A DNA stretch of 64,000 nt. Origin: Paraburkholderia hospita. GTDB taxonomy: Bacteria; Pseudomonadota; Gammaproteobacteria; Burkholderiales; Burkholderiaceae. Under the pieces are notes generated by a model. The model saw nothing but the letters and a program-made list of their open reading frames with translations. It had not been told where the DNA came from and ran no database searches. How positions within the stretch are numbered: position 1 is the stretch's first letter; every line of letters begins with the position of its first letter. Location: positions 1-64,000 of the forward strand of contig NZ_CP026107.1 in assembly GCF_002902965.1 (NCBI RefSeq), written 5' to 3'. Shown piece by piece: positions 1 to 64,000 of this stretch. The position numbers and the translations under genes were made by a program.

Positions 1-1305
1 ATGCCCAGATCTTCACCGACTGAGGTTCGTACTGAAAGCGTCAAAAAGCACGTGGCGGCCATCCACACGAGCGGCGAACTTTCGCTGCTGGAGCGCAAGC
101 TGTCCAACGTGCTGCTACTGCATTCATACGACAACCTTCTGAACACGAGAACCCACCGTCTACCGGTGCGGACGCTCATGCTCGTGCTTGGCTGGACCGA
201 AAGCGAAAACACCGAAAAGCTTCGAGAAGCGCTCAAGCAGCTTGCCACCACGGCCGTCGAGTTCAACGTCATGGACGACGGCCGGGAACGGTGGAGCGTT
301 ATGCCGATTCTGTCGTTTGCGGAGATTCGCGCGGGCGTCTGCTCATATCGCTACGACGAGGCGCTGGCGGAAAAGCTTTTCGATCCGTCGATTTACGCGA
401 CCGTCAATCTCGGCGTGCAGCGCAAATTTTCGAAGTCGCATGCGTTGACGCTTTACGAAAACTGCCTGCGTTTTCAGAAGGTTGGCTCGACCGGCTGGAT
501 CGAACTACCCGTCCTTCGGAAACTGCTGGGTGCGACCCAGGAGTATTACGACGATTTTCGCCGACTGAACAGCAAGGTGATTCAGAAGGCCGTGAAGGAG
601 ATCAACGACGTCTCAGACATTAACGTCGACGTCGAATATCAGCGCCTCGGAAGGTCAGTGACGGGTGTGAAGTTTCTTATCCGGCAAGGCGCGCAGCAGT
701 CGCTTCTTACGCCTGAGACAGAAGACGAGTTCGCGCACGTGCGTGACAGCGAAATCTATCGGAAGCTTCGGGCTCACGGGATTGGCGACAAGCTGGCGCT
801 CAGTTTCGTCATCGAGGACGAGGAGCGGGCCCGTCTGGTTGTGCAGTTGGCGGAAGAGAAAGACCGCAAAGGTCAGATTAAGCGTTCTACAGCCGGCTTT
901 ATTCGCACGCTGATCGAAAATAAGGCAGATGTTTCTGAGCCGGAATACGAAAAAGAAAAGCGAGAAAAGGCTCAGAAGCAGGCGGCGGCAGCGCGCACGC
1001 GCACGCTCGACGCCCGCATGCAGGAATTGCGGATCGACTTCGATCGCCTCCAGTGCGCCTCGGCCGTCAAGGTGCTGACGCAGGATGAGAAGCGCGCGTT
1101 TGCCCGACAGTTCGTCGAAGGCGACGGAGCGAAGTATGCGCGTGAGTTCCGCCCGGATAGCCCGGGACTCTTTTCCGGCTCTGTGGGACGTGTGAATTTC
1201 GCGTCGTGGCTGAGAAACCGCGTGCGTCCGGAATTCGACGCGACAAAGTTCGACGGTTGGCTTTCTGAGAATCACCAGGAAGTTTCGTTGCAACGGAATT
1301 CATAA
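1..1305 (+). CDS. Rep_3-family replication initiator protein
   Basis: A 434-residue protein with the two winged-helix layout of plasmid and chromid initiators (Rep_3/RepB superfamily). It has an N-terminal segment with LSLLERKLSNVLL, a central FSKSHALTLYENCLRF helix typical of the first winged helix, and a second DNA-binding half around residues 170-230. The C-terminal third is charged and probably replicon-specific. It would bind origin repeats and open the origin of this secondary replicon. parA and parB follow on the same strand, the usual order in Burkholderiaceae chromosomes 2 and 3. The ATG is the first base of the window, so the upstream ribosome site and any iterons lie outside it. 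Family call is firm; the exact replicon class is inferred. Confidence 0.9.
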   Translation: MPRSSPTEVRTESVKKHVAAIHTSGELSLLERKLSNVLLLHSYDNLLNTRTHRLPVRTLMLVLGWTESENTEKLREALKQLATTAVEFNVMDDGRERWSVMPILSFAEIRAGVCSYRYDEALAEKLFDPSIYATVNLGVQRKFSKSHALTLYENCLRFQKVGSTGWIELPVLRKLLGATQEYYDDFRRLNSKVIQKAVKEINDVSDINVDVEYQRLGRSVTGVKFLIRQGAQQSLLTPETEDEFAHVRDSEIYRKLRAHGIGDKLALSFVIEDEERARLVVQLAEEKDRKGQIKRSTAGFIRTLIENKADVSEPEYEKEKREKAQKQAAAARTRTLDARMQELRIDFDRLQCASAVKVLTQDEKRAFARQFVEGDGAKYAREFRPDSPGLFSGSVGRVNFASWLRNRVRPEFDATKFDGWLSENHQEVSLQRNS

Positions 1306-1328
1306 AAATAGCGATTTTCCGTTGAGTG

Positions 1329-1350
1329 GATGGCTTTCTGTCGAGCCATC
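1329..1350. promoter_or_regulatory. Inverted repeat in the parA promoter region
   Basis: The 84-bp gap between the initiator and parA contains a perfect 7-bp inverted repeat, GATGGCT and AGCCATC with an 8-bp spacer. It is followed at 1354 by TATAAG, a possible -10 box. ParA proteins with an N-terminal extension often repress their own operon, so this is a candidate operator; that role is inference. Confidence 0.4.
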
Positions 1351-1389
1351 TGATATAAGCTGACTGCATCGTCTTTTGCGGATCAGCTA

Positions 1390-2541
1390 ATGAACATCAC
1401 TATTCAAGACATCGTCGATCAGGCCGCTCGCGCGACTGACATCGTCTCGCAGGTTCGGGGTCGCATGCTGGCCCCGAACGCACGCAAAAACCCTCCCGTT
1501 TTTAACGCTTCACAACTCGCTGCGCTGTGTGAAGTCGACAAGAGTCAAATCACTTATCGCACGTCGAAGGGGGACCTTCCCCCGGGCACCGTCAATGCAA
1601 CGGGCTCGCGGCGCGAATTCTCCTTGGTGGAAGCCCGCGAATGGGTACGCGCCTACCGCGGCAACGCGCTGCGGCCGGCGAAGGCGCCGGCCATGACAGT
1701 CGCCATCGGTAACTTCAAGGGCGGCGTCAGTAAGACCACGACGGCGATGACGCTCGCGCAGGGCTTGAGTCTGCGCGGTCATCGTGTGCTCGTGATCGAC
1801 ACCGATCCGCAGGGTTCGCTGACGACGCTGTTCGGCATTCTTCCCGATACCGAAGTCGAGGAAGATTCGACGATCACGGCCTTGGCGACGGGCGATCAAA
1901 CGAGCATCGAATACGCGATCCGCGAGACCTATTGGGATGGCATCGATCTCGTGCCCGCGTCGTCGTCGCTCTTCAACGTGGAATTCATCTTGCCAAGCCG
2001 GCAGATGAAGGAACCGGACTTCGAATTCTGGAACGTGTTGAATACGAGCCTCGAGCAGGCGCGCAGCAACTATGACGTGATCATCATCGACACGCCGCCG
2101 GCGCTGAGCTACGGCACCGTCAACGCATTCATGGCCGCCGATGGCCTGATCGTTCCGACGCCGCCGAATGCACTCGACTTCGCCAGCTCTGCGCAATTCT
2201 GGACACTCTTTAGCGATCTCGCGTCGAACCTGACGGCAGAAACGAACACAGACAAATCGTTCGAGTTTATCCACGTGCTGCTTTCGCGCGTGGACCCTGC
2301 CGATGCAGCCGCGGGTGTCGTGCGGGAATGGATCTCGGCGACGTATGCGGAGAAGGTTCTGCCCGTCGAGATTCCGAAGACCGCGGTGACGGCGGCAAGC
2401 TCGGCTGAGTTCGGCACCGTGTACGACATTTCCCGATACGACGGCAACGCGAAAACGTACCGAAGGGCGCGCGAAGCCTATGACCGTGTGACGGAAATCG
2501 TCGAGCAATCCATTGTGGCCTTCTGGGCGAAGTCAGAATAA
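1390..2541 (+). CDS. parA: ParA-family chromosome partitioning ATPase
   Basis: A 383-residue ParA/Soj ATPase. The deviant Walker A motif KGGVSKTT is at residues 110-117, followed by VLVIDTDPQGS and IIIDTPPAL motifs. The first ~100 residues precede the ATPase domain and include a MerR-like segment (ASQLAALCEVDKSQITYRTSKG), as in larger type Ia ParA proteins that also autoregulate. It would move ParB-bound centromeres over the nucleoid to segregate this replicon. It lies 84 bp after the initiator and 12 bp before parB, so parA and parB are almost certainly cotranscribed. Confidence 0.95.
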   Translation: MNITIQDIVDQAARATDIVSQVRGRMLAPNARKNPPVFNASQLAALCEVDKSQITYRTSKGDLPPGTVNATGSRREFSLVEAREWVRAYRGNALRPAKAPAMTVAIGNFKGGVSKTTTAMTLAQGLSLRGHRVLVIDTDPQGSLTTLFGILPDTEVEEDSTITALATGDQTSIEYAIRETYWDGIDLVPASSSLFNVEFILPSRQMKEPDFEFWNVLNTSLEQARSNYDVIIIDTPPALSYGTVNAFMAADGLIVPTPPNALDFASSAQFWTLFSDLASNLTAETNTDKSFEFIHVLLSRVDPADAAAGVVREWISATYAEKVLPVEIPKTAVTAASSAEFGTVYDISRYDGNAKTYRRAREAYDRVTEIVEQSIVAFWAKSE

Positions 2542-2553
2542 AGGGAGGAGTAA

Positions 2554-3519
2554 ATGTCGATCAAGGACAGGCTTGCGAAGAAGACGGGGGACTTGATGGT
2601 TCCTGCCCCGTCCCAGGAGGCGGGAAGGAATGCATCACCGCGTACGGCGCCGGGGCAGATGCTGGCGTTTCGCAGCGCGATGCGGGAGAGCTCTGATCGG
2701 GTCTCGCAGCTGGAAGCCCAGCTCAAGGAGTACGACGGCGCCGTTGCAATCCGCGCACTCGATCCGAAGACGATTCAGGCGTCGAAATGGGCGAACCGCC
2801 AGGATTTCGGCGATGAGAGTTTTGCCGAACTCAAGTCGCTGATCGCGGAGGCGGGCGGCAATACGCAACCGATCAAGGTACGTCCTTCGAGCGACGGTGA
2901 AGGATACGAGATTGTGTTCGGGCATCGCCGTCATCGCGCGTGTCTGGAACTCGATTTGCCGGTGAACGCGATTGTCGATGGCGAGATCACTGAGCAAGGC
3001 CAGTTTGTTCAGATGGATCAGGAGAACCGCGCGCGGAAGAACCTGAGTCCGTGGGAACAGGGCGTCTGGTACAAGCGTGCGCTCGACGACAAGTTGTGGC
3101 CTTCGCAAAACGCGATGGCGAAGGCGTGTGGTCTGTCGCAGGGGAATATCTCTAGCGCGCTTCTCGTGGCCGAGCTTCCGGCCGAGGTGGTTGGCGCGTT
3201 TCCGTCGCCCCACGATATCCAGTTTCAGGCTGCGCGGAAGTTGTCGGTCGCGCTCAAGAAAGCAGCCGATGAGATCGTGCAGCGGGCGGTAGAGCTTGTC
3301 GAGGATTCGTCGCGGACGGCTCCTGAGGTGCTTTCTGCGTTGCTGGCGGCGGCTCGTCCTGCGGCTCCTGTTCGAAAGGAAGAGGAGGTTGGGATCGAGC
3401 GAAAGGGTGAACTGCTGGTGATTCGTCTGCGTGCTAGCGGTGTGCCGCAAGATCGCGTCGAAGAGTTGCGGCAGTTGATTACCGGGTTCCTTGAGGACGT
3501 GCAGTCGTCGGCTGATTGA
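2554..3519 (+). CDS. parB: ParB-family centromere-binding protein
   Basis: A 321-residue ParB. The N-terminal CTPase/ParB domain carries GHRRHRA at residues 123-129 (the GERRxRA motif) and the ENRARKNLSPWEQG segment. A helix-turn-helix follows at about 184-204 (NAMAKACGLSQGNISSALLV). The C-terminal end is the dimerisation region. A strong GGGAGGAG ribosome site sits just upstream of the ATG. It should bind parS-like sites; the three palindromes at 4442-4659 are the best candidates nearby. The N-terminal ~60 residues are low-complexity and not family-conserved. Confidence 0.93.
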   Translation: MSIKDRLAKKTGDLMVPAPSQEAGRNASPRTAPGQMLAFRSAMRESSDRVSQLEAQLKEYDGAVAIRALDPKTIQASKWANRQDFGDESFAELKSLIAEAGGNTQPIKVRPSSDGEGYEIVFGHRRHRACLELDLPVNAIVDGEITEQGQFVQMDQENRARKNLSPWEQGVWYKRALDDKLWPSQNAMAKACGLSQGNISSALLVAELPAEVVGAFPSPHDIQFQAARKLSVALKKAADEIVQRAVELVEDSSRTAPEVLSALLAAARPAAPVRKEEEVGIERKGELLVIRLRASGVPQDRVEELRQLITGFLEDVQSSAD

Positions 3520-3560
3520 GGTTTTGGCGGGGTGCCTGGCTGATCGGCGGTGGCACCTGG

Positions 3561-4370
3561 CCTGATGTGGTTTGTTTGTGTTTCAGTAGTTGAATGCCTT
3601 TCCCTAGCGGGGTTTGTTTTTGATGACGCCGCTTCTCTTTTCGGTCGTTCGACCGGTCTCTTCATCACTCTCCGCGATTTGGTCCAGCACTGCGTTTCCG
3701 CTGGCTGGTGTGCTTTGGCGTGGCGTTGCTCGTGAGGGGCTTTACGCTACGACGATTCTTCGCGCGGCGCTTGTGGGCGGGATTTCCTTGATCGGGCCCG
3801 TGACGTCGTGTGCGCGGTGGGCCCTCGGCCTGATGTGGCTTGTTTGTGTTTCGGTAGCTGGATGCCTTTCCCTAGCGGCGTTCATTTTTGGTGACGCCGC
3901 TTCTCTTCTCGGTCGTTCGACCTCTCTTCCTCACTCGCCGCGATTTGGTCCAGCACGGCGCCGCCGGCCGGCGTGCTTTGGCGTTGCGTTGCTCGTGGGG
4001 GCGTTGCGCTACGACGATTCTTCGCTCGGCGCTTGTGGGTGGGATTTCCTTGATCGGGGCCGTGACGTCGTGTGCGCGGTGGGCCCCCCGGCCTGATGTG
4101 GCTTGTTTTGTTTCGGTAGTTGAATGCTTTCCCCTTGCGGCGTTTGTTTTGGTGACGCCGCTTTTCTTCTCGGTCGTTCGACGTCTCTTCCTCACTCTCC
4201 GCGATTTGGTCCAGCACGGCGCTTCCGCCAGTTGGGGTACTTCGGCGCGGCGTTGCTGGTGGGTGGTGCTTCAGACTCTGGCGATGGTTCGCGGCTCTTT
4301 GGGGTGGGATTTCGTTGGTCGGGCCCGTCGCGTCGTGTGTGCGTGTTGCGTCGCGGAGGGCCCGGCGAGC
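3561..4370. repeat. Three imperfect ~265-bp tandem direct repeats downstream of parB
   Basis: Copies begin at 3561, 3829 and 4092, each opening with CCTGATGTGG; the third fades out near 4370. Each carries a GGTCGTTCGAC near-palindrome (3643-3654, 3911-3922, 4172-4182), followed by the conserved TCTTC and GATTTGGTCCAGCAC stretches. Open frames run through all copies on both strands but drift between copies, have no ribosome sites and look like shadows of GC-rich DNA. The position right after parB suggests a centromere or incompatibility-type region; that is inference. Confidence 0.8.
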
Positions 4371-4441
4371 GCGCTTGCTGGTTCGCTTGTTTAGGGGCTT
4401 CGCGGGGAAATGCTTCGTAGATGTTTGGGAGAGTGTCGGGG

Positions 4442-4456
4442 TATTTACGGTAAATA
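4442..4456. promoter_or_regulatory. parS-like palindrome, copy 1
   Basis: TATTTACGGTAAATA: two perfect 7-bp arms around a single central base. It is the first of three identical sites (apart from the orientation of the central base) within 220 bp, about 920 bp after parB. Perfect clustered palindromes next to parAB are typical of ParB binding sites. Binding itself is inferred. Confidence 0.7.
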
Positions 4457-4584
4457 AGGCTGCGGACGTGGCCGAGTGTGCGCAGAAGGTGCGATCTCCT
4501 GCGGCTTTGCATTGGGAAAAATGCACGAGGAATTCGCCTCGATTGAAAGTCCGACGTGAACGCTAAGTCGGGCGGGCATAGGGC

Positions 4585-4599
4585 TATTTACCGTAAATA
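4585..4599. promoter_or_regulatory. parS-like palindrome, copy 2
   Basis: TATTTACCGTAAATA, the same palindrome as at 4442 with the central base inverted. It lies 143 bp from copy 1, measured start to start. Confidence 0.7.
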
Positions 4600-4644
4600 A
4601 CCTGCGCTAGTTGGCGCCGTGCACTAGTCATCGCGTCCCAGAGA

Positions 4645-4659
4645 TATTTACCGTAAATA
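4645..4659. promoter_or_regulatory. parS-like palindrome, copy 3
   Basis: TATTTACCGTAAATA, identical to copy 2 and 60 bp after it, close to six turns of the helix. Together the three sites form a compact candidate centromere. Confidence 0.7.
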
Positions 4660-5936
<1,277 letters not shown>

Positions 5937-5972
5937 AGGGGCAGGGGCAGGGGCAGGGGCAGGGGCAGGGGC
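5937..5972. repeat. AGGGGC hexanucleotide tandem array (6 units)
   Basis: Six perfect AGGGGC units directly continue the phase of the GACAGC array. The two arrays share the 6-bp period and abut without spacer, so the second looks like a mutated and re-amplified edge of the first. Confidence 0.95.
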
Positions 5973-6160
5973 GAATATCCGCAAGATAGATGCGAGTACC
6001 AGAGCGCTCGACCACTCGCCGTCCTCTACCCGCCAACGAGACCCTCTGAGACCTACTGGCGCGCGAATGCAGACACAGCGCTGCCTGCCCGCAAGCCTGG
6101 CTTCGGCGGCGTCACCAACCCGTACGGTGCGGCCCTATCTCGAAATTAATAAGCTTTACT

Positions 6161-6564
6161 GATTGATCATTCGCAGCGACGCAACGGTGGACGACCCTAA
6201 AGCAACCAGCCTGTCTCCACTACAGAATGCGGCCCACAGGCCGCCCGCGACTCCCAGGAGATAGCAGAGCAGCAGACCAAAGCTCAAACCCGCCTACAGC
6301 CCCAAAACGGCCCCAAATTCGCCGCTACGCGCAAAAAGTATTTCCCAGCAAAGACTTGCAGCCGAAACCGTGAAACAACCTTAAGAAAACCAAGCAGATC
6401 AAGAAACCTTTATAATGCAATGAGTTAGCTGATCATTCGCCGAATGTTCCACGCTTCTACATGCTTCAAGCGAGATATTTCGCGCCAAACACCGGTTTCG
6501 TTGATTTTCTAAACGAAAATGATCAATCCGTATCATTCGATACGTAGTCTGTCGTATTCAATAC
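6161..6564. other. AT-rich block with repeated GATCATT motifs and small inverted repeats (possible origin element)
   Basis: GATTGATCATT (6161-6171) recurs inverted as AATGATCAATC (6518-6528), and TGATCATTCG recurs at 6430-6439. Right after the inverted copy come CGTATC-ATTC-GATACG (6529-6544) and GTATTCAATAC (6554-6564). The stretch from about 6300 to 6570 is clearly richer in A and T than its surroundings and has no gene. This combination could be initiator-binding sites plus an unwinding element, but the arrangement is not a classical iteron array. Confidence 0.35.
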
Positions 6565-6622
6565 AGCGGAAGCTCGCTCGGCCAGCAAGCAGGCATAAAG
6601 ATCCAAAAGCCGCGCTCAAGCG

Positions 6623-7051
6623 CTAACGCAAAAGCATCAACCGAGGCACCGCATCGCCTCCAGCCCAAACGATCGCATTCTGCCCAAACCGCACGCCAAG
6701 CTCCTTAGCTTCTTCAACAGACACCCCCAGCACAAGAAAACTAGCTTCACCGGTCCAATCATTGGAAGGGTGCTGGCCGACGCCCTCGATAAACGTCAAC
6801 CCACGCCGCATCAGTTCGAGGGCGAGCGTCTCCTGCCTCTCAGCATTCGCTGCATCGTCGAGCGGTTCGCTGAAAGGATTGCACGCCGTGACAAACGCGC
6901 TGCTCTCCACGCCGTTCAAACGGTGAATCGCAGCTAGCGTCGCATTACCTTCGCCGATCTTCAGCAAGGCCGGCGTGGAACCGTGAACCTGATAGTGCGT
7001 CTCCAGATAAGCCTGGATCGTCGCGCGGGGAATCTGTGATTCGGAAAACAA
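6623..7051 (-). CDS. DUF3293 domain-containing protein
   Basis: A soluble protein of unknown function. Conserved DUF3293 features are ATIQAYLETHYQV at the start, SAFVTACNPFSEP in the middle and ASFLVLGVSVEEAKELGVRFGQNAIVWA near the end. The frame stays open to an ATG at 7168, but those extra 39 residues look unrelated to the family. I chose the TTG at 7051, which has GGAGGG four bases upstream. That purine run is also one arm of a CCCTCC/GGAGGG hairpin followed by six T residues. Family fairly sure, start uncertain. Confidence 0.75.
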   Translation of the reverse strand: MFSESQIPRATIQAYLETHYQVHGSTPALLKIGEGNATLAAIHRLNGVESSAFVTACNPFSEPLDDAANAERQETLALELMRRGLTFIEGVGQHPSNDWTGEASFLVLGVSVEEAKELGVRFGQNAIVWAGGDAVPRLMLLR

Positions 7052-7401
7052 AAAACCCTCCAGCTGCGGGAGGGTCGACGCGTCACCCTTTGGTTGCTCT
7101 GCTGAGCCACATCCGCTTTCGCGATCCACCTTGCCGGGGCGGGCAGGTTGGCATGGGCGTCGACCCAATTCAAGATGAACCGGCAGTAGAGCATGGTGGC
7201 CAATTCAGCGTCAAGGCGGCAGACTCCGCTTCTGCACACCTGCATACGACAACCGGTTGCTCGCCGAAAATCGCACCCGTATCGTTCGCATGAACCGAGC
7301 ACGGTGCGACTCACGGTGCGACTGACCGCACGCGAGCCAAACGCATCGCAGGAACACCCCGTGCATCCCGAACGCGAATCGAACCGACACGAACCTACTC
7401 A

Positions 7402-8682
7402 ATGAACAAGGAAGTCGAACTCAAACGAGCCAAGCGTCGTGCGACGCTCCTGCTGCTGATCGCCACCGGCATCTTCATCGCGACGGCCTTCATGCAACGC
7501 AGCCTGTGGGTCGACGGTATCAAGGCGGTTGCGGAAGCCGCGATGGTCGGCGCGCTCGCCGACTGGTTCGCTGTCGTCGCGCTGTTCCGCCGCGTGCCGA
7601 TTCCCGGCGTCGCCGCGCACACCGCGATCATCCCGCAGAACAAGGACAAGATCGCCGACAATCTCGCGCTGTTCGTGCGCGAGAAGTTTCTCGACGATTC
7701 GTCGATAGTCGGCCTGATCCGCAAGCACGATCCCGCGCAAAGCGTCACGAACTGGCTGTGCGTCGAAGAGAATACGCAGCGCCTGGGCGGCTATGTGGTC
7801 AAGCTGACGAGCGGCATCCTCGAATTGCTGGACGACGCGCGCATCCAGACCTTCATCAAGGACGCGCTGGACGCGATGCTCGACAAGATCGACCTGTCGA
7901 AAGCGACGGGCGCGATCCTCGACACGTTGACGCGCGACGGCCGTCACCAGCAATTGCTCGACGAAGGCATCGAGCATCTGATGGCATTGCTGCGCGAACC
8001 GGGCGTCCGCGAATTCATCGCTGAGCAGATCGTCGACTGGCTCAAGCGCGAATACCCGACGCTGCAGAAACTCATGCCGTCCGAATGGCTTGGCGAGAGC
8101 GGCGCGAACGTCGTCGCGGATACCGTGAACAACATGCTGTTGCGCGTGAGCGAGGACCCCGATCACAAGCTGCGCCACAAGTTCGACGAAGCGACCGCGC
8201 GTCTCATCGTCAAGCTGAAGTCCGATCCCGCATTTCTGCAGAAGGGCGAAGAGATCAAGCGCTACGTGAAAGAAAGCGAGAATCTCGCGCTATACGTGAA
8301 AGATCTGTGGAGCCAGTTGCGCGACTGGTTGCGGCGCGATCTCGAGCGCGACGATTCCGTGCTGCACGCGAAGGTGGCCGCGATGGGGCAATGGGTCGGA
8401 CGCGAACTGGCGCGGGACGAATCGCTGCGCCGCTCGCTGAACGATCATATGGAAGAAGCGGCGCGCGCGATGGCGCCGGATTTTGCAGGCTATCTGACGC
8501 GCCATATCAGCGACACGGTCAAGAACTGGGATTCGCGCGACATGTCGCGGCAGATCGAATTGAACATCGGCAAAGACCTGCAATACATCCGCATCAACGG
8601 GACGTTGGTTGGCGGATGCATCGGCCTGCTGCTTTATGGAAGCTCGCAGATTTTCGCGCTCGTGCGGCTACACCTCTGGTAA
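7402..8682 (+). CDS. DUF445 domain-containing membrane protein
   Basis: A 426-residue member of the DUF445/YjiN family. It has a hydrophobic segment near residues 14-32, a second hydrophobic stretch with ALADWFAVVALFRRVP (the family hallmark), a long charged helical middle, and a C-terminal membrane segment (GTLVGGCIGLLLYGSSQIFALV). The likely topology is anchored at both ends with a large soluble coiled domain. Biochemical function is unknown for the family. It stands alone; the next gene is convergent. Confidence 0.9.
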   Translation: MNKEVELKRAKRRATLLLLIATGIFIATAFMQRSLWVDGIKAVAEAAMVGALADWFAVVALFRRVPIPGVAAHTAIIPQNKDKIADNLALFVREKFLDDSSIVGLIRKHDPAQSVTNWLCVEENTQRLGGYVVKLTSGILELLDDARIQTFIKDALDAMLDKIDLSKATGAILDTLTRDGRHQQLLDEGIEHLMALLREPGVREFIAEQIVDWLKREYPTLQKLMPSEWLGESGANVVADTVNNMLLRVSEDPDHKLRHKFDEATARLIVKLKSDPAFLQKGEEIKRYVKESENLALYVKDLWSQLRDWLRRDLERDDSVLHAKVAAMGQWVGRELARDESLRRSLNDHMEEAARAMAPDFAGYLTRHISDTVKNWDSRDMSRQIELNIGKDLQYIRINGTLVGGCIGLLLYGSSQIFALVRLHLW

Positions 8683-8704
8683 CGCGGCACGAACACGGAC
8701 ACGC

Positions 8705-9025
8705 TTATTGCGTGGCCGTCGGCTTTTTCTGCTGGGCGCATTCCTGCGTGAAAAGCATGCTCGCCTGGTCCGGCGTCATGGCCTCGCCGCTGTAAATCCT
8801 GTCGATGACGGCCGTGACCGCCTGACGATCCGATGCATCCTTGTAGTAAGTCTGCGCCTGCGTCAAAGCCTGCTGCTTCGTTTTCTTGTGACGGCGCCAG
8901 GACGCCACTTGGCCCGCGATATCGCCGATCGCGAAGCACTGGTCGGCGACCGTCTGCGCGAACGTCGGCGCCGACGGTTGCGCGAGGCAGACGGCGAGCG
9001 CCGCCGCGGCTACTGCTCGTTTCAT
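8705..9025 (-). CDS. Small exported protein of unknown function
   Basis: A 106-residue protein with a clear signal peptide (MKRAVAAAALAVCLAQPSAPTFAQ, cleavage probably after TFA). The mature part is polar and helical with two cysteines (QCFAIGDIAG and QECAQQ) that could form a disulfide. A GAAC(C)GGAA-type purine run precedes the ATG. I do not recognise a family. It ends 22 bp from the DUF445 gene stop, convergent with it. Confidence 0.75.
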   Translation of the reverse strand: MKRAVAAAALAVCLAQPSAPTFAQTVADQCFAIGDIAGQVASWRRHKKTKQQALTQAQTYYKDASDRQAVTAVIDRIYSGEAMTPDQASMLFTQECAQQKKPTATQ

Positions 9026-9139
9026 TTCCGGTTCCTGTTGTCAGATGGGCGATAGTATAAAGACGGGCGCAGCCGACACCCAGCCTCGCGCTCACGCCCA
9101 CCCGCTCATATCAACGCCACGCGCACCTGCAGGACGCCA

Positions 9140-9643
9140 ATGCCGCTCAACCCTTCATCGCCGCTCGCCCGACTGCTCAACGGTCCGATCCATCCCGGCA
9201 AGGTTGTCTGGATCGGCTTGCGGCCGCGGCGAAAAGTCGCGATGTCGGTGGTGGAGACGGCGCAGATCGACGCCGACGCGGGGCTTGTCGGCGATCACTA
9301 CGCGAGCCGTGCCGGCGCGCGTCAGGTGACGCTGATTCAGGCTGAAAGCCTGCGCAGCATCGCAAGTCATCTGGGGCGCAGCGACGTTGCCGCAATCGAC
9401 GTGCGCCGCAACATCGTGACGCAAGGCATCAATCTGATGGCGCTGAAAGACCGGCAATTTCGCATCGGCGATGCCGTGCTGCAAACGACGGGCGAATGTC
9501 ACCCGTGTTCGCGTATGGAAGAATTGCTGGGCGTGGGCGGATACAACGCCGTGCGCGGCTTCGGCGGCATTACGGCGCGCGTCGTGAAAGGCGGCACGAT
9601 CGGGATCGGCGACGTGATCGAAGCGCTGCCCGTCGTGGACTAG
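9140..9643 (+). CDS. MOSC domain-containing protein
   Basis: A 167-residue single-domain MOSC protein. Residues 35-60 (VVETAQIDADAGLVGDHYASRAGARQVTLIQAE) and the C-terminal GECHPCSRMEELLG, with the conserved cysteine, fit the MOSC (molybdenum cofactor sulfurase C-terminal) fold. Related proteins bind molybdenum cofactor and detoxify N-hydroxylated bases or transfer sulfur; the substrate here cannot be told. No partner oxidoreductase is adjacent. Confidence 0.85.
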   Translation: MPLNPSSPLARLLNGPIHPGKVVWIGLRPRRKVAMSVVETAQIDADAGLVGDHYASRAGARQVTLIQAESLRSIASHLGRSDVAAIDVRRNIVTQGINLMALKDRQFRIGDAVLQTTGECHPCSRMEELLGVGGYNAVRGFGGITARVVKGGTIGIGDVIEALPVVD

Positions 9644-9708
9644 CGCGTTCGATATCGTCAAACGCGACGTGCAGAGGCGCAATGCGCCAACGCACGTCAC
9701 GCATCGGC

Positions 9709-10161
9709 TTACTTCTTCGCGACTTCGAAGAGATTCCGGAATTGCCCGTAACCTTCTTCTTCCAGCCGCGAGACGGGAATGAAGCGCAGCGACGCCGAGT
9801 TGATGCAATACCGGAGCCCGCCCGTTTCGCGCGGTCCGTCAGGAAACACGTGACCAAGGTGACTATCACCATGTTTCGAGCGCACTTCGGTTCGGATCAT
9901 GCCGTGGCTCATGTCGCGCAGCTCGACGACGTGCTCGTCCTCGAGGGGTTTCGTAAAGCTCGGCCAGCCGCAACCGCTGTCGAACTTGTCCATCGACGTG
10001 AAAAGCGGCTCTCCGGAAACCACGTCGACATACAAGCCGGCTTCCTTGCTGTCCCAGAACTCATTGTAGAAGGGGCGTTCCGTCCCGCTTTCCTGCGTCA
10101 CGCGACGCTGTTCGGCGGTCAGTCGGGCCACTGCTTCCGGTGTTTTTTCGTACGCGGGCAT
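9709..10161 (-). CDS. msrB: Peptide-methionine (R)-S-oxide reductase MsrB, zinc-less form
   Basis: A 150-residue MsrB that reduces the R epimer of methionine sulfoxide in proteins using thioredoxin. Core motifs are [10 protein letters not shown] (resolving Cys near 64), [13 protein letters not shown] and [11 protein letters not shown] (catalytic Cys near 119). The two CxxC zinc pairs of the common form are absent: VDVVSGEP and SKHGDS stand where cysteines usually sit. The start is ATG at 10161 behind AAGGAGAG; the open frame continues upstream to 10401 without family similarity. No signal peptide, so cytoplasmic. Confidence 0.93.
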
Positions 10162-10464
10162 GTGTGAATCTCTCCTTGATAGGCGCGGCGAGCGCTGACG
10201 CTTGCCACACGAGTCTGACGGCCCGTTTTCCAGCGTTGCCGGTGACGGGCACTCGTATATATGGGCACTGTGGATACGCACAAGCATACGCAAATGTCCC
10301 GCAGCTTGCATGGCGCGCGCCAGGCGCGCCACTGGCGCGTGCGCTGCCATTGATGCATTTGCTGAATCATTCGTGGACGCTTGCGAATGGCCAGCGAGCA
10401 AGACGACAATAGGCGCGCTTCAGGAACAATGCCGCCGACCCACCGCCCTATATGGGCACCGACG

Positions 10465-11148
10465 ATGAAGAAAACAACTTCCACCACGAAGCCCGCTGCA
10501 AAAAAGGCGCACGCCGCTGCGAAGAAAGCGGCGCGTCCGAAGAAGCCGCAACCGCTCGACGCGATCATTGGCCCTGACGGTCTCGCCCGTCCGCCGTGGG
10601 CATCCGTCGATCCGCTGCTCAAGGATTACTACGACACCGAATGGGGTATGCCCGTGCGCGACGAGCGAGGCCTGTTCGAACGCTTGAGCCTGGAGGCGTT
10701 TCAGTCGGGACTGTCGTGGGCGACCATCTTGCGAAAGCGCGACGCGTTCCGCGAGGCGTTCGCCAACTTCGATCCGGACGTGGTCGCAACGTTCGACGAA
10801 AAGGACATCGAACGCCTGTTGGCCGATGAGCGCATCGTTCGCAACCGGGCAAAGATTCTTGCGACGATCGCCAACGCTGCCGCGACGATCCGCTTGCGCG
10901 AAGCGGGCGGCCTCGCCGCGCTGATCTGGTCGTTCCAACCGCACACGACACCCGCGCCGCGAACGATCGCCGAGATTCCGACCACGTCGGCTGAATCCCT
11001 TGCGTTGAGCAAGGCGTTGCGCAAGCGCGGCTTCGTATTCGTCGGACCGACGACGATGCATGCGCTGATGGAAGCAACGGGCATCGTGGACACGCATCTC
11101 GTCGATAGTCATCGCCGTGGCACTTCGGGCGTGTGGCCGCGGGAGTGA
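10465..11148 (+). CDS. tag: DNA-3-methyladenine glycosylase I
   Basis: Base excision repair enzyme of the Tag family that removes 3-methyladenine from alkylated DNA. The core is recognisable: WASVDPLLKDYYDTEWGMPVRDERGLFERLSLEAFQSGLSWATILRKRDAFREAF, then FVGPTTMHALMEATGIVDTH. A Lys/Ala-rich tail of about 30 residues precedes it. The cysteines of the zinc snap in E. coli Tag (N-terminal RCGW and a C-terminal Cys) are missing here (RPPW; no Cys). ATG at 10465 is preferred; 10429, with AGGA upstream, is an alternative. Confidence 0.9.
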   Translation: MKKTTSTTKPAAKKAHAAAKKAARPKKPQPLDAIIGPDGLARPPWASVDPLLKDYYDTEWGMPVRDERGLFERLSLEAFQSGLSWATILRKRDAFREAFANFDPDVVATFDEKDIERLLADERIVRNRAKILATIANAAATIRLREAGGLAALIWSFQPHTTPAPRTIAEIPTTSAESLALSKALRKRGFVFVGPTTMHALMEATGIVDTHLVDSHRRGTSGVWPRE

Positions 11149-11173
11149 CCAACGCGCCGGCGTGCGGCGGGGC

Positions 11174-11614
11174 TCAGCTACTTCGCCGCGCAGCCATGAA
11201 CGCCTCGACATAGCTCAGCGCCTGTTCACACTGATCGGGCGAAAGCATGTGGATCGAATTGGGCAGTGGATCGAAACCTAGTTCGGTCGCAACCCAGCGG
11301 ATCGCTTTCGAGCGTGCTTCGAAAGCATTGACGCCGTCGCGCCGCACCTTGCCGGCGACGAGCGGTTCGAGCGCGTCGTGCAAGCGGCTTTTCGCGTCGC
11401 GCAGTGCGGCGTCGGCGAGGCGTCCGAGCGGCACATGCCGCGTGCTGCGCGCATGAATGCCGATCCACGCCTGACATGGCGTGCAGACCCAGACGGGACC
11501 GTGATCGTCGCGATACGGATAGCTCTCTTCGCCTGCGCGCGCGAGCACGGCTTTCGCGCCGCAGTAATCGCACAGGGGCTGCGGCAGCGCCTTGACGGGT
11601 TTGCCTACGCGCAT
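11174..11614 (-). CDS. Zinc-finger-containing protein (DUF3268-like)
   Basis: A 146-residue protein with two CxxC pairs near the N-terminus (CDYCGAKA and CTPCQAW) separated by a VWVCTPC segment, forming a probable zinc ribbon. A helical C-terminus follows (FEARSKAIRWVATELGFDP). This matches the zinc-finger-containing domain (DUF3268-like) found in proteobacterial hypothetical proteins. Function unknown; it may bind nucleic acid or protein. Confidence 0.75.
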   Translation of the reverse strand: MRVGKPVKALPQPLCDYCGAKAVLARAGEESYPYRDDHGPVWVCTPCQAWIGIHARSTRHVPLGRLADAALRDAKSRLHDALEPLVAGKVRRDGVNAFEARSKAIRWVATELGFDPLPNSIHMLSPDQCEQALSYVEAFMAARRSS

Positions 11615-11767
11615 CGCTGCGCCTCGGCCGGTTTCAGTTGCTTCATACAGCGCTCGACAGTGGGTGGCTTTCCCAACGATACCAAATGGCCGCTTTCCGC
11701 ACGAGAGGCAACGCTTGCGTGCGGTGTTATCGGCGTTTGAGCTAGCGGGGAAGCAACCGTCCCTTCG

Positions 11768-12646
11768 CTACGGCGCGCGGACACCGTCAGGCGCCGACGA
11801 TGCCGGCGGCGGAAACGTTGTCGCTGGTGTGCCAAGGCGTCCTGGCGGCGACGCGTCTTGTCGCTTGTGCGGCGCCATCGTCCGAAGCAGCACGACATCG
11901 CGCTCCGGCTCCGGCATCGCGATGATCGCGTGCAAGGTCACTCTCGTCGTCCAGCACACATCGGACGGTGTCGCGAGCGTCGGGTTGGACGCATAGAACG
12001 TGAAGCGCTCGATATTCACCTGATCGCCGCGCAGCTCGGCGATCAGTGTCCGCGTGAGTTGACGCTCGGCCGCCGCATACTGCTGCGGTGTCGGCGCGGG
12101 CAAGGGCGCATTCGACGCATCGTTGACCAGCACCTTGTAGAGCAGCCCGAAATACTGATCGACGTCCGTATCCGGCATGTCGCGCAGCGAGACGCGGTTC
12201 ATCACCGCGCGCATATCGTGGAGACCGAAGCAGTTGACGGGCACCAGCTCGTCGAGGAACTTGGTCAACAGCTTCACGTACTGAAGACGGTCGGAAGGCG
12301 TGAGATGCGCAAGACCGTTCGACATGAATTCTTCGCGCGCTCTGGAGTCGAGAAAGATCTCCCCGACGTGCCGCGCGCCACCGTGAGCGTCCGACGCGAT
12401 GACGGGGTCGTGCTGGATCTTCTCCACCCACGCGAGAATGATGCGCGCCTTGTTCGAATCTGGATCGATGCCGTGGTTGCGCAAGAGCTGATCGAGGTCG
12501 CGCTGTCCGTATTCCGCCGTGCCCGCGATCGGGCCGGGCGCGACAGGCTGCGGGGCGGAATCCGGGTCGTGACGGATCGCCGCGCTGACCAGGGTCGCGG
12601 CCGTCAACGCAGCGATCAGTGCGAGGAGAAAAGCTGACCGTCTCAT
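11768..12646 (-). CDS. Exported protein of unknown function
   Basis: A 292-residue protein with an N-terminal signal or anchor (FLLALIAALTAATLVSAA). It has a helical body (residues ~45-235) and a Pro/Ala-rich tail of about 30 residues. Residues WVEKIQHDPVIASDAHGGARHVGEIFLDSRAREEFMSNGLAHLTPSDRLQYVKLLTKFLDEL give it a soluble periplasmic character, with a conserved-looking VNCFGLHDMRAVMNRVSL. I recognise no named domain. It is monocistronic. Confidence 0.7.
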   Translation of the reverse strand: MRRSAFLLALIAALTAATLVSAAIRHDPDSAPQPVAPGPIAGTAEYGQRDLDQLLRNHGIDPDSNKARIILAWVEKIQHDPVIASDAHGGARHVGEIFLDSRAREEFMSNGLAHLTPSDRLQYVKLLTKFLDELVPVNCFGLHDMRAVMNRVSLRDMPDTDVDQYFGLLYKVLVNDASNAPLPAPTPQQYAAAERQLTRTLIAELRGDQVNIERFTFYASNPTLATPSDVCWTTRVTLHAIIAMPEPERDVVLLRTMAPHKRQDASPPGRLGTPATTFPPPASSAPDGVRAP

Positions 12647-12936
12647 CGGGATGACAGGGTTGCGAATCGATTGCGCCTGTCGTGATTGACGGAAAACGGG
12701 AAAATGCGACTTGTCGCTACGTGGCGCCGACTCAATATGATGTTAGGACATCCCTGCGTGCCCTGATGCAAATAGTCGGCGTATGTGCCGCCAACATACG
12801 CATCGTCGATGCAATGAAGACGCGATGTTAAGAAGCGGTTGCGTAATGCTAGTGACGCTACGCGTGGGCGGGATGCGTGACGACGAAGATCGTCACGCCC
12901 CGGCCCACGCATTCGAGTCAGGCAATCACAAAAGCA

Positions 12937-14172
12937 TCACTTTCCGGCTCCGGCATTGAGCGGCGTCGCCAGGGCGCGCGCATTGTCGGCCGTCATCTTC
13001 GCGCCGCTCGCCCGATAACCATTCGAATAGAGCAGGAACGCCATGATGTCCGCGTAATCCTGATCCTTCATCTTGCCTGGTTTGTCAGCGGGCATGTTCG
13101 TCGACATGTATGTGAACACGCCGCCAATCGTCAGATGCGCATTCGATGCCGGCGCGAACGCCGGCCCTTGCAGCGCGGGCGCTGTCACGCCCTGCAACTG
13201 CGCGCCGTGGCATTTCGCGCATGCCGCCGAATAGAGCGTCTTGCCGTGTGTCGCTTGCGCCTGATCGAATGAGGGCGTTCCGCCCGCCGCGTCGGCGGCG
13301 ATCTTCACGAAGCCGCCCGCGCTGTCTGCGTTCGCCGACGCCAGCAGCGCGCGTTGTGCGGCAGCGTGCGATGCGGAAGGACCGTCGCGAAAGCGCGCAG
13401 TGTCGTCGCGCGCGGTTGCGTCGAGCGCGTGCGCGGGCATCGCCCAGTCGTGCGTCAAGCCAGCGAGCCGCCCACTGCCCGACATCTTGTCGAGCGCCGC
13501 ATCGATCCGCTCGCGCAGCGCCACCGTGCGCGGCCCGAATGCGAACACGAGTTGCCAGTCCGCATAGGGCGAACGCGCGGCGGCGACAGTGAAGCGCTGT
13601 TGCGGATGCGCAAGACGATACGCGACGACAGCCGGATACCAGACGATCGCGCGCTGCGCCTGTCCCTTCGCGACGGCTTCGACGGTCAACGCCGACGTGT
13701 TCTCCAGATCGAGCGTGACGCTCGGCTGCTGCACGGCAATCAGTTGCGCGGGACTCGCATACGTCGCCGCGACCGTGTTCTTCGCCGCGCCTTGCGGATT
13801 GGCGTCGGGCGCTTCGATGCTCACATAGCCCGCGCGCAGGTAGCCGTGCGAGAACTGCAGCTTGCTGCTAGAAGCATCGGCCACATTCGAGCGCGGAAAG
13901 CCCGCGATCACGTCGCAGTCGCGCGCGAGCGTCTTGTCGAGCTCTCCGAGCGAGACGCCGTCGTCGTCGCCTTCGCCGATGCCGTGCCTGACGATCGTCG
14001 CGGCGATGCCTGCCTGCGCAAACGCATCGCGCGCCACGGCTTCGTCCAGCGCCGCAGACGGACTGCCGGGAAACGTGCAAACCTTCACAGCCGCCATCGA
14101 ATGAATCGACGTGAGCGCGAGACAGGCAGCGAGCACGCTTGCTGCCGGAATACGATTGAGAGAGTGGTTCAT
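12937..14172 (-). CDS. XoxJ-like periplasmic binding domain fused to cytochrome c (XoxG-like)
   Basis: A 411-residue periplasmic protein. The signal peptide (ending HSMAA) is followed by a substrate-binding-protein-like domain (VKVCTFPGSPSAALDEAVARDAFAQ through about residue 250), like the MxaJ/XoxJ accessory proteins. A class I cytochrome c domain follows with heme motif CAKCH at residues 318-322 and likely Met ligand in YMSTNMPADKPGKM. It starts 19 bp after the quinoprotein dehydrogenase, so one operon. It probably accepts electrons from the dehydrogenase and may help it mature. The start is ATG 14172; the longer frame upstream overlaps the dehydrogenase and is spurious. Confidence 0.85.
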   Translation of the reverse strand: MNHSLNRIPAASVLAACLALTSIHSMAAVKVCTFPGSPSAALDEAVARDAFAQAGIAATIVRHGIGEGDDDGVSLGELDKTLARDCDVIAGFPRSNVADASSSKLQFSHGYLRAGYVSIEAPDANPQGAAKNTVAATYASPAQLIAVQQPSVTLDLENTSALTVEAVAKGQAQRAIVWYPAVVAYRLAHPQQRFTVAAARSPYADWQLVFAFGPRTVALRERIDAALDKMSGSGRLAGLTHDWAMPAHALDATARDDTARFRDGPSASHAAAQRALLASANADSAGGFVKIAADAAGGTPSFDQAQATHGKTLYSAACAKCHGAQLQGVTAPALQGPAFAPASNAHLTIGGVFTYMSTNMPADKPGKMKDQDYADIMAFLLYSNGYRASGAKMTADNARALATPLNAGAGK

Positions 14173-14191
14173 GTCTGGACGTCCGGAAAGA

Positions 14192-15919
14192 TCACGAGTG
14201 GTTGAGCGCGAACACGTACAGCGTTCCGCCGCGCGGCACCTTGTCGGCGGCCTTGGCCATCGGGCCGCCCCAGATCGGATTTGCGCCGCCGTAGCCGGCC
14301 AGCACCGCGACATATTCCTTGCCGTCGATCTCGAACACGGACGGCTGCGCAATGATGCCGCTCGCGAGTTTCGGGCTTTGCCACAGCACTTTGCCGCTCG
14401 TGACGTCGAACGCGTAGAGATGCCCATCGAGCGAGCCGCTGAACGCGAGGCCGCTCGCCGTGGTGGCCACGCCGCCGTTCCACGGCAGCTTGCTCCAGTG
14501 GCTCCAGAGCTTCTTGCCCGTATTCACGTCGATGGCCTGCAATTCACCGTATCCCTTGCTGCCCGGCTCGGGCTTGATCTCGAAGCTTTCGCCGAGGTAC
14601 GGCAAGCCCTCCATGTACGTCACCGACTTGCCGGACAGCGACATGCACGCATGCAGCGTCGGGATGACCGCGATGTGCTTGTCCGCGTCGTAGGAAACCG
14701 ACCACCAGTTCTTGCCGCCGAGGAAGCTCGGGCAGGTTTCAATCGTCGTTCCCGTTTTCGGATACTTCGATTCGTCCTGCACGGGTTTGCCGTCGGCGGT
14801 GTAGCCCGTAACCGAGGTCGCCTTCACGAACGGGCGCGCGTAGATCAGCTTGCCGTTGCTGCGATCGATTGCATGGAAGTAGCCGTTGCGGTCGGCATGG
14901 ATGATCGCGTCATAGTCCTTGCCTTCGTACTTGATGTTGGCGAGCACGGGGGTGTTGACGCCGTCGTAGTCCCACGTGTCGTGACGCGTGTACTGGTAGT
15001 GCCATTTGAGGTTGCCCGTTTTCGGATCAAGCGCGAGCAGCGAGTCCGAATAGAGGTTGTCGCCCGGGCGAAGATCCGCGAGCCACGGCCCTGGATTGCC
15101 GACGCCCCAATAAAGCGTCTTGCTGCTGGGATCAAACGTGCCCGTCAGCCATGCGGGCGCGCCGCCATGCTCCTGTGTGCCGTCGGGCCACGTGTTGCCG
15201 CCCGGCTCCTTTGCGCCGGGCACGGTGTAGCGTTTCCACTGCACGTTGCCGTTCTCGGGATCGAGCGCCGCGATGAACCCGCGCGCGCCATACTCACCGC
15301 CCGAGCTGCCCACCACGATCGAGCCGTCGAGCGCCAGCGGCGCGAGCGAGAATGCATAGCCGGTGGCCGGCTCGAACATCGATTTCTTCCACACCAGCGC
15401 GCCCGTTTGCGCATCGAGCGCGGCCACTTCGCCATTGAGCATCGCGACATACACGTTCTTGCCATACAGCGCGACGCCCCGGTTCACGACATCGCAACAC
15501 GCGTTCTTGAACGCTTCCGCGCCGAGCTTCGGTTCGTACTTCCATAACTGCTTGCCGGTGGCGGCATCGAATGCATAGACGTTGTCCTTGGGCGTCGTCA
15601 CGAACAGGTAGCGGCCGTTGATGATGGGCGTCGCTTCGAAGCCCTGCTGAAGCTCCGCAGGAAACTTGTAGGCCCATGTCTGCTTCAGGTTCTTCACGTT
15701 CGACGTGTCGATCTGCTTGAGCGGCGAATGCGCCTGGCCGTTATACGTGCGGTAGTACGTGAGCCAGCCTGGATCGCTTTGCGCCGACGTGAGCCGCTCG
15801 TAGGTCACGGCGGGATAGTCGGCCGCGGCGGCTACCGTTGCGGGCCTCAGACTGATTGCCGCCACGACGCCCGCGACGAGCATCGCGAGCCGTGTGGCCG
15901 AAGCCTGACTTGTCTTCAT
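14192..15919 (-). CDS. PQQ-dependent alcohol dehydrogenase with lanthanide signature (XoxF-type)
   Basis: A 575-residue periplasmic eight-bladed propeller quinoprotein of the methanol/ethanol dehydrogenase family, with a signal peptide ending near ATVAAAA. Adjacent cysteines 141-142 form the PQQ-stacking disulfide; GGAPAW, Glu209 and Asn275 fit the metal site. The catalytic Asp317 is followed at +2 by Asp319 (WDYDGVN), the extra acidic residue of lanthanide-dependent enzymes, where calcium enzymes carry a small residue. It oxidises a primary alcohol to aldehyde and passes electrons to cytochrome c; the substrate is not determinable. A good -24/-12 promoter lies about 100 bp upstream. Confidence 0.92.
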   Translation of the reverse strand: MKTSQASATRLAMLVAGVVAAISLRPATVAAAADYPAVTYERLTSAQSDPGWLTYYRTYNGQAHSPLKQIDTSNVKNLKQTWAYKFPAELQQGFEATPIINGRYLFVTTPKDNVYAFDAATGKQLWKYEPKLGAEAFKNACCDVVNRGVALYGKNVYVAMLNGEVAALDAQTGALVWKKSMFEPATGYAFSLAPLALDGSIVVGSSGGEYGARGFIAALDPENGNVQWKRYTVPGAKEPGGNTWPDGTQEHGGAPAWLTGTFDPSSKTLYWGVGNPGPWLADLRPGDNLYSDSLLALDPKTGNLKWHYQYTRHDTWDYDGVNTPVLANIKYEGKDYDAIIHADRNGYFHAIDRSNGKLIYARPFVKATSVTGYTADGKPVQDESKYPKTGTTIETCPSFLGGKNWWSVSYDADKHIAVIPTLHACMSLSGKSVTYMEGLPYLGESFEIKPEPGSKGYGELQAIDVNTGKKLWSHWSKLPWNGGVATTASGLAFSGSLDGHLYAFDVTSGKVLWQSPKLASGIIAQPSVFEIDGKEYVAVLAGYGGANPIWGGPMAKAADKVPRGGTLYVFALNHS

Positions 15920-16014
15920 CGTTGTCTCCTATCCAACATCGTTGTGGGTGAGTTATCGTGCGACGCCTGTCAGCAAAGCATCGTTGGCTTGCATGGCGGC
16001 TGCGCGGTCGTAAA

Positions 16015-16030
16015 GGCAAGTCGCATGCCA
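16015..16030 (-). promoter_or_regulatory. Candidate sigma-54 promoter of the quinoprotein dehydrogenase
   Basis: On the minus strand the site reads TGGCATGCGACTTGC, against the consensus TGGCACGnnnnTTGCW. The GG and GC elements are correctly spaced by 10 bases. It would start transcription near 16004, about 85 bp before the dehydrogenase ATG. An enhancer-binding protein is encoded in the same cluster. Confidence 0.7.
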
Positions 16031-16117
16031 TTGGTTGGCTATCCTTGCTAACCGGCGCGGAGTATGTCGGTGTGAGCAGGCGTCCGTTTAACACCCATCG
16101 GAAAGCGCCACGCGACG

Positions 16118-16144
16118 TGTTGCATCGTGGAGCAAGGGACAACT
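16118..16144. promoter_or_regulatory. Candidate activator site upstream of the dehydrogenase promoter
   Basis: TGTTGCA at 16118-16124 is followed, with the same spacing as at the pqqA site, by a degraded second half (GACAACT, retaining CAAC). It lies about 90 bp upstream of the -24 element, a normal enhancer distance. The second arm is weak. Confidence 0.4.
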
Positions 16145-16306
16145 CACCTGTTGCCGCATGTGACAGCACACCTGTGTCGTGTGCCCGTTGCGCACGATGA
16201 ATGCCGCGTTCTCGATGGCATGCTTCTCGCACGCTGCATGTCGACGAAGAGCGGTGGTGACATATCGTGCCGCCGCGTCGTATCGTCAAACAGCGGGTGC
16301 AACGTC

Positions 16307-16558
16307 ATGAACAGTTTGCGGGCGATGGTCGAGCGATGGCTGGCGCATATGCCGCCGTCCACAGTCAGCTTTGCCAGATTCGGATGCGACAGCAGCGGGC
16401 GGCGCTGTCATGTGCGTGTCCACGTGCATCGTCCCGAAGGCGATGTCGCGATTCATTTCTTTCGACATTGCGACGGCATGTGGCGTGTGTTTCCGCCCGC
16501 TAGCGCGCCGATTGTGATGGGGTATCCGCGGATGTCTCGTTCCAGACCGACGACGTGA
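16307..16558 (+). CDS. Small conserved-looking hypothetical protein
   Basis: An 83-residue protein on the opposite strand to the surrounding cluster. Its central part (CHVRVHVHRPEGDVAIHFFRHCDGMWRVFPP) has the alternating pattern of a beta-sheet domain and resembles small Burkholderia hypothetical proteins as I remember them. Its 3' end overlaps the convergent small membrane protein gene by 59 bp. No clear ribosome site. It could be a shadow frame, but the composition argues for a real gene. Confidence 0.4.
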   Translation: MNSLRAMVERWLAHMPPSTVSFARFGCDSSGRRCHVRVHVHRPEGDVAIHFFRHCDGMWRVFPPASAPIVMGYPRMSRSRPTT

Positions 16559-16691
16559 AGCGGTAGTTGTCGGCGGCAAGCCGCCATTCCGTGTGCGACT
16601 TGTGCAGAATCAGTATCCACATGGCGACGGATAGCAACGCCAGCACGCCGAGCGCACCACCGACGATCAGAAACATCATCAGGTCGGACAT
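16500..16691 (-). CDS. Small single-pass membrane protein of the PQQ cluster
   Basis: A 63-residue protein with one strong transmembrane segment (MMFLIVGGALGVLALLSVAMWILIL, residues 5-29) and a polar C-terminal tail. GAGGGC lies upstream of the ATG. It starts 39 bp after pqqD and is probably cotranscribed with it. No family recognised; its place between pqqD and the dehydrogenase suggests a role in the same alcohol oxidation chain, which is inference. Confidence 0.6.
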   Translation of the reverse strand: MSDLMMFLIVGGALGVLALLSVAMWILILHKSHTEWRLAADNYRFTSSVWNETSADTPSQSAR

Positions 16692-16730
16692 GAGGCTGCC
16701 CTCAGGTTCATCCGTGGTTGCGCGCGCATG

Positions 16731-17012
16731 TCAATCGAGCCAGCCGCGTTGCCGCGCATGATCGATGAACTGATACACATCCGTCGCGAGGCCGGACGCA
16801 TTGAAGAGCGCTTCGAGCTCGCCGATGATGTCGTCGAGATCGCGCGTGCCGTCGCAGCGCGAGAGAATTTCGCCTGCACTCGGATTGAGTTTCACCAGGC
16901 CTTCCGGATACAGCAGGACATACGCGTCCTGGACTGGCTCCCATTGCAGCAGGAAAAGATCACGCAGCCTCGGGCGCTCGCTCGCACCGGTGTTCGCTGG
17001 CATCGGCATCAT
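16731..17012 (-). CDS. pqqD: PQQ biosynthesis peptide chaperone PqqD
   Basis: A 93-residue PqqD. The family pattern is clear: RLRDLFLLQWEPVQDAYVLLYPEGLVKLNPSAGEILSRCDGTRDLDDIIGEL, then a helical C-terminus ending RGWLD. PqqD binds the PqqA precursor peptide and presents it to the radical SAM enzyme PqqE. In most clusters the order is pqqA-B-C-D-E; here pqqD follows pqqA directly with a 111-bp gap, and pqqB, pqqC and pqqE are not in this window. Confidence 0.92.
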   Translation of the reverse strand: MMPMPANTGASERPRLRDLFLLQWEPVQDAYVLLYPEGLVKLNPSAGEILSRCDGTRDLDDIIGELEALFNASGLATDVYQFIDHARQRGWLD

Positions 17013-17123
17013 GGCGTCAGGTCTTGTTCAATGGCGTCGGGCGCCTGTCACGAAGCGGACTAAGCCGTTCGTGAAGGCGGTCGAAGCGCCGCACGCGACG
17101 CGCGGCGGCGCATCGGCGCAACG

Positions 17124-17198
17124 TCAGCGGTTGGCGATATACATCGTGATCTCAAAGCCGAAACGCAGATCCGTGTAGGCGGGCGTAGTCCATTGCAT
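17124..17198 (-). CDS. pqqA: Coenzyme PQQ precursor peptide PqqA
   Basis: A 24-residue peptide, shorter than most gene callers accept. The C-terminal [12 protein letters not shown] contains the conserved Glu and Tyr (E-x3-Y) that are cross-linked to form PQQ. ATG at 17198 is preceded by AAGGAGA at ideal distance. A -24/-12 promoter lies about 65 bp upstream of the start codon, and the adjacent divergent-free regulator gene ends 181 bp upstream. Very likely the first gene of a pqqA-pqqD-small membrane protein transcript. Confidence 0.95.
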
Positions 17199-17259
17199 GG
17201 CTGTCTCCTTGATGGGTTTGACGAAGAACCGCGGTTGAACTGCGGTCGGGGCTGTTGAA

Positions 17260-17276
17260 CGCAAGCTCCATGCCGA
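17260..17276 (-). promoter_or_regulatory. Candidate sigma-54 promoter of pqqA
   Basis: The minus strand reads CGGCATGGAGCTTGC, with the GG and GC dinucleotides spaced by 10 bases. It shares GGCATG and CTTGC with the dehydrogenase promoter at 16015-16030. Transcription would begin near 17249, giving a leader of about 50 bases. Confidence 0.7.
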
Positions 17277-17339
17277 AGGGCGTTCGCGCGATGTGCGAGA
17301 GATTCTCAGTGAACACGCTGTCCACATTCGGAGCACAGG

Positions 17340-17366
17340 TGTTGCAAAAATCAACAGCCTGCAACA
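17340..17366. promoter_or_regulatory. Candidate enhancer site: perfect inverted repeat upstream of pqqA
   Basis: TGTTGCA (17340-17346) and TGCAACA (17360-17366) form a perfect 7-bp inverted repeat with centres 20 bp apart, two helical turns. The site is 66-92 bp upstream of the -24 element, as expected for a dimeric bacterial enhancer-binding protein. Confidence 0.6.
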
Positions 17367-17379
17367 GCGGACGACCGTG

Positions 17380-19377
17380 CTAGTTCTCGCTCGCTCCGCT
17401 GTTTCGCGGATCGGCGGCGCACAGAGAGGGCATCTTGCGATAGACGGTGTTGCGCGAAATGCCGAGAGCGCGCGCCGCCGCCGACACGTTGCCGTTATGC
17501 CGCGCGACAGCCGCCGCAATCGCGGAGGCCTGCACGTCCTGCATCCGCGCGTCGTGCAGCGGCAATGGGTAGTCTGCCGCGCGCGCCGCCAGTGCTGAAC
17601 TGCTGCGCAGATCGTCGAAGAAATCGTCGGGCAGATGCTCACGGCGGATTTGCCCATCGTCGTCGACCATCGCGGCTGCCGTGCGCAGCAGATTGCCGAG
17701 TTGCCGGAAATTGCCCGGCCACGCGCATTGCTCGAACAGCGTCTTCACGTCGTCCGCGACGCTGAGCGGCGCGCCTGCGATTTCGTCGGACGGTACCGAT
17801 TGCAGCATCCGCTCGATGACGATTGCGAGATCGGTGCGTTCGCGCAATGGCGGCAGTCTGACGACGAGACCGTTCAAACGGTAATACAGGTCCTCGCGGA
17901 ACCGGTTCTGCACGATCATTTCGCGCAGATTGCGGTGCGTCGCGCAGATGATCGCGATGTCGACGGGAATCGACTTGCTGGAGCCGAGGGGATCGACGAC
18001 GCGTTCCTGCAACACGCGCAGCAGCCTCACCTGTAACGGATACGGCATGTCGCCGATCTCGTCGAGAAACAGCGTGCCGCCGTTGGCCTGCAGCAGTTTG
18101 CCGATCGCGCCTTTGCGCCGCGCGCCCGTAAATGCGCCGTCTTCGTAGCCGAAAAGCTCCGACTCGATCAGGTTTTCGGGTATCGATGCGCAGTTGACCG
18201 CGACGAACGGGCCCGCGCGGCGCGGTGAATCGTTATGGATGGCCTGCGCGAGCAGTTCCTTGCCGGTGCCCGTCTCGCCCGTGATCAGGATGGGGATGTC
18301 CTTGCCGAGCACCTTGCGCACCTTCGCGACGACGGCGCAAATCTGCGGGTCGCCCGTGTCGAGCGAGTCGAGCCGCGACGGCGCGTTGGCGGGCGAGGCG
18401 GCTTTTGTTAGCGGCGCGCGCGCAGCGGCGGGCCGCGCGTTGGCGGCAGCGTCGGCGGGCCATGAAGTCTCGCTGCCGAGCGTCGGGCGGCGAAACTCGA
18501 CGTTCGCGCACACGACCGTGCCGTTACTCAGATCGAGCGTAATGTGATGGCCCTGGCTCGCGCGCAGGCGGTCGATCAGCTGCGGCGTGGTCAGCCCGAA
18601 CAGCGACGACAGCGTATGCGCGCGCATCGCCGCGAGCGGCAGCCCGACCTGGAACTGCGCGCTGCGATTCGCGGACAGAAAGCGCCCGTCACACGTGAAG
18701 GCCATGATGCCTTCCATCAACGTGCCCAGAAATTCGGGCCGGCCATGAAACGCGATTTGCAGCGTGTTGCGGAAGGTGTTCGCGAACAGATGGTTTTCGA
18801 TCATCTGCACGGACATCTTCGCGAGCGCCATCGTGTGCTGATGGTAGCCGCGATGGTCGCCCGTCACGTCGAGCACGCCGACCAGATCGCCGTACGGATC
18901 GAGGATCGGCACGCTGGAACAGGTCAGGAAGCGGTTAGCGGCGAGATAGTGCTGATCGCCGTGCACGACGGTCGCCGTGCGCTCGGCGATGGCCGTGCCG
19001 ATCGCATTCGTGCCTTGCCGTTCCTCGGCCCAGTTGGCGCCAGCCATGAGCGCGACTTTCTCGGCGCGCTGCAGAAAATCGTCGTCGCCGATCGAATGGA
19101 GAATCAGCCCTTGCGCATCGGTGAGCACGATCATGCTTTGCGTGTTCGCGATCTGCTCGCGCAGCGTTTCCATGACGGGCGTGGCGTGCGCGCACAGCAC
19201 GAGATTCTGTTCGAGCTTCATGCGCAATTCGCCGTGCGTCAGCACATCGTAGTCGGGACGCATCGCCGCGCTTAGCCCGAACGTTTCCGACCTCTCGTGC
19301 GCTTTCTGGATCGACGGGGTGAGCCAGCCGCTCTCCCGGCCTGTCAGTGATCCGGTTGTCTTCGCATCGTCGCGCAT
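17380..19377 (-). CDS. Sigma-54-dependent AcoR-like transcriptional activator
   Basis: A 665-residue enhancer-binding protein. A GAF-type sensor domain spans roughly residues 60-200 and a PAS-like stretch about 205-300. A Pro/Ala linker leads to an AAA+ domain with Walker A GETGTGKE (367-374), GAFTGA (414-419, the sigma-54 contact loop) and Walker B GGTLFLDE (433-440). A Fis-type helix-turn-helix ([21 protein letters not shown]) ends the protein. This is the AcoR/acetoin-regulator architecture without a receiver domain, so it probably senses a small molecule directly. It lies just upstream of pqqA and is the obvious activator of the two -24/-12 promoters. Confidence 0.92.
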
Positions 19378-19505
19378 CTCTCCTCCTGTATCGTGCCTGT
19401 CGTGGTGCAGGCATCGCGGGAGTTAAAAGCAAGACGCGCGCCATTCGATGCTGTTAGCCGGACGAAAGGATGGGTTGCGGACGAAGCGGTCGGTGGGAAT
19501 CGGGC

Positions 19506-20486
19506 ATGCGAAGATTCATTCTTCTGAAAACGCGTTCGTCGTCAGGAACGCATACGAGTGCACACGACTTGATGCATCGAACGATCACTCGCGATGGTCA
19601 CGCGATCGCCTATACCGTGCATGGCGATCCACACGGCGTGCCTGTCGTCGTGCTGCATGGCGGGCCGGGAAGCGGCAGTCAGCCTGGCGCGTTGCGTCTG
19701 TTCGATCTCACGCGCGTTCGCGTCGTGATGGTGGACCAGCGAGGCACTGGTGCGTCGACGCCGCGTGGAAGCCTTCGCCATAACGACACGCAGCGCCTGA
19801 TCCGCGATCTCGAAGCGATACGCGCGCAACTGGGCATCGTGCGTTGGGGCGTTGTCGGCGGATCGTGGGGCGCGGCGCTTGCGCTGGCATACGCGGGAAC
19901 GCATCCCGCATCCGTTAGCGGCGTCGTGTTGCGCGGACTCTTTCTAACGTCGGAACGCGAAGTGCGTCGCCTGTTCGTGACGTCGCGTTTTCGTGCGCCG
20001 CGCGAGTGGCGCGCGTTGATGCGAGCAACGCGTTGCGAGCGGGCGTCGTCGCTGCCATCGGCCTGCATGCGGTCGATGCGATCGCAAACACGCGGACATA
20101 CCGATGCCGTCGCTGCCGCGTGGCGCGCATATGAAAACGCGGTATTGATGCACAAGCAGACTGCGGCTCACAAGCGAACGTCATCGAAGCACGATGAAGC
20201 GACGACAGCGAAATACCGTATCCAGGCCCACTATCTCGCGCACGATTGCTGGCTCGGCGAACGTCGTCTGATCGCGCTGGCGAAGCGTGCGGTCGCATCG
20301 GGTGTCGCGGTGCACGCGGTGCATGGATCTCGCGATCCCGTTTGTCCGCCCGACAATCTGCACCGCTTGATGCGCGCGGTTCCCGCCGTGCATGGCCGGT
20401 TTGTCGACGCGGGTCATCTGGCATCGGACCCGCGTCTCGCGGAAGCCCTCGTTGCGGCAATCCGCGAAGCGTTCGGCACTCGTTAG
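19506..20486 (+). CDS. Alpha/beta hydrolase, proline iminopeptidase-like (S33 family)
   Basis: An alpha/beta hydrolase with the S33 pattern: VVVLHGGPGSGSQP oxyanion segment, VVMVDQRGTGAS, nucleophile elbow GGSWGAALALAYAGTHP, acid HGSRDPVCPP and base DAGHLA. These features fit prolyl aminopeptidase-like enzymes, although the middle cap (RCERASSLPSACMRSMRSQTRGHTD) is diverged. Start is uncertain: ATG 19506 is used, but family similarity begins at ATG 19572 (MHRTITRDGHAIAY). Cytoplasmic. Confidence 0.8.
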   Translation: MRRFILLKTRSSSGTHTSAHDLMHRTITRDGHAIAYTVHGDPHGVPVVVLHGGPGSGSQPGALRLFDLTRVRVVMVDQRGTGASTPRGSLRHNDTQRLIRDLEAIRAQLGIVRWGVVGGSWGAALALAYAGTHPASVSGVVLRGLFLTSEREVRRLFVTSRFRAPREWRALMRATRCERASSLPSACMRSMRSQTRGHTDAVAAAWRAYENAVLMHKQTAAHKRTSSKHDEATTAKYRIQAHYLAHDCWLGERRLIALAKRAVASGVAVHAVHGSRDPVCPPDNLHRLMRAVPAVHGRFVDAGHLASDPRLAEALVAAIREAFGTR

Positions 20487-20496
20487 CGCGATCGCG

Positions 20497-20772
20497 TCAA
20501 CTTTCCTGATCGGCGAACAGATCGCCGAAAAGATCCGGCGCGGGAACGCGTTCCGGCTCCCGCGACGGCAGCGTGCCATCGCGCACCTGCGCGAGGACGC
20601 CGGGCGGTAGCCACGTCTCTTCCATTGCGGCGATGCCGCTCTCGATCATCTGCTGCAGAAAAAACGATTGCCGGCGTCCCGTGACTTCGGCCAATAGCCT
20701 CAGCCTCCGCTCGATCGCCGGTTCCACTCGTACCGCAACCACCTGAAGCCTGTTATCGGCGGTTCTTTTCAC
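20497..20772 (-). CDS. Ribbon-helix-helix (CopG-like) protein
   Basis: A 91-residue protein whose first 50 residues (LQVVAVRVEPAIERRLRLLAEVTGRRQSFFLQQMIESGIAAMEE) follow the beta-helix-helix pattern of RHH antitoxins and repressors. The C-terminus is acidic and Pro-rich, suitable for wrapping a toxin. No toxin gene lies next to it on either side, so it is an orphan antitoxin-like regulator or a stand-alone repressor. It is convergent with the hydrolase gene. Confidence 0.75.
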   Translation of the reverse strand: MKRTADNRLQVVAVRVEPAIERRLRLLAEVTGRRQSFFLQQMIESGIAAMEETWLPPGVLAQVRDGTLPSREPERVPAPDLFGDLFADQES

Positions 20773-20869
20773 TGCATGCTCCTGTCGACATAACTCTGCG
20801 CCGTGCTTCTACCACGGCGCCTGGTCGCATGGCAATGCTTTATTTGAACTGGCAGTGAGTTACGGTGCC

Positions 20870-21166
20870 TTAATCGTCGTCATCGTCGTGATGACGATGC
20901 CCGCGATGGCGGCCGTGATCGTGGTGCCACCCGCGGTCGTCGCGATAGCCATATCCATATCCATATCCGTAGCCGTCGCCGTAGTAGACGGGCGCTGGCG
21001 CGTAGACGGCGGGCGGCGGCGGTGCGTAGACGACGGCAGGCGCCGGTTCGACATAGATGGGAGCCGGCACGCCGAACGTCACGCCGACATCGACGTGAGC
21101 GAGTGCCGCGGTGGACGCGCATGCGCTGAAAAGTCCGGCCGCGCAGATGAGTGTCAGGTGTTTCAA
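20870..21166 (-). CDS. Small exported Tyr/Gly-rich and His/Asp-rich protein
   Basis: A 98-residue protein starting at TTG 21166 with GGAG eight bases upstream: signal peptide LKHLTLICAAGLFSACASTAALA, then AHVDVGVTFGVPAPIYVEPAP, a Pro/Tyr stretch, GDGYGYGYGYGY, and a tail of His, Arg and Asp (HRGHRHHDDDDD). The tail could bind divalent metal. The Ala-Cys in the signal could also serve as a lipobox (FSAC). Common in Burkholderiaceae as small PXPV- or YXWGY-like envelope proteins; function unknown. Confidence 0.65.
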   Translation of the reverse strand: MKHLTLICAAGLFSACASTAALAHVDVGVTFGVPAPIYVEPAPAVVYAPPPPAVYAPAPVYYGDGYGYGYGYGYRDDRGWHHDHGRHRGHRHHDDDDD

Positions 21167-21294
21167 CGTGTTGCTCCGTTCAAGGCGTCTGCAGATGGAC
21201 GCCATTCGATGGCGAGTGACGCGCATTGTAGAAATGCAGTCGTTCTCATGTTGCTTCCACCCTGTTGCGTGTGTAACGCCAGGTAACCGCGCGA

Positions 21295-22029
21295 TCAGGA
21301 AGCTGTGAGCGAGTCGCCCGATACATGCACGCGTTGTCCAACCTGCACCTGCGGCTGCGTCGCGTAAGTGAAGTTGCGATAGCTACCGTCCTGCATGCGG
21401 ACCTGCACCTGGTAGCTCGTCTGCTTGCGCACGGCGTGCTCGATGCCGTTGCCCGCGACACCACCGCCGACAGCGCCCACGACCGTGGCGAGAATGCGCC
21501 CACGCCCGCCGCCGAACTGATTGCCGATCAGGCCGCCCGCGACGGCGCCGCCCACGGCGCCGAGACCCGTCGTCGGCTCGGGGGTTTGCACGGCGTTGAC
21601 AGCCACCACTTCGCCCGCATAGGGATCTGCGGCGACTTGCCGTGTGCCTGCCGGTTGCGCAGACGCTTGCGAGTAGTCGCCGTTCGCGTATTGCGGAGCC
21701 GGTGCGACACGCGGCTTGCGCGTGTGATGAACGGGCTTGGGAGCCTCGGTCGCTGCTTGCTGCGCGACGGGCTGCGCGACCTGTTGCGCGACATTCGTTT
21801 GCTGCACCATGCCGGTTTGCTGGGTAGCGGCGAGCGGCACGCTCGCCGCTTGCGCCACGGCGGGCGCGATCTGCTCGTTGGCCGGGGGCGTCGCGTGCGA
21901 CACGGGCAGAATGCCCGTCATCGCTGCAACGCCGGTGACGCTAGCGAGTATCACGGACACAGCCGCGCCCGCGATCAAGGGATGGATACGGCTGCGTTGC
22001 GCAATGCTGTTCGTGACGTTGGCGCTCAT
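21295..22029 (-). CDS. Glycine zipper 2TM domain-containing envelope protein
   Basis: A 244-residue protein: N-terminal membrane anchor (AGAAVSVILASVTGVAAMTGI), a Gln/Ala/Val-rich linker and then a glycine zipper (GLGAVGGAVAGGLIGNQFGGGRGRILATVVGAVGGGVAGNGIEH). The C-terminus resembles the SH3-like end of outer-membrane SlyB/17-kDa antigens (YQVQVRMQDGSYRNFTYATQPQVQVGQRVHVSGDSL). ATG 22029 has GGAG at good spacing; an ATG four codons upstream is less likely. Probably envelope integrity. Confidence 0.88.
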   Translation of the reverse strand: MSANVTNSIAQRSRIHPLIAGAAVSVILASVTGVAAMTGILPVSHATPPANEQIAPAVAQAASVPLAATQQTGMVQQTNVAQQVAQPVAQQAATEAPKPVHHTRKPRVAPAPQYANGDYSQASAQPAGTRQVAADPYAGEVVAVNAVQTPEPTTGLGAVGGAVAGGLIGNQFGGGRGRILATVVGAVGGGVAGNGIEHAVRKQTSYQVQVRMQDGSYRNFTYATQPQVQVGQRVHVSGDSLTAS

Positions 22030-22147
22030 CGTGGGCTCCACGGTTGGTGTGTGCCTGCAATAACGCCGCTCGACCGAGCGCGGTGCACGTGATACTGAAA
22101 CGGCTTTGTAAGCATTTGTAGCGAGTGTTTCGATGCGATATGCGCGC

Positions 22148-22492
22148 TCAGCAAAAGCGCTGCGCGAGATCGTAGATCAACAGAAACACGCAGCCCGTAT
22201 CGCTCCTGAATCGATCTTCGACCGTTCCCGCTTCTGCGATGCCCACCCATCCCGGCAAAAGACGCTGACCGTTCTGAATGGCCTCGCCTTCGAGCATGTA
22301 GATGAACTCCGGTCCCGTATGCAGGTGCATCGGGAACACCGTTCCCGCTTCGAAGCGAACGAGCTGCATCGCGCGTCCGTTGGCCTTGCCGAGATTCTTG
22401 ATCTGAACACCGCTGGCACACGCTGACGGTGTCCACGGTAGCGCTTGCGCATCGACGGATGAAAAGCGCGGCGCGGTAGGTTGCTGGTTCAT
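22148..22492 (-). CDS. Cupin domain protein (ChrR-like)
   Basis: A 114-residue single-domain cupin. Motif 1 appears as FPMHLHTGPEFIYMLEGEA (HxH and Glu metal ligands), motif 2 as PGWVGIAEAGTVEDRF. The arrangement resembles the cupin half of ChrR-type anti-sigma factors, but no zinc-binding anti-sigma domain or sigma factor gene is adjacent. Likely a small metal-binding enzyme or sensor; ligand unknown. Confidence 0.8.
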   Translation of the reverse strand: MNQQPTAPRFSSVDAQALPWTPSACASGVQIKNLGKANGRAMQLVRFEAGTVFPMHLHTGPEFIYMLEGEAIQNGQRLLPGWVGIAEAGTVEDRFRSDTGCVFLLIYDLAQRFC

Positions 22493-22693
22493 CTCATTTC
22501 CCGTTCGTTTTCGTTAGGGATTTCCTGACGCGAGATTCAGCAGGCTTGACGTCGAGCCCGTTCCCAATCCTGACTGCATCAAAAATTGCGGCGTGGGTCA
22601 ATGTCAAAGCGCGTGCGTGTGTCGCTTGCCGATAGCGCACACCTGACTTTCGCTTGGGCTGGACGGCACGCGCAGACTGGTCGGGAGAAGGGA

Positions 22694-23422
22694 ATGCATT
22701 TCGAGGAGCTTTCCAACGAAGAATGGTCGCTGGTCGCACCGATTCTCAACGCGCAACCGCATGCGGGCGTTCTCAAACGTGGACGCCCGCGCATCAGGAC
22801 GCGCGTGGTCGCCAATGCGGTGCTATGGGTGTTGACCACTGGGCAATCGTGGTCGAAGCTGCCCGCGCACTATCCGTCGCAACCGACTTGCCGATGCCGT
22901 TTCGAAGAGTGGCGGCTCAATGGCAAGATCGCCGATATGATCCGCATCCTGCGCGAGCTGGGACGCAGTTTTTCGTACGTGCCCGATGCGCCATGCGTGA
23001 GCAAAAAGCCCGTGCCGAAACGCGACGATGGCCCGATGGAAGAGCGCGGCATACCTCGCGTGATCTGGAAAAGCCAGGCGTCATGGCAGGCCTCGCCGGC
23101 AGAGCAAGAACCCGCGCACGAGCTGCACCCCGACTACCCGAGCCGCGCATTCTGGATGGGGCTCGCAGCGAAGGGCGCGCGCGTGATCGACGAGTGTGGC
23201 TATGTCGTGTATGTCGCGGCGGATCCGGTGCCGGGCGCGATGTTTCGCGGCTGGGCGGAGATCACGCGGGACGGTAGGCGCGTCGCGCGCTCCGGCCTGG
23301 TAGGCCCGAAGTTCGACATGCCGGACGACGCGCTGCAATGCGCGCTGACGTGGGCGCGACGCTGGATCGAACTGCACGGCGTGCGCTTCGAATTGGAACT
23401 GCTGCACAGAGCGGCCGATTGA
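22694..23422 (+). CDS. Transposase-type (IS5/DUF4096) DNA-binding domain fused to an unknown domain
   Basis: A 242-residue protein. Residues 1-85 (MHFEELSNEEWSLVAPILN, GRPRIRTRVVANAVLWVLTTGQSWSKLP, CRCRFEEWRLNGKIADMIRIL) match the N-terminal DNA-binding domain of IS5-family transposases. The rest shows no DDE catalytic domain but a new soluble domain (FWMGLAAKGARVIDECGYVVYVAADPVPG). No terminal inverted repeats were seen around it. It looks domesticated, perhaps as a regulator, rather than a broken insertion sequence. ATG 22694 chosen because similarity starts there and GGGAAGGG precedes it. Confidence 0.75.
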   Translation: MHFEELSNEEWSLVAPILNAQPHAGVLKRGRPRIRTRVVANAVLWVLTTGQSWSKLPAHYPSQPTCRCRFEEWRLNGKIADMIRILRELGRSFSYVPDAPCVSKKPVPKRDDGPMEERGIPRVIWKSQASWQASPAEQEPAHELHPDYPSRAFWMGLAAKGARVIDECGYVVYVAADPVPGAMFRGWAEITRDGRRVARSGLVGPKFDMPDDALQCALTWARRWIELHGVRFELELLHRAAD

Positions 23423-23607
23423 CGCACGCGGCCTCACACATGATCCGGAATGCATCGCGCACCAGTTTCGGGCGGTTTATAACGTTTCCTGAAACTGTGA
23501 GTTGGTTGATCAGATGTTTATCCGCAGAGCCGACACTCCTACACTGTTTTCAACGCAACGAACAAAACAGTTCGAAGCATCCGAAAACAAATCTGGAGGT
23601 AATGATC

Positions 23608-23928
23608 ATGAAATCGCTCATCAAGGCTCTTGCAGTTGCTGCTGTCCTCGCTGTTCCGGTCGTGTCATTCGCGCAATCCAGCCAGCCGGTGACCCGTGCC
23701 CAAGTCCGCGCCGAGCTGGTGCAACTGGAAAAAGCAGGTTATGTCCCGTCGAATAGCAGCGACACGCAATATCCGGCCAACATTCAGGCCGCAGAAGCAA
23801 AGGTCGATGTTGCCAACGGCATTCAAAACAGCGGTGTCGGCGGTGTTGCAGATGGTTCGTCGCAAGGTGGTCAACGCGCTTCGTTCAGCCCGAGTTCTTA
23901 CTCGGTGCCTGTTTTCGAACACCACTGA
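23608..23928 (+). CDS. DUF4148 domain-containing exported protein
   Basis: A 106-residue small exported protein: signal peptide MKSLIKALAVAAVLAVPVVSFAQ, then PVTRAQVRAELVQLEKAGYVPSNSSDTQYPANIQAAEAKV, the DUF4148 signature abundant in Burkholderia. GGAGG lies eight bases upstream of ATG 23608; ATG 23602 is too close to it. Function unknown, periplasmic. Confidence 0.9.
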   Translation: MKSLIKALAVAAVLAVPVVSFAQSSQPVTRAQVRAELVQLEKAGYVPSNSSDTQYPANIQAAEAKVDVANGIQNSGVGGVADGSSQGGQRASFSPSSYSVPVFEHH

Positions 23929-24069
23929 TGCGCAAAGCGCTGGCTTCGTAGCCAGCGCACCGCTTGATTCAGTCCGCCGCGACACGCGCCGTCATATGAC
24001 GGAACGCCTGTCGCGGTTTGTTTTTTGGGCGAGCGGTCCGACATCATTGACAAGCAGCGACCACCGGCT

Positions 24070-24672
24070 TTATTGAACAAGCCACCCGCGCGCAATCGGC
24101 CACGCCAGCACCTTCCGATACAACGCGATCAACCGGTCCGTCACCGCATCACCCGCCAGCGGCCAAAGCGGCGTGACGACCCCATGTGCCACGCACGCAA
24201 TCGCAACGGCGCCCGCCATATCCAGCGGATAGTGCACGCCGACGAACACGCGCGCCCACGCGACGGCCAGCCCTGCAACGAGCGTTAGCTCACCGTACCA
24301 ACGCTTGCGCGCCAACAGCAAGGTCAGCGCGACGCTGGCGAACACCGTACCGTGATCGCTTGGAAACGACGAATCCGGCGCATGCTCGATGAACGTATGA
24401 CCAAGCCCGATCATGAACGGCCGTGGATGCAGCCACGCATGACCGATGACCTGATTGAATCCGAGCGCAAGCAGCACAACGCAACATGCGCGCAGCGCCG
24501 TCGCGCGATTGTTCCGCATACCCGAGAGCCAGAGCGCAGCGAGCACCAGCGGAACGAAATAGATCACGTAGTCGGCGATGAATGACGCGACGTCGATTTG
24601 CCAGCGTGGCGTCGACGTAGTCGCGTTGATCGTGAGAAAGAGCGCCTGATTTAACGCTTCGAGTGTGTGCAT
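24070..24672 (-). CDS. PAP2-family phosphatase, undecaprenyl-diphosphatase (BcrC-like)
   Basis: A 200-residue integral membrane PAP2 phosphatase with the three motifs: GHAWLHPRPF (KxxxxxxRP type), FPSDHGT, and ARVFVGVHYPLDMAGA. Several hydrophobic helices surround them. BcrC-like members dephosphorylate undecaprenyl diphosphate at the periplasmic face and give bacitracin tolerance; that substrate is inferred from length and motif layout. Divergent from the AraC-type gene. Confidence 0.88.
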   Translation of the reverse strand: MHTLEALNQALFLTINATTSTPRWQIDVASFIADYVIYFVPLVLAALWLSGMRNNRATALRACCVVLLALGFNQVIGHAWLHPRPFMIGLGHTFIEHAPDSSFPSDHGTVFASVALTLLLARKRWYGELTLVAGLAVAWARVFVGVHYPLDMAGAVAIACVAHGVVTPLWPLAGDAVTDRLIALYRKVLAWPIARGWLVQ

Positions 24673-24814
24673 GCTGTGATCGTGGCGGGATCGAAACCCT
24701 GGTGGAAAACGGTCGCCCGATCGTACCGGGTGAAGCTTATGTCACGCTTAGGGCCCTGCAATGCATGTTGAGCACGTGCACGCAACGAACGGAGTATTCT
24801 TTCGATGAACTTGC

Positions 24815-24840
24815 AAAAGACGGCACATGTGCCGTCTTTT
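24815..24840. promoter_or_regulatory. 26-bp perfect palindrome ahead of the AraC-type gene
   Basis: The run AAAAGACGGCACA and its exact reverse complement abut with no spacer and end in TTTT, 32 bp before the ATG at 24873. As RNA it would form a strong hairpin; as DNA it is a perfect dyad. It may be an operator for autoregulation or an attenuator in the leader. It cannot be the terminator of the neighbouring phosphatase gene, which reads away from it. Confidence 0.55.
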
Positions 24841-24872
24841 AGCAAGATGCCGAAAATGAAGGACGGTGCTTC

Positions 24873-25880
24873 ATGGATGCGGTCTCCGACGTGCTGCGCG
24901 TCGTGCGCCTGGGCGGCGCGGTTTATCTTCACGCCGAATTGACGGCGCCGTGGTGCGTGATCGGTCACGCCGATCAGTCGTTGTGCACCGCGTATCTGCC
25001 GAAGTCGGACCGTGTCGTCTCCTATCATCTGATCACGGAAGGCACGTGCTGGGCGCGACTGCCCGACTGCAGCGAGCCCGCCATCTGCGTCGGCGCGGGC
25101 GAATTGCTCGTCGTGCCGCAAGGCGAGGCGCACATCATGGGAAGCGCGGTCGATCTGACGCCCGTGCCCGCCGGACCGCTCATCGAATCTCAACTGGCCG
25201 CCATGCCGGGCGAAGTATTGAATCTCTCGTACGGCGGAGGCGGCGCGCGGACCAGCGTGCTATGCGGCTTTCTCGCCTGCGACGATGCGCTGACCAACCC
25301 GGTGCTCGGCTCGCTGCCGCGTCTCTTCAAGGTCGACGTGCGCAACGATCCACACTCTGCATGGATCGAAGCGTCACTGCGCTATGCCGCGACCGAGGCG
25401 GCGCAACGGCGCGCAGGCAGCGCGATCGTGCTCTCGCGTTTGTCCGAATTGCTGTTTGTGTGGGCCGTGCGGCGCTGCATCGACGACTTGCCGGCAGACC
25501 GCAAGAACTGGCTCGCGGGCGTGAAGGACCGGTTCGTCGGCCGCGCGCTGTCGATTCTGCATGCGCAACCTGCCTACAACTGGACCGTCGACGAACTCGC
25601 GCGAAAAGTCGGCCTATCGCGTTCCGCGTTTGCAGCCAGATTCAGCGAACTGCTAGGCCAACCGCCGATGCAATACCTCGCGCGCTGGCGTCTGATCGTC
25701 GCGGCGCAGGAACTGTCGTACAGCAGCAAGGCGATTGCGGCGATCGCCGAGGGAGTCGGTTACGAATCGGAATCGGCGTTCCATCGCGCGTTCCGGCGCG
25801 AGTTCGGCCAGCCGCCCGCTGCGTGGCGAAAGTGTCATAGCCATGTCAACGGCGCCGAGGCTCTGGCGGCGAGCCAGTAA
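24873..25880 (+). CDS. AraC-family transcriptional regulator
   Basis: A 335-residue regulator. The N-terminal half is a cupin-type sensing domain (GGAVYLHAELTAPWCVIGHADQ, VGAGELLVVPQGEAHIMGS). The C-terminal 100 residues hold two helix-turn-helices: WTVDELARKVGLSRSAFAARFSELLGQPPMQYLARWRL and KAIAAIAEGVGYESESAFHRAFRREFGQPPAAWR, the AraC signature. This cupin_6-type architecture is common in regulators of small oxidoreductases. Its 3' end overlaps the convergent hypothetical gene by 46 bp. Confidence 0.93.
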   Translation: MDAVSDVLRVVRLGGAVYLHAELTAPWCVIGHADQSLCTAYLPKSDRVVSYHLITEGTCWARLPDCSEPAICVGAGELLVVPQGEAHIMGSAVDLTPVPAGPLIESQLAAMPGEVLNLSYGGGGARTSVLCGFLACDDALTNPVLGSLPRLFKVDVRNDPHSAWIEASLRYAATEAAQRRAGSAIVLSRLSELLFVWAVRRCIDDLPADRKNWLAGVKDRFVGRALSILHAQPAYNWTVDELARKVGLSRSAFAARFSELLGQPPMQYLARWRLIVAAQELSYSSKAIAAIAEGVGYESESAFHRAFRREFGQPPAAWRKCHSHVNGAEALAASQ

Positions 25881-26335
25881 CGCGACAACTCCAGCAACTG
25901 ACCGCTGCGCCGCAGCGTGAAAGTCACGCGATTGCGTCCGGACAAGCCGCCGCGCGCAACGCGGACGCAGGCGGCTCGCCGTGGCATCGAATGGAGAGCC
26001 CGAAGCTCGTTTGTAATCGCGTGCACGATGCGACGCGCTGCGGCATGCCATGCGAGCGGATCGAGTATCCGCGTGCCGCGCAGCGATCTCAACAGCGACA
26101 GCGCGGTGCTGAGTTCGCGCATATGCCTGCCGTGGTCGTTGTTCAACTGCCGCACGATCGCGAAGCACGCATCCCAGCCGACATGCGTATGAACCTGCAG
26201 CCACGCAATCAGCAGCACGGTCGGCAAGAGCGCGAGGCTCTCGCGCGTCAGCACGTCGCTGTGCAATAGCGCGAGCAATTGAGCCTGTGAACTGTCGCTG
26301 ATGCAGGGTCGCTGCAAGTCCGGCAGGTGACGCAT
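25835..26335 (-). CDS. Hypothetical protein
   Basis: A 166-residue protein with a strong ribosome site (AGGAGG, eight bases before ATG 26335). It is largely helical (SQAQLLALLHSDVLTRESLALLPTVLLIAWLQVHTHVGWDACFAIVRQL) with many Arg and Leu and no recognised domain. The open frame extends further upstream to 26602 without support. Overlaps the end of the AraC-family gene. The ribosome site argues it is real. Confidence 0.6.
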   Translation of the reverse strand: MRHLPDLQRPCISDSSQAQLLALLHSDVLTRESLALLPTVLLIAWLQVHTHVGWDACFAIVRQLNNDHGRHMRELSTALSLLRSLRGTRILDPLAWHAAARRIVHAITNELRALHSMPRRAACVRVARGGLSGRNRVTFTLRRSGQLLELSRYWLAARASAPLTWL

Positions 26336-26790
26336 GACAAGGCCTCCTGTGACGAAAGGGTCGCGGATTCTCGTGGCCGATGGCGGACGCATCGCGTCTT
26401 GCCACGGCGATGGAAAAGGCTGGACACCCGACTTCACAAGACCTTGCTGCCTGACGTCGTTGAACGCGCTTGCTGCAACAGATGATGGATGGTGCTCGAT
26501 GCCGTCTCGGGATTCACTATGAGGCAAGGTGTTGCAAAGACCCTTGCCCTTGCGTCGCGCCTCTTTGTCCGATCGTCCGTTTTTGTCGTGCGCGTCGTGC
26601 AAACTTTGCCGCGCGTCCGGCGTGGTTTGCCGGGCGTCCTGTTGTCATCGGCGAGTACCTCGCGATTCCTTCGATTGACGCGAGCGAACCTTGCGACAAC
26701 ACTGTCTTCGAGTGCGCCCTGTGCCGCGAATGAACGCGTGACAGGGCGTTTGTTCGTCGGGCATCGATCTGCGTTGGGAGCGCGTAATTC
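26336..26790. other. 455-bp intergenic region
   Basis: No supportable gene: open frames on both strands are short, arginine-rich and continue as shadows of the SDR gene downstream. I found no strong palindrome or terminator. Confidence 0.5.
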
Positions 26791-27492
26791 ATGAACAGTC
26801 TGGATGGAACCATCGTCGCCATTACGGGCGCCTTCGGCAATCTCGGTCTCGTGACGGCGCAAGTGCTGGCGGAGCGCGGCGCGAAAGTCGCGTTGATCGG
26901 CAGAGGGAAGGCGCCGGCGAATCTGCCCGCGTCGCTGGCGCAGGCGTATGTCGCGAGCGGCGTCGATCTCGCGGAACGGGACGCGGCGCAACGCGCGGTC
27001 GATTCGATCGCGAGCCAGCTCGGCGGCCTGAATGCGCTCGTGAACGTCGCGGGCGGCTTTAGCTGGGAGACGGTCGCGGACGGCAGCGCGGACACATGGG
27101 AACGCATGTTCGACGTGAATGTGAAGACGACGGTCAATGCCACGAAAGCGTCGCTTCATCATCTGACGAAGGCCACGGGCGGGCGCATCGTCAACATCGG
27201 TGCGATGGCGGGGTTGAAGGCGGGCATGGGGATGGGCGCATACGCTGCGTCGAAGGCGGGCGTGATGCGTCTGACGGAAGCGCTTGCCGAAGAACTCAAG
27301 GACAAGGGCGCGACGGTCAACGCGATTTTGCCGAGCATCATCGACACGCCGCAGAATCGCGCAGACATGCCCGATGCCGATTTCACGCGTTGGGTGACGC
27401 CGGAGCAGATTGGCGGCGTGATCGCGTTTTTGCTGTCGAAGGAAGCTCAGTGCGTGACGGGTGCCTTGATTCCCGTTGCCGGGCGAGTGTGA
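26791..27492 (+). CDS. SDR-family oxidoreductase
   Basis: A 233-residue classical short-chain dehydrogenase. Cofactor motif ITGAFGNLG, NVAGG, and catalytic YAASK are present. The usual active-site serine position reads IGAMAGLKAG, with Ala in place of Ser, so the catalytic tetrad is incomplete or shifted. Substrate unknown. Stand-alone gene; the 162-bp gap downstream carries a Pho-box-like site for the next gene. Confidence 0.88.
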   Translation: MNSLDGTIVAITGAFGNLGLVTAQVLAERGAKVALIGRGKAPANLPASLAQAYVASGVDLAERDAAQRAVDSIASQLGGLNALVNVAGGFSWETVADGSADTWERMFDVNVKTTVNATKASLHHLTKATGGRIVNIGAMAGLKAGMGMGAYAASKAGVMRLTEALAEELKDKGATVNAILPSIIDTPQNRADMPDADFTRWVTPEQIGGVIAFLLSKEAQCVTGALIPVAGRV

Positions 27493-27527
27493 GATCCATT
27501 GAAATCTAATTTCAACATTACAGAAGC

Positions 27528-27560
27528 CTGTCAAAGATATTTCATAATCATTCATTAAAT
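27528..27560 (+). promoter_or_regulatory. Pho-box-like direct repeats upstream of the PhoX-like gene
   Basis: Three consecutive 11-base units read CTGTCAAAGAT, ATTTCATAATC and ATTCATTAAAT, compared with the PhoB half-site CTGTCATAAAT. They sit about 95 bp upstream of a DUF839/PhoX phosphatase gene in an AT-rich patch. PhoB control under phosphate limitation is inferred from this match and the gene function. Confidence 0.6.
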
Positions 27561-27654
27561 TAGCGCGTCATCAAGGCGCGCCATGGACGACTGATCCGCG
27601 GCGTGGGCTGATTGTTGAGCCAACCACCCATCCCCACCAACGGATCACAACAAC

Positions 27655-29634
27655 ATGGCGCAGCCACTCGACTACTCACGCCGCAAGGCGCTCAAGATCA
27701 TCGCCGGCGCACCGATGCTGCCGCTCGGCAGCGCGGCCGCCGCCTCGCTGCTCGCAGCATGCGGCAGCGGTAACGACCACGCGGCAAGCGCTACACCTTC
27801 CCCTTCGACGTCCGCCTTCACGGCGGCGTCGTTCGCCGGCATGGCCGCGCCGTCGCTCGCCGATCCCGCCGCGATGGCGACGACCACGGTCGCCTCGACA
27901 ATGACCGCGCAGTTCGCCGACGGCAGCCGCCGCAGCTACAAGCTCGCGTATCAGCCGTTCTTCATCACGGGCGACACGGTGCCGAACACGACGGGCGGCA
28001 CGATCGTCGCGGGCGGTTATGTCGACATCAACAATCAGCCGATCATCGACAGGTCGGTGCCCGGCAAGGAACGCCAGTTCTTCTCCGATTGTCCCGATGG
28101 CACCTCGCTGATTCGCCTCGACAAGCCGACGGTGAAGGGCGTCAAGGGCAACCCGGTGTTCGCCGTCGTGCAGTTCGAATACGCGACGCGCGACCAGACG
28201 CAAACGGTCGCGGGCGACATGTACGGCAAGCTGCCGTCGCCCATCGCCGTGCTCACGCTCGATCAGGACCCGGCGACGGGCAAGCTCACGCTCGTGAGTT
28301 ATTCGAATGTCGATACGTCGGGCGCGCATGGTTTGTGGATCACGTGCGGCGCGAGCCTGTCGCCGTGGAATACGCATCTGTCGAGCGAAGAATACGAGCC
28401 GGACGCCGCGACGATCGCGACGAACACGCAGTTCCAGGCGTATAGCCAGAACCTGTACGGCAACACGGCGACGGCGCGTCCCTATCACTACGGGCATCTG
28501 CCCGAAGTCACCGTCAATCCCGACGGCACGGGCACGGTCAAGAAGCACTACTGCCTCGGCCGCATTTCGCACGAGCTGATCCAGGTGATGCCGGACAAGC
28601 GCACCGTGCTGATGGGCGACGACGCGACCAACGGCGGCCTCTTCATGTTCGTCGCCGACAAGGAAGCGGACCTGTCGGCGGGCACGTTGTACGTAGCGAA
28701 GTGGGCGCAAACATCGTCGGCGGGCGCGGGCGCTGCGACGCTCACGTGGCTCAATCTCGGCCACGCGACCAGCGACGAAATCGAAGCGCTCGCCAACACG
28801 CTGACGAACGCCGACATCATGGACATCGTCACCAACGAGGCCACGCCGCCCAGCGATCCGACGTACACGCAGATTCACTTTGGCGGCAAGTTCAACTGGA
28901 TTCGCATCAAGCCGGGCATGGAGAAGGCGGCCGCGTTCCTGGAGACGCACCGCTACGCCGCGCTGCGGGGCGCGAGCATGGGCTTCACGAAGCTCGAAGG
29001 CACGACGGTCAACGCGAAGGACAAGATCCTGTATTCGGCGATGTCGCAGATCACGGCGTCGATGGTGCGCGGCAACGCGCATTCGACCGACATCGCGCTC
29101 GACAAGGGCATCTCGTCAGGCGCGGTCTACGCGCTGAACATGAAGGGCGGACAGAGCGACCTGGGCGGCGCGGCGATCAACAGCGAATGGGTGCCGGTCG
29201 ACATGAGCGCGCCCGCCGCGCTCGTCGGCGAAGACCTCGCTGCGGCGGACAGCCTCGGCAATACCGCCAACCCGGAAAAGATCGCGAACCCCGACAACCT
29301 GAAGTTCTCGGAGAAATTGCGCACGCTCTTTATCGGCGAAGACAGCGGCATGCACGTCAACAACTTCCTGTGGGCGTACCACGTCGACACGAAGACGCTG
29401 TCGCGCATCCTGTCGTGCCCGGCGGGCGCCGAATCGACGGGCCTGCATGCCGTCGATGAAATCAACGGCTGGACCTACATCATGAGCAATTTCCAGCACG
29501 CGGGCGACTGGAGCAGCTTGCACGCGAAAGTGCAGACCGCACTCGATCCGCTCGTGCGCGCGAACTACAAGGATCGCTTCGGCGCGGCGGTCGGCTATCT
29601 GACGGCCGACCCGACTTCGATCAAGCTCGCTTGA
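27655..29634 (+). CDS. PhoX-family (DUF839) alkaline phosphatase, Tat-exported, possible lipoprotein
   Basis: A 659-residue PhoX-like phosphatase. The N-terminus has a twin-arginine motif (YSRRKALKI) followed by a hydrophobic run ending SLLAACGSGN, which fits a lipobox, so it may be a Tat-exported lipoprotein. The body shows DUF839 features (GLWITCGASLSPWNTHLSSEEYEPD, GRISHELIQVMPD, NPEKIANPDNLKFSE, LFIGEDSGMHVNN, VDEINGWTYIMSNFQHAGDW). PhoX enzymes use calcium and iron to release phosphate from monoesters. A strong terminator follows at 29730. Confidence 0.92.
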   Translation: MAQPLDYSRRKALKIIAGAPMLPLGSAAAASLLAACGSGNDHAASATPSPSTSAFTAASFAGMAAPSLADPAAMATTTVASTMTAQFADGSRRSYKLAYQPFFITGDTVPNTTGGTIVAGGYVDINNQPIIDRSVPGKERQFFSDCPDGTSLIRLDKPTVKGVKGNPVFAVVQFEYATRDQTQTVAGDMYGKLPSPIAVLTLDQDPATGKLTLVSYSNVDTSGAHGLWITCGASLSPWNTHLSSEEYEPDAATIATNTQFQAYSQNLYGNTATARPYHYGHLPEVTVNPDGTGTVKKHYCLGRISHELIQVMPDKRTVLMGDDATNGGLFMFVADKEADLSAGTLYVAKWAQTSSAGAGAATLTWLNLGHATSDEIEALANTLTNADIMDIVTNEATPPSDPTYTQIHFGGKFNWIRIKPGMEKAAAFLETHRYAALRGASMGFTKLEGTTVNAKDKILYSAMSQITASMVRGNAHSTDIALDKGISSGAVYALNMKGGQSDLGGAAINSEWVPVDMSAPAALVGEDLAAADSLGNTANPEKIANPDNLKFSEKLRTLFIGEDSGMHVNNFLWAYHVDTKTLSRILSCPAGAESTGLHAVDEINGWTYIMSNFQHAGDWSSLHAKVQTALDPLVRANYKDRFGAAVGYLTADPTSIKLA

Positions 29635-29722
29635 CGGAATAGCTTGCGGCGATCCCTACGGGCCTCATCGCGGGGAATTTGATGACGCTTCGGGCTGGAC
29701 GGAAGGCCCGGTCGCGGGCGAT

Positions 29723-29866
29723 TCATCGACCCCTCTTCGGAGGGGTTTTTTTATTGGCGTTCACTTTCTTGCAGCGCCGGTACTCCTTGCGCAGTTCGGC
29801 GATCTTCGCTGCGACGCTCGCCAGAATGCCGAGCGCTCCTACCGTTTCTACCAAAGCGGAAAGCAT
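29723..29866 (-). CDS. Small hypothetical protein with hydrophobic N-terminus
   Basis: A 47-residue protein: MLSALVETVGALGILASVAAKIAELRKEYRRCKKVNANKKTP. It has an amphipathic or membrane-associated first half and a strongly basic tail. AAGGAGA precedes ATG 29866 at ideal distance. Its 3' end overlaps the terminator of the PhoX-like gene. The layout resembles small membrane-active peptides, but no family is recognised. Confidence 0.55.
   Translation of the reverse strand: MLSALVETVGALGILASVAAKIAELRKEYRRCKKVNANKKTPPKRGR
29730..29752 (+). terminator. Intrinsic terminator after the PhoX-like gene
   Basis: Stem CCCCTC/GAGGGG with a TTCG tetraloop followed by seven T residues, about 95 bp after the stop codon. 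Confidence 0.9.
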
Positions 29867-30174
29867 GGTGTCTCCTTTCTGATGCGAGGGCGATCGACGG
29901 TGATGTGTGAGTGGAGCGTAAGTCCACCGACTGGCCGTCACAATCTGGAAGTTCCAAAGCCAGATTTCGCCCTTTCCGAAGCGTGAGGTTTGCGCGCCGG
30001 CAATCAGAAGGACGATTGACGTGCGAAGGATTCAACGCGCGCGCTGCCGCGAATGGCGGTTCCTCACCGCTTCTTTCACGTCGGACCACAAAGCATTCGT
30101 CTCTGTCACTATTTGCGGCTACGCGGCGCAAGCGCTGTCAATACACTGGACGCGCCGAAAAGGATTCGGCCTAC

Positions 30175-30408
30175 GTGGAAGAGTTTTTCGTATCGAGAGC
30201 GAGCGCCGTCGAGCGCATCGTGCGGGCGCGTCGTGCGCTGATGAAAGAGATTGAAGGCGCGAGCGCGGGGGCGTTCGCGCTCAGTCAAGGTCCGTCGTTG
30301 CTCGACAGGCTCGAGCAACTGATGTTCGACGTCCGCGCCGGCCGCATATCGGATTTCGTCATGCCGTCGCTGACGAGCAAGGTGCGGATACTCGTGATGG
30401 CCGACTAG
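30175..30408 (+). CDS. Hypothetical protein, probable GTG start
   Basis: A 77-residue protein read from GTG 30175 (AAGGA ten bases upstream): VEEFFVSRASAVERIVRARRALMKEIEGASAGAFALSQGPSLLDRLEQLMFDV, ending in a short beta-rich SLTSKVRILVMAD. It is helical and acidic/basic mixed, unlike the arginine-rich frame upstream of it (open to 29911), which I consider non-coding. No family recognised. Confidence 0.45.
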   Translation: MEEFFVSRASAVERIVRARRALMKEIEGASAGAFALSQGPSLLDRLEQLMFDVRAGRISDFVMPSLTSKVRILVMAD

Positions 30409-30620
30409 CGCAATACACCGAATCCCGCCGCCAGGCCAGTGGGACACCTACGAACGCAATCGTAAAACCGAGCAGAGCCTCGGAATTTGACATTCCGCAC
30501 TTAACATTTTGCTGTCGGATGTCGATAAACCGTACTTCATACGCCTCTTTTCTCGGATAAAGGACTGCTTCATTCATTAAAGTCCGGCGAGTGGCCGAGG
30601 GGCACATTCTGGGGGCTCTC

Positions 30621-32705
30621 ATGTTACAGGGCAGCTACAACAGTCTTCTCGTGCTGTTCTCGCTCCTTGTCGCGGTGCTGGCCGCGTACACGTCGCTTGA
30701 AATGGCGGGGCGCATCACGACCGCGACCGGCCGGGCCGCGCGTTGGTGGCTCACGGGCGGAGCATTCGCGATGGGGCTCGGCATCTGGTCGATGCACTTC
30801 ATCGGCATGCTCGCGTTCAGCCTGCCAATCCGGCTCGGCTACGATCCCGTCGTCACACTGCTTTCGCTGTCGATCGCGGTTGCGTCGTCGGCGTTCGCGC
30901 TGTGGCTCGTTTGCCAGGACGCGTTGCCCACCGGGCGGCTTGCGGGCGGCGCGGTCCTGATGGGCCTCGGCGTCGCGGGCATGCACTACACGGGCATGGC
31001 AGCCATGCAGATGAAGCCGGGCATCGACTATGACGCCGGGCTCTTCGCGCTGTCGATCGTGATCGCCGTCGCCGCCTCGGGCGTCGCGTTGAAGACGGCC
31101 TTCAGCCTGCGGCACAACTCGCGCCGCGTGCGCCCGCTGCGCGCGGGCGCCGCCGTCGTGATGGGACTCGCGATCGTCGGCATGCACTACACGGGCATGT
31201 CGGCGGCGGCCTTTCCGGTTGGCAGCCTGTGCGTCGCGGCGACGGACGGCGTGAACACCACGTGGGTTGCCGTCGTCATCATCATCGTGACGCTCGCGGT
31301 GACGGGCGTCGTACTGTCGATTTCCGTGCTCGACGAGCTGCGGCTCGAAACGGAGAACGCGGCGCTGACCCGTTCGCTTGCGCAAGCCAACCAGGAGCTC
31401 GGCTATCTCGCCTGGCACGACGCGTTGACCAAGCTGCCGAATCGCGTGCTGCTCGAAGGCCGGCTCGAAGAAGCACTGGCGAATGCGCGCGTGGACGGCA
31501 GCCAGTTCGCCTTGATGTTCATGGACCTCGACGGCTTCAAGGTCGTCAACGACGCATACGGCCATCAGGTCGGCGACCGGCTGCTGGTGCAGGTGGCCGA
31601 GCGGCTCGCGTCGGCCGTCCGCGCACGGGACACGGTGGCGCGCGTGGGCGGCGACGAATTCGTGCTGCTCGTGCCCGGCGAGGACCAGGCGGGCGCGATA
31701 GCCGTCGCCAGCCGGTTGCTGGCCGTGATCGGCGCGCCGTTCGAGATCGACGGCCACGAACTGGGTATATCGACCAGCATCGGCATCGCGATGTGTCCCG
31801 CCGACGGCGCTCGCGGCCACGAGGCGCTGATGCACGCCGACGCCGCGATGTATCACGCGAAGTCGCTGGGCCGCAACGCGTATTCCTTCTTCGATGTGTC
31901 GATGAACGAGAACATGCAGGGCCAGTTGCAGCTGACGCAGGACCTGCGCGTGGCCGTCGAGCGCAAGCAACTGGTGCTGCACTATCAGCCGCAATTCGCC
32001 GCGCCCGATGGGCCGATTACGGGAGTGGAGGCGCTCGTGCGCTGGGCACATCCGAAGCGCGGCCTGATCGGCCCCGACGAATTCATCCCGCTTGCCGAAA
32101 AGACGGGGCTGATCGTGCCGATCGGCGAATGGGTGCTCGACGAAGCGTGCCGCCAGATCCGCGAATGGCTCGATTCGGGCGCGTGCGACTGGAACGTCGC
32201 CGTCAACCTGTCGCCCGTGCAGTTCGGCCACCCTCAATTGACGTCGCTGGTGCGCGAAACGCTGGAGCGGCATCGCGTCGATCCGCGCCGTCTGACGATC
32301 GAAGTGACCGAGTCGGCGGCGATGCGCGATGTCGACGCGAGCCTGCGCATTCTGCACAGCCTGCACGAGATGGGCGTGCGGATTTCCATCGACGATTTCG
32401 GCACTGGCTATTCGAGTCTGATGTATCTGAAGCGTTTGCCCGCGAGCGAGCTGAAGATCGACCGGGGCTTTGTGCGCGAGCTGGCGCATGACGCGGAGGA
32501 TGCGGCGATCGTCTCGTCCGTGGTCGCGCTCGGCCATACGCTGGGTATCGAGATCGTCGCGGAAGGCGTCGAGACCGCGACGCAAAAGGAGTTTCTGACG
32601 CGGCTCGGGTGTAATGCTTTGCAAGGCTTTCTGCTCGGACGGCCGGTTCCGGCTGCGGACCTGGACGCCTTGTCGAAAGAATGCACGCAGCCGAGTCTGT
32701 CCTGA
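30621..32705 (+). CDS. MHYT-GGDEF-EAL cyclic-di-GMP signalling protein
   Basis: A 694-residue membrane protein. Seven hydrophobic helices (residues ~1-245) form an MHYT sensor with three motif copies (SMHFIGM, GMHYTGM, GMHYTGM), which may bind copper and sense O2, CO or NO. A diguanylate cyclase domain follows with intact VGGDEF (near 343-347). A phosphodiesterase domain with EALVRW (near 469) and later DDFGTGYSS completes it. Both catalytic signatures are intact, so it could make or break cyclic-di-GMP. Start ATG 30621 (MLQGSYNSLLV) suits the family; ten more codons are open upstream. Confidence 0.93.
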   Translation: MLQGSYNSLLVLFSLLVAVLAAYTSLEMAGRITTATGRAARWWLTGGAFAMGLGIWSMHFIGMLAFSLPIRLGYDPVVTLLSLSIAVASSAFALWLVCQDALPTGRLAGGAVLMGLGVAGMHYTGMAAMQMKPGIDYDAGLFALSIVIAVAASGVALKTAFSLRHNSRRVRPLRAGAAVVMGLAIVGMHYTGMSAAAFPVGSLCVAATDGVNTTWVAVVIIIVTLAVTGVVLSISVLDELRLETENAALTRSLAQANQELGYLAWHDALTKLPNRVLLEGRLEEALANARVDGSQFALMFMDLDGFKVVNDAYGHQVGDRLLVQVAERLASAVRARDTVARVGGDEFVLLVPGEDQAGAIAVASRLLAVIGAPFEIDGHELGISTSIGIAMCPADGARGHEALMHADAAMYHAKSLGRNAYSFFDVSMNENMQGQLQLTQDLRVAVERKQLVLHYQPQFAAPDGPITGVEALVRWAHPKRGLIGPDEFIPLAEKTGLIVPIGEWVLDEACRQIREWLDSGACDWNVAVNLSPVQFGHPQLTSLVRETLERHRVDPRRLTIEVTESAAMRDVDASLRILHSLHEMGVRISIDDFGTGYSSLMYLKRLPASELKIDRGFVRELAHDAEDAAIVSSVVALGHTLGIEIVAEGVETATQKEFLTRLGCNALQGFLLGRPVPAADLDALSKECTQPSLS

Positions 32706-33074
32706 CGCGTGCGGCTGCGCGGCGTGTTTCGTCTGAACGTTCGGTTGACCACATAACGACGCGCGCAGGTCGGCGATACTCTGCTTGCGCACGGGGGAAG
32801 TTTGCGCGAAACGCGATAAATCGAAAGAGGCGAAGGGTTGAACCGTCTGCAAAGCGTGAGCGCCACACGGCGCGAATCTTTGCCGAATGTCTAGCCTTCC
32901 GGCGCCGTCAGGCGACCGTGGCCTTCAAAACTACAGCATGAACGCCGGCCTTGGCCGGCGTTTTCTTTTGTGCGTGCCGCGCGTCGGGTCGAGCTGCGCT
33001 GCGGCTTTGTCGCATGCGATCTTTTCATCGCCGGTAGTATCTGGGTTTGGCTTGCGCCTTCTCACTTTCCGTCG
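32706..33074. other. 369-bp intergenic region with an orphan terminator (possible small RNA)
   Basis: No open frame of merit. A hairpin-T-run terminator lies at 32941, 236 bases after the GGDEF/EAL stop codon and 113 before the next start. The sequence between (about 32790-32940) is rich in short complementary segments. Either a long 3' UTR or an independent small RNA fits. No clear -35/-10 pair was found. Confidence 0.35.
32941..32968 (+). terminator. Intrinsic terminator
   Basis: AACGCCGGCC/GGCCGGCGTT stem (at least 8 bp with a 6-base loop) followed by TTCTTTT. Confidence 0.85.
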
Positions 33075-33797
33075 ATGTCACACAACATGCGCGCTGTACT
33101 CAAAAAATGGCTGTTCATCATCTATCTGCTGGGAAGCGGAACGATCTGGTCCACGGTGATGCTGCTGCTGTATCCGTTCACCAGCCGGTCGGCGCGTTAC
33201 GGGCTCGCGGCGCTATGGTGCAGGGCGCTCGTCGCGGTGATGCGCACGGCGTTCGGCATCCGCTGCTCGATAGAAGGCCTCGAACATTTGCCGAAGGAAC
33301 CGTCGATCGTCCTGTGCCGCCACGAATCGACGTGGGAAACGCTCGCGTTTCTCGCGCTCTTTCCGCGCCGGATCAGCTTTGTGTTCAAGCAGGACTTGCT
33401 GCGTATTCCGTTCTTCGGCTGGGTGCTGAAGGGGCTCGACATGGTCAGCCTGGACCGCGGCTCGCCGCGTCAGGCGCATGTCGCCGTCACGCGTGAAGCG
33501 GCGGAGCGTCTCGCGAAAGGCGATATGGTCGTGATCTTTCCGGAAGGCACGCGCGTGCCGCACGGCGCGCCCGTCAAGCTCACGTCGGGCGGCGTGCGTC
33601 TGGCTTGCGCGACGGGCGCGCTGATCGTGCCCGTGGTGCACAACGCCGGCAAGGTGTGGCCCGCGAAAGGCTGGCCGATGGGCGCGGGGGAAATCCGCGT
33701 CGTCATCGGTCCGACGCTGTCGCCTGTCGAGCGGTCACCGCAGGAACTCAGCCATCAGGTGCATGACTGGATGCAGGCCGAGCTACTGAAGCTCTAG
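33075..33797 (+). CDS. 1-acyl-sn-glycerol-3-phosphate acyltransferase (PlsC family)
   Basis: A 240-residue PlsC-type acyltransferase of the inner membrane, making phosphatidic acid from lysophosphatidic acid. N-terminal hydrophobic anchor (WLFIIYLLGSGTIWSTVMLLLYPF), block I CRHESTWET (HX4E rather than the usual HX4D), FVFKQDLLRIPFFGW, block III FPEGTR. HX4E is, as I recall, seen in other betaproteobacterial members. Start ATG 33075 (MSHNMRAVL); another ATG is four codons later. Confidence 0.9.
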   Translation: MSHNMRAVLKKWLFIIYLLGSGTIWSTVMLLLYPFTSRSARYGLAALWCRALVAVMRTAFGIRCSIEGLEHLPKEPSIVLCRHESTWETLAFLALFPRRISFVFKQDLLRIPFFGWVLKGLDMVSLDRGSPRQAHVAVTREAAERLAKGDMVVIFPEGTRVPHGAPVKLTSGGVRLACATGALIVPVVHNAGKVWPAKGWPMGAGEIRVVIGPTLSPVERSPQELSHQVHDWMQAELLKL

Positions 33798-33857
33798 CGC
33801 TCGCGGCTTCCGCTTTACATCGCGCCGCCTGAAACGGCGGCGCGCCATGTCGTGTGC

Positions 33858-34334
33858 TCAGGCGGCGAGGGGGTGCGCGAATTCCTGCTCGGTGCGCATC
33901 AGCCCTTCGATCATCCGCGCTTCGGCCTTGGCGATATCTTCCAGCGAAGCAACGGCGAGCTGTCGGTCGAACGCGTCGAGCGCGATGGTCAGCCAAGCGT
34001 AGTTGTCGCCTTCGACCGTCCACTCGCCGCGCACCTTTTCAGCGCCGTCGATCTCGGTCATCGCGATCTGCGCTTCGGCGATATCGTCGATCGCTTCGGG
34101 CAGGTGGCCGATGCGGCTGAGTTCTTCCGCAATGAGCAGTTGCCGGCCGAGCGTCGTGAACAGCTCGCGCGAGCCTTGTCCGCGGCGGAACGCGTCGAGA
34201 CTTGCATAGGCTTGCAACAGCATGGCCCGTGTGATCGGCTCGTGTGCGGCGCGGCTGAAGGTCAGCGCGCGCAGCAACGGCGACATGGCGGGAGCGTGAC
34301 GGGTCTGTTTGCGGCTTCTCGACTTGTTCGACAT
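33858..34334 (-). CDS. Hypothetical protein
   Basis: A 158-residue helical protein: basic N-terminus (MSNKSRSRKQTRHAP), then SPLLRALTFSRAAHEPITRAMLLQAYASLDAFRRGQGSRELFTTLGRQLLIAEELSRIGHLPEAIDDIAEAQIAM. It is evenly amphipathic with no cysteines or membrane segment. It reads like a conserved Burkholderia cytoplasmic protein, but I cannot name a family. Convergent with the acyltransferase gene. Confidence 0.7.
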   Translation of the reverse strand: MSNKSRSRKQTRHAPAMSPLLRALTFSRAAHEPITRAMLLQAYASLDAFRRGQGSRELFTTLGRQLLIAEELSRIGHLPEAIDDIAEAQIAMTEIDGAEKVRGEWTVEGDNYAWLTIALDAFDRQLAVASLEDIAKAEARMIEGLMRTEQEFAHPLAA

Positions 34335-34585
34335 GTGATGTACCTCTTATCTTCGTTTCCTGTGCGGGCGGGGGCCTTGTGGTCGCCAGGAAAAAGGTGC
34401 CGCCGATGCTCTGGCGGCACTACAGGGGATGATTGGTGTTACATGGGACGGAAGTCAGCGCTGAGGCGCAACTCCCGTCGGCAGGGATCCAACGACAAGC
34501 CTGCGAACGAATAATGAGCCGGGACAATTAAGACAGACTTAAATCGCGAAGGCCATTTCGAGCGACGTACGCAGGCTTGCCGGCA

Positions 34586-34825
34586 TTACTGGTACTGGGC
34601 GTGAATGGCCTGACGTTGCGCGGCCTGTTCGTCGGCGTGCTTTTTCGCAAGATGCCGCCCGACGATGCAACCGCCCACCGCGCCAACCACGGCGTGATGG
34701 CCCGCGTCATGTCCCGCGACGCCGCCAACCACGGCGCCTTTGATGCAGCCCGCCGCATGCGCCGTCCCGCTGATGGCAAGAAAGAGCGTTGCGGCGGCGA
34801 GTGTGGCTTTCCCGAAAGCGGTCAT
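34586..34825 (-). CDS. Small exported glycine-zipper protein
   Basis: A 79-residue protein with a signal peptide (MTAFGKATLAAATLFLAISGTAHAAG) followed by CIKGAVVGGVAGHDAGHHAVVGAVGGCIVGRHLAKKHADEQ. The pattern is a short glycine-zipper hairpin with two cysteines. ATG 34825 is chosen because the signal peptide begins there; the open frame upstream is not supported. Envelope, function unknown. Confidence 0.75.
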   Translation of the reverse strand: MTAFGKATLAAATLFLAISGTAHAAGCIKGAVVGGVAGHDAGHHAVVGAVGGCIVGRHLAKKHADEQAAQRQAIHAQYQ

Positions 34826-35009
34826 GCTGATACCCCGTTTGTTTTGATCGAACCGATGTTGCGCCAGCGCGCCCGATTTCAATAGCGTCGTGCATCGAAT
34901 CGCGCTGGATACTGTGAGCGCAGTGTACGTGGCGGCCCATGCCAAAGGTGCAACATGTGTGCGAGTTTCGTAACAAGCAGTTAGACGGCGCTTCGGCGGC
35001 GTTCGCGCA

Positions 35010-36806
35010 TCAGGGCGCGGGCGAAGATGACGGCGCAGGCGTCGCGCGTAGACGATGCGTCGTTTTCGGCGCGGCGGCCGCAGCCGAGGCCGCTTCCGAT
35101 ACGCCCGCCGCACCCGCAGGCACATCGGCGGGGCGTGTCGACGGGCCTGCCGCGCCGGGATACATCGCCATCAGGGTGCGCAGCACGCCGTTGGTCCAGC
35201 CAAAGCCGTCCTGCAACGGATATTCGCCGCCGCCTGCCGCCGTTGTACCCGCCTTGGCATCGACGTCGTACTTCTCGACCAGCTTGCCCGTGTGCTGGTA
35301 GTACCTGACGTTCGTGCCGATCCAGCGCGTGGCGATCTGCTGCGCGAGGTCCGCGTGACCGTAGCGCCGCAAGCCCGTCACGGCGAGATATTGCAGGGGC
35401 GCCCAGCCGTTCGGCTCGTCCCATTGCTGGCCCGTGTTGACCGTCGTGGTCGCGAGGCCGCCGGGACGCAGCAGGCGAGCGCGGACGGTCGCCGCCACCG
35501 CGGCGGCCTGCGCTTTCGTCGCGACGCCCGCGTACAGCGGATAGACAGTCGCCGCGCTCAGCCGGTGCGTGAGCCGGTGCGCGACGAAATCGTAGTCGCC
35601 GAAGGCGTTGAGTTGCGGGTCCCACAGCACGCGGCGGATCGCATCGGCGCGTGCGGCGGCGCGCTGTTCGAGATTTTCCGCGTGCGAAGCGTCGCCCTGC
35701 ACGCGATACGCTTTGGCCAGCGTGCGTTCGAGATCGACGAGCAGACAGTTCAGATCGACGGGAATCACCGACGTGACTTCGATCGTCGCCAGCGTCTTGC
35801 CGTCGGCGAACCAGCGCGAGCTGAAGTCCCAGCCGGTTTCGCCGCCCGCGCGCAGATTGCGCCACAGGTCTTCGGCGTTGCGCTGCGGCGTCGCTTGCGC
35901 GGTGGCGACATCTTCCCGATACGATTCGTCGCGCGGCGTGGCGCGCTCGTCCCAATAGCGGTTCAGGAGCGTGCCGTCGGGCAGGCGCACGAGATGCCGG
36001 TAGGCGCTGCCGGCCGCGATCTTGTCGTGGCCGTCCATCCAGTACGCGTATTCTTTGCGCAACTGGGGCAGACAGCGCAGATAGACCTGATCGCCTTCGC
36101 GATCGGCTGCGAGACGCACCATCTGCGCGAAGAACGGCGGCTGCGAGCGGCTCAGATAATACGTGCGATTGCCGTTCGGAATATGGCCGTACCGGTCGAT
36201 CAAGATCGCGAAGTTGTCGAGTTCGTTCTTCAGCAGATCTTCGCGTCCGCTTTGCCTCAGTCCAAGCATGATGAAGTACGAGTCCCAGTAGTAAATTTCG
36301 TCGAAGCGGTCGCCGGGCACGATGTACGGATACGGCAGCGGCAGCAGCGACGACCACGGGCTCGCGCTGGCATCGGGGTCGCGCCGCAGCACGGACCAGA
36401 GCGTGTCGATGTGCGCCGTGATGCTCTGGTTCGGGTCGGACACGTAGTTCTTCGTTTCGCGCGCGGGCAGCGTAAAGCGCTGTTCGACGAACGATTTCAG
36501 TGCGAACTGCGCTTTGTCCTTCTGCCTGGCATAATCGGCGACGATCTGTTGCGGGGGCGCGTTCGGCACCATGTCGGCGAAGGTCTTGCTGTCCGGGTAG
36601 AGATGCGCGAGTTCGACATCGCGATACAGCGCGCCGTATAGCTCGGACGGCGGCACGGGCACGACGGGCGATGCGGTGGCGTTAATGCCAGCCTGATTGG
36701 CCGCTGGCGTTTGCGCGGCGCCTGGCTGCATATAACCGACGAGCAGCGCGGCGGCACAGAGGGTAGTCGAGAGAATGCGGCGGGCATGGGCTTGCTGCAT
36801 CGGCAT
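35010..36806 (-). CDS. treA: Periplasmic alpha,alpha-trehalase (GH37)
   Basis: A 598-residue GH37 trehalase splitting trehalose to two glucoses in the periplasm. Signal peptide MPMQQAHARRILSTTLCAAALLVGYMQPGAAQ. Both GH37 signatures are present: PGDRFDEIYYWDSYF and QWDEPNGWAPLQ, plus the C-terminal GGGEYPLQDGFGWTNGV. Length is close to E. coli TreA with an extra low-complexity Ala/Pro/Ser tail of ~40 residues. Stand-alone; 184 bp separate it from the glycine-zipper gene. Confidence 0.95.
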   Translation of the reverse strand: MPMQQAHARRILSTTLCAAALLVGYMQPGAAQTPAANQAGINATASPVVPVPPSELYGALYRDVELAHLYPDSKTFADMVPNAPPQQIVADYARQKDKAQFALKSFVEQRFTLPARETKNYVSDPNQSITAHIDTLWSVLRRDPDASASPWSSLLPLPYPYIVPGDRFDEIYYWDSYFIMLGLRQSGREDLLKNELDNFAILIDRYGHIPNGNRTYYLSRSQPPFFAQMVRLAADREGDQVYLRCLPQLRKEYAYWMDGHDKIAAGSAYRHLVRLPDGTLLNRYWDERATPRDESYREDVATAQATPQRNAEDLWRNLRAGGETGWDFSSRWFADGKTLATIEVTSVIPVDLNCLLVDLERTLAKAYRVQGDASHAENLEQRAAARADAIRRVLWDPQLNAFGDYDFVAHRLTHRLSAATVYPLYAGVATKAQAAAVAATVRARLLRPGGLATTTVNTGQQWDEPNGWAPLQYLAVTGLRRYGHADLAQQIATRWIGTNVRYYQHTGKLVEKYDVDAKAGTTAAGGGEYPLQDGFGWTNGVLRTLMAMYPGAAGPSTRPADVPAGAAGVSEAASAAAAAPKTTHRLRATPAPSSSPAP

Positions 36807-36902
36807 GACGCTCCTGAGTAAGGGCTTTCGACTACAAGGGAGTCACGAGAGCACTGCATGTTCCCCAATGAGCGCAAATAGCGCTCGCCCAACCCGCGTT
36901 TC

Positions 36903-37979
36903 ATGCGTTTTGATGGAAACACCCGAATGACCGTTCAACAGCAAGACTGGTTCACGAACCTGATACGCGCGCCCGAAGCGCGCCGCTTCGGACGCACGCT
37001 GTCGGGTTGCGTGCTCAGCTACGGCGCCGCGAGGCTGGCGGGATTGCCCGAAGGCTATTGGGCATTGATCACGACGATGATCGTCGTGACGCAACCGAGT
37101 CTTACGCAGGCCATTACGACCGCACGCGACCAGATTATCGGCGCGTGTATCGGCGGGATCGTGGGCGGGATCGGGCTGGTCGTGATGGATCGCGGCATCG
37201 AGCCGCTGACGGTGTTCTCCGTCGCGCTGCTGCCATTGGCGGCGCTGGCCGCTGCGCGGCCGGGCTTGCGGCTCGCGTGCGTGACGCTGGTGATCGTGGT
37301 GCTCGTGCCGGGCGACGGCGGCTCGGCGTTCGTGCGGCCAGCGCATCGCGTGGCGGAAATTCTGATCGGCGCGGCGGCTGCGTTCGTCGCAACAGTGATG
37401 TGGCCGAACCGCGCGTTGAAGGGCGCGCATCGGAACGCGCGCGAATGTCTGGAGACGCTTGCCCAGATGATCGAGCACAAGCTTGCGTTCTCGCGGGATG
37501 ACGCGCAGATGGCGCGTCTCGAGCAGCGCAGCCTCGCCGCGCAAACAGCGCTTGCGGACGCATTGCAAGAGGCGGGGCGCGAGCATGTGTTCGTGCCGAT
37601 CCTGCGCGGCAGTTCCGACGCGATCGACAAGGTGCCGCCGTTTCTGAGCCGCTTGCATCGGGACGTGCTGGTGTTCGGCCAGGCGCTCGCGCATACATGC
37701 GTGGGCGACGAAGTGCCGCATCTCGATCAGGCGTGGTCGGCGGTGCCGCGCGCGTTGTCGCAGCTCGCCGATGCGGTCGGCGCTATTCCGTTGAACAAGC
37801 CAAAGTTGCAGGACGCGCGCACGACACTCGACCCGTTGCTCAAGCGGGTCAACGAGCGTGTGGATGGCGCAAACGCGACGCCCGCGCCGGGCATCGAACT
37901 CGTGATGGCGTTGATCGTCAAGGACACGGACGGGCTCGTGCAGGTGTTGACGCCCACGGGAAAAACGAAGGCGCCGTAA
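36903..37979 (+). CDS. FUSC-family inner membrane protein
   Basis: A 358-residue protein of the FUSC/aromatic acid exporter type: an N-terminal block of about five hydrophobic helices (GYWALITTMIVVTQPSLTQAITTARDQIIGACIGGIVGG, RLACVTLVIVVLV, VAEILIGAAAAFVATVMWP) followed by a helical cytoplasmic domain. Half the length of full FUSC proteins such as AaeB, so it may work as a dimer. Substrate unknown. An ATG eight codons downstream is an alternative start. Confidence 0.85.
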   Translation: MRFDGNTRMTVQQQDWFTNLIRAPEARRFGRTLSGCVLSYGAARLAGLPEGYWALITTMIVVTQPSLTQAITTARDQIIGACIGGIVGGIGLVVMDRGIEPLTVFSVALLPLAALAAARPGLRLACVTLVIVVLVPGDGGSAFVRPAHRVAEILIGAAAAFVATVMWPNRALKGAHRNARECLETLAQMIEHKLAFSRDDAQMARLEQRSLAAQTALADALQEAGREHVFVPILRGSSDAIDKVPPFLSRLHRDVLVFGQALAHTCVGDEVPHLDQAWSAVPRALSQLADAVGAIPLNKPKLQDARTTLDPLLKRVNERVDGANATPAPGIELVMALIVKDTDGLVQVLTPTGKTKAP

Positions 37980-38166
37980 ATGTTCGCTATGCCTCACCAA
38001 AACTAACAACGGGACGAGGCAGCGACTATTCTTTTCGATGAGGCCGGATAGTTCGTCGCACGCAAACGACTGACGAATCGGATCACGCCCGCCATCAACG
38101 TTTGCAAACCATCGCGCCTCGCTCGCAGTCGATTGTTGTCGCAACGATCAAACAAGGAGGTGAACA

Positions 38167-38367
38167 ATGAAGACCCTTGCGTTTGTTCTTGCTGTCGCGG
38201 GTCTGGCGGGTCTTGCCGCGCCCGTGGCGTCGTTCGCGAAGATCGATCAGAACGCCGACTACTATCGCGCCGACTACCGCGTGCACGATACGGGCAACGA
38301 TCCGCAGGAAGCAAAGCGGCAAAGCAATTGCCAGAGCCGCGGCGATTGCGCGCCTGTCGGTCAGTGA
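38167..38367 (+). CDS. Small exported protein of unknown function
   Basis: A 66-residue protein with an excellent ribosome site (AAGGAGGTGA) and a signal peptide (MKTLAFVLAVAGLAGLAAPVASFA). The mature part of about 42 residues is polar (DYYRADYRVHDTGNDPQEAKRQSNCQSRGDCAPVGQ) with two cysteines that could pair. Resembles other small Burkholderia periplasmic proteins of unknown role. Confidence 0.75.
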   Translation: MKTLAFVLAVAGLAGLAAPVASFAKIDQNADYYRADYRVHDTGNDPQEAKRQSNCQSRGDCAPVGQ

Positions 38368-38750
38368 AGCGGCGGCTGCGCCTCTCTTGCATCTGTCGCG
38401 GATCGACCGTCGATTTGCACCGCGCGCTGTGGGCCATGTAGGTGCCCGCGGCGCGTCGTAGGCGCTCGCCATCGGGCACTGAGCGCGAACATTGAGTGCA
38501 TCGCAGACACCAATAACCCGCCGACGGCGAAAGACTCTATCAACCACGAAGAGTGAATGACGGCCTTCGCGCGAGCGATAATTCAGGCTCGCAACGCAAG
38601 TCAATCTTCCCGCATGAAACACCTCGATCCGCGCAAGCCGACAGCGAAAAGAAAGCTACTGGGCGAATGAGCGTTTAAAATCCGGGCTCGCGTTTTTTTC
38701 GGACCGGATGCAACGCTTCGGTCAATCCGTCAATTTTTCCGTTTAAGCCC
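38368..38750. other. 383-bp intergenic region
   Basis: No gene supported. Frames here are shadows of the upstream small gene on the other strand. Confidence 0.5.
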
Positions 38751-38864
38751 ATGTCGACACCTAATCGTGCCAACGCTCGCCGTTCGCTGACGCTTCTCGA
38801 AACCCTCGGTCTGATCGGTATCGCTGCCGCGCTGTGCAGCGCGCTGCTGCGTCACTTTTTCTGA
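38751..38864 (+). CDS. Very small single-pass membrane protein (37 aa)
   Basis: ATG at 38751 opens a 37-codon frame, MSTPNRANARRSLTLLETLG then LIGIAAALCSALLRHFF, i.e. a basic head and one hydrophobic helix. It lies 66 bp before the rubredoxin-domain gene in the same direction. The ribosome site is weak, so it could be chance, but the head-plus-helix layout is typical of real small membrane proteins. Confidence 0.4.
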   Translation: MSTPNRANARRSLTLLETLGLIGIAAALCSALLRHFF

Positions 38865-38930
38865 GCGCGGCGGCCGATACAGCCGCTACGCGGCGAGCGG
38901 CTGCATGCGCTCGTCCAGCTATCACTTCAC

Positions 38931-39353
38931 ATGTACACGAAAGCCACTGCCGTCGAACTCCAGTTTTCACCCGATCGCCTCAACGATGGCGCGGGCGATC
39001 CCTTCTGGATCGATCTGAACCACAACGAAGCCGTCGAGCTTCATCAGGCGCTGCAACGCTATCTCGACACACCGGCCGCTGAGCGGCCTGCGCCGCTCGT
39101 CGTCTCGCTCGACAAGGACGAGAGCGCGGGCGTTGCGGAGCCAGCGGGGTCGAATGCCGTCACGCAGACACAGACATCCGCCGACGACTTCAAGCAGTGG
39201 GTGTGTGTGATCTGCGGCTGGGTCTACGACGAAGCAGCCGGCTTGCCGGAAGAAGGTATCGCGCCCGGCACGCGATGGGCCGATGTGCCGGAAGACTGGC
39301 GCTGTCCGCTGTGCGATGTTGGCAAGGAAGATTTCGCGCTCGTCGAATTCTGA
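38931..39353 (+). CDS. Rubredoxin-domain protein with N-terminal extension
   Basis: A 140-residue protein. The last 55 residues are a rubredoxin: CVICG (Cys92, Cys95), WVYDEAAGLPEEGIAPGTRWADVPEDWRCPLC (Cys125, Cys128), a one-iron electron carrier. The first ~85 residues (ATAVELQFSPDRLNDGAGDPFWIDLNHNEAVELHQALQRYL) form an extra domain, so it is not a plain rubredoxin. Partner unknown; no alkane hydroxylase or reductase is adjacent. Confidence 0.88.
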   Translation: MYTKATAVELQFSPDRLNDGAGDPFWIDLNHNEAVELHQALQRYLDTPAAERPAPLVVSLDKDESAGVAEPAGSNAVTQTQTSADDFKQWVCVICGWVYDEAAGLPEEGIAPGTRWADVPEDWRCPLCDVGKEDFALVEF

Positions 39354-39482
39354 TCGCGCCTTGTTGGCGAAGCGCTGCGCAAAGCCCACAGACGACGCAA
39401 ACGGTAGCCATCCGGCGAAGCGGGTATACTCTCGCGCCTTGAACGTTTGCAACACATCTGCACTTCCGGGCACCGCTTCCTA

Positions 39483-39905
39483 ATGAAAAGCATTACTGCC
39501 CTATTGGGCGTCTTCAGTCTCGTCTGGTTCTGCACGAGCGCATTCTCGCAATCCCAGACCGACGTGCCCGACGACTACGCATATCTCACGCGTCTTCACG
39601 TCCGACCCACAGTCATCAACTGCATCGCCGAGCTCGACCGCTGGATTCGGACTACCTCACGTTATGACATGTTCCTCGCACCGGACCGTCGCGTGCTGAA
39701 GGCCAAAGTCAACGAAGATGGCGGCCTCTTTTCCGGCAACAACGGTTCGCAAACGGTCGAATCGACCGTGTCGATGCGTGCGTTCGCACGCGTTCGTAAC
39801 CGGCAGTCGTGGATGCCAGTGATCGCGCAGTGCGGCGTCTGGCATGAGCATGTCGTCGGCGTGTCGTTGCAGCAGGTCGACGGGCAAACGCCCGTTGTGC
39901 GCTGA
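39483..39905 (+). CDS. Exported protein of unknown function
   Basis: A 140-residue protein with a signal peptide (MKSITALLGVFSLVWFCTSAFSQ). Mature part: VPDDYAYLTRLHVRPTVINCIAELDRWIRTTSRYDMF followed by a beta-rich region (TVESTVSMRAFARVRNRQSWMPVIAQCGVWHEHVVGVSLQQVD) with two cysteines. Periplasmic; no family recognised. Confidence 0.7.
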   Translation: MKSITALLGVFSLVWFCTSAFSQSQTDVPDDYAYLTRLHVRPTVINCIAELDRWIRTTSRYDMFLAPDRRVLKAKVNEDGGLFSGNNGSQTVESTVSMRAFARVRNRQSWMPVIAQCGVWHEHVVGVSLQQVDGQTPVVR

Positions 39906-39918
39906 CGAGGCGCGCGGC

Positions 39919-40218
39919 TCAATCGCCGTGGTTGTTCAGCTTGAAATCCGATGGCGAGCCATATGAGAACCTGCGCGTCAGCGAACGCACATCGTACTCG
40001 CGCAACGCGGAAAGATACGACGGACCGTGGATGATGGCAGGCGACGGCGTGCCCGACCGGTGCCGGTCGTGATGATCAGGTTCGAACGCGGGTGAGTCGA
40101 AGTCGGAAGACGGATTGGCGAGCGCGATGATAACCGGGCCATCCGCGTAAGCCGAATAGACCCCGGCTGTGCCGAACGCGGCCATCCATACTGCGAGCAG
40201 TACGACGTACGATTTCAT
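39919..40218 (-). CDS. Small exported protein of unknown function
   Basis: A 99-residue protein with a signal peptide (MKSYVVLLAVWMAAFGTAGVYSAYA) and a His/Asp-rich mature region (SSDFDSPAFEPDHHDRHRSGTPSP) ending in a basic stretch. Convergent with the previous gene, ends 13 bp away. Length and layout suggest a periplasmic peptide; function unknown. Confidence 0.65.
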   Translation of the reverse strand: MKSYVVLLAVWMAAFGTAGVYSAYADGPVIIALANPSSDFDSPAFEPDHHDRHRSGTPSPAIIHGPSYLSALREYDVRSLTRRFSYGSPSDFKLNNHGD

Positions 40219-40337
40219 CTGCGACGGGCTGCCGGTCTGATCTCGGCGTGTCGTTCGCGCACGATGCGCGAGTTCGCGCCATGAATTGATATTAGTCACG
40301 CAACGACGGCAACGCAAGGCGGGCCCGCCGGCGCGCG

Positions 40338-41255
40338 CTACGTCAGTTCGTCGATCATCAGCCGGGCGGCAGGCGAAAGCACGGAGCCGCGCCGCGTCAC
40401 GATGCCGTATGGCTCGGTGCGCGAGCGCACTTCGATCGCCAGCGGCCGGGCCAGGCCGTGATCGGCAAGCAGCGCCGCCATATCGCGCGGCATCAGCGAA
40501 ACCAGTGTCGGGTCGCGCTGCAACATCAGCACGGTGGTGATCGTCGATGCCGTCTCGATGGGATGGGACGGCACCGATAGCCCCGCTTCCTTGAATTCGC
40601 GCTCGAACAGGCCGCGCAGCGGCATGATGCTCGGGTAGACGATCCAGCGGCTCTTCGCGAGATCGGCGAGTTTCACTTTGCGCGCCTTCGCCAGTCGATG
40701 CATCGGGCTCGCGACAATCGCCAGCGGCTCGTCGCTCAGTTCGACATAGTCGTAGTGATCGGGTTGCTGCGCGACGGTCGTGCGGCAGATCGCGAGATCG
40801 AGCCGCCCCTGATCGAGCAGCGTCAGCAGCCGCGCGCTGGTGTCTTCGACGACTTCCACGGTCAACGTCGGCTGCCGCTCGCGCAGCCGCGTCAACGCGT
40901 CGACCAGCACGCCCGACACGGCGCCCGTGATCGCACCCACCGCGAGCCGGCCGCCCGAGCCTTGCAGGATGCCTTCCATCTCTTCGCGCAGATGCGCGAC
41001 GTCCATATGAATCAGCCGCGCGTAACGGATCACGCAACGCCCCAGCTCGTTCGGCTGGATGCCTTGTTGCGAGCGCGTGAAGAGCGTCGCGCCGAAGGTC
41101 GCTTCGATCTCGCGCAGCGCCTTGGTCGCGCCCGGTTGCGTGAGCGCCATCTGATCGGCGGCGCGATGCAACGAGCCGTGCTCGTCGAGTGCGATCAGCA
41201 GACGCAGTTGCTTGAGCCGCAGACGGGCAACAATCGAATCGACGTTCGGCAGCAT
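40338..41255 (-). CDS. LysR-family transcriptional regulator
   Basis: A 305-residue LTTR of standard length. Winged helix RLRLKQLRLLIALDEHGSLHRAADQMALTQPGATKALREIEATFGATLFTRSQQGIQPNELG, then the effector domain (LAVGAITGAVSGVLVDALTRLRERQPTLTVEVVEDTS). The helix-turn-helix and GALVD-like start of the effector domain resemble GbpR/PcaQ-type regulators of aromatic metabolism. It follows the next LysR gene by 34 bp on the same strand, so the two may be cotranscribed. Confidence 0.92.
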   Translation of the reverse strand: MLPNVDSIVARLRLKQLRLLIALDEHGSLHRAADQMALTQPGATKALREIEATFGATLFTRSQQGIQPNELGRCVIRYARLIHMDVAHLREEMEGILQGSGGRLAVGAITGAVSGVLVDALTRLRERQPTLTVEVVEDTSARLLTLLDQGRLDLAICRTTVAQQPDHYDYVELSDEPLAIVASPMHRLAKARKVKLADLAKSRWIVYPSIMPLRGLFEREFKEAGLSVPSHPIETASTITTVLMLQRDPTLVSLMPRDMAALLADHGLARPLAIEVRSRTEPYGIVTRRGSVLSPAARLMIDELT

Positions 41256-41289
41256 GAGTGAGGAAGAGAGGAGATTCGGAGTGAGCGTT

Positions 41290-42201
41290 TCAGGCTCTGA
41301 GCTTTTCGACGAGGAAGTCGACGAAGGCGCGCACGCGCGACGACAGATGCCGCGCATGCGGATACAGCAGCACGAACGGCCTTGTGCGGCCGCCGAACGG
41401 CGTGAGTACTTCGCGCAACGTACCATCCTTCAGGTCTTTTTCGACGACGAACCGATAGGTCTGGAAAAGCCCGGCGTCGTGTCGCGCGAGCGTGGCGCCT
41501 GCGAGCACATCACCCGACGTGCTGTTTCCGCCGCGCGTCATCAATTCGCTCTCTTCGCCTTCATGTTGGAACAGCCACGGAATGTTGCGCCCCGTGCTCG
41601 GCAGCGCGAACTGGATGCATTCGTGGTGAATAAGATCGTCGGGTGTCTCCAGCTTGGCCGCCGACTTCAGATAGGCGGGCGAAGCGACGACCACGAGTTC
41701 GGCGTCTTCGAGCTTGCGCGCAATCAGGCCGGAGTCATCCGGTGCGCGGCCCCGGATGGCGAGGTCGAAGCCTTCGTCGGCGAAATCGATGTTGCGGTTG
41801 CTCAGGTGCGTTTCGACCGTGACGTCGGGATAGAGCTTGCGAAATTCCGCGAGCAGCGGCAGCACGCGATAGTGGCTGTACGGCGTCGGCATGCTGATGC
41901 GCAGCACGCCTGACGGCGTACTCTGTTGTCCCGTCGCTTCGCGCTCGGCGTCGGCGAGCTGGGCGAGCGCCAGACGGCATTGCTCGAAGTAACGGCTTCC
42001 TGCGTCGGTGAGTCTGATCTGCCGTGTCGTGCGCACGAAAAGCCGCACGCCAAGCCGTTCCTCCAGGCGCGCGACCGACCGGCTCACGGCCGCGGGCGTC
42101 ACGCTTGCAGCTGTCGCCGCTAACGTGAAGCTTTCCAGTTCGGCGGCGAAACAGAACAGTTCGATGCTGCCAAGGAGTAGGTCTTCGAATTGACGCTGCA
42201 T
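41290..42201 (-). CDS. LysR-family transcriptional regulator (CrgA-like)
   Basis: A 303-residue LTTR: LGSIELFCFAAELESFTLAATAASVTPAAVSRSVARLEERLGVRLFVRTTRQIRLTDAG, then an effector domain (LRISMPTPYSHYRVLPLLAEFRKLYPDVTVETHLSNRNIDFADEGFDLAIRG) typical of the CrgA/DsdC-like subgroup. It sits 106 bp downstream of the acetamidase/formamidase-like gene on the same strand. ATG 42201 is used; the frame upstream is open to 42252. Confidence 0.92.
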   Translation of the reverse strand: MQRQFEDLLLGSIELFCFAAELESFTLAATAASVTPAAVSRSVARLEERLGVRLFVRTTRQIRLTDAGSRYFEQCRLALAQLADAEREATGQQSTPSGVLRISMPTPYSHYRVLPLLAEFRKLYPDVTVETHLSNRNIDFADEGFDLAIRGRAPDDSGLIARKLEDAELVVVASPAYLKSAAKLETPDDLIHHECIQFALPSTGRNIPWLFQHEGEESELMTRGGNSTSGDVLAGATLARHDAGLFQTYRFVVEKDLKDGTLREVLTPFGGRTRPFVLLYPHARHLSSRVRAFVDFLVEKLRA

Positions 42202-42227
42202 GTCCTTTCCGTGATCGGCGGATGTCG

Positions 42228-42262
42228 TTCGCGTTGGGCGCCGTCTAGGCACCCAACGCGAA
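42228..42262 (-). terminator. Hairpin between the amidase-like and LysR genes
   Basis: An 11-bp perfect stem (TTCGCGTTGGG / CCCAACGCGAA) with a 13-base loop just after the amidase-like stop codon. No T-run follows, so it may be a weak or Rho-assisted terminator, or an mRNA-stabilising hairpin. Confidence 0.5.
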
Positions 42263-42307
42263 GCGGCGCAGGGTGCCGCGCCGCGTGTCCGAAGAGGATA
42301 GCAGGTC

Positions 42308-43648
42308 TCAAGCCAACTGATACTTCTCGCGGACGAGATGCCCGATGCCGATCCGATCGAGAATTTCCAGCGGGCAAAGGATGGTCACACGCACCGTGCC
42401 GGGCAAGCGGCTGATCTCGATCGAGCCAGCGATCGTCGCGCGATTGAGCACTTCCTCGTAGCTCAGACCGGTGACGGCGGCGGCGCGGCGCAGTCCGTTT
42501 TCGGTCGCTTCATTGAGGTTGACGCCGCTGCCGATGAACGTCACGGGCCCATTTTCTTCGATGTGATGCTGGCCCCAGCGCGCGCCGAGTTCGGCGACCT
42601 TCTTGCGCTGGTCGGCGCTCATCGGGCGCGCCATCGGCGGCAGGTCGTCAAGGTTCTGCAGCAGGATCGGTCCTTCGAGCGTCAGGTTCTTGATGACCTC
42701 GACGCTCAGCTCGGTCTCGCCCGATACATCCGTTGCGTGCCCGGCGATCTCGCCGTTGCCCTGTTGCGCGTGCATGTCGCCGAGATAGACGCCTGCGCCC
42801 GGCACTTTCACGGGGCAAATCACGATGCAGCCTTCGCGCACCGAGTTCGTGTCCATGTGCCCATCGGTCTTCGCGCTGTGCAGCTCTTCCGTCGTCATGT
42901 TGAAGCGGTGCGGCGCACCGACCAGATATTGTCCGAAGTCCGCGCAGTTGTGCGAGTCGGGCAGATCGCGCGACGGCGTCGTGCCGATGTTGCCGAGGAA
43001 CGGCCGCATGTGCGCGGCGAGGCCGGGCATGTCGGCGCGCGCCAGCGACAGGATCGAATGCTGCGCGGCCAGTTCGGGCAGCGCGGACATCGCAGATGCC
43101 TTGCCCGCGAGCCGGTCGCCGACTTCCTGGTTCACCGTGAGACTCACGCCGTTTTCCTGGTCAAACACGATGACGTAGCCGTGTTTGAACTGGAACGCGC
43201 TGACTTCCGCGCCGCAATGGTCGCAGCGAATCGCTTCGGGGCCGATGCCTTCGACGTGACTGGCCGGGTGCTCGGTGCCGCACGACGAACAGAACTTGGC
43301 GACGAACGGATCGCCGTGATAGCGCCCTTCGACGAATTGCATCACACCGGACGACGTGGCATGCGACGTCACGCGCATGCGCTGGATTTTCAGCGCGACG
43401 GCGTCGCCGACCTCCGCGCCTTCGATGGCGACGGGCTGCGTGACTTCATGGCCGCCCTGGAACGCGGGCGTGATCATCGGGCCCCAGCAGCCGGGCGGGG
43501 TGCCGGCGATCAGCGTGCCGCCGTCGGCGAGCGGTCCGAGCATCGGCTGGCTCGGGCCGAGAATGCCGTTCGTATAGGATTCGACGCGAAGCTGGCTGAC
43601 GGGTGGCTTGACGGTCTGTGCGTCGGAGGGGGCGGTCGTGGTCGTCAA
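42308..43648 (-). CDS. Acetamidase/formamidase family protein
   Basis: A 446-residue FmdA/AmdA-type amidase-like enzyme hydrolysing small amides to acid and ammonia. Recognisable parts: GDAVALKIQRM, PDSHNCADFGQYLVGAP, GAGVYLGDMHAQQGNGE, SVEVIKNLTLEGPILLQN. An internal CSSC...CDHCG pair suggests a zinc ribbon insert, which is unusual. The start is TTG 43648 with AGGAG six bases upstream; no ATG fits. Two operator-like repeats lie in its promoter, shared with the divergent creatininase-type gene. Confidence 0.85.
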   Translation of the reverse strand: MTTTTAPSDAQTVKPPVSQLRVESYTNGILGPSQPMLGPLADGGTLIAGTPPGCWGPMITPAFQGGHEVTQPVAIEGAEVGDAVALKIQRMRVTSHATSSGVMQFVEGRYHGDPFVAKFCSSCGTEHPASHVEGIGPEAIRCDHCGAEVSAFQFKHGYVIVFDQENGVSLTVNQEVGDRLAGKASAMSALPELAAQHSILSLARADMPGLAAHMRPFLGNIGTTPSRDLPDSHNCADFGQYLVGAPHRFNMTTEELHSAKTDGHMDTNSVREGCIVICPVKVPGAGVYLGDMHAQQGNGEIAGHATDVSGETELSVEVIKNLTLEGPILLQNLDDLPPMARPMSADQRKKVAELGARWGQHHIEENGPVTFIGSGVNLNEATENGLRRAAAVTGLSYEEVLNRATIAGSIEISRLPGTVRVTILCPLEILDRIGIGHLVREKYQLA

Positions 43649-43673
43649 TCTTGTCTCCTGACTGGAAGTGGGG

Positions 43674-43695
43674 TGCGATATAGATCGCATGCGAT
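43674..43695. promoter_or_regulatory. Operator-like repeat, site 1, between amidase and creatininase genes
   Basis: TGCGATA followed by the perfect palindrome ATCGCATGCGAT (43684-43695). It lies just upstream of the TTG start of the amidase-like gene and would block its promoter if bound. Partner site at 43746. Confidence 0.6.
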
Positions 43696-43745
43696 TAAAG
43701 CGGGTGAGTCTGATAATACGCGGAGTTTCCAGCTTGTCAATCCTG

Positions 43746-43766
43746 TGCGATAAAATCGCGTGCGAT
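43746..43766. promoter_or_regulatory. Operator-like repeat, site 2
   Basis: TGCGATA then ATCGCGTGCGAT (43755-43766), a second copy of the same arrangement 72 bp from site 1. Two copies in one divergent promoter suggest a shared repressor acting by looping. The regulator is not identified. Confidence 0.6.
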
Positions 43767-44052
43767 ATATGTGGAAAGCACGCCGCGCTATCGGGCGTAT
43801 CCGCGGCATTTTTCCCGCGTGGAATCGATCTTCCGGATTGGTGCCTGCTGGACAATAGTCGGCCCACGAAATGTCGTTGCCTTGCGGACAACGAGTCGTG
43901 AACCTGGTTGCTGTTGGTGAGGGTGCCGATTTGCCTGTACGCTTGTGCGGATCAGGGTTCGCCGCCCGCGCCTGCGGCAGCGGACCCCGGATTTCCCCAC
44001 GATCAACGCGCCACGCCGCGTGCGGCGCGAGGCAGAAAAAACAGGAGTTTCA

Positions 44053-44802
44053 ATGCTTTTACATCTTTCGACTTGGGCCGAGATCGAGCAATACCTGAAG
44101 CGAAGCCGCGCGATCGTCGTGCCCATCGGTTCGAACGAGCAGCATGGTCCGACGGGCCTGCTCGGCACCGACTGGCTGTGCCCGGAGATCATCGCGCGTG
44201 AAGCGCAAAAGTCCGCTGATATCCTCGTCGCGCCGACGTTCAACATCGGCATGGCGCAGCATCACCTCGGCTTTCCGGGCACGATTTCACTGCGGCCGTC
44301 CACGTTCATCGCTGCAATTGGCGACTGGATTCGCTCGCTGGCTGCGCATGGCTTCGAGAAGATCCTGTTTCTGAACGGCCACGGCGGCAACATCGCATCG
44401 ATCGAGGCGGCGTTTTCCGAGGTCTATGTCGAAGCGAGCTTCGCGAAGCGTCACGCAGGTTTCGCGATGAAGCTGGCTAACTGGTGGGATCTGGAAGGCG
44501 TCGGCGAACTCGCGCGCGAGCAGTTCCCCGAAGGACACGGCGTTCACGCTACGCCGTCCGAGATCGCGATCACGCAGTGGGCCTTCCCGGACGCGATCAA
44601 ATCCGCCGACTACTCGCCGAAAATCGCGCCGTCCGGCCCGATTCGCGAAGCGCTGGATTTCCGCGCGCGCTACCCGGATGGCCGCATGGGCTCGGACCCG
44701 GCTCAGGCATCGCCGGAAAAGGGCGGTGAACTGGTGCGGCTGGCGGCGTCGAGCCTCGTGCGTGAACTGAACGCGTTCGCCAACGAGCCGTTGCCCGGCT
44801 GA
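44053..44802 (+). CDS. Creatininase-family amidohydrolase
   Basis: A 249-residue creatininase-type enzyme. Metal-binding and active-site motifs: IVVPIGSNEQHGPTGLLGTDW, FLNGHGGNIASIEAAF, and a late Glu (HATPSEIAITQWAFP). The family opens cyclic amides such as creatinine, or acts in riboflavin and mycofactocin routes. AGGAG precedes ATG 44053 by six bases; the frame upstream is not supported. Divergent from the amidase-like gene, which hints at a shared small-amide pathway. Confidence 0.9.
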   Translation: MLLHLSTWAEIEQYLKRSRAIVVPIGSNEQHGPTGLLGTDWLCPEIIAREAQKSADILVAPTFNIGMAQHHLGFPGTISLRPSTFIAAIGDWIRSLAAHGFEKILFLNGHGGNIASIEAAFSEVYVEASFAKRHAGFAMKLANWWDLEGVGELAREQFPEGHGVHATPSEIAITQWAFPDAIKSADYSPKIAPSGPIREALDFRARYPDGRMGSDPAQASPEKGGELVRLAASSLVRELNAFANEPLPG

Positions 44803-45037
44803 TGCGGCTGATGCGTGGGACGGGCGCGGAGTTTCGCCGCGCCTTTCACCTGTTCCCAGCACTCAAGAGTGAATTGCCCGCTTAATGGTTGACCCATCGT
44901 CCGCCGAAAAAGATGATCTGAGGTATAGATAGCATGGCGAGAGCGTTTGCAATGGGAGCCAGGCGGCTTTGGGTCGTCCGGCCACTTTCCGGTTGCGGGC
45001 TGCGTCCATGCGCTAACCGTTTTCATGAGGACATGAC

Positions 45038-46138
45038 ATGAGCACTCGTTCCGAAGGCAAGCCGCTGTTGAGTTTGTTGGGCATCAGTAAGCCAATCATT
45101 CAGGCGCCGATGGCAGGCGTCAGCACGCCGGCGCTGGCGGCCGCCGTATCCAATGCGGGCGGCCTCGGCTCGCTCGGCGTGGGCGCGATGAAAGCCGACG
45201 CGGCGCGCAAGACGATCCGCGACACGCGCGCGTTGACGAGCGCGCCGTTCAACATCAACGTCTTCTGCCACGCGCCCGCCACGGCCAATGCAAAAGTCGA
45301 ACAGGAATGGCTGACGTGGCTCGCGCCGCAATTCGCGAAGTACGGCGCACGCGCGCCTGAAAAGCTCGCCGAGATCTACACGAGCTTTGTCGAAGACAAA
45401 GCGATGCTCGACGTGTTTGTCGAGGAAAAGCCGGCCGTCGTGAGCTTCCATTTCGGCCTGCCGTCGAAAGAAGTCATCAAGGCGCTGAAGGACGCGGGCA
45501 TCACGCTGCTGGCGTCGGCGACGAATCTGGACGAAGCGCAGCAGGTGGTCGATGCGGGCGTCGATGCGATCGTCGCGCAGGGCGTCGAAGCGGGCGGCCA
45601 TCGCGGCATGTTCGACACGCAAGCCTTCGATGAAGGCCTCGGCACGTTCGCGCTCACCCGTCTTCTCGTGGAGAGATTCGATCTGCCCGTTATCGCGTCG
45701 GGCGGCATCATGGACGGCGCCGGCATTGCCGCGGTGCTCGCGCTCGGCGCACAGGCCGCGCAACTCGGAACGGCGTTCGTGCCGTGCCCGGAGACGTCGA
45801 TCGACGACGGCTACCGTCGCGCGATTCTCGGCGATGCCGCGCTTCACACGACGATGACGTCGGCGATTTCGGGCCGTTTGGCGCGTAGCATGGTCAACCG
45901 CTTCACGGAACTGGGCCGCGCGGCCGATCGTCCTGCGACGCCGGATTACCCTGTCACCTACGATGCAGGCAAGGCGCTGCACGCGGCCGCGAAAGCGCAG
46001 GGCGAGTTCGGCTTCGGCGCGCAATGGGCTGGCCAGGCAGCGGCGCTGGCGCGTTCGCTGCCTGCTGCGGAACTCGTCGCGCGGCTCGAGGCGGAGCTCG
46101 ACGAAGCGATCCGTCGATTGCAGCAGTTCGCCCGCTGA
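45038..46138 (+). CDS. Nitronate monooxygenase (NPD-type flavoenzyme)
   Basis: A 366-residue FMN-dependent nitronate monooxygenase that oxidises alkyl nitronates such as propionate-3-nitronate. Motifs: [32 protein letters not shown] at the N-terminus, [17 protein letters not shown] for FMN and substrate, and [31 protein letters not shown]. Followed 27 bp later by a MOSC gene on the same strand. Confidence 0.9.
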
Positions 46139-46165
46139 CACATAGAGAGAAGCAACGGCCACCCA

Positions 46166-46828
46166 ATGGATGAACCGACAACGCATGCAGAAACCGGCGG
46201 CACGACGCGGCTAGGCGGCGCAAGGCTGCTTTCGATCAACATCGGCGTGTGCCAGCCGCTCGACGTTGGACTCGCATCCGAAGGTCTGAGCGTCGAGTCG
46301 GCGATCCGCAAGCGTTCGGTGAGCAGCGCGAGCGAAGGCGCGGTGGTCGAAGTGAAGAAGCTCGGGCTTGTGGGCGACGAGCAGGCCGACCTCAGCGTTC
46401 ACGGGGGCCTCGACAAGGCCGTTTATCTCTATCCGTTCGAACACTATGCGTGGTGGCGGCAACGGCGCATCGAGGCCGATCTACCCGATGCGGGCGAGCC
46501 GTTGGCATTCGGCATGCTCGGTGAGAATCTGACGACGCAGGGCTTGCTGGAATCGGATCTTTGGGTTGGCGATACGCTCGTGATTGATCAGGTCAGGTTA
46601 CGGGTGGAAGCGCCGCGCAGCCCCTGTTTCAAGCTCAATGCTGCGATGGGGTACAGGAAAGCGGTCAAGCATATGTATCTGAGTGGATTTGCCGGTGTGT
46701 ATCTGAGCGTCCTGCAGACGGGGTTTATTCAGGCTGGCGCACGCATTGAAGTCGTGCCGGGGCGTAGGGAGGAGTCGGTGAGCAACATTCTCGACTGGCG
46801 GCGCGGGAAGGCTCGGCGGGAGCCATGA
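46166..46828 (+). CDS. MOSC domain protein, YiiM type
   Basis: A 220-residue MOSC protein of the YiiM type: LSINIGVCQPL, SAIRKRSV, LGLVGDEQADLSVHGGLDKAVYLYPFEHYAWW, FGMLGENLTTQGL and APRSPCFKL with the conserved cysteine. E. coli YiiM reduces N-hydroxylated base analogues using molybdenum cofactor. It probably shares a transcript with the nitronate monooxygenase (27-bp gap), so both may handle nitrogen-oxidised compounds. Confidence 0.9.
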   Translation: MDEPTTHAETGGTTRLGGARLLSINIGVCQPLDVGLASEGLSVESAIRKRSVSSASEGAVVEVKKLGLVGDEQADLSVHGGLDKAVYLYPFEHYAWWRQRRIEADLPDAGEPLAFGMLGENLTTQGLLESDLWVGDTLVIDQVRLRVEAPRSPCFKLNAAMGYRKAVKHMYLSGFAGVYLSVLQTGFIQAGARIEVVPGRREESVSNILDWRRGKARREP

Positions 46829-46911
46829 GGTTTGAGCCTTCGCGGCGCGGGCGTTGCCGGTCGGTGTGCTTGTCTTTGCGCTGGCATCCGCGTATTGCCT
46901 TCGCGCTTCGA

Positions 46912-47505
46912 GCGTCGCCCCTGTGCGGGGCGGCACCTACTTTTCTTTGCCGCCGCAAAGAAAAGTAGGCAAAAGAAAGCGGCTAACACCGCCAACATTT
47001 CTTCTTGCCTGAGGGCACCCAACCGGTCCCTCACTTCACACGGCAATCACGTGACTCATGTTCGTTGCCAACGCTCTTGCGGCGCGCCTCACCCGCTTCA
47101 CGCACCCGCGCTTCACCATGCCGTGCCAGATATTCCACGGCCGCCCAGGTGGCAAACTGTGTGTAGGCCGTAGTGCCTCACACGCCTCGCTCCGGACCGA
47201 TAGCGCACGCGTTCCCCCCTTTAAGAGCGCCAAGCTATACGCCGCGACAACCTACACACAGTTTGCCACCTGGGCGGCACATACCATTCGCTGCCGCTAG
47301 CTCTTGTTTGGGTGTTTGAAGTGGGTGAGGCGGTCATTCGAAGCGTTGGCGACGAACGCGAACAGAAATGCTGCCGTGTGAAGCGTAAGACCCTTTGGGG
47401 GCCCTCAGGCAGGAACTAGAGTTGGCGGTGTGAGCCGCTTTCTTTTGCCTACTTTTCTTTGCGGCGGCAAAGAAAAGTAGGTGCCGCCCCGCACAGGGGC
47501 GACGC
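46912..47505. repeat. Palindromic repeat element, copy 1 (594 bp, 85-bp terminal inverted repeats)
   Basis: Terminal inverted repeats 46912-46996 and 47421-47505 match at 84 of 85 positions. A second, internal 27-bp perfect inverted repeat lies at 47141-47167 and 47251-47277, so the element is nested and symmetric. It contains no plausible gene; frames within it are the same arginine-rich strings on both strands. A second copy in the same orientation lies at 49035-49626. Confidence 0.9.
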
Positions 47506-47513
47506 ATGAACCG

Positions 47514-47696
47514 CGAAGGCATAACGCGGATGCCAACGCAAGGGCAAACACACCGACCGGCAACGCCCGCTCCGCGAAGGCTCAAACCGGATGCCAGCGC
47601 AAAGGTAAACACACCGACCGGCAACACCTGAAGCACGAAGGCATAACGCGGGTGCCACCAAAAAAACAAAAACGCGACTGGCAACGCCCGCCCCGC
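47514..47696. repeat. Three ~61-bp tandem repeats next to palindromic element copy 1
   Basis: Units start at about 47514, 47575 and 47636, each opening CGAAGGC or CGAAGG and containing ACACACCGACCGGCAAC or a variant. The same unit occurs in inverted orientation on the outer left side of both elements (about 46850-46911 and 48950-49034). Confidence 0.75.
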
Positions 47697-47753
47697 AAAG
47701 CCAAAAAAACCAAACCGCCCGCGCCGCCAAGGCGCCCAAGCGGATCCCCACAC

Positions 47754-47990
47754 TCAGTCCTTCTTCTCGGCTTTCAGCCGACGATACTCGTCAACCGGCA
47801 ACCCACCCCATCCCCAGTTTTCCTTCTCGACCTCCTGAATAACGACGAAGGTTGCTTCCAGCGGCTTGTTCAGCACCTTCAGCAGCAACTCGCTCGTTCC
47901 CTTGATGAGTTGCGCCTTCTCTTCCGGCGTTACTGCGCTCGTGCCGGGCGTATTTCCCTCGCGCGTAACCTGAATAGTCACGATAGGCAT
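47754..47990 (-). CDS. 4-oxalocrotonate tautomerase-family protein
   Basis: A 78-residue tautomerase-superfamily protein beginning MPIVTIQVTREGN; after removal of Met the N-terminal proline is the catalytic base. ATPEEKAQLIKGTSELLLKVLNKPLEATFVVIQEVEKENWGWGG fits the 4-OT/YusQ-like shape, though residue 11 and the C-terminal part differ from canonical 4-OT. Substrate unknown. It follows the SDR gene by 67 bp on the same strand and is likely cotranscribed. Confidence 0.88.
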   Translation of the reverse strand: MPIVTIQVTREGNTPGTSAVTPEEKAQLIKGTSELLLKVLNKPLEATFVVIQEVEKENWGWGGLPVDEYRRLKAEKKD

Positions 47991-48057
47991 CAGAATCTCC
48001 GTAATGTCGTGTGGGACAGGCGCCGTTGCCGGCGCCTCGCCGTGCTTCGTGGCGTGC

Positions 48058-48768
48058 TTAGTGGCCTGCGCTCTGGCCGCCGTCGACGTGCAGGATCTCG
48101 CCCGTGACGAACGACGCGGAATCGAGATACAGCACTGCATTGACGATGTCGCTCATCTCGCCCATGTGGCCGACGGGATGCAGCGAACCCAGTGCTTCGT
48201 GCGTTTCCGGCGCGTGCATCGGCGACTTGATGATGCCGGGCGATACAGCGTTCGCGCGGATGCCCGACTTCGCGTATTCGATCGCGAGCGACTTCGTTGC
48301 GGCGTTCAGGCCGCCCTTGGTCAGCGACGCGAGAACCGACGGCACGCCCGAGATTGCGTGATCGACGAGGCTCGTCGAGATCTGCAGGACGTGGCCGCTC
48401 TTGTTCTTTTCCATCTCGGCGATGGCGAGCTGCGTGATGTGGAAGAAGCCGTTCACATTCACATTCAGCACGGCGGCGTAGTCTTCGGCCGTGTATTGCG
48501 TGAACGGCTTGGCGATGAAAATGCCTGCGTTGTTGATCAGCGTGTCGATGCGGCCGAAGCGTGCAATCGCTTCCGAAACGGCGCGTTGCGCGACTGCGCG
48601 GTCGCCGATGTCGCCGGCGATCGCCACGACGTTCGCATCGTCCGACGGCTTGATCGAGCGCGCGACAGCGACGACGCGATAACCGTGCTCACGGAAGCCC
48701 TTGACGATCTCGGCGCCAATGCCTTGCGATGCACCTGTGACGATTGCGACTTTTTGCGAATTGCTCAT
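48058..48768 (-). CDS. SDR-family protein lacking the catalytic tyrosine
   Basis: A 236-residue short-chain dehydrogenase fold with intact cofactor motif VTGASQGIG, INNAG, and VSPGIIKSP. At the YxxxK position it reads VLASLTKGG: Lys is kept but Tyr is Ala. The active-site Ser region is QISTSLVD. It may use another acid/base or act as a non-catalytic or altered enzyme. It is paired with the tautomerase gene and flanked by the two palindromic elements. Confidence 0.87.
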   Translation of the reverse strand: MSNSQKVAIVTGASQGIGAEIVKGFREHGYRVVAVARSIKPSDDANVVAIAGDIGDRAVAQRAVSEAIARFGRIDTLINNAGIFIAKPFTQYTAEDYAAVLNVNVNGFFHITQLAIAEMEKNKSGHVLQISTSLVDHAISGVPSVLASLTKGGLNAATKSLAIEYAKSGIRANAVSPGIIKSPMHAPETHEALGSLHPVGHMGEMSDIVNAVLYLDSASFVTGEILHVDGGQSAGH

Positions 48769-49034
48769 GATGGACCTCGAAGAGTTGTTCGGCTTTGTGT
48801 CGGAATTGACAGTGCCGTTAGGTCGTAAATCTAGGCTTCCTCGGCGTTGTTGCGAACACCCGGGTTGGACAAACTGTTGTGATTGGGAGGAATAAGTGGG
48901 GTTTTTTTGTCTGCGACGCGGGGTGGTTGGTATGCGTTTGCGCTGGCATGTGCGCTATGCCTTCGTGCTTCAAGCGTTGCCGGTCGGTGTTTTGGCCTTT
49001 TCGCTGGCATCCGCGTTATGCCTTCGTGCTTCAA
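48769..49034. other. Gap with inverted 61-bp repeat units
   Basis: The outer left side of palindromic element copy 2 carries two degraded 61-bp units in inverted orientation (near 48950 and 49011). No gene is supported; arginine-rich frames here are artefacts of the repeats. Confidence 0.5.
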
Positions 49035-49626
49035 GCGTCGCCCCTGTGCGGGGCGGCACCTACTTTTCTTTGCCGCCGCAAAGAAAAGTAGGCAAAAGAA
49101 AGCGGCTAACACCGCCAACTCTTCTTCCTGCCTGAGGGCCCCCAAAGGGTCTTACGCTTCACACGGCAATCACGTGACCCATGTTCGTTGCCAACGCTCT
49201 TGCGGTGCGCCTCACCCGCTTCACGCACCCGAGTTGCCGCACGCCGTCTCAGATATTCCACCGCCGCCCAGGTGGCAAACTGTGTGTAGGTCGTAGTGCC
49301 TCGCACGCCTCACTCCGGACCGATAGCGCATGCATTCCACCCTGTAAGAGCGCCACCCTATACGACGCGGCAACCTACACACAGTTTGCCACCTGGGCGG
49401 CACATACCATTCGCTGCTGCTTGCCCGAGTACGGGTATTCGAAGCGGGTGAGGCGTTCGTTCGAAGCGTTGGCAACGAGCACCAACCAGGGCACTGCCGT
49501 GTGAAGCGTGGGACCGTTGGGGGCCCTCAGGCAAAAACTAGAACGGCGGTGTGAGCCGCTTTCTTTTGCCTACTTTTCTTTGCGGCGGCAAAGAAAAGTA
49601 GGTGCCGCCCCGCACAGGGGCGACGC
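49035..49626. repeat. Palindromic repeat element, copy 2 (about 592 bp)
   Basis: Left arm 49035-49119 and right arm 49545-49626 are near-perfect inverted repeats, closely matching copy 1. The internal inverted repeat recurs at 49264-49290 and 49374-49400, again 27 bp and perfect. Same orientation as copy 1. The stretch from here to the LLM gene (49627-49921) shows no gene. Confidence 0.9.
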
Positions 49627-49921
49627 ATGAAGCACGAAGGCATAACGCGGATGCCCGCGAAAAGGCAAACAACCAAACCGCATGCGCAGCAAATCCCGCC
49701 TCGCGGACGCCAGCGAAGCAGGCACAAAAAAACCGACACACTGCCTGTGGTACTGCACACCAAATGAAACTGACTGTTGCGAGCTTGATCATTCACGCTG
49801 ATCGACCGTGCCAACGCAGTCAAAAACGGCGACGCCCATGCCTAAAAAGCCGCGCCGGGCAAGCCGGACACGGCGTCATACGCGAACGATCAGCCCATCG
49901 AACCAGGGCCAGAAACCCGCA

Positions 49922-50932
49922 CTACTCGTTAGGCGCAAACCCCGGAAGCACGTCCTCATGCAATTCATCAAGTATCTGCCGATAATCCCGCGGCGTCACA
50001 CGAGGGTTCAACGCGACGTGCGACACCCCATGCTCCCGCGCCAGATCGAGGTAATCCCGCAGCGCGCGACTTCCAATCGCAAAACCGCCACCGATCCGCT
50101 TGAACGGAAAATCCCGCCGCGGATGCAGGTACAAAAACCCGCCAAACGCGAGCGGCTTCGCGTCGCCATCGGGGTTCGTCTGACGATTCGTTTCTCTCCA
50201 CTCATCGGCGAATGATTGCAACCGCGCAGGTTCCGGCACGAATCCAAGATACCCGTCCATATTGCCCGCGATCCAACCAAGCGTCTGCTGCGAGCGCCCG
50301 ACCGCGATAGTCGGCACTCTCCCGAACACAGGCTTCGGCAGCATGGTCAGCGAGCCATCTCCGCGTCCAAAACACTCCGATTCGAAGCGCGGAAAGTTCT
50401 GCTCGCTCACGCTGCGATAAACCCCATATGCATCGCGGAAACGCTCCCCGCGACTTTCAAAGTCGATGCCAAACACGGGATATTCGGAAGGCCGATCACC
50501 CGACGACATCCCTATCACGATGCGTCCGCCCGTCAGCCTGTCGAGCGAATTGACCTGCTTGGCGAGCATGAGCGGCTCGCGCATCGGCAGCACGATGCCT
50601 GTCGTGCCGAGCGTGATGCGCTCGGTCGCGGTGGCGAGGTGCCCGATGTAGATCAGCGGCTCGAAGATCTGCCCGGAATCGCCGTATTGCGGATCGTAGA
50701 ACGGGATATCGCGCGCCCACAACGCGGCCACGCCGGCTTGTTCGGCACGTTGCGCCATCTGCAGATGGTCGGCCATTGACGGATGAGGCGACGCGGCGTG
50801 CGTTTCGAGCGGCAGGATCAGCCCGACGGTGAGCGCGTCGCGCCGGAAGACGCGGTCGTAACCGCGATGACCCTGCAAAGGGAACGGAGTGCGCTCGACT
50901 TGCGTTTCGGGAAAAGCGATTGGCATGTCCAT
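49922..50932 (-). CDS. LLM-class flavin-dependent oxidoreductase
   Basis: A 336-residue luciferase-like monooxygenase of the TIM-barrel type using reduced FMN or F420: LTVGLILPLETHAASPHPSMADHLQMAQRAEQAGVAALWARD, RITLGTTGIVLPMREPLMLAKQVNSLDRLTGGRIVIGMSSGDRPSEYPVFGIDFESRGERFRDAY. ATG 50932 has GGAGG eight bases upstream. Substrate unknown. Confidence 0.9.
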   Translation of the reverse strand: MDMPIAFPETQVERTPFPLQGHRGYDRVFRRDALTVGLILPLETHAASPHPSMADHLQMAQRAEQAGVAALWARDIPFYDPQYGDSGQIFEPLIYIGHLATATERITLGTTGIVLPMREPLMLAKQVNSLDRLTGGRIVIGMSSGDRPSEYPVFGIDFESRGERFRDAYGVYRSVSEQNFPRFESECFGRGDGSLTMLPKPVFGRVPTIAVGRSQQTLGWIAGNMDGYLGFVPEPARLQSFADEWRETNRQTNPDGDAKPLAFGGFLYLHPRRDFPFKRIGGGFAIGSRALRDYLDLAREHGVSHVALNPRVTPRDYRQILDELHEDVLPGFAPNE

Positions 50933-51195
50933 GATGTTTTCCTCCAGTGACGTCAGCTTACGGACATGCGTCGACGGGAAAAACACAGCGCCGCTAACAA
51001 CACTTGATACACGGCGTCAATAGAGATGGACAGCAGGCAAGCGCGTGAAAAACTTCGTTTCACTCACGATGATGGTATGCATCATCAATCATCATTTTAC
51101 TTGATCGATCGTCGCTCCTATCGTTGAGGAAAACAGAAGAGCGTGTCGGGTAGCCCTCGAATGCGCCTACTTCGAAACGAAATACAGGAGACATC

Positions 51196-51510
51196 GTGGT
51201 CCAAACGACTGCACTTCACAACGTCCGGTTGTCGCCGGCGTTCGTACGACTCGTCGCGCGTAGGCGCAGGCTCGTCATATTGCTCACGCTCGGTACCTTG
51301 CTGCCTTACTACGCTTTCGTGCTGATAGCAGGCTTCGCGCCGAAAGTGCTCGCGTTGAAGCTGTTTCCCGGCAGTGTCATGACGATCAGCTGGCCGTTGG
51401 GCGTCGCGCTGATCGTCGGCACGTGGATACTGACGGGCATCTATATTCGCCGCGCAAACGGCGAGTTCGACGAGTTGACCGCTCAGGTCCTGGCGGGAGA
51501 CGCGCAATGA
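51196..51510 (+). CDS. DUF485 membrane protein
   Basis: A 104-residue inner membrane protein with two helices ([24 protein letters not shown] and [22 protein letters not shown]). DUF485 proteins regularly precede acetate permease genes. Its stop overlaps the ActP start by four bases (ATGA), so the two are translationally coupled. Confidence 0.92.
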
Positions 51511-53180
51511 AACGATGCGTCAAACTCATCGGCGGCGTGCTGGCCGCTTTCATCGCCTGTGACGCAATGGCAGCAGCGGAAGTGCTCGAAAAAGTACAGA
51601 AGCAGCCGCTCAACACGACGGCCATCGTCATGTTCCTCGCGTTCGTCGTTGCGACGCTCGGCATCACGTTTTGGGCCGCGTCGAAGACGAAGTCGATGAA
51701 GGACTTCTACAACGCGGGCGGCGGCATTTCCGGTTTTCAGAACGGCCTCGCGCTGGCGGGCGACTATATGTCGGCAGCGGCGCTGCTCGGCGTGACGAGC
51801 ATGATCTTCTTCAATGGCTACGACGGCATGCTCTACGCGGTGAGCTTCTTCGTCGCGTGGCCATTGCTGATGTTCCTGTTTGCCGAGCGCATCAGAAATC
51901 TGGGGCAGGTCACGATCGCCGACATCGCATCGTTCAGACTCGACCAGCAGAGAATACGCACGCTGATGGCATTCGGCTCGCTGACGGTGGTGTGCTTCTA
52001 TCTCGTCGTGCAGATGGTGGGCGCGGGTCAGCTGATCCAGTTGCTGTTCGGGCTTCAATACAACTATGCCGTCATCGTGGTCGGCGCGCTGATGGCGGTG
52101 TATGTGACCTTCGGCGGTATGGTTGCGACAACGTGGGTGCAGATCATCAAGGCCGTACTCATGCTGTTCGGCGCGACGCTGCTTGCGGTTCTCGCGTTGA
52201 GCAAGTTCGGTTTTTCGATCGACGACATGTTCGCTCAAGCGATCGCCACACATAAGAGCGGCGCCGGCATCATGCTGCCGAGCAAGCTCGTCGCCGATCC
52301 GTTTGCGATGCTGTCGCTGTCGGTGGGACTGGTGTTCGGCACGTCGGGGCTGCCGCATATCCTGATGCGCTTCTTCACGGTGCCGGATGCAAAGGCGGCG
52401 CGCAAGTCCGTGTTCGTCGCGACGGGCTTTATCGGGTACTTCTTCCTGATCGTCATGGTGCTCGGCACAGCCGCGATTGTGATCGTGGGCCGCAATCCGT
52501 CGTTCTACGAGGGCGGCGTGATCGGGGGCAAGCTGATCGGCGGCGGCAACATGCCCGTCATGCATCTGGCGAAGGCAATGGGCGGAGACCTCGTGCTGGG
52601 CTTCCTGTCCGCCGTCGCCTTTGCAACGATCCTCGCTGTCGTGGCGGGACTCACGATGGCAGGCACATCGGCTATCTCGCACGATCTGTACGCGATGGTG
52701 ATCAAGCGCAATCGCGCCGATCAAGCGAAGGAAAAGCGTGTATCGAGAATCGCATCGATTGCGATCGCGTGCGTGGCAATCCTGCTCGGCATCGTGTTCA
52801 AGGATCAGAACGTCGCGTTCCTCGTGGCGCTGACATTCAGCGTGGCCGCGTCGGTCAATTTTCCGATCCTCACGCTCGCGATCTACTGGAAAGGCTTGAC
52901 GACGCGCGGCGCGCTGATGGGCGGCATTGCGGGGCTCGTGAGTGCAGTGGGTCTGGTCGTGCTGTCGCCCGCCGTGTGGGTCAAGGTACTCGGACACGCG
53001 ACGCCGATCTTCCCGTACGACTACCCCGCAATCATTTCGATGACGATCGCCTTCTTCTTCACATGGATCGGATCGGTCACCGATCAGGGCGCGCGAGCGG
53101 CGAACGAACGCGAGCAATTCGACGATCAATTCGTTCGCGCACAGACGGGCATCGGTTCGTCGCGCGCCGCCAGTCATTAG
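51507..53180 (+). CDS. actP: Cation/acetate symporter ActP
   Basis: A 557-residue SSS-family sodium:solute symporter. Signal-like first helix ([25 protein letters not shown]), then thirteen or so membrane helices with family motifs [57 protein letters not shown], and [16 protein letters not shown]. It imports acetate and related short-chain acids. Longer frame upstream is not supported. Confidence 0.94.
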
Positions 53181-53209
53181 AGAACTGCTGCAATCGATAG
53201 GGAATAAAA

Positions 53210-53818
53210 ATGTCGAACTCGCCTATGTCATCCACACACGATGTTCAAGCGCACGGCACGCACGCACAGGGCCGCTTGCAGTGGCGCGATACCGGTCTGG
53301 GTTTTTCGCCCGTCACGATCGCGTTGCACTGGATCGTCGCGGCGCTAGTGCTCGCGATCATCGGAATCGAGATTGCGCTTGTTGCGTCGCCCAACGTCGA
53401 ACTAGCGAGGGTTCTGAACCTGCTCGGCGCAATCCTGTTTCCGATCTCGGCCTATCGGTTTTGGGCGCGCGTGACGTCGTGGCATCCGCTGCCGCTCGGC
53501 ACGCCGAATCCTGTCGAGGTGATCGTGAGCCGGTCGGTTGCGACTGCGCTGGCGCTGGCGATGGTGCTGCTGCCTGTCGCCGCGTGGCTGGCGAAATCGG
53601 CGGCTGGCCAGCTTGTCGAATTGCCCGGCGGATGGATCATTCCGTCGCCGATGCATCCAAACGCGCAGGCCGCGCAGGTCTTCGATGTTCTTTTCAAGAT
53701 CGGCGCAACGCCGTTTGTGCTTGGCCTGGCGCTGCATATCTTCGGTGCCTGCAAGAATCATTTCGTGTTGAAGAACGATGCGTTGAAACGCATGCTTGGC
53801 AAACGCGTGGAGCTTTGA
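53210..53818 (+). CDS. Cytochrome b/b561-type membrane protein
   Basis: A 202-residue cytochrome b561-like protein with four predicted helices. His ligands: ALHWIVAAL, HIFGACKNHF near the C-terminus and further His in WHPLPLG and MHPNAQ. N-terminal ~25 residues are polar. Lies 29 bp after actP; electrons from it may reach the flavin enzyme that follows. Confidence 0.82.
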   Translation: MSNSPMSSTHDVQAHGTHAQGRLQWRDTGLGFSPVTIALHWIVAALVLAIIGIEIALVASPNVELARVLNLLGAILFPISAYRFWARVTSWHPLPLGTPNPVEVIVSRSVATALALAMVLLPVAAWLAKSAAGQLVELPGGWIIPSPMHPNAQAAQVFDVLFKIGATPFVLGLALHIFGACKNHFVLKNDALKRMLGKRVEL

Positions 53819-53821
53819 ATC

Positions 53822-54808
53822 ATGAGCACAACAGGTTTTGAGTTTGGTGGAAACGCCGTCACGAAGCTTTGCGGCGTCAGATATCCGATCTTCCTCGCTG
53901 GCATGGCCGCGATCTCCGGTCCGAAGCTTGTTGCGGCCGTCGCCAATGCGGGCGGGATGGGAACGGTGGGCGGATTGCGTCTGCCGCCGCTCGCGTTGCG
54001 GCGATGGATCCGGGAAACGAAAGAACTGACTGACAAGCCGTTCGGCGTCAATCTCGTTCCTTCGTTTGGCGGTCCGGATGTATTCGAGGCGCAGTTTCAG
54101 GTCGTGTTGCAGGAAAGGCCCAGGATGCTGTCGCTGTTCTATGCGGAGAACTATCCGCACATGATTTCGCGCGCGAAAGACGCGGGCATGGTGGTCATGG
54201 TGCAGGTCGGTTCCGTCGAACTCGCGCGCAAGGCTATCGCGCAGGGCGCCGATATCATCACTGCGCAAGGCAGCGAGAGCGGCGGGCATCTGAACCGCGG
54301 CACGATTGGACTGCTTTCGCTACTGCCGTCGCTTATCTCTGCGGCGGGCGGGCGTCCTGTGCTCGCGGCAGGCGGGATCACGAATCGCGACGACGTCCGC
54401 ACTGTGATGAACATGGGCGCGGGCGGCGTGCTCTGCGGTACTGCGTTCGTTGCGTGTGACGAGTCGAATGCGCATCCGCTTTACAAGCAAAAGATCGTGG
54501 ATGCGACTGTCGATGACACCGAATACCGTACCGGCTATTCGTTCGGCTGGAAATACGGCACGCCGCACCGGGTCATTCCGAATCGCGACAAGTGGAATTT
54601 GTTGCGGCATATCGGCGGCGGCGCGCGCGTGATCGACAAGCCGAGAATGGCGCAGAAGCTGTCGTTGTATGCGGGGCAGGGTGTTGGGAAGATCGACCGT
54701 GTGGTGTCGGCGGCGGCGCGTGTTGAGGAGCTTGTGAAGGGGTTTGCTGACGAGGGCGAGCGGGATGCGGTTGAACGGCTCGAGGGGGTTAGGTTGCGCT
54801 ATGCGTAG
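53822..54808 (+). CDS. NAD(P)H-dependent flavin oxidoreductase / nitronate monooxygenase
   Basis: A 328-residue NPD-type flavoenzyme: LCGVRYPIFLAGMAAISGPKLVAAVANAGGMGTVGGLRLPP, KPFGVNLVPSFGG, ADIITAQGSESGGHLNRG, PVLAAGGITNRDDVRTVMNMGAGGVLCGTAFVAC. It starts three bases after the cytochrome b stop, so it ends the DUF485-actP-cytochrome b cluster. Distinct from the nitronate monooxygenase at 45038; the substrate may be different. Confidence 0.87.
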   Translation: MSTTGFEFGGNAVTKLCGVRYPIFLAGMAAISGPKLVAAVANAGGMGTVGGLRLPPLALRRWIRETKELTDKPFGVNLVPSFGGPDVFEAQFQVVLQERPRMLSLFYAENYPHMISRAKDAGMVVMVQVGSVELARKAIAQGADIITAQGSESGGHLNRGTIGLLSLLPSLISAAGGRPVLAAGGITNRDDVRTVMNMGAGGVLCGTAFVACDESNAHPLYKQKIVDATVDDTEYRTGYSFGWKYGTPHRVIPNRDKWNLLRHIGGGARVIDKPRMAQKLSLYAGQGVGKIDRVVSAAARVEELVKGFADEGERDAVERLEGVRLRYA

Positions 54809-55258
54809 GGTGGGGTGATTCGACGGCCGGGCATTGAGGTCGGCTCGTCGTGTGCGGGGCGGGAGGCGCTGATTGCGGCCAATCATTGCCGCTCGCCCAT
54901 CGCACAGAACTGTCTCGAACGGCTGGTCCACATCCGAAACACGCCCGATACCCAAGGCGAGCATCTCGGCCTTAGCCGACATTGATTGGGCTGGGCCAGG
55001 TTCGACGTCAGCAATGTGGCGGATTGCCGACGGCATCGCGCAAGCGGACAACGGCTTGCCGCATCAGCGAACTCACACTGGCGACCCACATTGGTCTTGG
55101 CACTCCGCGTCCCGTAGATGGCACATCCGGTGGAGCAAACGGCCCTATCTCTTCCGGCCGGTTGCCGACTTCAAGCACTAGCAGCTTCGTCAATGTGGTC
55201 GGTGTTAACCCGCTAAAACCCCTCCGGCGCTTGCAATCCCTCCCGGTACGACTCAAAA
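54809..55258. other. 450-bp intergenic region, possibly holding decayed coding sequence
   Basis: Frames on the minus strand (for example 55008-55256) have protein-like composition but no domain or start site I can support. Could be a decayed gene. Confidence 0.35.
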
Positions 55259-55272
55259 TGTAAGCGCTAACA
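55259..55272. promoter_or_regulatory. LacI-type operator, site 1
   Basis: TGTAAGCGCTAACA, a 14-bp near-palindrome centred on CG in the AGCGCT core, as in LacI/GalR operators. It lies about 240 bp upstream of the MFS gene whose operon encodes a LacI-family regulator. Confidence 0.75.
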
Positions 55273-55333
55273 CGATATTTTCAGCGCGCTATTAGCGAAT
55301 GGACGGGCTGAGACTCACGACAGCGCGTCAAAA

Positions 55334-55347
55334 TGTAAGCGCTAACA
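55334..55347. promoter_or_regulatory. LacI-type operator, site 2
   Basis: An identical TGTAAGCGCTAACA 75 bp from site 1. Two sites a few helical turns apart suggest repression by DNA looping. Confidence 0.75.
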
Positions 55348-55508
55348 TAAAATGAGGAAACGGATCGAGCGCTCAGCGCAATGCGCCGTGGCGCGCAGAC
55401 CTCTATCCCAATGCGCGCCGAAGTGGACGCGCAATTCCAGGCTGCCCGACAGCGTATCGGCGCGGCCCGACGCAACTCAATCGGACACATGAAGCGGAGA
55501 CAACGATC

Positions 55509-56828
55509 ATGAGCGCAACCCCTGACCACGAGCAGGCCCCACCGAAAATTCGCCGGGCCCAGATCGTGGCGCTGACGCTGTTGATGGTCAGCGGCATCGT
55601 CAACTATCTGGACCGTGGCACGCTCGCCGTCGCCAACCCGCTGATCCGACATGACCTCGGCTTGTCGCTGGGTCAGATGGGGCTGCTGCTCTCCGCGTTC
55701 TCCTGGAGCTATGCGCTATTTCAGTTGCCGGTGGGCGGTCTCGTCGATCGCATTGGGCCGCGCAAGCTGCTCGGCATCGGCCTGATCGTCTGGTCGCTCG
55801 CGCAGGCCGCCGGCGGCTTCGTCTCGACCTTCGGCTGGTTCATCCTTGCGCGGATCGTGCTCGGTATCGGCGAGGCGCCGCAGTTTCCGTCGGCGGCGCG
55901 CGTCGTCAGCAACTGGTTTCCACTGCGCGCCCGCGGCAAGCCGACGGGCATCTTCAACTCGGCTTCCCCGCTCGGCACAGCGCTCGCGCCGCTCTGCCTG
56001 TCAATCCTCGTCGTGAATTTCCACTGGCGCTGGGCGTTCATCGTGACGGGCATCGTCGGCCTGTTCGTGGCGGTCGTATGGCTTGCGGTGTATCGCGATC
56101 CCGTGAAGGCGACGATGACCGAAGAAGAGCGCCGTTATCTCGAAGGTGACGAGGCGGATCGCAAGCCTGCGCCGTCGCTCACCTTCGCTGAATGGCGTTC
56201 GCTGTTTTCGCATGGCACCACCTGGGGCATGCTGATCGGCTTTTTCGGCTCGGTCTACCTCAACTGGGTGTACCTGACGTGGCTGCCGGGCTACCTGACG
56301 ATGGAACGCCACATGAGCCTGATGCACACGGGCGTCGCGGCATCGATTCCCTTCTTCTGCGGCTTTCTTGGCTCGCTCACGGCCGGGTGGTTCTCGGATC
56401 TCATGACGAGCCGCAGCACGAATCCCGTCGGGAGCCGCCGCAACGCGGTGGTGATCGCGATGCTCGGCATGGTCGCGTTCACGATTCCGGCGGCGCTTGT
56501 GGAGAGCAATACGATCGCGATCGCGTGCATCTCGGTGGTGATCTTCCTGGCCAACGCCGCTTCAGCCAGTTCATGGGCGCTGGCGACGGCCGCTGCGCCA
56601 CCCAACCGCATCGGCTCGCTCGGCGCGATCCAGAATTTCGGCGGCTTCCTGGGCGGCGCCCTTGCGCCCATCCTGACCGGCTACATCGCGCAGAACTGGT
56701 CCTTTGTGCCCGCGCTGCTGACAGCGGCAGGCATCGCGTTCGTCGGCGCGATGAGCTATGTGCTGTTCGTACGCAAGCCGATCGAGGATAAGCCCGCACA
56801 CGTCGAAGCCATTCGAGCGCAGGCGTGA
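55509..56828 (+). CDS. MFS transporter, anion:cation symporter type
   Basis: A 439-residue twelve-helix major facilitator. NYLDRGTLAVANPLIRHDLGLSLGQMGLLLSAFSWSYALFQLPVGGLVDRIGPRKLLG is the hallmark of the ACS family (hexuronate, galactonate and glucarate transporters). IVLGIGEAPQFPSAARVVSNWFPLRARG follows. First gene of a transporter-DHDPS-LacI unit; it likely imports a sugar acid or related carboxylate. Confidence 0.92.
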   Translation: MSATPDHEQAPPKIRRAQIVALTLLMVSGIVNYLDRGTLAVANPLIRHDLGLSLGQMGLLLSAFSWSYALFQLPVGGLVDRIGPRKLLGIGLIVWSLAQAAGGFVSTFGWFILARIVLGIGEAPQFPSAARVVSNWFPLRARGKPTGIFNSASPLGTALAPLCLSILVVNFHWRWAFIVTGIVGLFVAVVWLAVYRDPVKATMTEEERRYLEGDEADRKPAPSLTFAEWRSLFSHGTTWGMLIGFFGSVYLNWVYLTWLPGYLTMERHMSLMHTGVAASIPFFCGFLGSLTAGWFSDLMTSRSTNPVGSRRNAVVIAMLGMVAFTIPAALVESNTIAIACISVVIFLANAASASSWALATAAAPPNRIGSLGAIQNFGGFLGGALAPILTGYIAQNWSFVPALLTAAGIAFVGAMSYVLFVRKPIEDKPAHVEAIRAQA

Positions 56829-56874
56829 CGAGATCGCACGCCGGGCCCCATTCAACACGTTCAGAGAGATAATC

Positions 56875-57834
56875 ATGACGAGCGTCACGCATTCCCCCAC
56901 TTCAATCGAAGGCATCGTTCCCGTGATGCTGACACCGTTCGACGCTTCCGGCATGATCGACTACGCCGGCCTCGAACGTCTGATCGAGTGGTACATCGCG
57001 CACGGCTCGGACGCGCTCTTTGCCGTCGCGCAGTCGAGCGAGATGCAGTTTCTGAGCCTCGCCGAGCGCGGTGAACTCGGCCGGTTCGTCGTAGAGAAGG
57101 TGGCGGGCCGCATTCCCGTCGTGGTCTCCGGTCACATCAGCGACGACCCCGATGCCCAGGCGGAAGAACTCGGCGTCGCTGCATCGACGGGCGCGCAAGG
57201 CATCGTGCTCGTGACGAACCGGCTCGATCCGAAGCACGAGGGAACGGAGGTCTTCACGGCCAATCTCAAGCGGCTTCTCAAGCGCCTGCCGCCCGACATT
57301 CCGCTCGGTCTCTACGAGTGCCCGGCGCCGTATCGGCGGCTCCTCTCCGACGATGAACTGAAGATGTGCATCGACACGGGCCGCTTCATCATGCTGAAGG
57401 ACGTGAGTTGCGATCTCCAGACCGTCAAACGGCGCGTCGCGATGGCGCAGGGTTCGCCGCTGAAGGTCCTGAACGCCAACGCGGCGATCGCGTGGGACGC
57501 GATGAAGGCCGGCTCGGCAGGCTTCAACGGCGTGTTCACGAACTTTCACCCGGACCTCTACAAGTGGCTGCGCAACGATGCAGCACAGGACCCGGCACTC
57601 GCGGAGGAACTGTCGACGTTTCTCGTTCTCGCCGCCGTTTCGGAATCGCTCGGCTATCCGGCGCTCGCGAAGATTTACCATCAGCGCATCGGCACGTTCG
57701 AGTCGATTCGCTGTCGCGTGATCGACTACGACGTTCGCGAGCGCTTCTGGGCGCTCGATGCGGTGCTCGACAAGATCGTCGCCGGCACCGAGGATTTCCG
57801 CTCGCGCATCGCCGCGCTCGGCGCGCCCGCATGA
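56875..57834 (+). CDS. Dihydrodipicolinate synthase-family aldolase/dehydratase
   Basis: A 319-residue class I aldolase of the DHDPS/N-acetylneuraminate lyase family. Schiff-base Lys175 (FIMLKDVS) and catalytic Tyr147 (GLYECPAPYRR) are present. DHDPS paralogues next to sugar-acid transporters usually dehydrate or cleave keto-deoxy acids, so this is probably catabolic, not lysine biosynthesis. ATG 56875 sits behind a GAGAG purine run, 46 bp after the transporter stop. Confidence 0.9.
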   Translation: MTSVTHSPTSIEGIVPVMLTPFDASGMIDYAGLERLIEWYIAHGSDALFAVAQSSEMQFLSLAERGELGRFVVEKVAGRIPVVVSGHISDDPDAQAEELGVAASTGAQGIVLVTNRLDPKHEGTEVFTANLKRLLKRLPPDIPLGLYECPAPYRRLLSDDELKMCIDTGRFIMLKDVSCDLQTVKRRVAMAQGSPLKVLNANAAIAWDAMKAGSAGFNGVFTNFHPDLYKWLRNDAAQDPALAEELSTFLVLAAVSESLGYPALAKIYHQRIGTFESIRCRVIDYDVRERFWALDAVLDKIVAGTEDFRSRIAALGAPA

Positions 57835-57873
57835 GCATGAGCGTGCGCGCGCCCGGCGAAACGCCGCGACGGT

Positions 57874-59040
57874 ATGATGACGGCGCTTGCTGCGTCCGCC
57901 CTCGTCCAACCGTCACTGCCTGATCCGATGCCTCGCTCCCCTGACTCCCCCGCGCCCGCTGCCGACAAGGCCCTGGCCCGCACGCCAACGAGCCGCGCCC
58001 GCCGCAATACAGGACGCACGGTGCTCTCGGATGTCGCGAAGCTCGCGGGGGTATCGACGGCGACCGTGTCGCGCGTTTACAACGAGCCGGACAAAGTCTC
58101 GGCCAACGTACGTGAGCGCGTCGAGCACGCCGCGCTCACGCTCAACTGGTTTCCGAATGCGGCGGGACGCGCGCTCGCGTCGACGCGCAGCCATATTGCC
58201 GGCATCATCATTCCGACCCTCGACGATCAGGTGTTCGCCTCGCAGGTGAGCGGCATGCAGGCGGCATTCGCGGCGCGCGGCATCACGCTCGTGCTCGGTT
58301 GCTCGAACTACGACCCCGCGCAGGCGATCGTGCAGGTGCGCGCGATGCTCGCGCGCGGCGTTGAGGCGATGGCTATCGTTGGCGAGGCGCATCCGGCCGA
58401 ACTGTTCGATGCATTGCGGCTCTATCGGGTGCCTTATGCCGTCACGTATGCGTATCGCGAGGGCAGCCCGCACGACTGCGTCGGCTTCGACAATCACGCG
58501 GCCTACGTTGAAATAACGGAACATCTGATTGGCCTCGGCCACCGCGCGTTCGCGGTCTGCATCCAGCCGACTCGCGACAACGACCGGGTCCAGGCGCGCG
58601 TCGCAGGCATTCGTTCGGCGCTCGAACGACACGGCCTCGCCGTCAGGCCGGAGCACATGTTCGAAGGCGAATCGACGATCGGATTCGGGCGGCGCAGCTT
58701 GCGCTCGATCTGGCAATCGGCGGGCGAGCACCCGACCGCGATCATCTGCGGCAACGACCACATTGCGTTGGGCGTGCTGCGCGAGGCGGAGGATCTGGGG
58801 ATCGCCATTCCAGGCGAATTGTCCGTAACGGGCTTCGACGATCTCGCGATCGCGAAAGAGATGCGTCCCGCACTCACGACCATGCGGGTCGACACCGCCG
58901 AGATTGGAAGGCTTGCGGCGCAACACCTGCTCGACGCACTCGATGGCAAGCGCGTTCAGCATGGACATGAGGTGCGTGCGCAATTACAGGTTCGCGAGTC
59001 CACGGGGTCATGCCCGAGCCAGGTTTCGCGGCGATCCTGA
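57874..59040 (+). CDS. LacI-family transcriptional regulator
   Basis: A 388-residue repressor. The helix-turn-helix and hinge (TVLSDVAKLAGVSTATVSRVYNEPDKVSANVRERVEHAALTLNWFPNAAGRALA) begin near residue 49, so the first ~45 residues are an extension. Start may instead be ATG 57928. The periplasmic-binding-like effector domain follows (SHIAGIIIPTLDDQVFASQVSGMQ, VTGFDDLAIAKEM). It lies 39 bp after the DHDPS-like gene and is the natural regulator for the two TGTAAGCGCTAACA operators, so the operon is probably autoregulated. Confidence 0.9.
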   Translation: MMTALAASALVQPSLPDPMPRSPDSPAPAADKALARTPTSRARRNTGRTVLSDVAKLAGVSTATVSRVYNEPDKVSANVRERVEHAALTLNWFPNAAGRALASTRSHIAGIIIPTLDDQVFASQVSGMQAAFAARGITLVLGCSNYDPAQAIVQVRAMLARGVEAMAIVGEAHPAELFDALRLYRVPYAVTYAYREGSPHDCVGFDNHAAYVEITEHLIGLGHRAFAVCIQPTRDNDRVQARVAGIRSALERHGLAVRPEHMFEGESTIGFGRRSLRSIWQSAGEHPTAIICGNDHIALGVLREAEDLGIAIPGELSVTGFDDLAIAKEMRPALTTMRVDTAEIGRLAAQHLLDALDGKRVQHGHEVRAQLQVRESTGSCPSQVSRRS

Positions 59041-59124
59041 TAGCGCGTGCGGACCCGAAGGTCCGCTTCCTGGCTGGAACAGCTGGTTGAATGCCCTTCA
59101 TCTTGAACGTTTCTGTTTCTCAAC

Positions 59125-59145
59125 TCTTATATAAGACATAAGACA
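59125..59145. promoter_or_regulatory. Palindrome plus direct repeats upstream of acnB
   Basis: TCTTATATAAGA (59125-59136), a perfect 12-bp palindrome, is followed at once by CATAAGACA, so ATAAGAC occurs twice. It lies about 110-130 bp before the acnB start. A regulator of citric-acid-cycle genes could bind here; which one is not known from the sequence. Confidence 0.45.
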
Positions 59146-59254
59146 TTTGACCTCGTGGGGCATTGCAATTAAAATCGCGATCAAAGCGGTGCCCGGAGCA
59201 GCTTCGACGTGCCTGAAAAGTCCTCCCCTGAAACGCAATACCAGCAGGTCTCCC

Positions 59255-61840
59255 ATGCTTGAAAACTTTCGTGCTCATGTAGCCGCGCGCGCCGCGCTCG
59301 GCATTCCTCCCCTGCCGCTGACGGCTCAGCAGACCGCCGAGCTGGTGGAACTGCTGACGAATCCGCCCGCCGGCGAAGAGCAGACCCTGCTCGACCTGAT
59401 CACCAACCGCGTGCCCGCAGGTGTGGACGAAGCCGCGCGCGTGAAGGCGGGCTTCCTGGCCGCCGTGGCCAAAGGCGAGACCGCCTGCGCGCTGATCTCG
59501 CGCGCCCGCGCCACTGAATTGCTCGGCACGATGCTGGGCGGCTACAACATCCAGCCGCTGATCGAACTGCTGCCCGACGCCGAAGTCGGCACCGTGGCCG
59601 CCGAAGCGCTGAAGAAAACCCTGCTGATGTTCGACCAGTTCCACGACGTCAAGGAACTGGCGGACAAGGGCAACGCCAACGCCCGCGCCGTGCTGCAAAG
59701 CTGGGCCGACGCCGAATGGTTCACCAGCCGTCCGGAAGTGCCGCAAAGCCTGACCATCACCGTGTTCAAGGTGACGGGCGAAACCAACACCGACGACCTG
59801 TCGCCCGCCCCGGATGCCACCACCCGCCCGGACATCCCGCTGCACGCGCTGGCGATGCTGAAGAACGCCCGCCCCGGCATCACGCCGGAAGAGGACGGCA
59901 AGCGTGGTCCCATCAAGTTCATCGAGTCGCTGAAGGAAAAGGGCCACCTGGTCGCGTACGTGGGCGACGTGGTCGGCACCGGCTCCTCGCGCAAGTCGGC
60001 TACGAACTCGGTGCTGTGGTTCACGGGCGAAGACATCCCCTTCATCCCGAACAAGCGTTTCGGCGGCGTGTGCCTGGGCAGCAAGATCGCACCGATCTTC
60101 TACAACACGATGGAAGATGCCGGCGCGCTGCCGATCGAACTCGACGTGTCGAAGATGGAAATGGGTGACGTGGTCGAACTGCGCCCCTACGAAGGCAAGG
60201 CGCTGAAGAACGGCGCAGTGATCGCCGAGTTTCAGGTCAAGTCCGACGTGCTGTTCGATGAAGTGCGCGCAGGCGGCCGCATTCCGCTGATCATCGGCCG
60301 CGGATTGACCGCCAAGGCACGTGAAGCGCTGGGCCTGGCTCCGTCCACGCTGTTCCGCCTGCCGCAGCAACCGGCCGACAGCGGCAAGGGCTTCTCGCTC
60401 GCGCAGAAGATGGTCGGCCGCGCCTGCGGTCTGCCGGAAGGTAAGGGCGTCCGCCCGGGCACGTACTGCGAACCGCGCATGACTTCGGTCGGCTCGCAGG
60501 ACACGACCGGCCCGATGACCCGCGACGAACTGAAGGACCTGGCGTGCCTGGGCTTCTCGGCCGATCTCGTCATGCAGTCGTTCTGCCACACGGCCGCTTA
60601 TCCGAAGCCGGTCGACGTGAAGACCCACCAGACGCTGCCGAACTTCATCAGCAACCGCGGCGGCATCGCGCTGCGCCCCGGCGACGGCGTGATCCACTCG
60701 TGGCTGAACCGCATGCTGCTGCCCGACACCGTCGGCACGGGCGGCGACTCGCACACCCGCTTCCCGATTGGCATCAGCTTCCCGGCCGGTTCGGGCCTGG
60801 TCGCCTTTGCGGCCGCTACGGGGACGATGCCGCTGGACATGCCGGAATCGGTGCTGGTCCGCTTCAAGGGCAAGATGCAGCCGGGCGTGACCCTGCGTGA
60901 TCTCGTCAACGCCATTCCGCTGTACGCGATCAAGCAAGGCATGCTGACGGTTGCCAAGCAAGGCAAGAAGAACATCTTCTCCGGCCGCATTCTCGAGATC
61001 GAAGGCCTGCCCGATCTGAAGGTCGAGCAAGCTTTCGAATTGTCGGATGCTTCCGCCGAGCGCTCGGCCGCCGGTTGCTCGGTCCACCTGAACAAGGAAC
61101 CGATCATCGAATACCTCAACAGCAACGTCACGCTGCTGAAGTGGATGATCGCCGAAGGCTACCAGGACCCGCGCAGCCTGCAGCGCCGCATCAAGGCGAT
61201 GGAGCAGTGGCTGGCCGACCCGCAACTGCTGTCGCCGGATGCCGACGCCGAGTACGCAGCCGTCATCGAGATCGACCTGGCCGACATCCACGAGCCGATC
61301 GTGGCCTGCCCGAATGATCCGGACGACGTGAAGACGCTGTCTGATGTGGCCGGTGCGAAGATCGACGAAGTGTTCATCGGCTCGTGCATGACCAACATCG
61401 GTCACTTCCGTGCCGCGTCGAAGCTGCTGGAAGGCAAGCGAGACATCCCCGTCAAGCTGTGGGTTGCCCCGCCGACCAAGATGGATCAGAAGCAGCTGAC
61501 CGAAGAGGGCCACTATGGCGTCTTCGGCACAGCCGGTGCGCGCACCGAAATGCCGGGTTGCTCGCTGTGCATGGGCAACCAGGCGCAAGTGCGCGAAGGC
61601 GCGACGGTCATGTCGACCTCGACCCGTAACTTCCCGAACCGCCTGGGCAAGAACACGAACGTGTATCTCGGCTCGGCGGAACTGGCGGCGATCTGCTCGC
61701 GCCTGGGCAAGATCCCGAGCAAAGAGGAGTACATGGCCGACATGGGCGTGCTCAACGCCAATGGCGACAAGATCTATCAATACATGAACTTCGACCAGAT
61801 CGAGGACTTCAAGAAAGTGGCCGACACGGTGCAGATGTAA
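59255..61840 (+). CDS. acnB: Aconitate hydratase B
   Basis: An 861-residue bifunctional aconitase B: cis-aconitate-dependent interconversion of citrate and isocitrate in the citric acid cycle. The 4Fe-4S cluster is held by Cys711 (GSCMTN) and Cys769/Cys772 (CSLCMGN), the same spacing as in E. coli AcnB. The N-terminal HEAT-like domain starts [22 protein letters not shown]. Codon usage is conspicuously biased to preferred codons (C at third positions), pointing to high expression. Longer frames upstream and on the other strand are artefacts. Confidence 0.97.
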
Positions 61841-61885
61841 GCGCGTATCGGGCTACGGCGTGTTGTACTCGTCGTAGCGCCACGC

Positions 61886-61926
61886 AATGGCGCCGCGGGC
61901 TGAATGCCTGCGGCGCCATTTTTTTT
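61886..61926 (+). terminator. Strong intrinsic terminator after acnB
   Basis: An 11-bp perfect stem (AATGGCGCCGC / GCGGCGCCATT) with a 13-base loop followed by eight T residues, 45 bp after the acnB stop. Confidence 0.93.
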
Positions 61927-62026
61927 GGTGGCGAGTCGACTGCGCGCGTCATCCCGGCGCGCGCAGTTGCCGGGCGGCCTGGCATGAGCGATCATCTGCG
62001 TCAACGCAGTTGACGGAGATCAGACG

Positions 62027-62839
62027 ATGTCAGCGATGGCCAAGATTCGAGGATTCGTTGTCGCACTGGCGCTCGTTAGCTCGGCGGCGCATGCACAGAC
62101 CACCGACTTCTGGGGAACGCGTCTCCCCGATCAGCCGACGCAGTTCATCTTCGGCTACGGCTCGCTCATCAACACCCCATCGCGCAACGACACGGCCGGC
62201 AAACCGGTTGCGGCGATTCCGGTGCGCGTTTCGGCGGCGTTCGGTTATGTGCGCAGCTGGAGCGACCGCGCGCGCACCGGCTTCACAGCGCTCGGCCTGC
62301 GGCGTCCGTTCGAGGGTGAAGCGCCGATGACAATCAACGGCGTGATCTATCCCGTTGCCGGCAACGACATGTCCGCGTTCGACGAGCGCGAGAAGGGATA
62401 CGTGCGCGTCGAGGTGCCGCGCGCGCTCATCGAGGCCGTATCGTGGCAGCCGCTACCGGCGCAGGGAACTGTCTGGGTCTACGTGCCGAAAGCCGAAGGC
62501 AAGACGCCGGGCGAAGGGCTTCCGGTTCCGGACGCCAGGTTTCCGCTCGTTGAGTCGTATATCGATGTCGTGATCGAGGGCGGGCTTGAGTACGGGCCGG
62601 AATTCGCGCGCGAGATCATCGAGACGACCCGCGACTGGAGTCCCTACTGGCTCAACGACCGCACGCTCGCACGCCGGCCCTGGGTGTTCGACAAGCAGTT
62701 CGCAAAGATCGATGCGCTGCTCGCGACGTCGGCGCCGTGCTTCGCGCAGCGAGCGTTCTCCGAGGACTATGCCGCCGCGAGCGCTGCCATCGCCAAACGC
62801 AAAGGCGATGTGTGCCTTCGTGAAGCGCGCGCTCGCTAG
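62027..62839 (+). CDS. Exported gamma-glutamylcyclotransferase-like protein
   Basis: A 270-residue protein with a signal peptide (MSAMAKIRGFVVALALVSSAAHAQ). The mature start TQFIFGYGSLINTPSR carries the FGYGSLI motif of the gamma-glutamylcyclotransferase (GGCT/ChaC-like) fold, and the AFDEREKGYVRVEV segment fits its beta-barrel and catalytic Glu. Export is unusual for this cytoplasmic family. Confidence 0.8.
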   Translation: MSAMAKIRGFVVALALVSSAAHAQTTDFWGTRLPDQPTQFIFGYGSLINTPSRNDTAGKPVAAIPVRVSAAFGYVRSWSDRARTGFTALGLRRPFEGEAPMTINGVIYPVAGNDMSAFDEREKGYVRVEVPRALIEAVSWQPLPAQGTVWVYVPKAEGKTPGEGLPVPDARFPLVESYIDVVIEGGLEYGPEFAREIIETTRDWSPYWLNDRTLARRPWVFDKQFAKIDALLATSAPCFAQRAFSEDYAAASAAIAKRKGDVCLREARAR

Positions 62840-62941
62840 GCTGCGCCTGCACTACGCCGCTCAGGAGATCGGCGAGTCGAACATTACGCATTCGCTTTAC
62901 CGAAGCCACCTCGTGCGATTCTCGCCTGATGCGCAGCTCTG

Positions 62942-63184
62942 TCAGTTGCCGTCGCCCGTATCACCAGGAAGCGGCACAACCGATGGACGCGCAGGCGACG
63001 CGTCTTCATGAAACAGATCGTCCAGATACTGCGCCAGTTCATCGCCGTCGATAGAGCCAGGAATCTGGAAATCGGCCCGCCGTCGCTTGCCATCCTGTCC
63101 GACATAGAAGGCCGCCCAACCGTCCTCGCTTGCCTCGATCAACATGATCCGCCCGAACACGTCAAAGAGAAAAGGCTGGCTCAT
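62942..63184 (-). CDS. DUF7661-like small protein
   Basis: An 80-residue protein: MSQPFLFDVFGRIMLIEASEDGWAAFYVGQDGKRRRADFQIPGSIDGDELAQYLDDLFHEDASP. The DVFGR opening and DELAQYLDDLFHE ending resemble the DUF7661 family as I recall it. Function unknown. Next gene in the same direction is the ABC binding protein 24 bp upstream. Confidence 0.6.
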   Translation of the reverse strand: MSQPFLFDVFGRIMLIEASEDGWAAFYVGQDGKRRRADFQIPGSIDGDELAQYLDDLFHEDASPARPSVVPLPGDTGDGN

Positions 63185-63208
63185 ATTGACGACGTACGCG
63201 GTTGACGG

Positions 63209-64000
63209 CTATTGCTGGATATCGACGATCGCTTCGCGCACGTCGACGCGTTTCGGAATGACATGCTCGCGATACGCGAGATCCGCAGCGTCCTGCTGTG
63301 CCTTGACGACTTCGCTGGTGAGCGGATAGTGCACGCCCCATTCCAGCCTCGGCAAGGCCTTCGACCACACGTCGAGGCGCACACCCGTGCTCTGCGACAG
63401 GAACTCAGCCGTCTGTGCAGGATGCGCGAGTTCGATAGCCGTCTGCCGGTCGAGCACATCGAATAGCAGCCGCAACGTAGCGGGATAACGCCGCGCAAAA
63501 TCGCGCGAGCCGATATAGAAGCCGTATTGCGGCACGGAAAGCTCGCCGATCGTCAGTATCGTACGCGCGCCCGTTGCGAGTTCGGTATCGGCATAGCGCG
63601 GGTCCGGCACTGCCCACGCGTCGATGAAGCCGCGCTCGAATGCAGCGCGCGCGTCGCTGTAACTCAGATACACGAATTGCACCGACGCGGGCGGGACACC
63701 GGCGTCGGCGAGCGCCTTCAATACGAACAGATGCCCTTGCGAGCCCTTCGCGAAGGCGATCTTCTTGCCTTTCAGGTCGTCGAGCCGACGCACAGTCGAA
63801 TTCGCCGGGACGATCAGCCCGTAGCTCTTTTGCAGCTGCGGCGCGTATGCGACGTACACCACGCCGGGTGCCGCGCCCGCCTGCGCGAGAATCGGCGGCG
63901 TCGAGCCGACCGCGCCGACGTCGACATCGCCCGTATTGATCGCCTCGACGAGCGGCGCGCCATAGACGAATTCCTTCCATCTGACGGCGACGCCATGCGC
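63209..64000 (-). CDS. ABC transporter substrate-binding protein, aliphatic-sulfonate (SsuA) type, truncated by window edge
   Basis: The C-terminal 263 residues of an SsuA/NMT1-type periplasmic binding protein: KEFVYGAPLVEAINTGDVDVGAVGSTPPILAQAG, GLIVPANSTVRRLDDLKGKKIAFAKGSQGHLFVLKAL, and DAWAVPDPRYADTELATGARTI. The reading frame continues past the window edge, so the signal peptide and first ~50 residues are missing. Probably part of a sulfonate/taurine import system with a permease and ATPase further upstream. Confidence 0.85.
   Translation of the reverse strand, partial: AHGVAVRWKEFVYGAPLVEAINTGDVDVGAVGSTPPILAQAGAAPGVVYVAYAPQLQKSYGLIVPANSTVRRLDDLKGKKIAFAKGSQGHLFVLKALADAGVPPASVQFVYLSYSDARAAFERGFIDAWAVPDPRYADTELATGARTILTIGELSVPQYGFYIGSRDFARRYPATLRLLFDVLDRQTAIELAHPAQTAEFLSQSTGVRLDVWSKALPRLEWGVHYPLTSEVVKAQQDAADLAYREHVIPKRVDVREAIVDIQQ

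Follow-up and report, generated by a model that had tools for sequence, protein, structure and literature searches.

A dispersed family of long palindromes in Paraburkholderia hospita with predicted triplex-pseudoknot ends

Two long palindromes in the window (the whole 64,000-nucleotide stretch of Paraburkholderia hospita DNA analysed here) belong to a dispersed, non-coding, high-copy family. On balance we favour, with moderate confidence, a family whose ends form triplex-pseudoknots, whose structure provokes breaks and whose breaks are repaired from sister copies. On a single strand, be it exposed in replication, in transcription or as RNA, each end would form a pyrimidine-motif intrastrand triplex with an H-type pseudoknot closing it, and the element as a whole would form a giant hairpin. 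Such a fold may stall polymerases and provoke breaks or template switches; repair from sister copies would homogenise the family, flip cores and trim copies to solo hairpins. Copies would persist at the ends of transcription units, where structures are tolerated, and their terminator-like hairpins may also end incoming transcripts.

The two elements and their end module

Element 1 occupies 46912..47505 (+, 594 bp) and element 2 49035..49626 (+, 592 bp). They are 89% identical and lie in the same orientation, in agreement with an earlier sequence-only reading that placed two palindromes of ~593 bp here. Their inverted ends measure ~82 bp, at the lower edge of the 82-85 bp it gave. The perfect internal inverted repeat that it described as 27 bp long is present, with arms of 28 and 29 bp: 47140-47167 and 47251-47278 in element 1 (pair 47140..47278, unstranded, 83-nt spacer), 49263-49291 and 49373-49401 in element 2 (pair 49263..49401, unstranded, 81-nt spacer). 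Self-complementarity extends beyond the ends, reaching ~75% across the whole element, and the minimum folding energies of -422 and -429 kcal/mol compare with means of -222 and -224 for dinucleotide shuffles (30 each; z -37.5 and -30.9). A scan of the two elements against Rfam returned no family at its cut-off.

Each element end carries two terminator-like GC hairpins, the outer facing in and the inner facing out. The outer hairpin at 46914..46934 (+) is terminator-like for transcripts arriving from the left and has mirror or sister copies at 47483-47503 (-), 49037-49057 (+) and 49604-49624 (-). The inner one at 47424..47439 (+), followed by TTTCTTTT, is terminator-like in the outward direction, with mirror or sister copies at 46978-46993 (-), 49101-49116 (-) and 49545-49560 (+). 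Beyond what the earlier reading noted, both elements are flanked on either side by 61-bp units pointing outward: tandem units to the right of element 1 (47498..47680, +), one inverted unit to its left (46859..46919, -), two inverted units to the left of element 2 (48913..49034, -) and one unit to its right (49619..49679, +). The conserved tautomerase-SDR gene pair between the elements (47754..48768, -) lies outside the repeat family.

A triplex/pseudoknot module is predicted at all four ends, at 46938..46983 (-) and 47434..47479 (+) in element 1 and at 49061..49106 (-) and 49555..49600 (+) in element 2. Read outward, its order is P1, TTTCTTTT, GCC, TACTTTTCTTTG, loop, CAAAGAAAAGTA in 4/4 cases; in the left module of element 1, P1 is GCCGC, TTTCTTTT the third strand, GCC the linker, TACTTTTCTTTG/CAAAGAAAAGTA the stem and CGGCGG the loop. 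The third strand repeats the pyrimidine arm of the stem in mirror order, which fits the parallel T.A-T / C+.G-C rule for third strands. In the terms of the class definitions in the available text of PMC4666352, the module would be class IV, and class II on the other strand; the element ends look built to encode such an intrastrand triplex.

Comparison across variants shows that each end carries a predicted stem compensated in three strands together with a covarying loop pairing. The predicted mirror third strand accompanies 41 of 43 unique variant-stem hairpins, the other two having no tract; variant classes with their own third strand include TTTCTCTT (21/21) and TTTCTTCT (3/4), and the consensus stem has its exact third strand in 140/158 and lacks it in 18/158, counts in which many instances are kin rather than independent events. 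For the stems TTCTCTTT, TCTTCTTT and TTTCTTTC, the predicted tract and the consensus tract place C differently; these stems come with their own tract in 25/26 and with the consensus tract in none. Variant stems were collected mostly through searches on the stem alone, and the comparison used the last 8 nt of the tracts with no demand for a pyrimidine tract. Three searched variant stems occur in 28/144, 3/144 and 0/144 genus genomes; by our count, there are seven distinct compensated stem states.

The loop can pair with the bases immediately 5' to the third strand, as GCCG/CGGC here and as TGTG/CACA, TCGC/GCGA and others elsewhere. Over 121 unique instances, a set that demands a pyrimidine tract, the Watson-Crick fraction at four fixed positions is 0.70, against 0.365 in 1000 shuffles (sd 0.024, max 0.44) and 0.17-0.50 in shifted registers. 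With the register left free, 77 cases score 3.81 against 3.08 (sd 0.08). Templated copying yields direct or inverted repeats rather than mirror ones. Reading the tracts as direct repeats was rejected by hand: it needs a separate shift for each variant, whereas the mirror reading holds one register. Mirror tract and loop pairing together favour one folded strand over H-DNA.

The same comparison bears on whether the elements are BIME/REP-like sites bound by a chromosome protein such as gyrase or IHF, with an incidental fold. They are dispersed, intergenic and palindromic, with two strongly conserved blocks (the ends and the inner repeat), as that account would have it; however, the coordinated changes of stem, third strand and loop are not what a fixed protein site would predict, and we judge the account very improbable.

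Other features of the window were recorded alongside. A perfect hexamer array at 5477-5936 (CAGCGA x 76.7, then GCAGGG x 6.3) translates in one of its frames into a (DS)n repeat and is a candidate hypervariable locus. Three tandem copies of ~262 bp with 84% matches occupy 3547-4343, a SAM-I-IV riboswitch (59.2 bits) lies at 7080-7183 (-), and three repeats of ~69 nt, about 195 bp apart, fall within a predicted gene at 30746-31204, perhaps encoding repeated domains.

Copy number, placement and turnover

The family has a very high copy number, with near-invariant ends around divergent cores of constrained length. In the genome of the window (G000; 11.5 Mb, 6 contigs), all 40 candidates scored, out of 236 at first look, are full length (at least 592/594 positions matched); 39 are 89-93% identical and the remaining one is the query. 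The 34-bp terminal palindrome occurs there 306 times with up to 3 mismatches, its reversed control 0 times, and exact terminal palindromes number 363 in G042 and 337 in G001; their positions are those among the matches listed per genome, as are the genus matches below. Since many copies were found, the elements are not unique to this locus, the outcome by which the earlier reading had said it would fall. Between ~2.77 and 3.36 Mb of G000 contig C1, no terminal palindrome appears over nearly 0.6 Mb among the matches listed; elsewhere in G000 these palindromes mostly lie tens of kb apart.

The element has matches in 83 of 97 genomes of the genus. Among the matches listed, ten genomes have a full-length match (the window's own included, the others at 67-93% identity) and 14 further ones an end-only match of 82-93 bp at 95-99%; the remaining matching genomes are known by E-values alone, with no match placed. 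At 29 loci of relatives (those returned by the search, not a random sample), both ends lie within 453-673 bp in 22, and 7 have no partner end; nine of the 22 cores are of the window type and 13 are of other types that still fold strongly. Thus the ends recur widely in the genus, and cores differ between lineages yet remain palindromic. Twenty named plasmid records also match, from Paraburkholderia (10), Burkholderia (7, by a 68-bp end only) and Caballeronia (3); no annotated feature lies under the best plasmid matches, one of the 20 records carrying no annotation at all. A phage origin was rejected: element 1 had no match in 50,697 phage records, nor the GTTAC-form module in viral contigs.

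We analysed 63 full copies out of 71 examined, omitting 8 with a truncated end. Their mean pairwise identity is 86% and 57 of them are 593-595 bp long; conservation is 99.7% in columns 1-73, 99.1% in columns 530-611, 98.7-98.8% in the columns of the inner inverted repeat and 85-88% in core blocks. A coding-like ORF is absent from 62 and one copy is unclassifiable, which upholds the earlier view that no protein is encoded. By a home-made gene caller, used for ORFs and gene context alike, 35 of the 62 classifiable copies lie in convergent, 26 in tandem and 1 in divergent gaps, against 10, 20 and 9 in a background of 39 window gaps that includes the elements' own (p 2e-4). The elements are thus intergenic, favour convergent gaps and avoid divergent (promoter) gaps.

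This bias would suit an RNA-level element, that is, a transcribed 3' structure or small RNA acting to end or protect transcripts, as would the 12 terminator-like matches found at 46700-49950, where 4.8 are expected, and the loop pairing, which requires one folded strand; the triplex in RNA would presumably resemble an ENE or a telomerase-type pseudoknot. Against it, two-sided covariation in the core helix is sparse, at 13/162 pairs, so that RNA-type covariation across the core was rejected as weak, and no sigma-70-like promoter was found. With the evidence from other genera given below, we hold an RNA-level element to be unlikely.

G000, G042 and G001 share the order MOSC, element 1, tautomerase-SDR, element 2, LLM; both elements are also present in G053, its LLM gene being unmatched within the stretch. 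Four relatives (G043, G020, G095 and G021) keep the four genes and lack the elements, and in G020 and G095 manual reading finds a GC-rich hairpin in the MOSC-tautomerase gap. As these relatives keep the gene order, the elements came later than that order or were jointly lost. The proposal that the direct repeats excise or amplify the genes between them therefore finds no support: tautomerase-SDR and neighbours are in place in the four relatives without the elements and the four species with them. A composite transposon around the pair was likewise rejected, since the genes stay without elements and the second SDR copy has none in its vicinity. That copy (G000 contig C2, 632299-633012) is 94% identical to the SDR of the window, with no element within about 2.8 kb; a similar second copy in G021 has none within 1.2 kb or more.

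Comparison of close species shows gain and loss at species level, overwriting of some orthologous copies by paralogues, in-place inversion of cores and variation of the 61-bp arrays. In 14 same-orientation pairs with flanks 88-98% identical, the true ortholog ranked first among the 63 G000 copies in 3, in the top three in 6 and beyond the 20th in 6; in three flipped pairs it ranked 3rd, 13th and 56th. A tree of 84 copies mixes species labels with slight clustering (17 changes against a shuffled mean of 20.2 and a least possible 3; as low as 17 in 2/200 shuffles). An ortholog that is best in 3/14 pairs, together with this slight clustering, indicates that overwriting is partial. Two G001 copies (L148 and L150) are near-identical inside the element only, and by hand count cores are inverted relative to their flanks at 3 of 10 orthologous loci. 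Where full copies stand in G042 and G001, G000 retains only a solo outer hairpin, and about 1.5 kb of other DNA splits the end of one G000 copy (L344, 14961-17028). With many copies, no genes and species-level gain and loss, the earlier label of non-autonomous or structural repeats fits.

Could the elements be MITEs, with inverted ends on which a transposase encoded elsewhere acts by cut and paste? They are non-coding and multicopy with inverted ends; the window locus is element-free in the four relatives named above; and two G042 copies stand at sites empty in both G000 and G001 with flanks 94-97% identical (the first compared with G000 and G001, the second as L332 with L331 and L342). However, the extra tracts at these sites, 856 and 867 bp, run past the ends into 61-bp-like units. 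At the junctions, the first site has an overlap of 2 bp at most, and the second lacks 31 bp that are present in the empty site. The sequence-only reading had urged a search for copies and their target duplications: copies abound, and neither the two gain sites nor a diverged empty site showed a clear target-site duplication. Five longer copies that were fetched hold intruding IS elements and no transposase of their own, so that no autonomous transposon with the same ends, and hence no parent, was found among them. Nor do element ends lie within the 1.5-kb flanks of the three Y1_Tnp transposase matches in the genome, by which a RAYT partner was rejected. Many sites are common to several species, and the palindromy is full-length, unlike in a MITE. 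We regard this reading as rather unlikely and prefer that of structure-provoked breaks repaired from sister copies.

The intruders in the terminal palindrome fall at recurrent positions: three in G001 (L133, L134 and L135) at one position, give or take about a base, and two in G042 (L136 and L137) about 7 bp from the mirror-equivalent positions. We take them to be IS30-like in G001 and IS256-like in G042; the palindromes seem to serve as landing sites for IS elements. SbcD, one subunit of the nuclease that usually acts on long palindromes, passes the family cut-off in 10 of 97 genus genomes, the window's not among them. Loss of SbcCD as a precondition was rejected: G043 has SbcD and 289 first-look element candidates.

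The module in other bacteria and known systems

A GTTAC form of the hairpin, in a scan that asks for the hairpin only, occurs in at least 120 stretches, 80 of them named. Among the matches listed are Stenotrophomonas, Xanthomonas, Lysobacter, Dyella, Aggregatibacter and Mannheimia, and further Silvimonas, Methylomonas, Mucilaginibacter and draft Desulfobacterales and Selenomonadales; the module is found across several phyla. The exact hairpin is found in 13 of 274 genomes of the class, the window's included, and a relaxed pattern finds the module in 127 of 130 loci (120 of those stretches plus 10 class loci). In Lysobacter, Aggregatibacter and Burkholderia, among others, modules occur in inward-facing pairs 380-640 bp apart; genes within widely spaced pairs (eight loci) look, from their translations, like ordinary host genes.

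Several Rfam RNA families adjoin the module or sit inside such elements. Bp1_684 (RF02421) passes its cut-off at both ends of an element in Burkholderia seminalis (L174), covering the outer hairpin and its outward flank; the window differs, its scores of 41.5 and 34.9 bits falling short of the 44 bits required. TwoAYGGAY matches stop at the module twice in L247 and also in L176, both matched in both halves in inverted order with the 3' end adjoining the module (RF01731; PMC2864571, as far as its available text goes); the window element is unlike these: even at E values up to 10, the covariance model of the family has no match in 46800-47700. In L169, AaHKsRNA22 falls within the Aggregatibacter element. 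TwoAYGGAY and AaHKsRNA22 appear to form part of palindromic elements that share this end module.

These overlaps also speak for an RNA-level element, the more so as Bp1_684, which overlaps the element ends, corresponds to Bp1_Cand684, an RT-PCR-positive transcript of B. pseudomallei in Table 3 of PMC3521395. Lone modules elsewhere nevertheless favour neither orientation with respect to genes (of the upstream genes lying within 400 bp, 36 are on the same strand and 46 on the opposite one, by crude ORF calls), and a 3'-UTR orientation bias was rejected for them. More broadly, it is possible, if doubtful, that one ancient palindromic class with triplex-pseudoknot ends spans Proteobacteria, Desulfobacterota, Firmicutes and Bacteroidota, unifies Bp1_684, TwoAYGGAY and AaHKsRNA22, and spreads via its folded single strand with no classical transposase.

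Intrastrand triplex repeats as such are known. Holder et al. (2015; PMC4666352), in the available text, name four intrastrand triplex classes and characterise a G/C-rich motif, tie triplex repeats to instability in E. coli, describe how inverted pairs are deleted with a hairpin left behind, report no stable triplex in vivo for their motif and cite earlier work that saw no terminator activity for it; the last two points speak against the fold favoured here. The BoxC/PIT/TM-ECO repeats of that text and of the Maher work cited in it resemble ours in having three stem blocks in succession on a single strand, in their multicopy occurrence, sometimes as inverted pairs, and in local instability and hairpin-leaving deletions. 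TM-ECO is, however, G/C-rich, class II and short; the present module is T/C-rich and predicted class IV, has the loop-P1 pairing and stands at both ends of a ~0.6-kb palindrome. Being T/C-rich, it does not follow the G/C-rich BoxC pattern of the CCCTCNCCC type given there, and the word Burkholderia is absent from the main text of PMC4666352. REP, BIME and REPIN sequences, in what PMC3733652 and PMC2817692 offer in their available text, are likewise high-copy intergenic palindromes, and our outer hairpin is similarly preceded by GTAG; their units of 20-40 bp differ from the present elements (PMC3733652), and in other genera the position of our GTAG reads mostly GTAAC.

In a literature search with subscription papers mostly outside its scope, no paper describes the module by title or abstract, its letter string occurs only in papers unrelated by title, and nothing was found on AaHKsRNA22. 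The T/C-rich module, the pseudoknot, the giant-palindrome ends and the Rfam overlap did not appear in the searched literature.

Compensation in three strands would be strong comparative evidence for a bacterial triplex under selection, and the abundant variable copies provide a natural mutational scan. Gains, overwriting, inversions and trimming among close species make the link between non-B structure and instability testable, and orphan sRNA families may be re-filed as parts of one element type.
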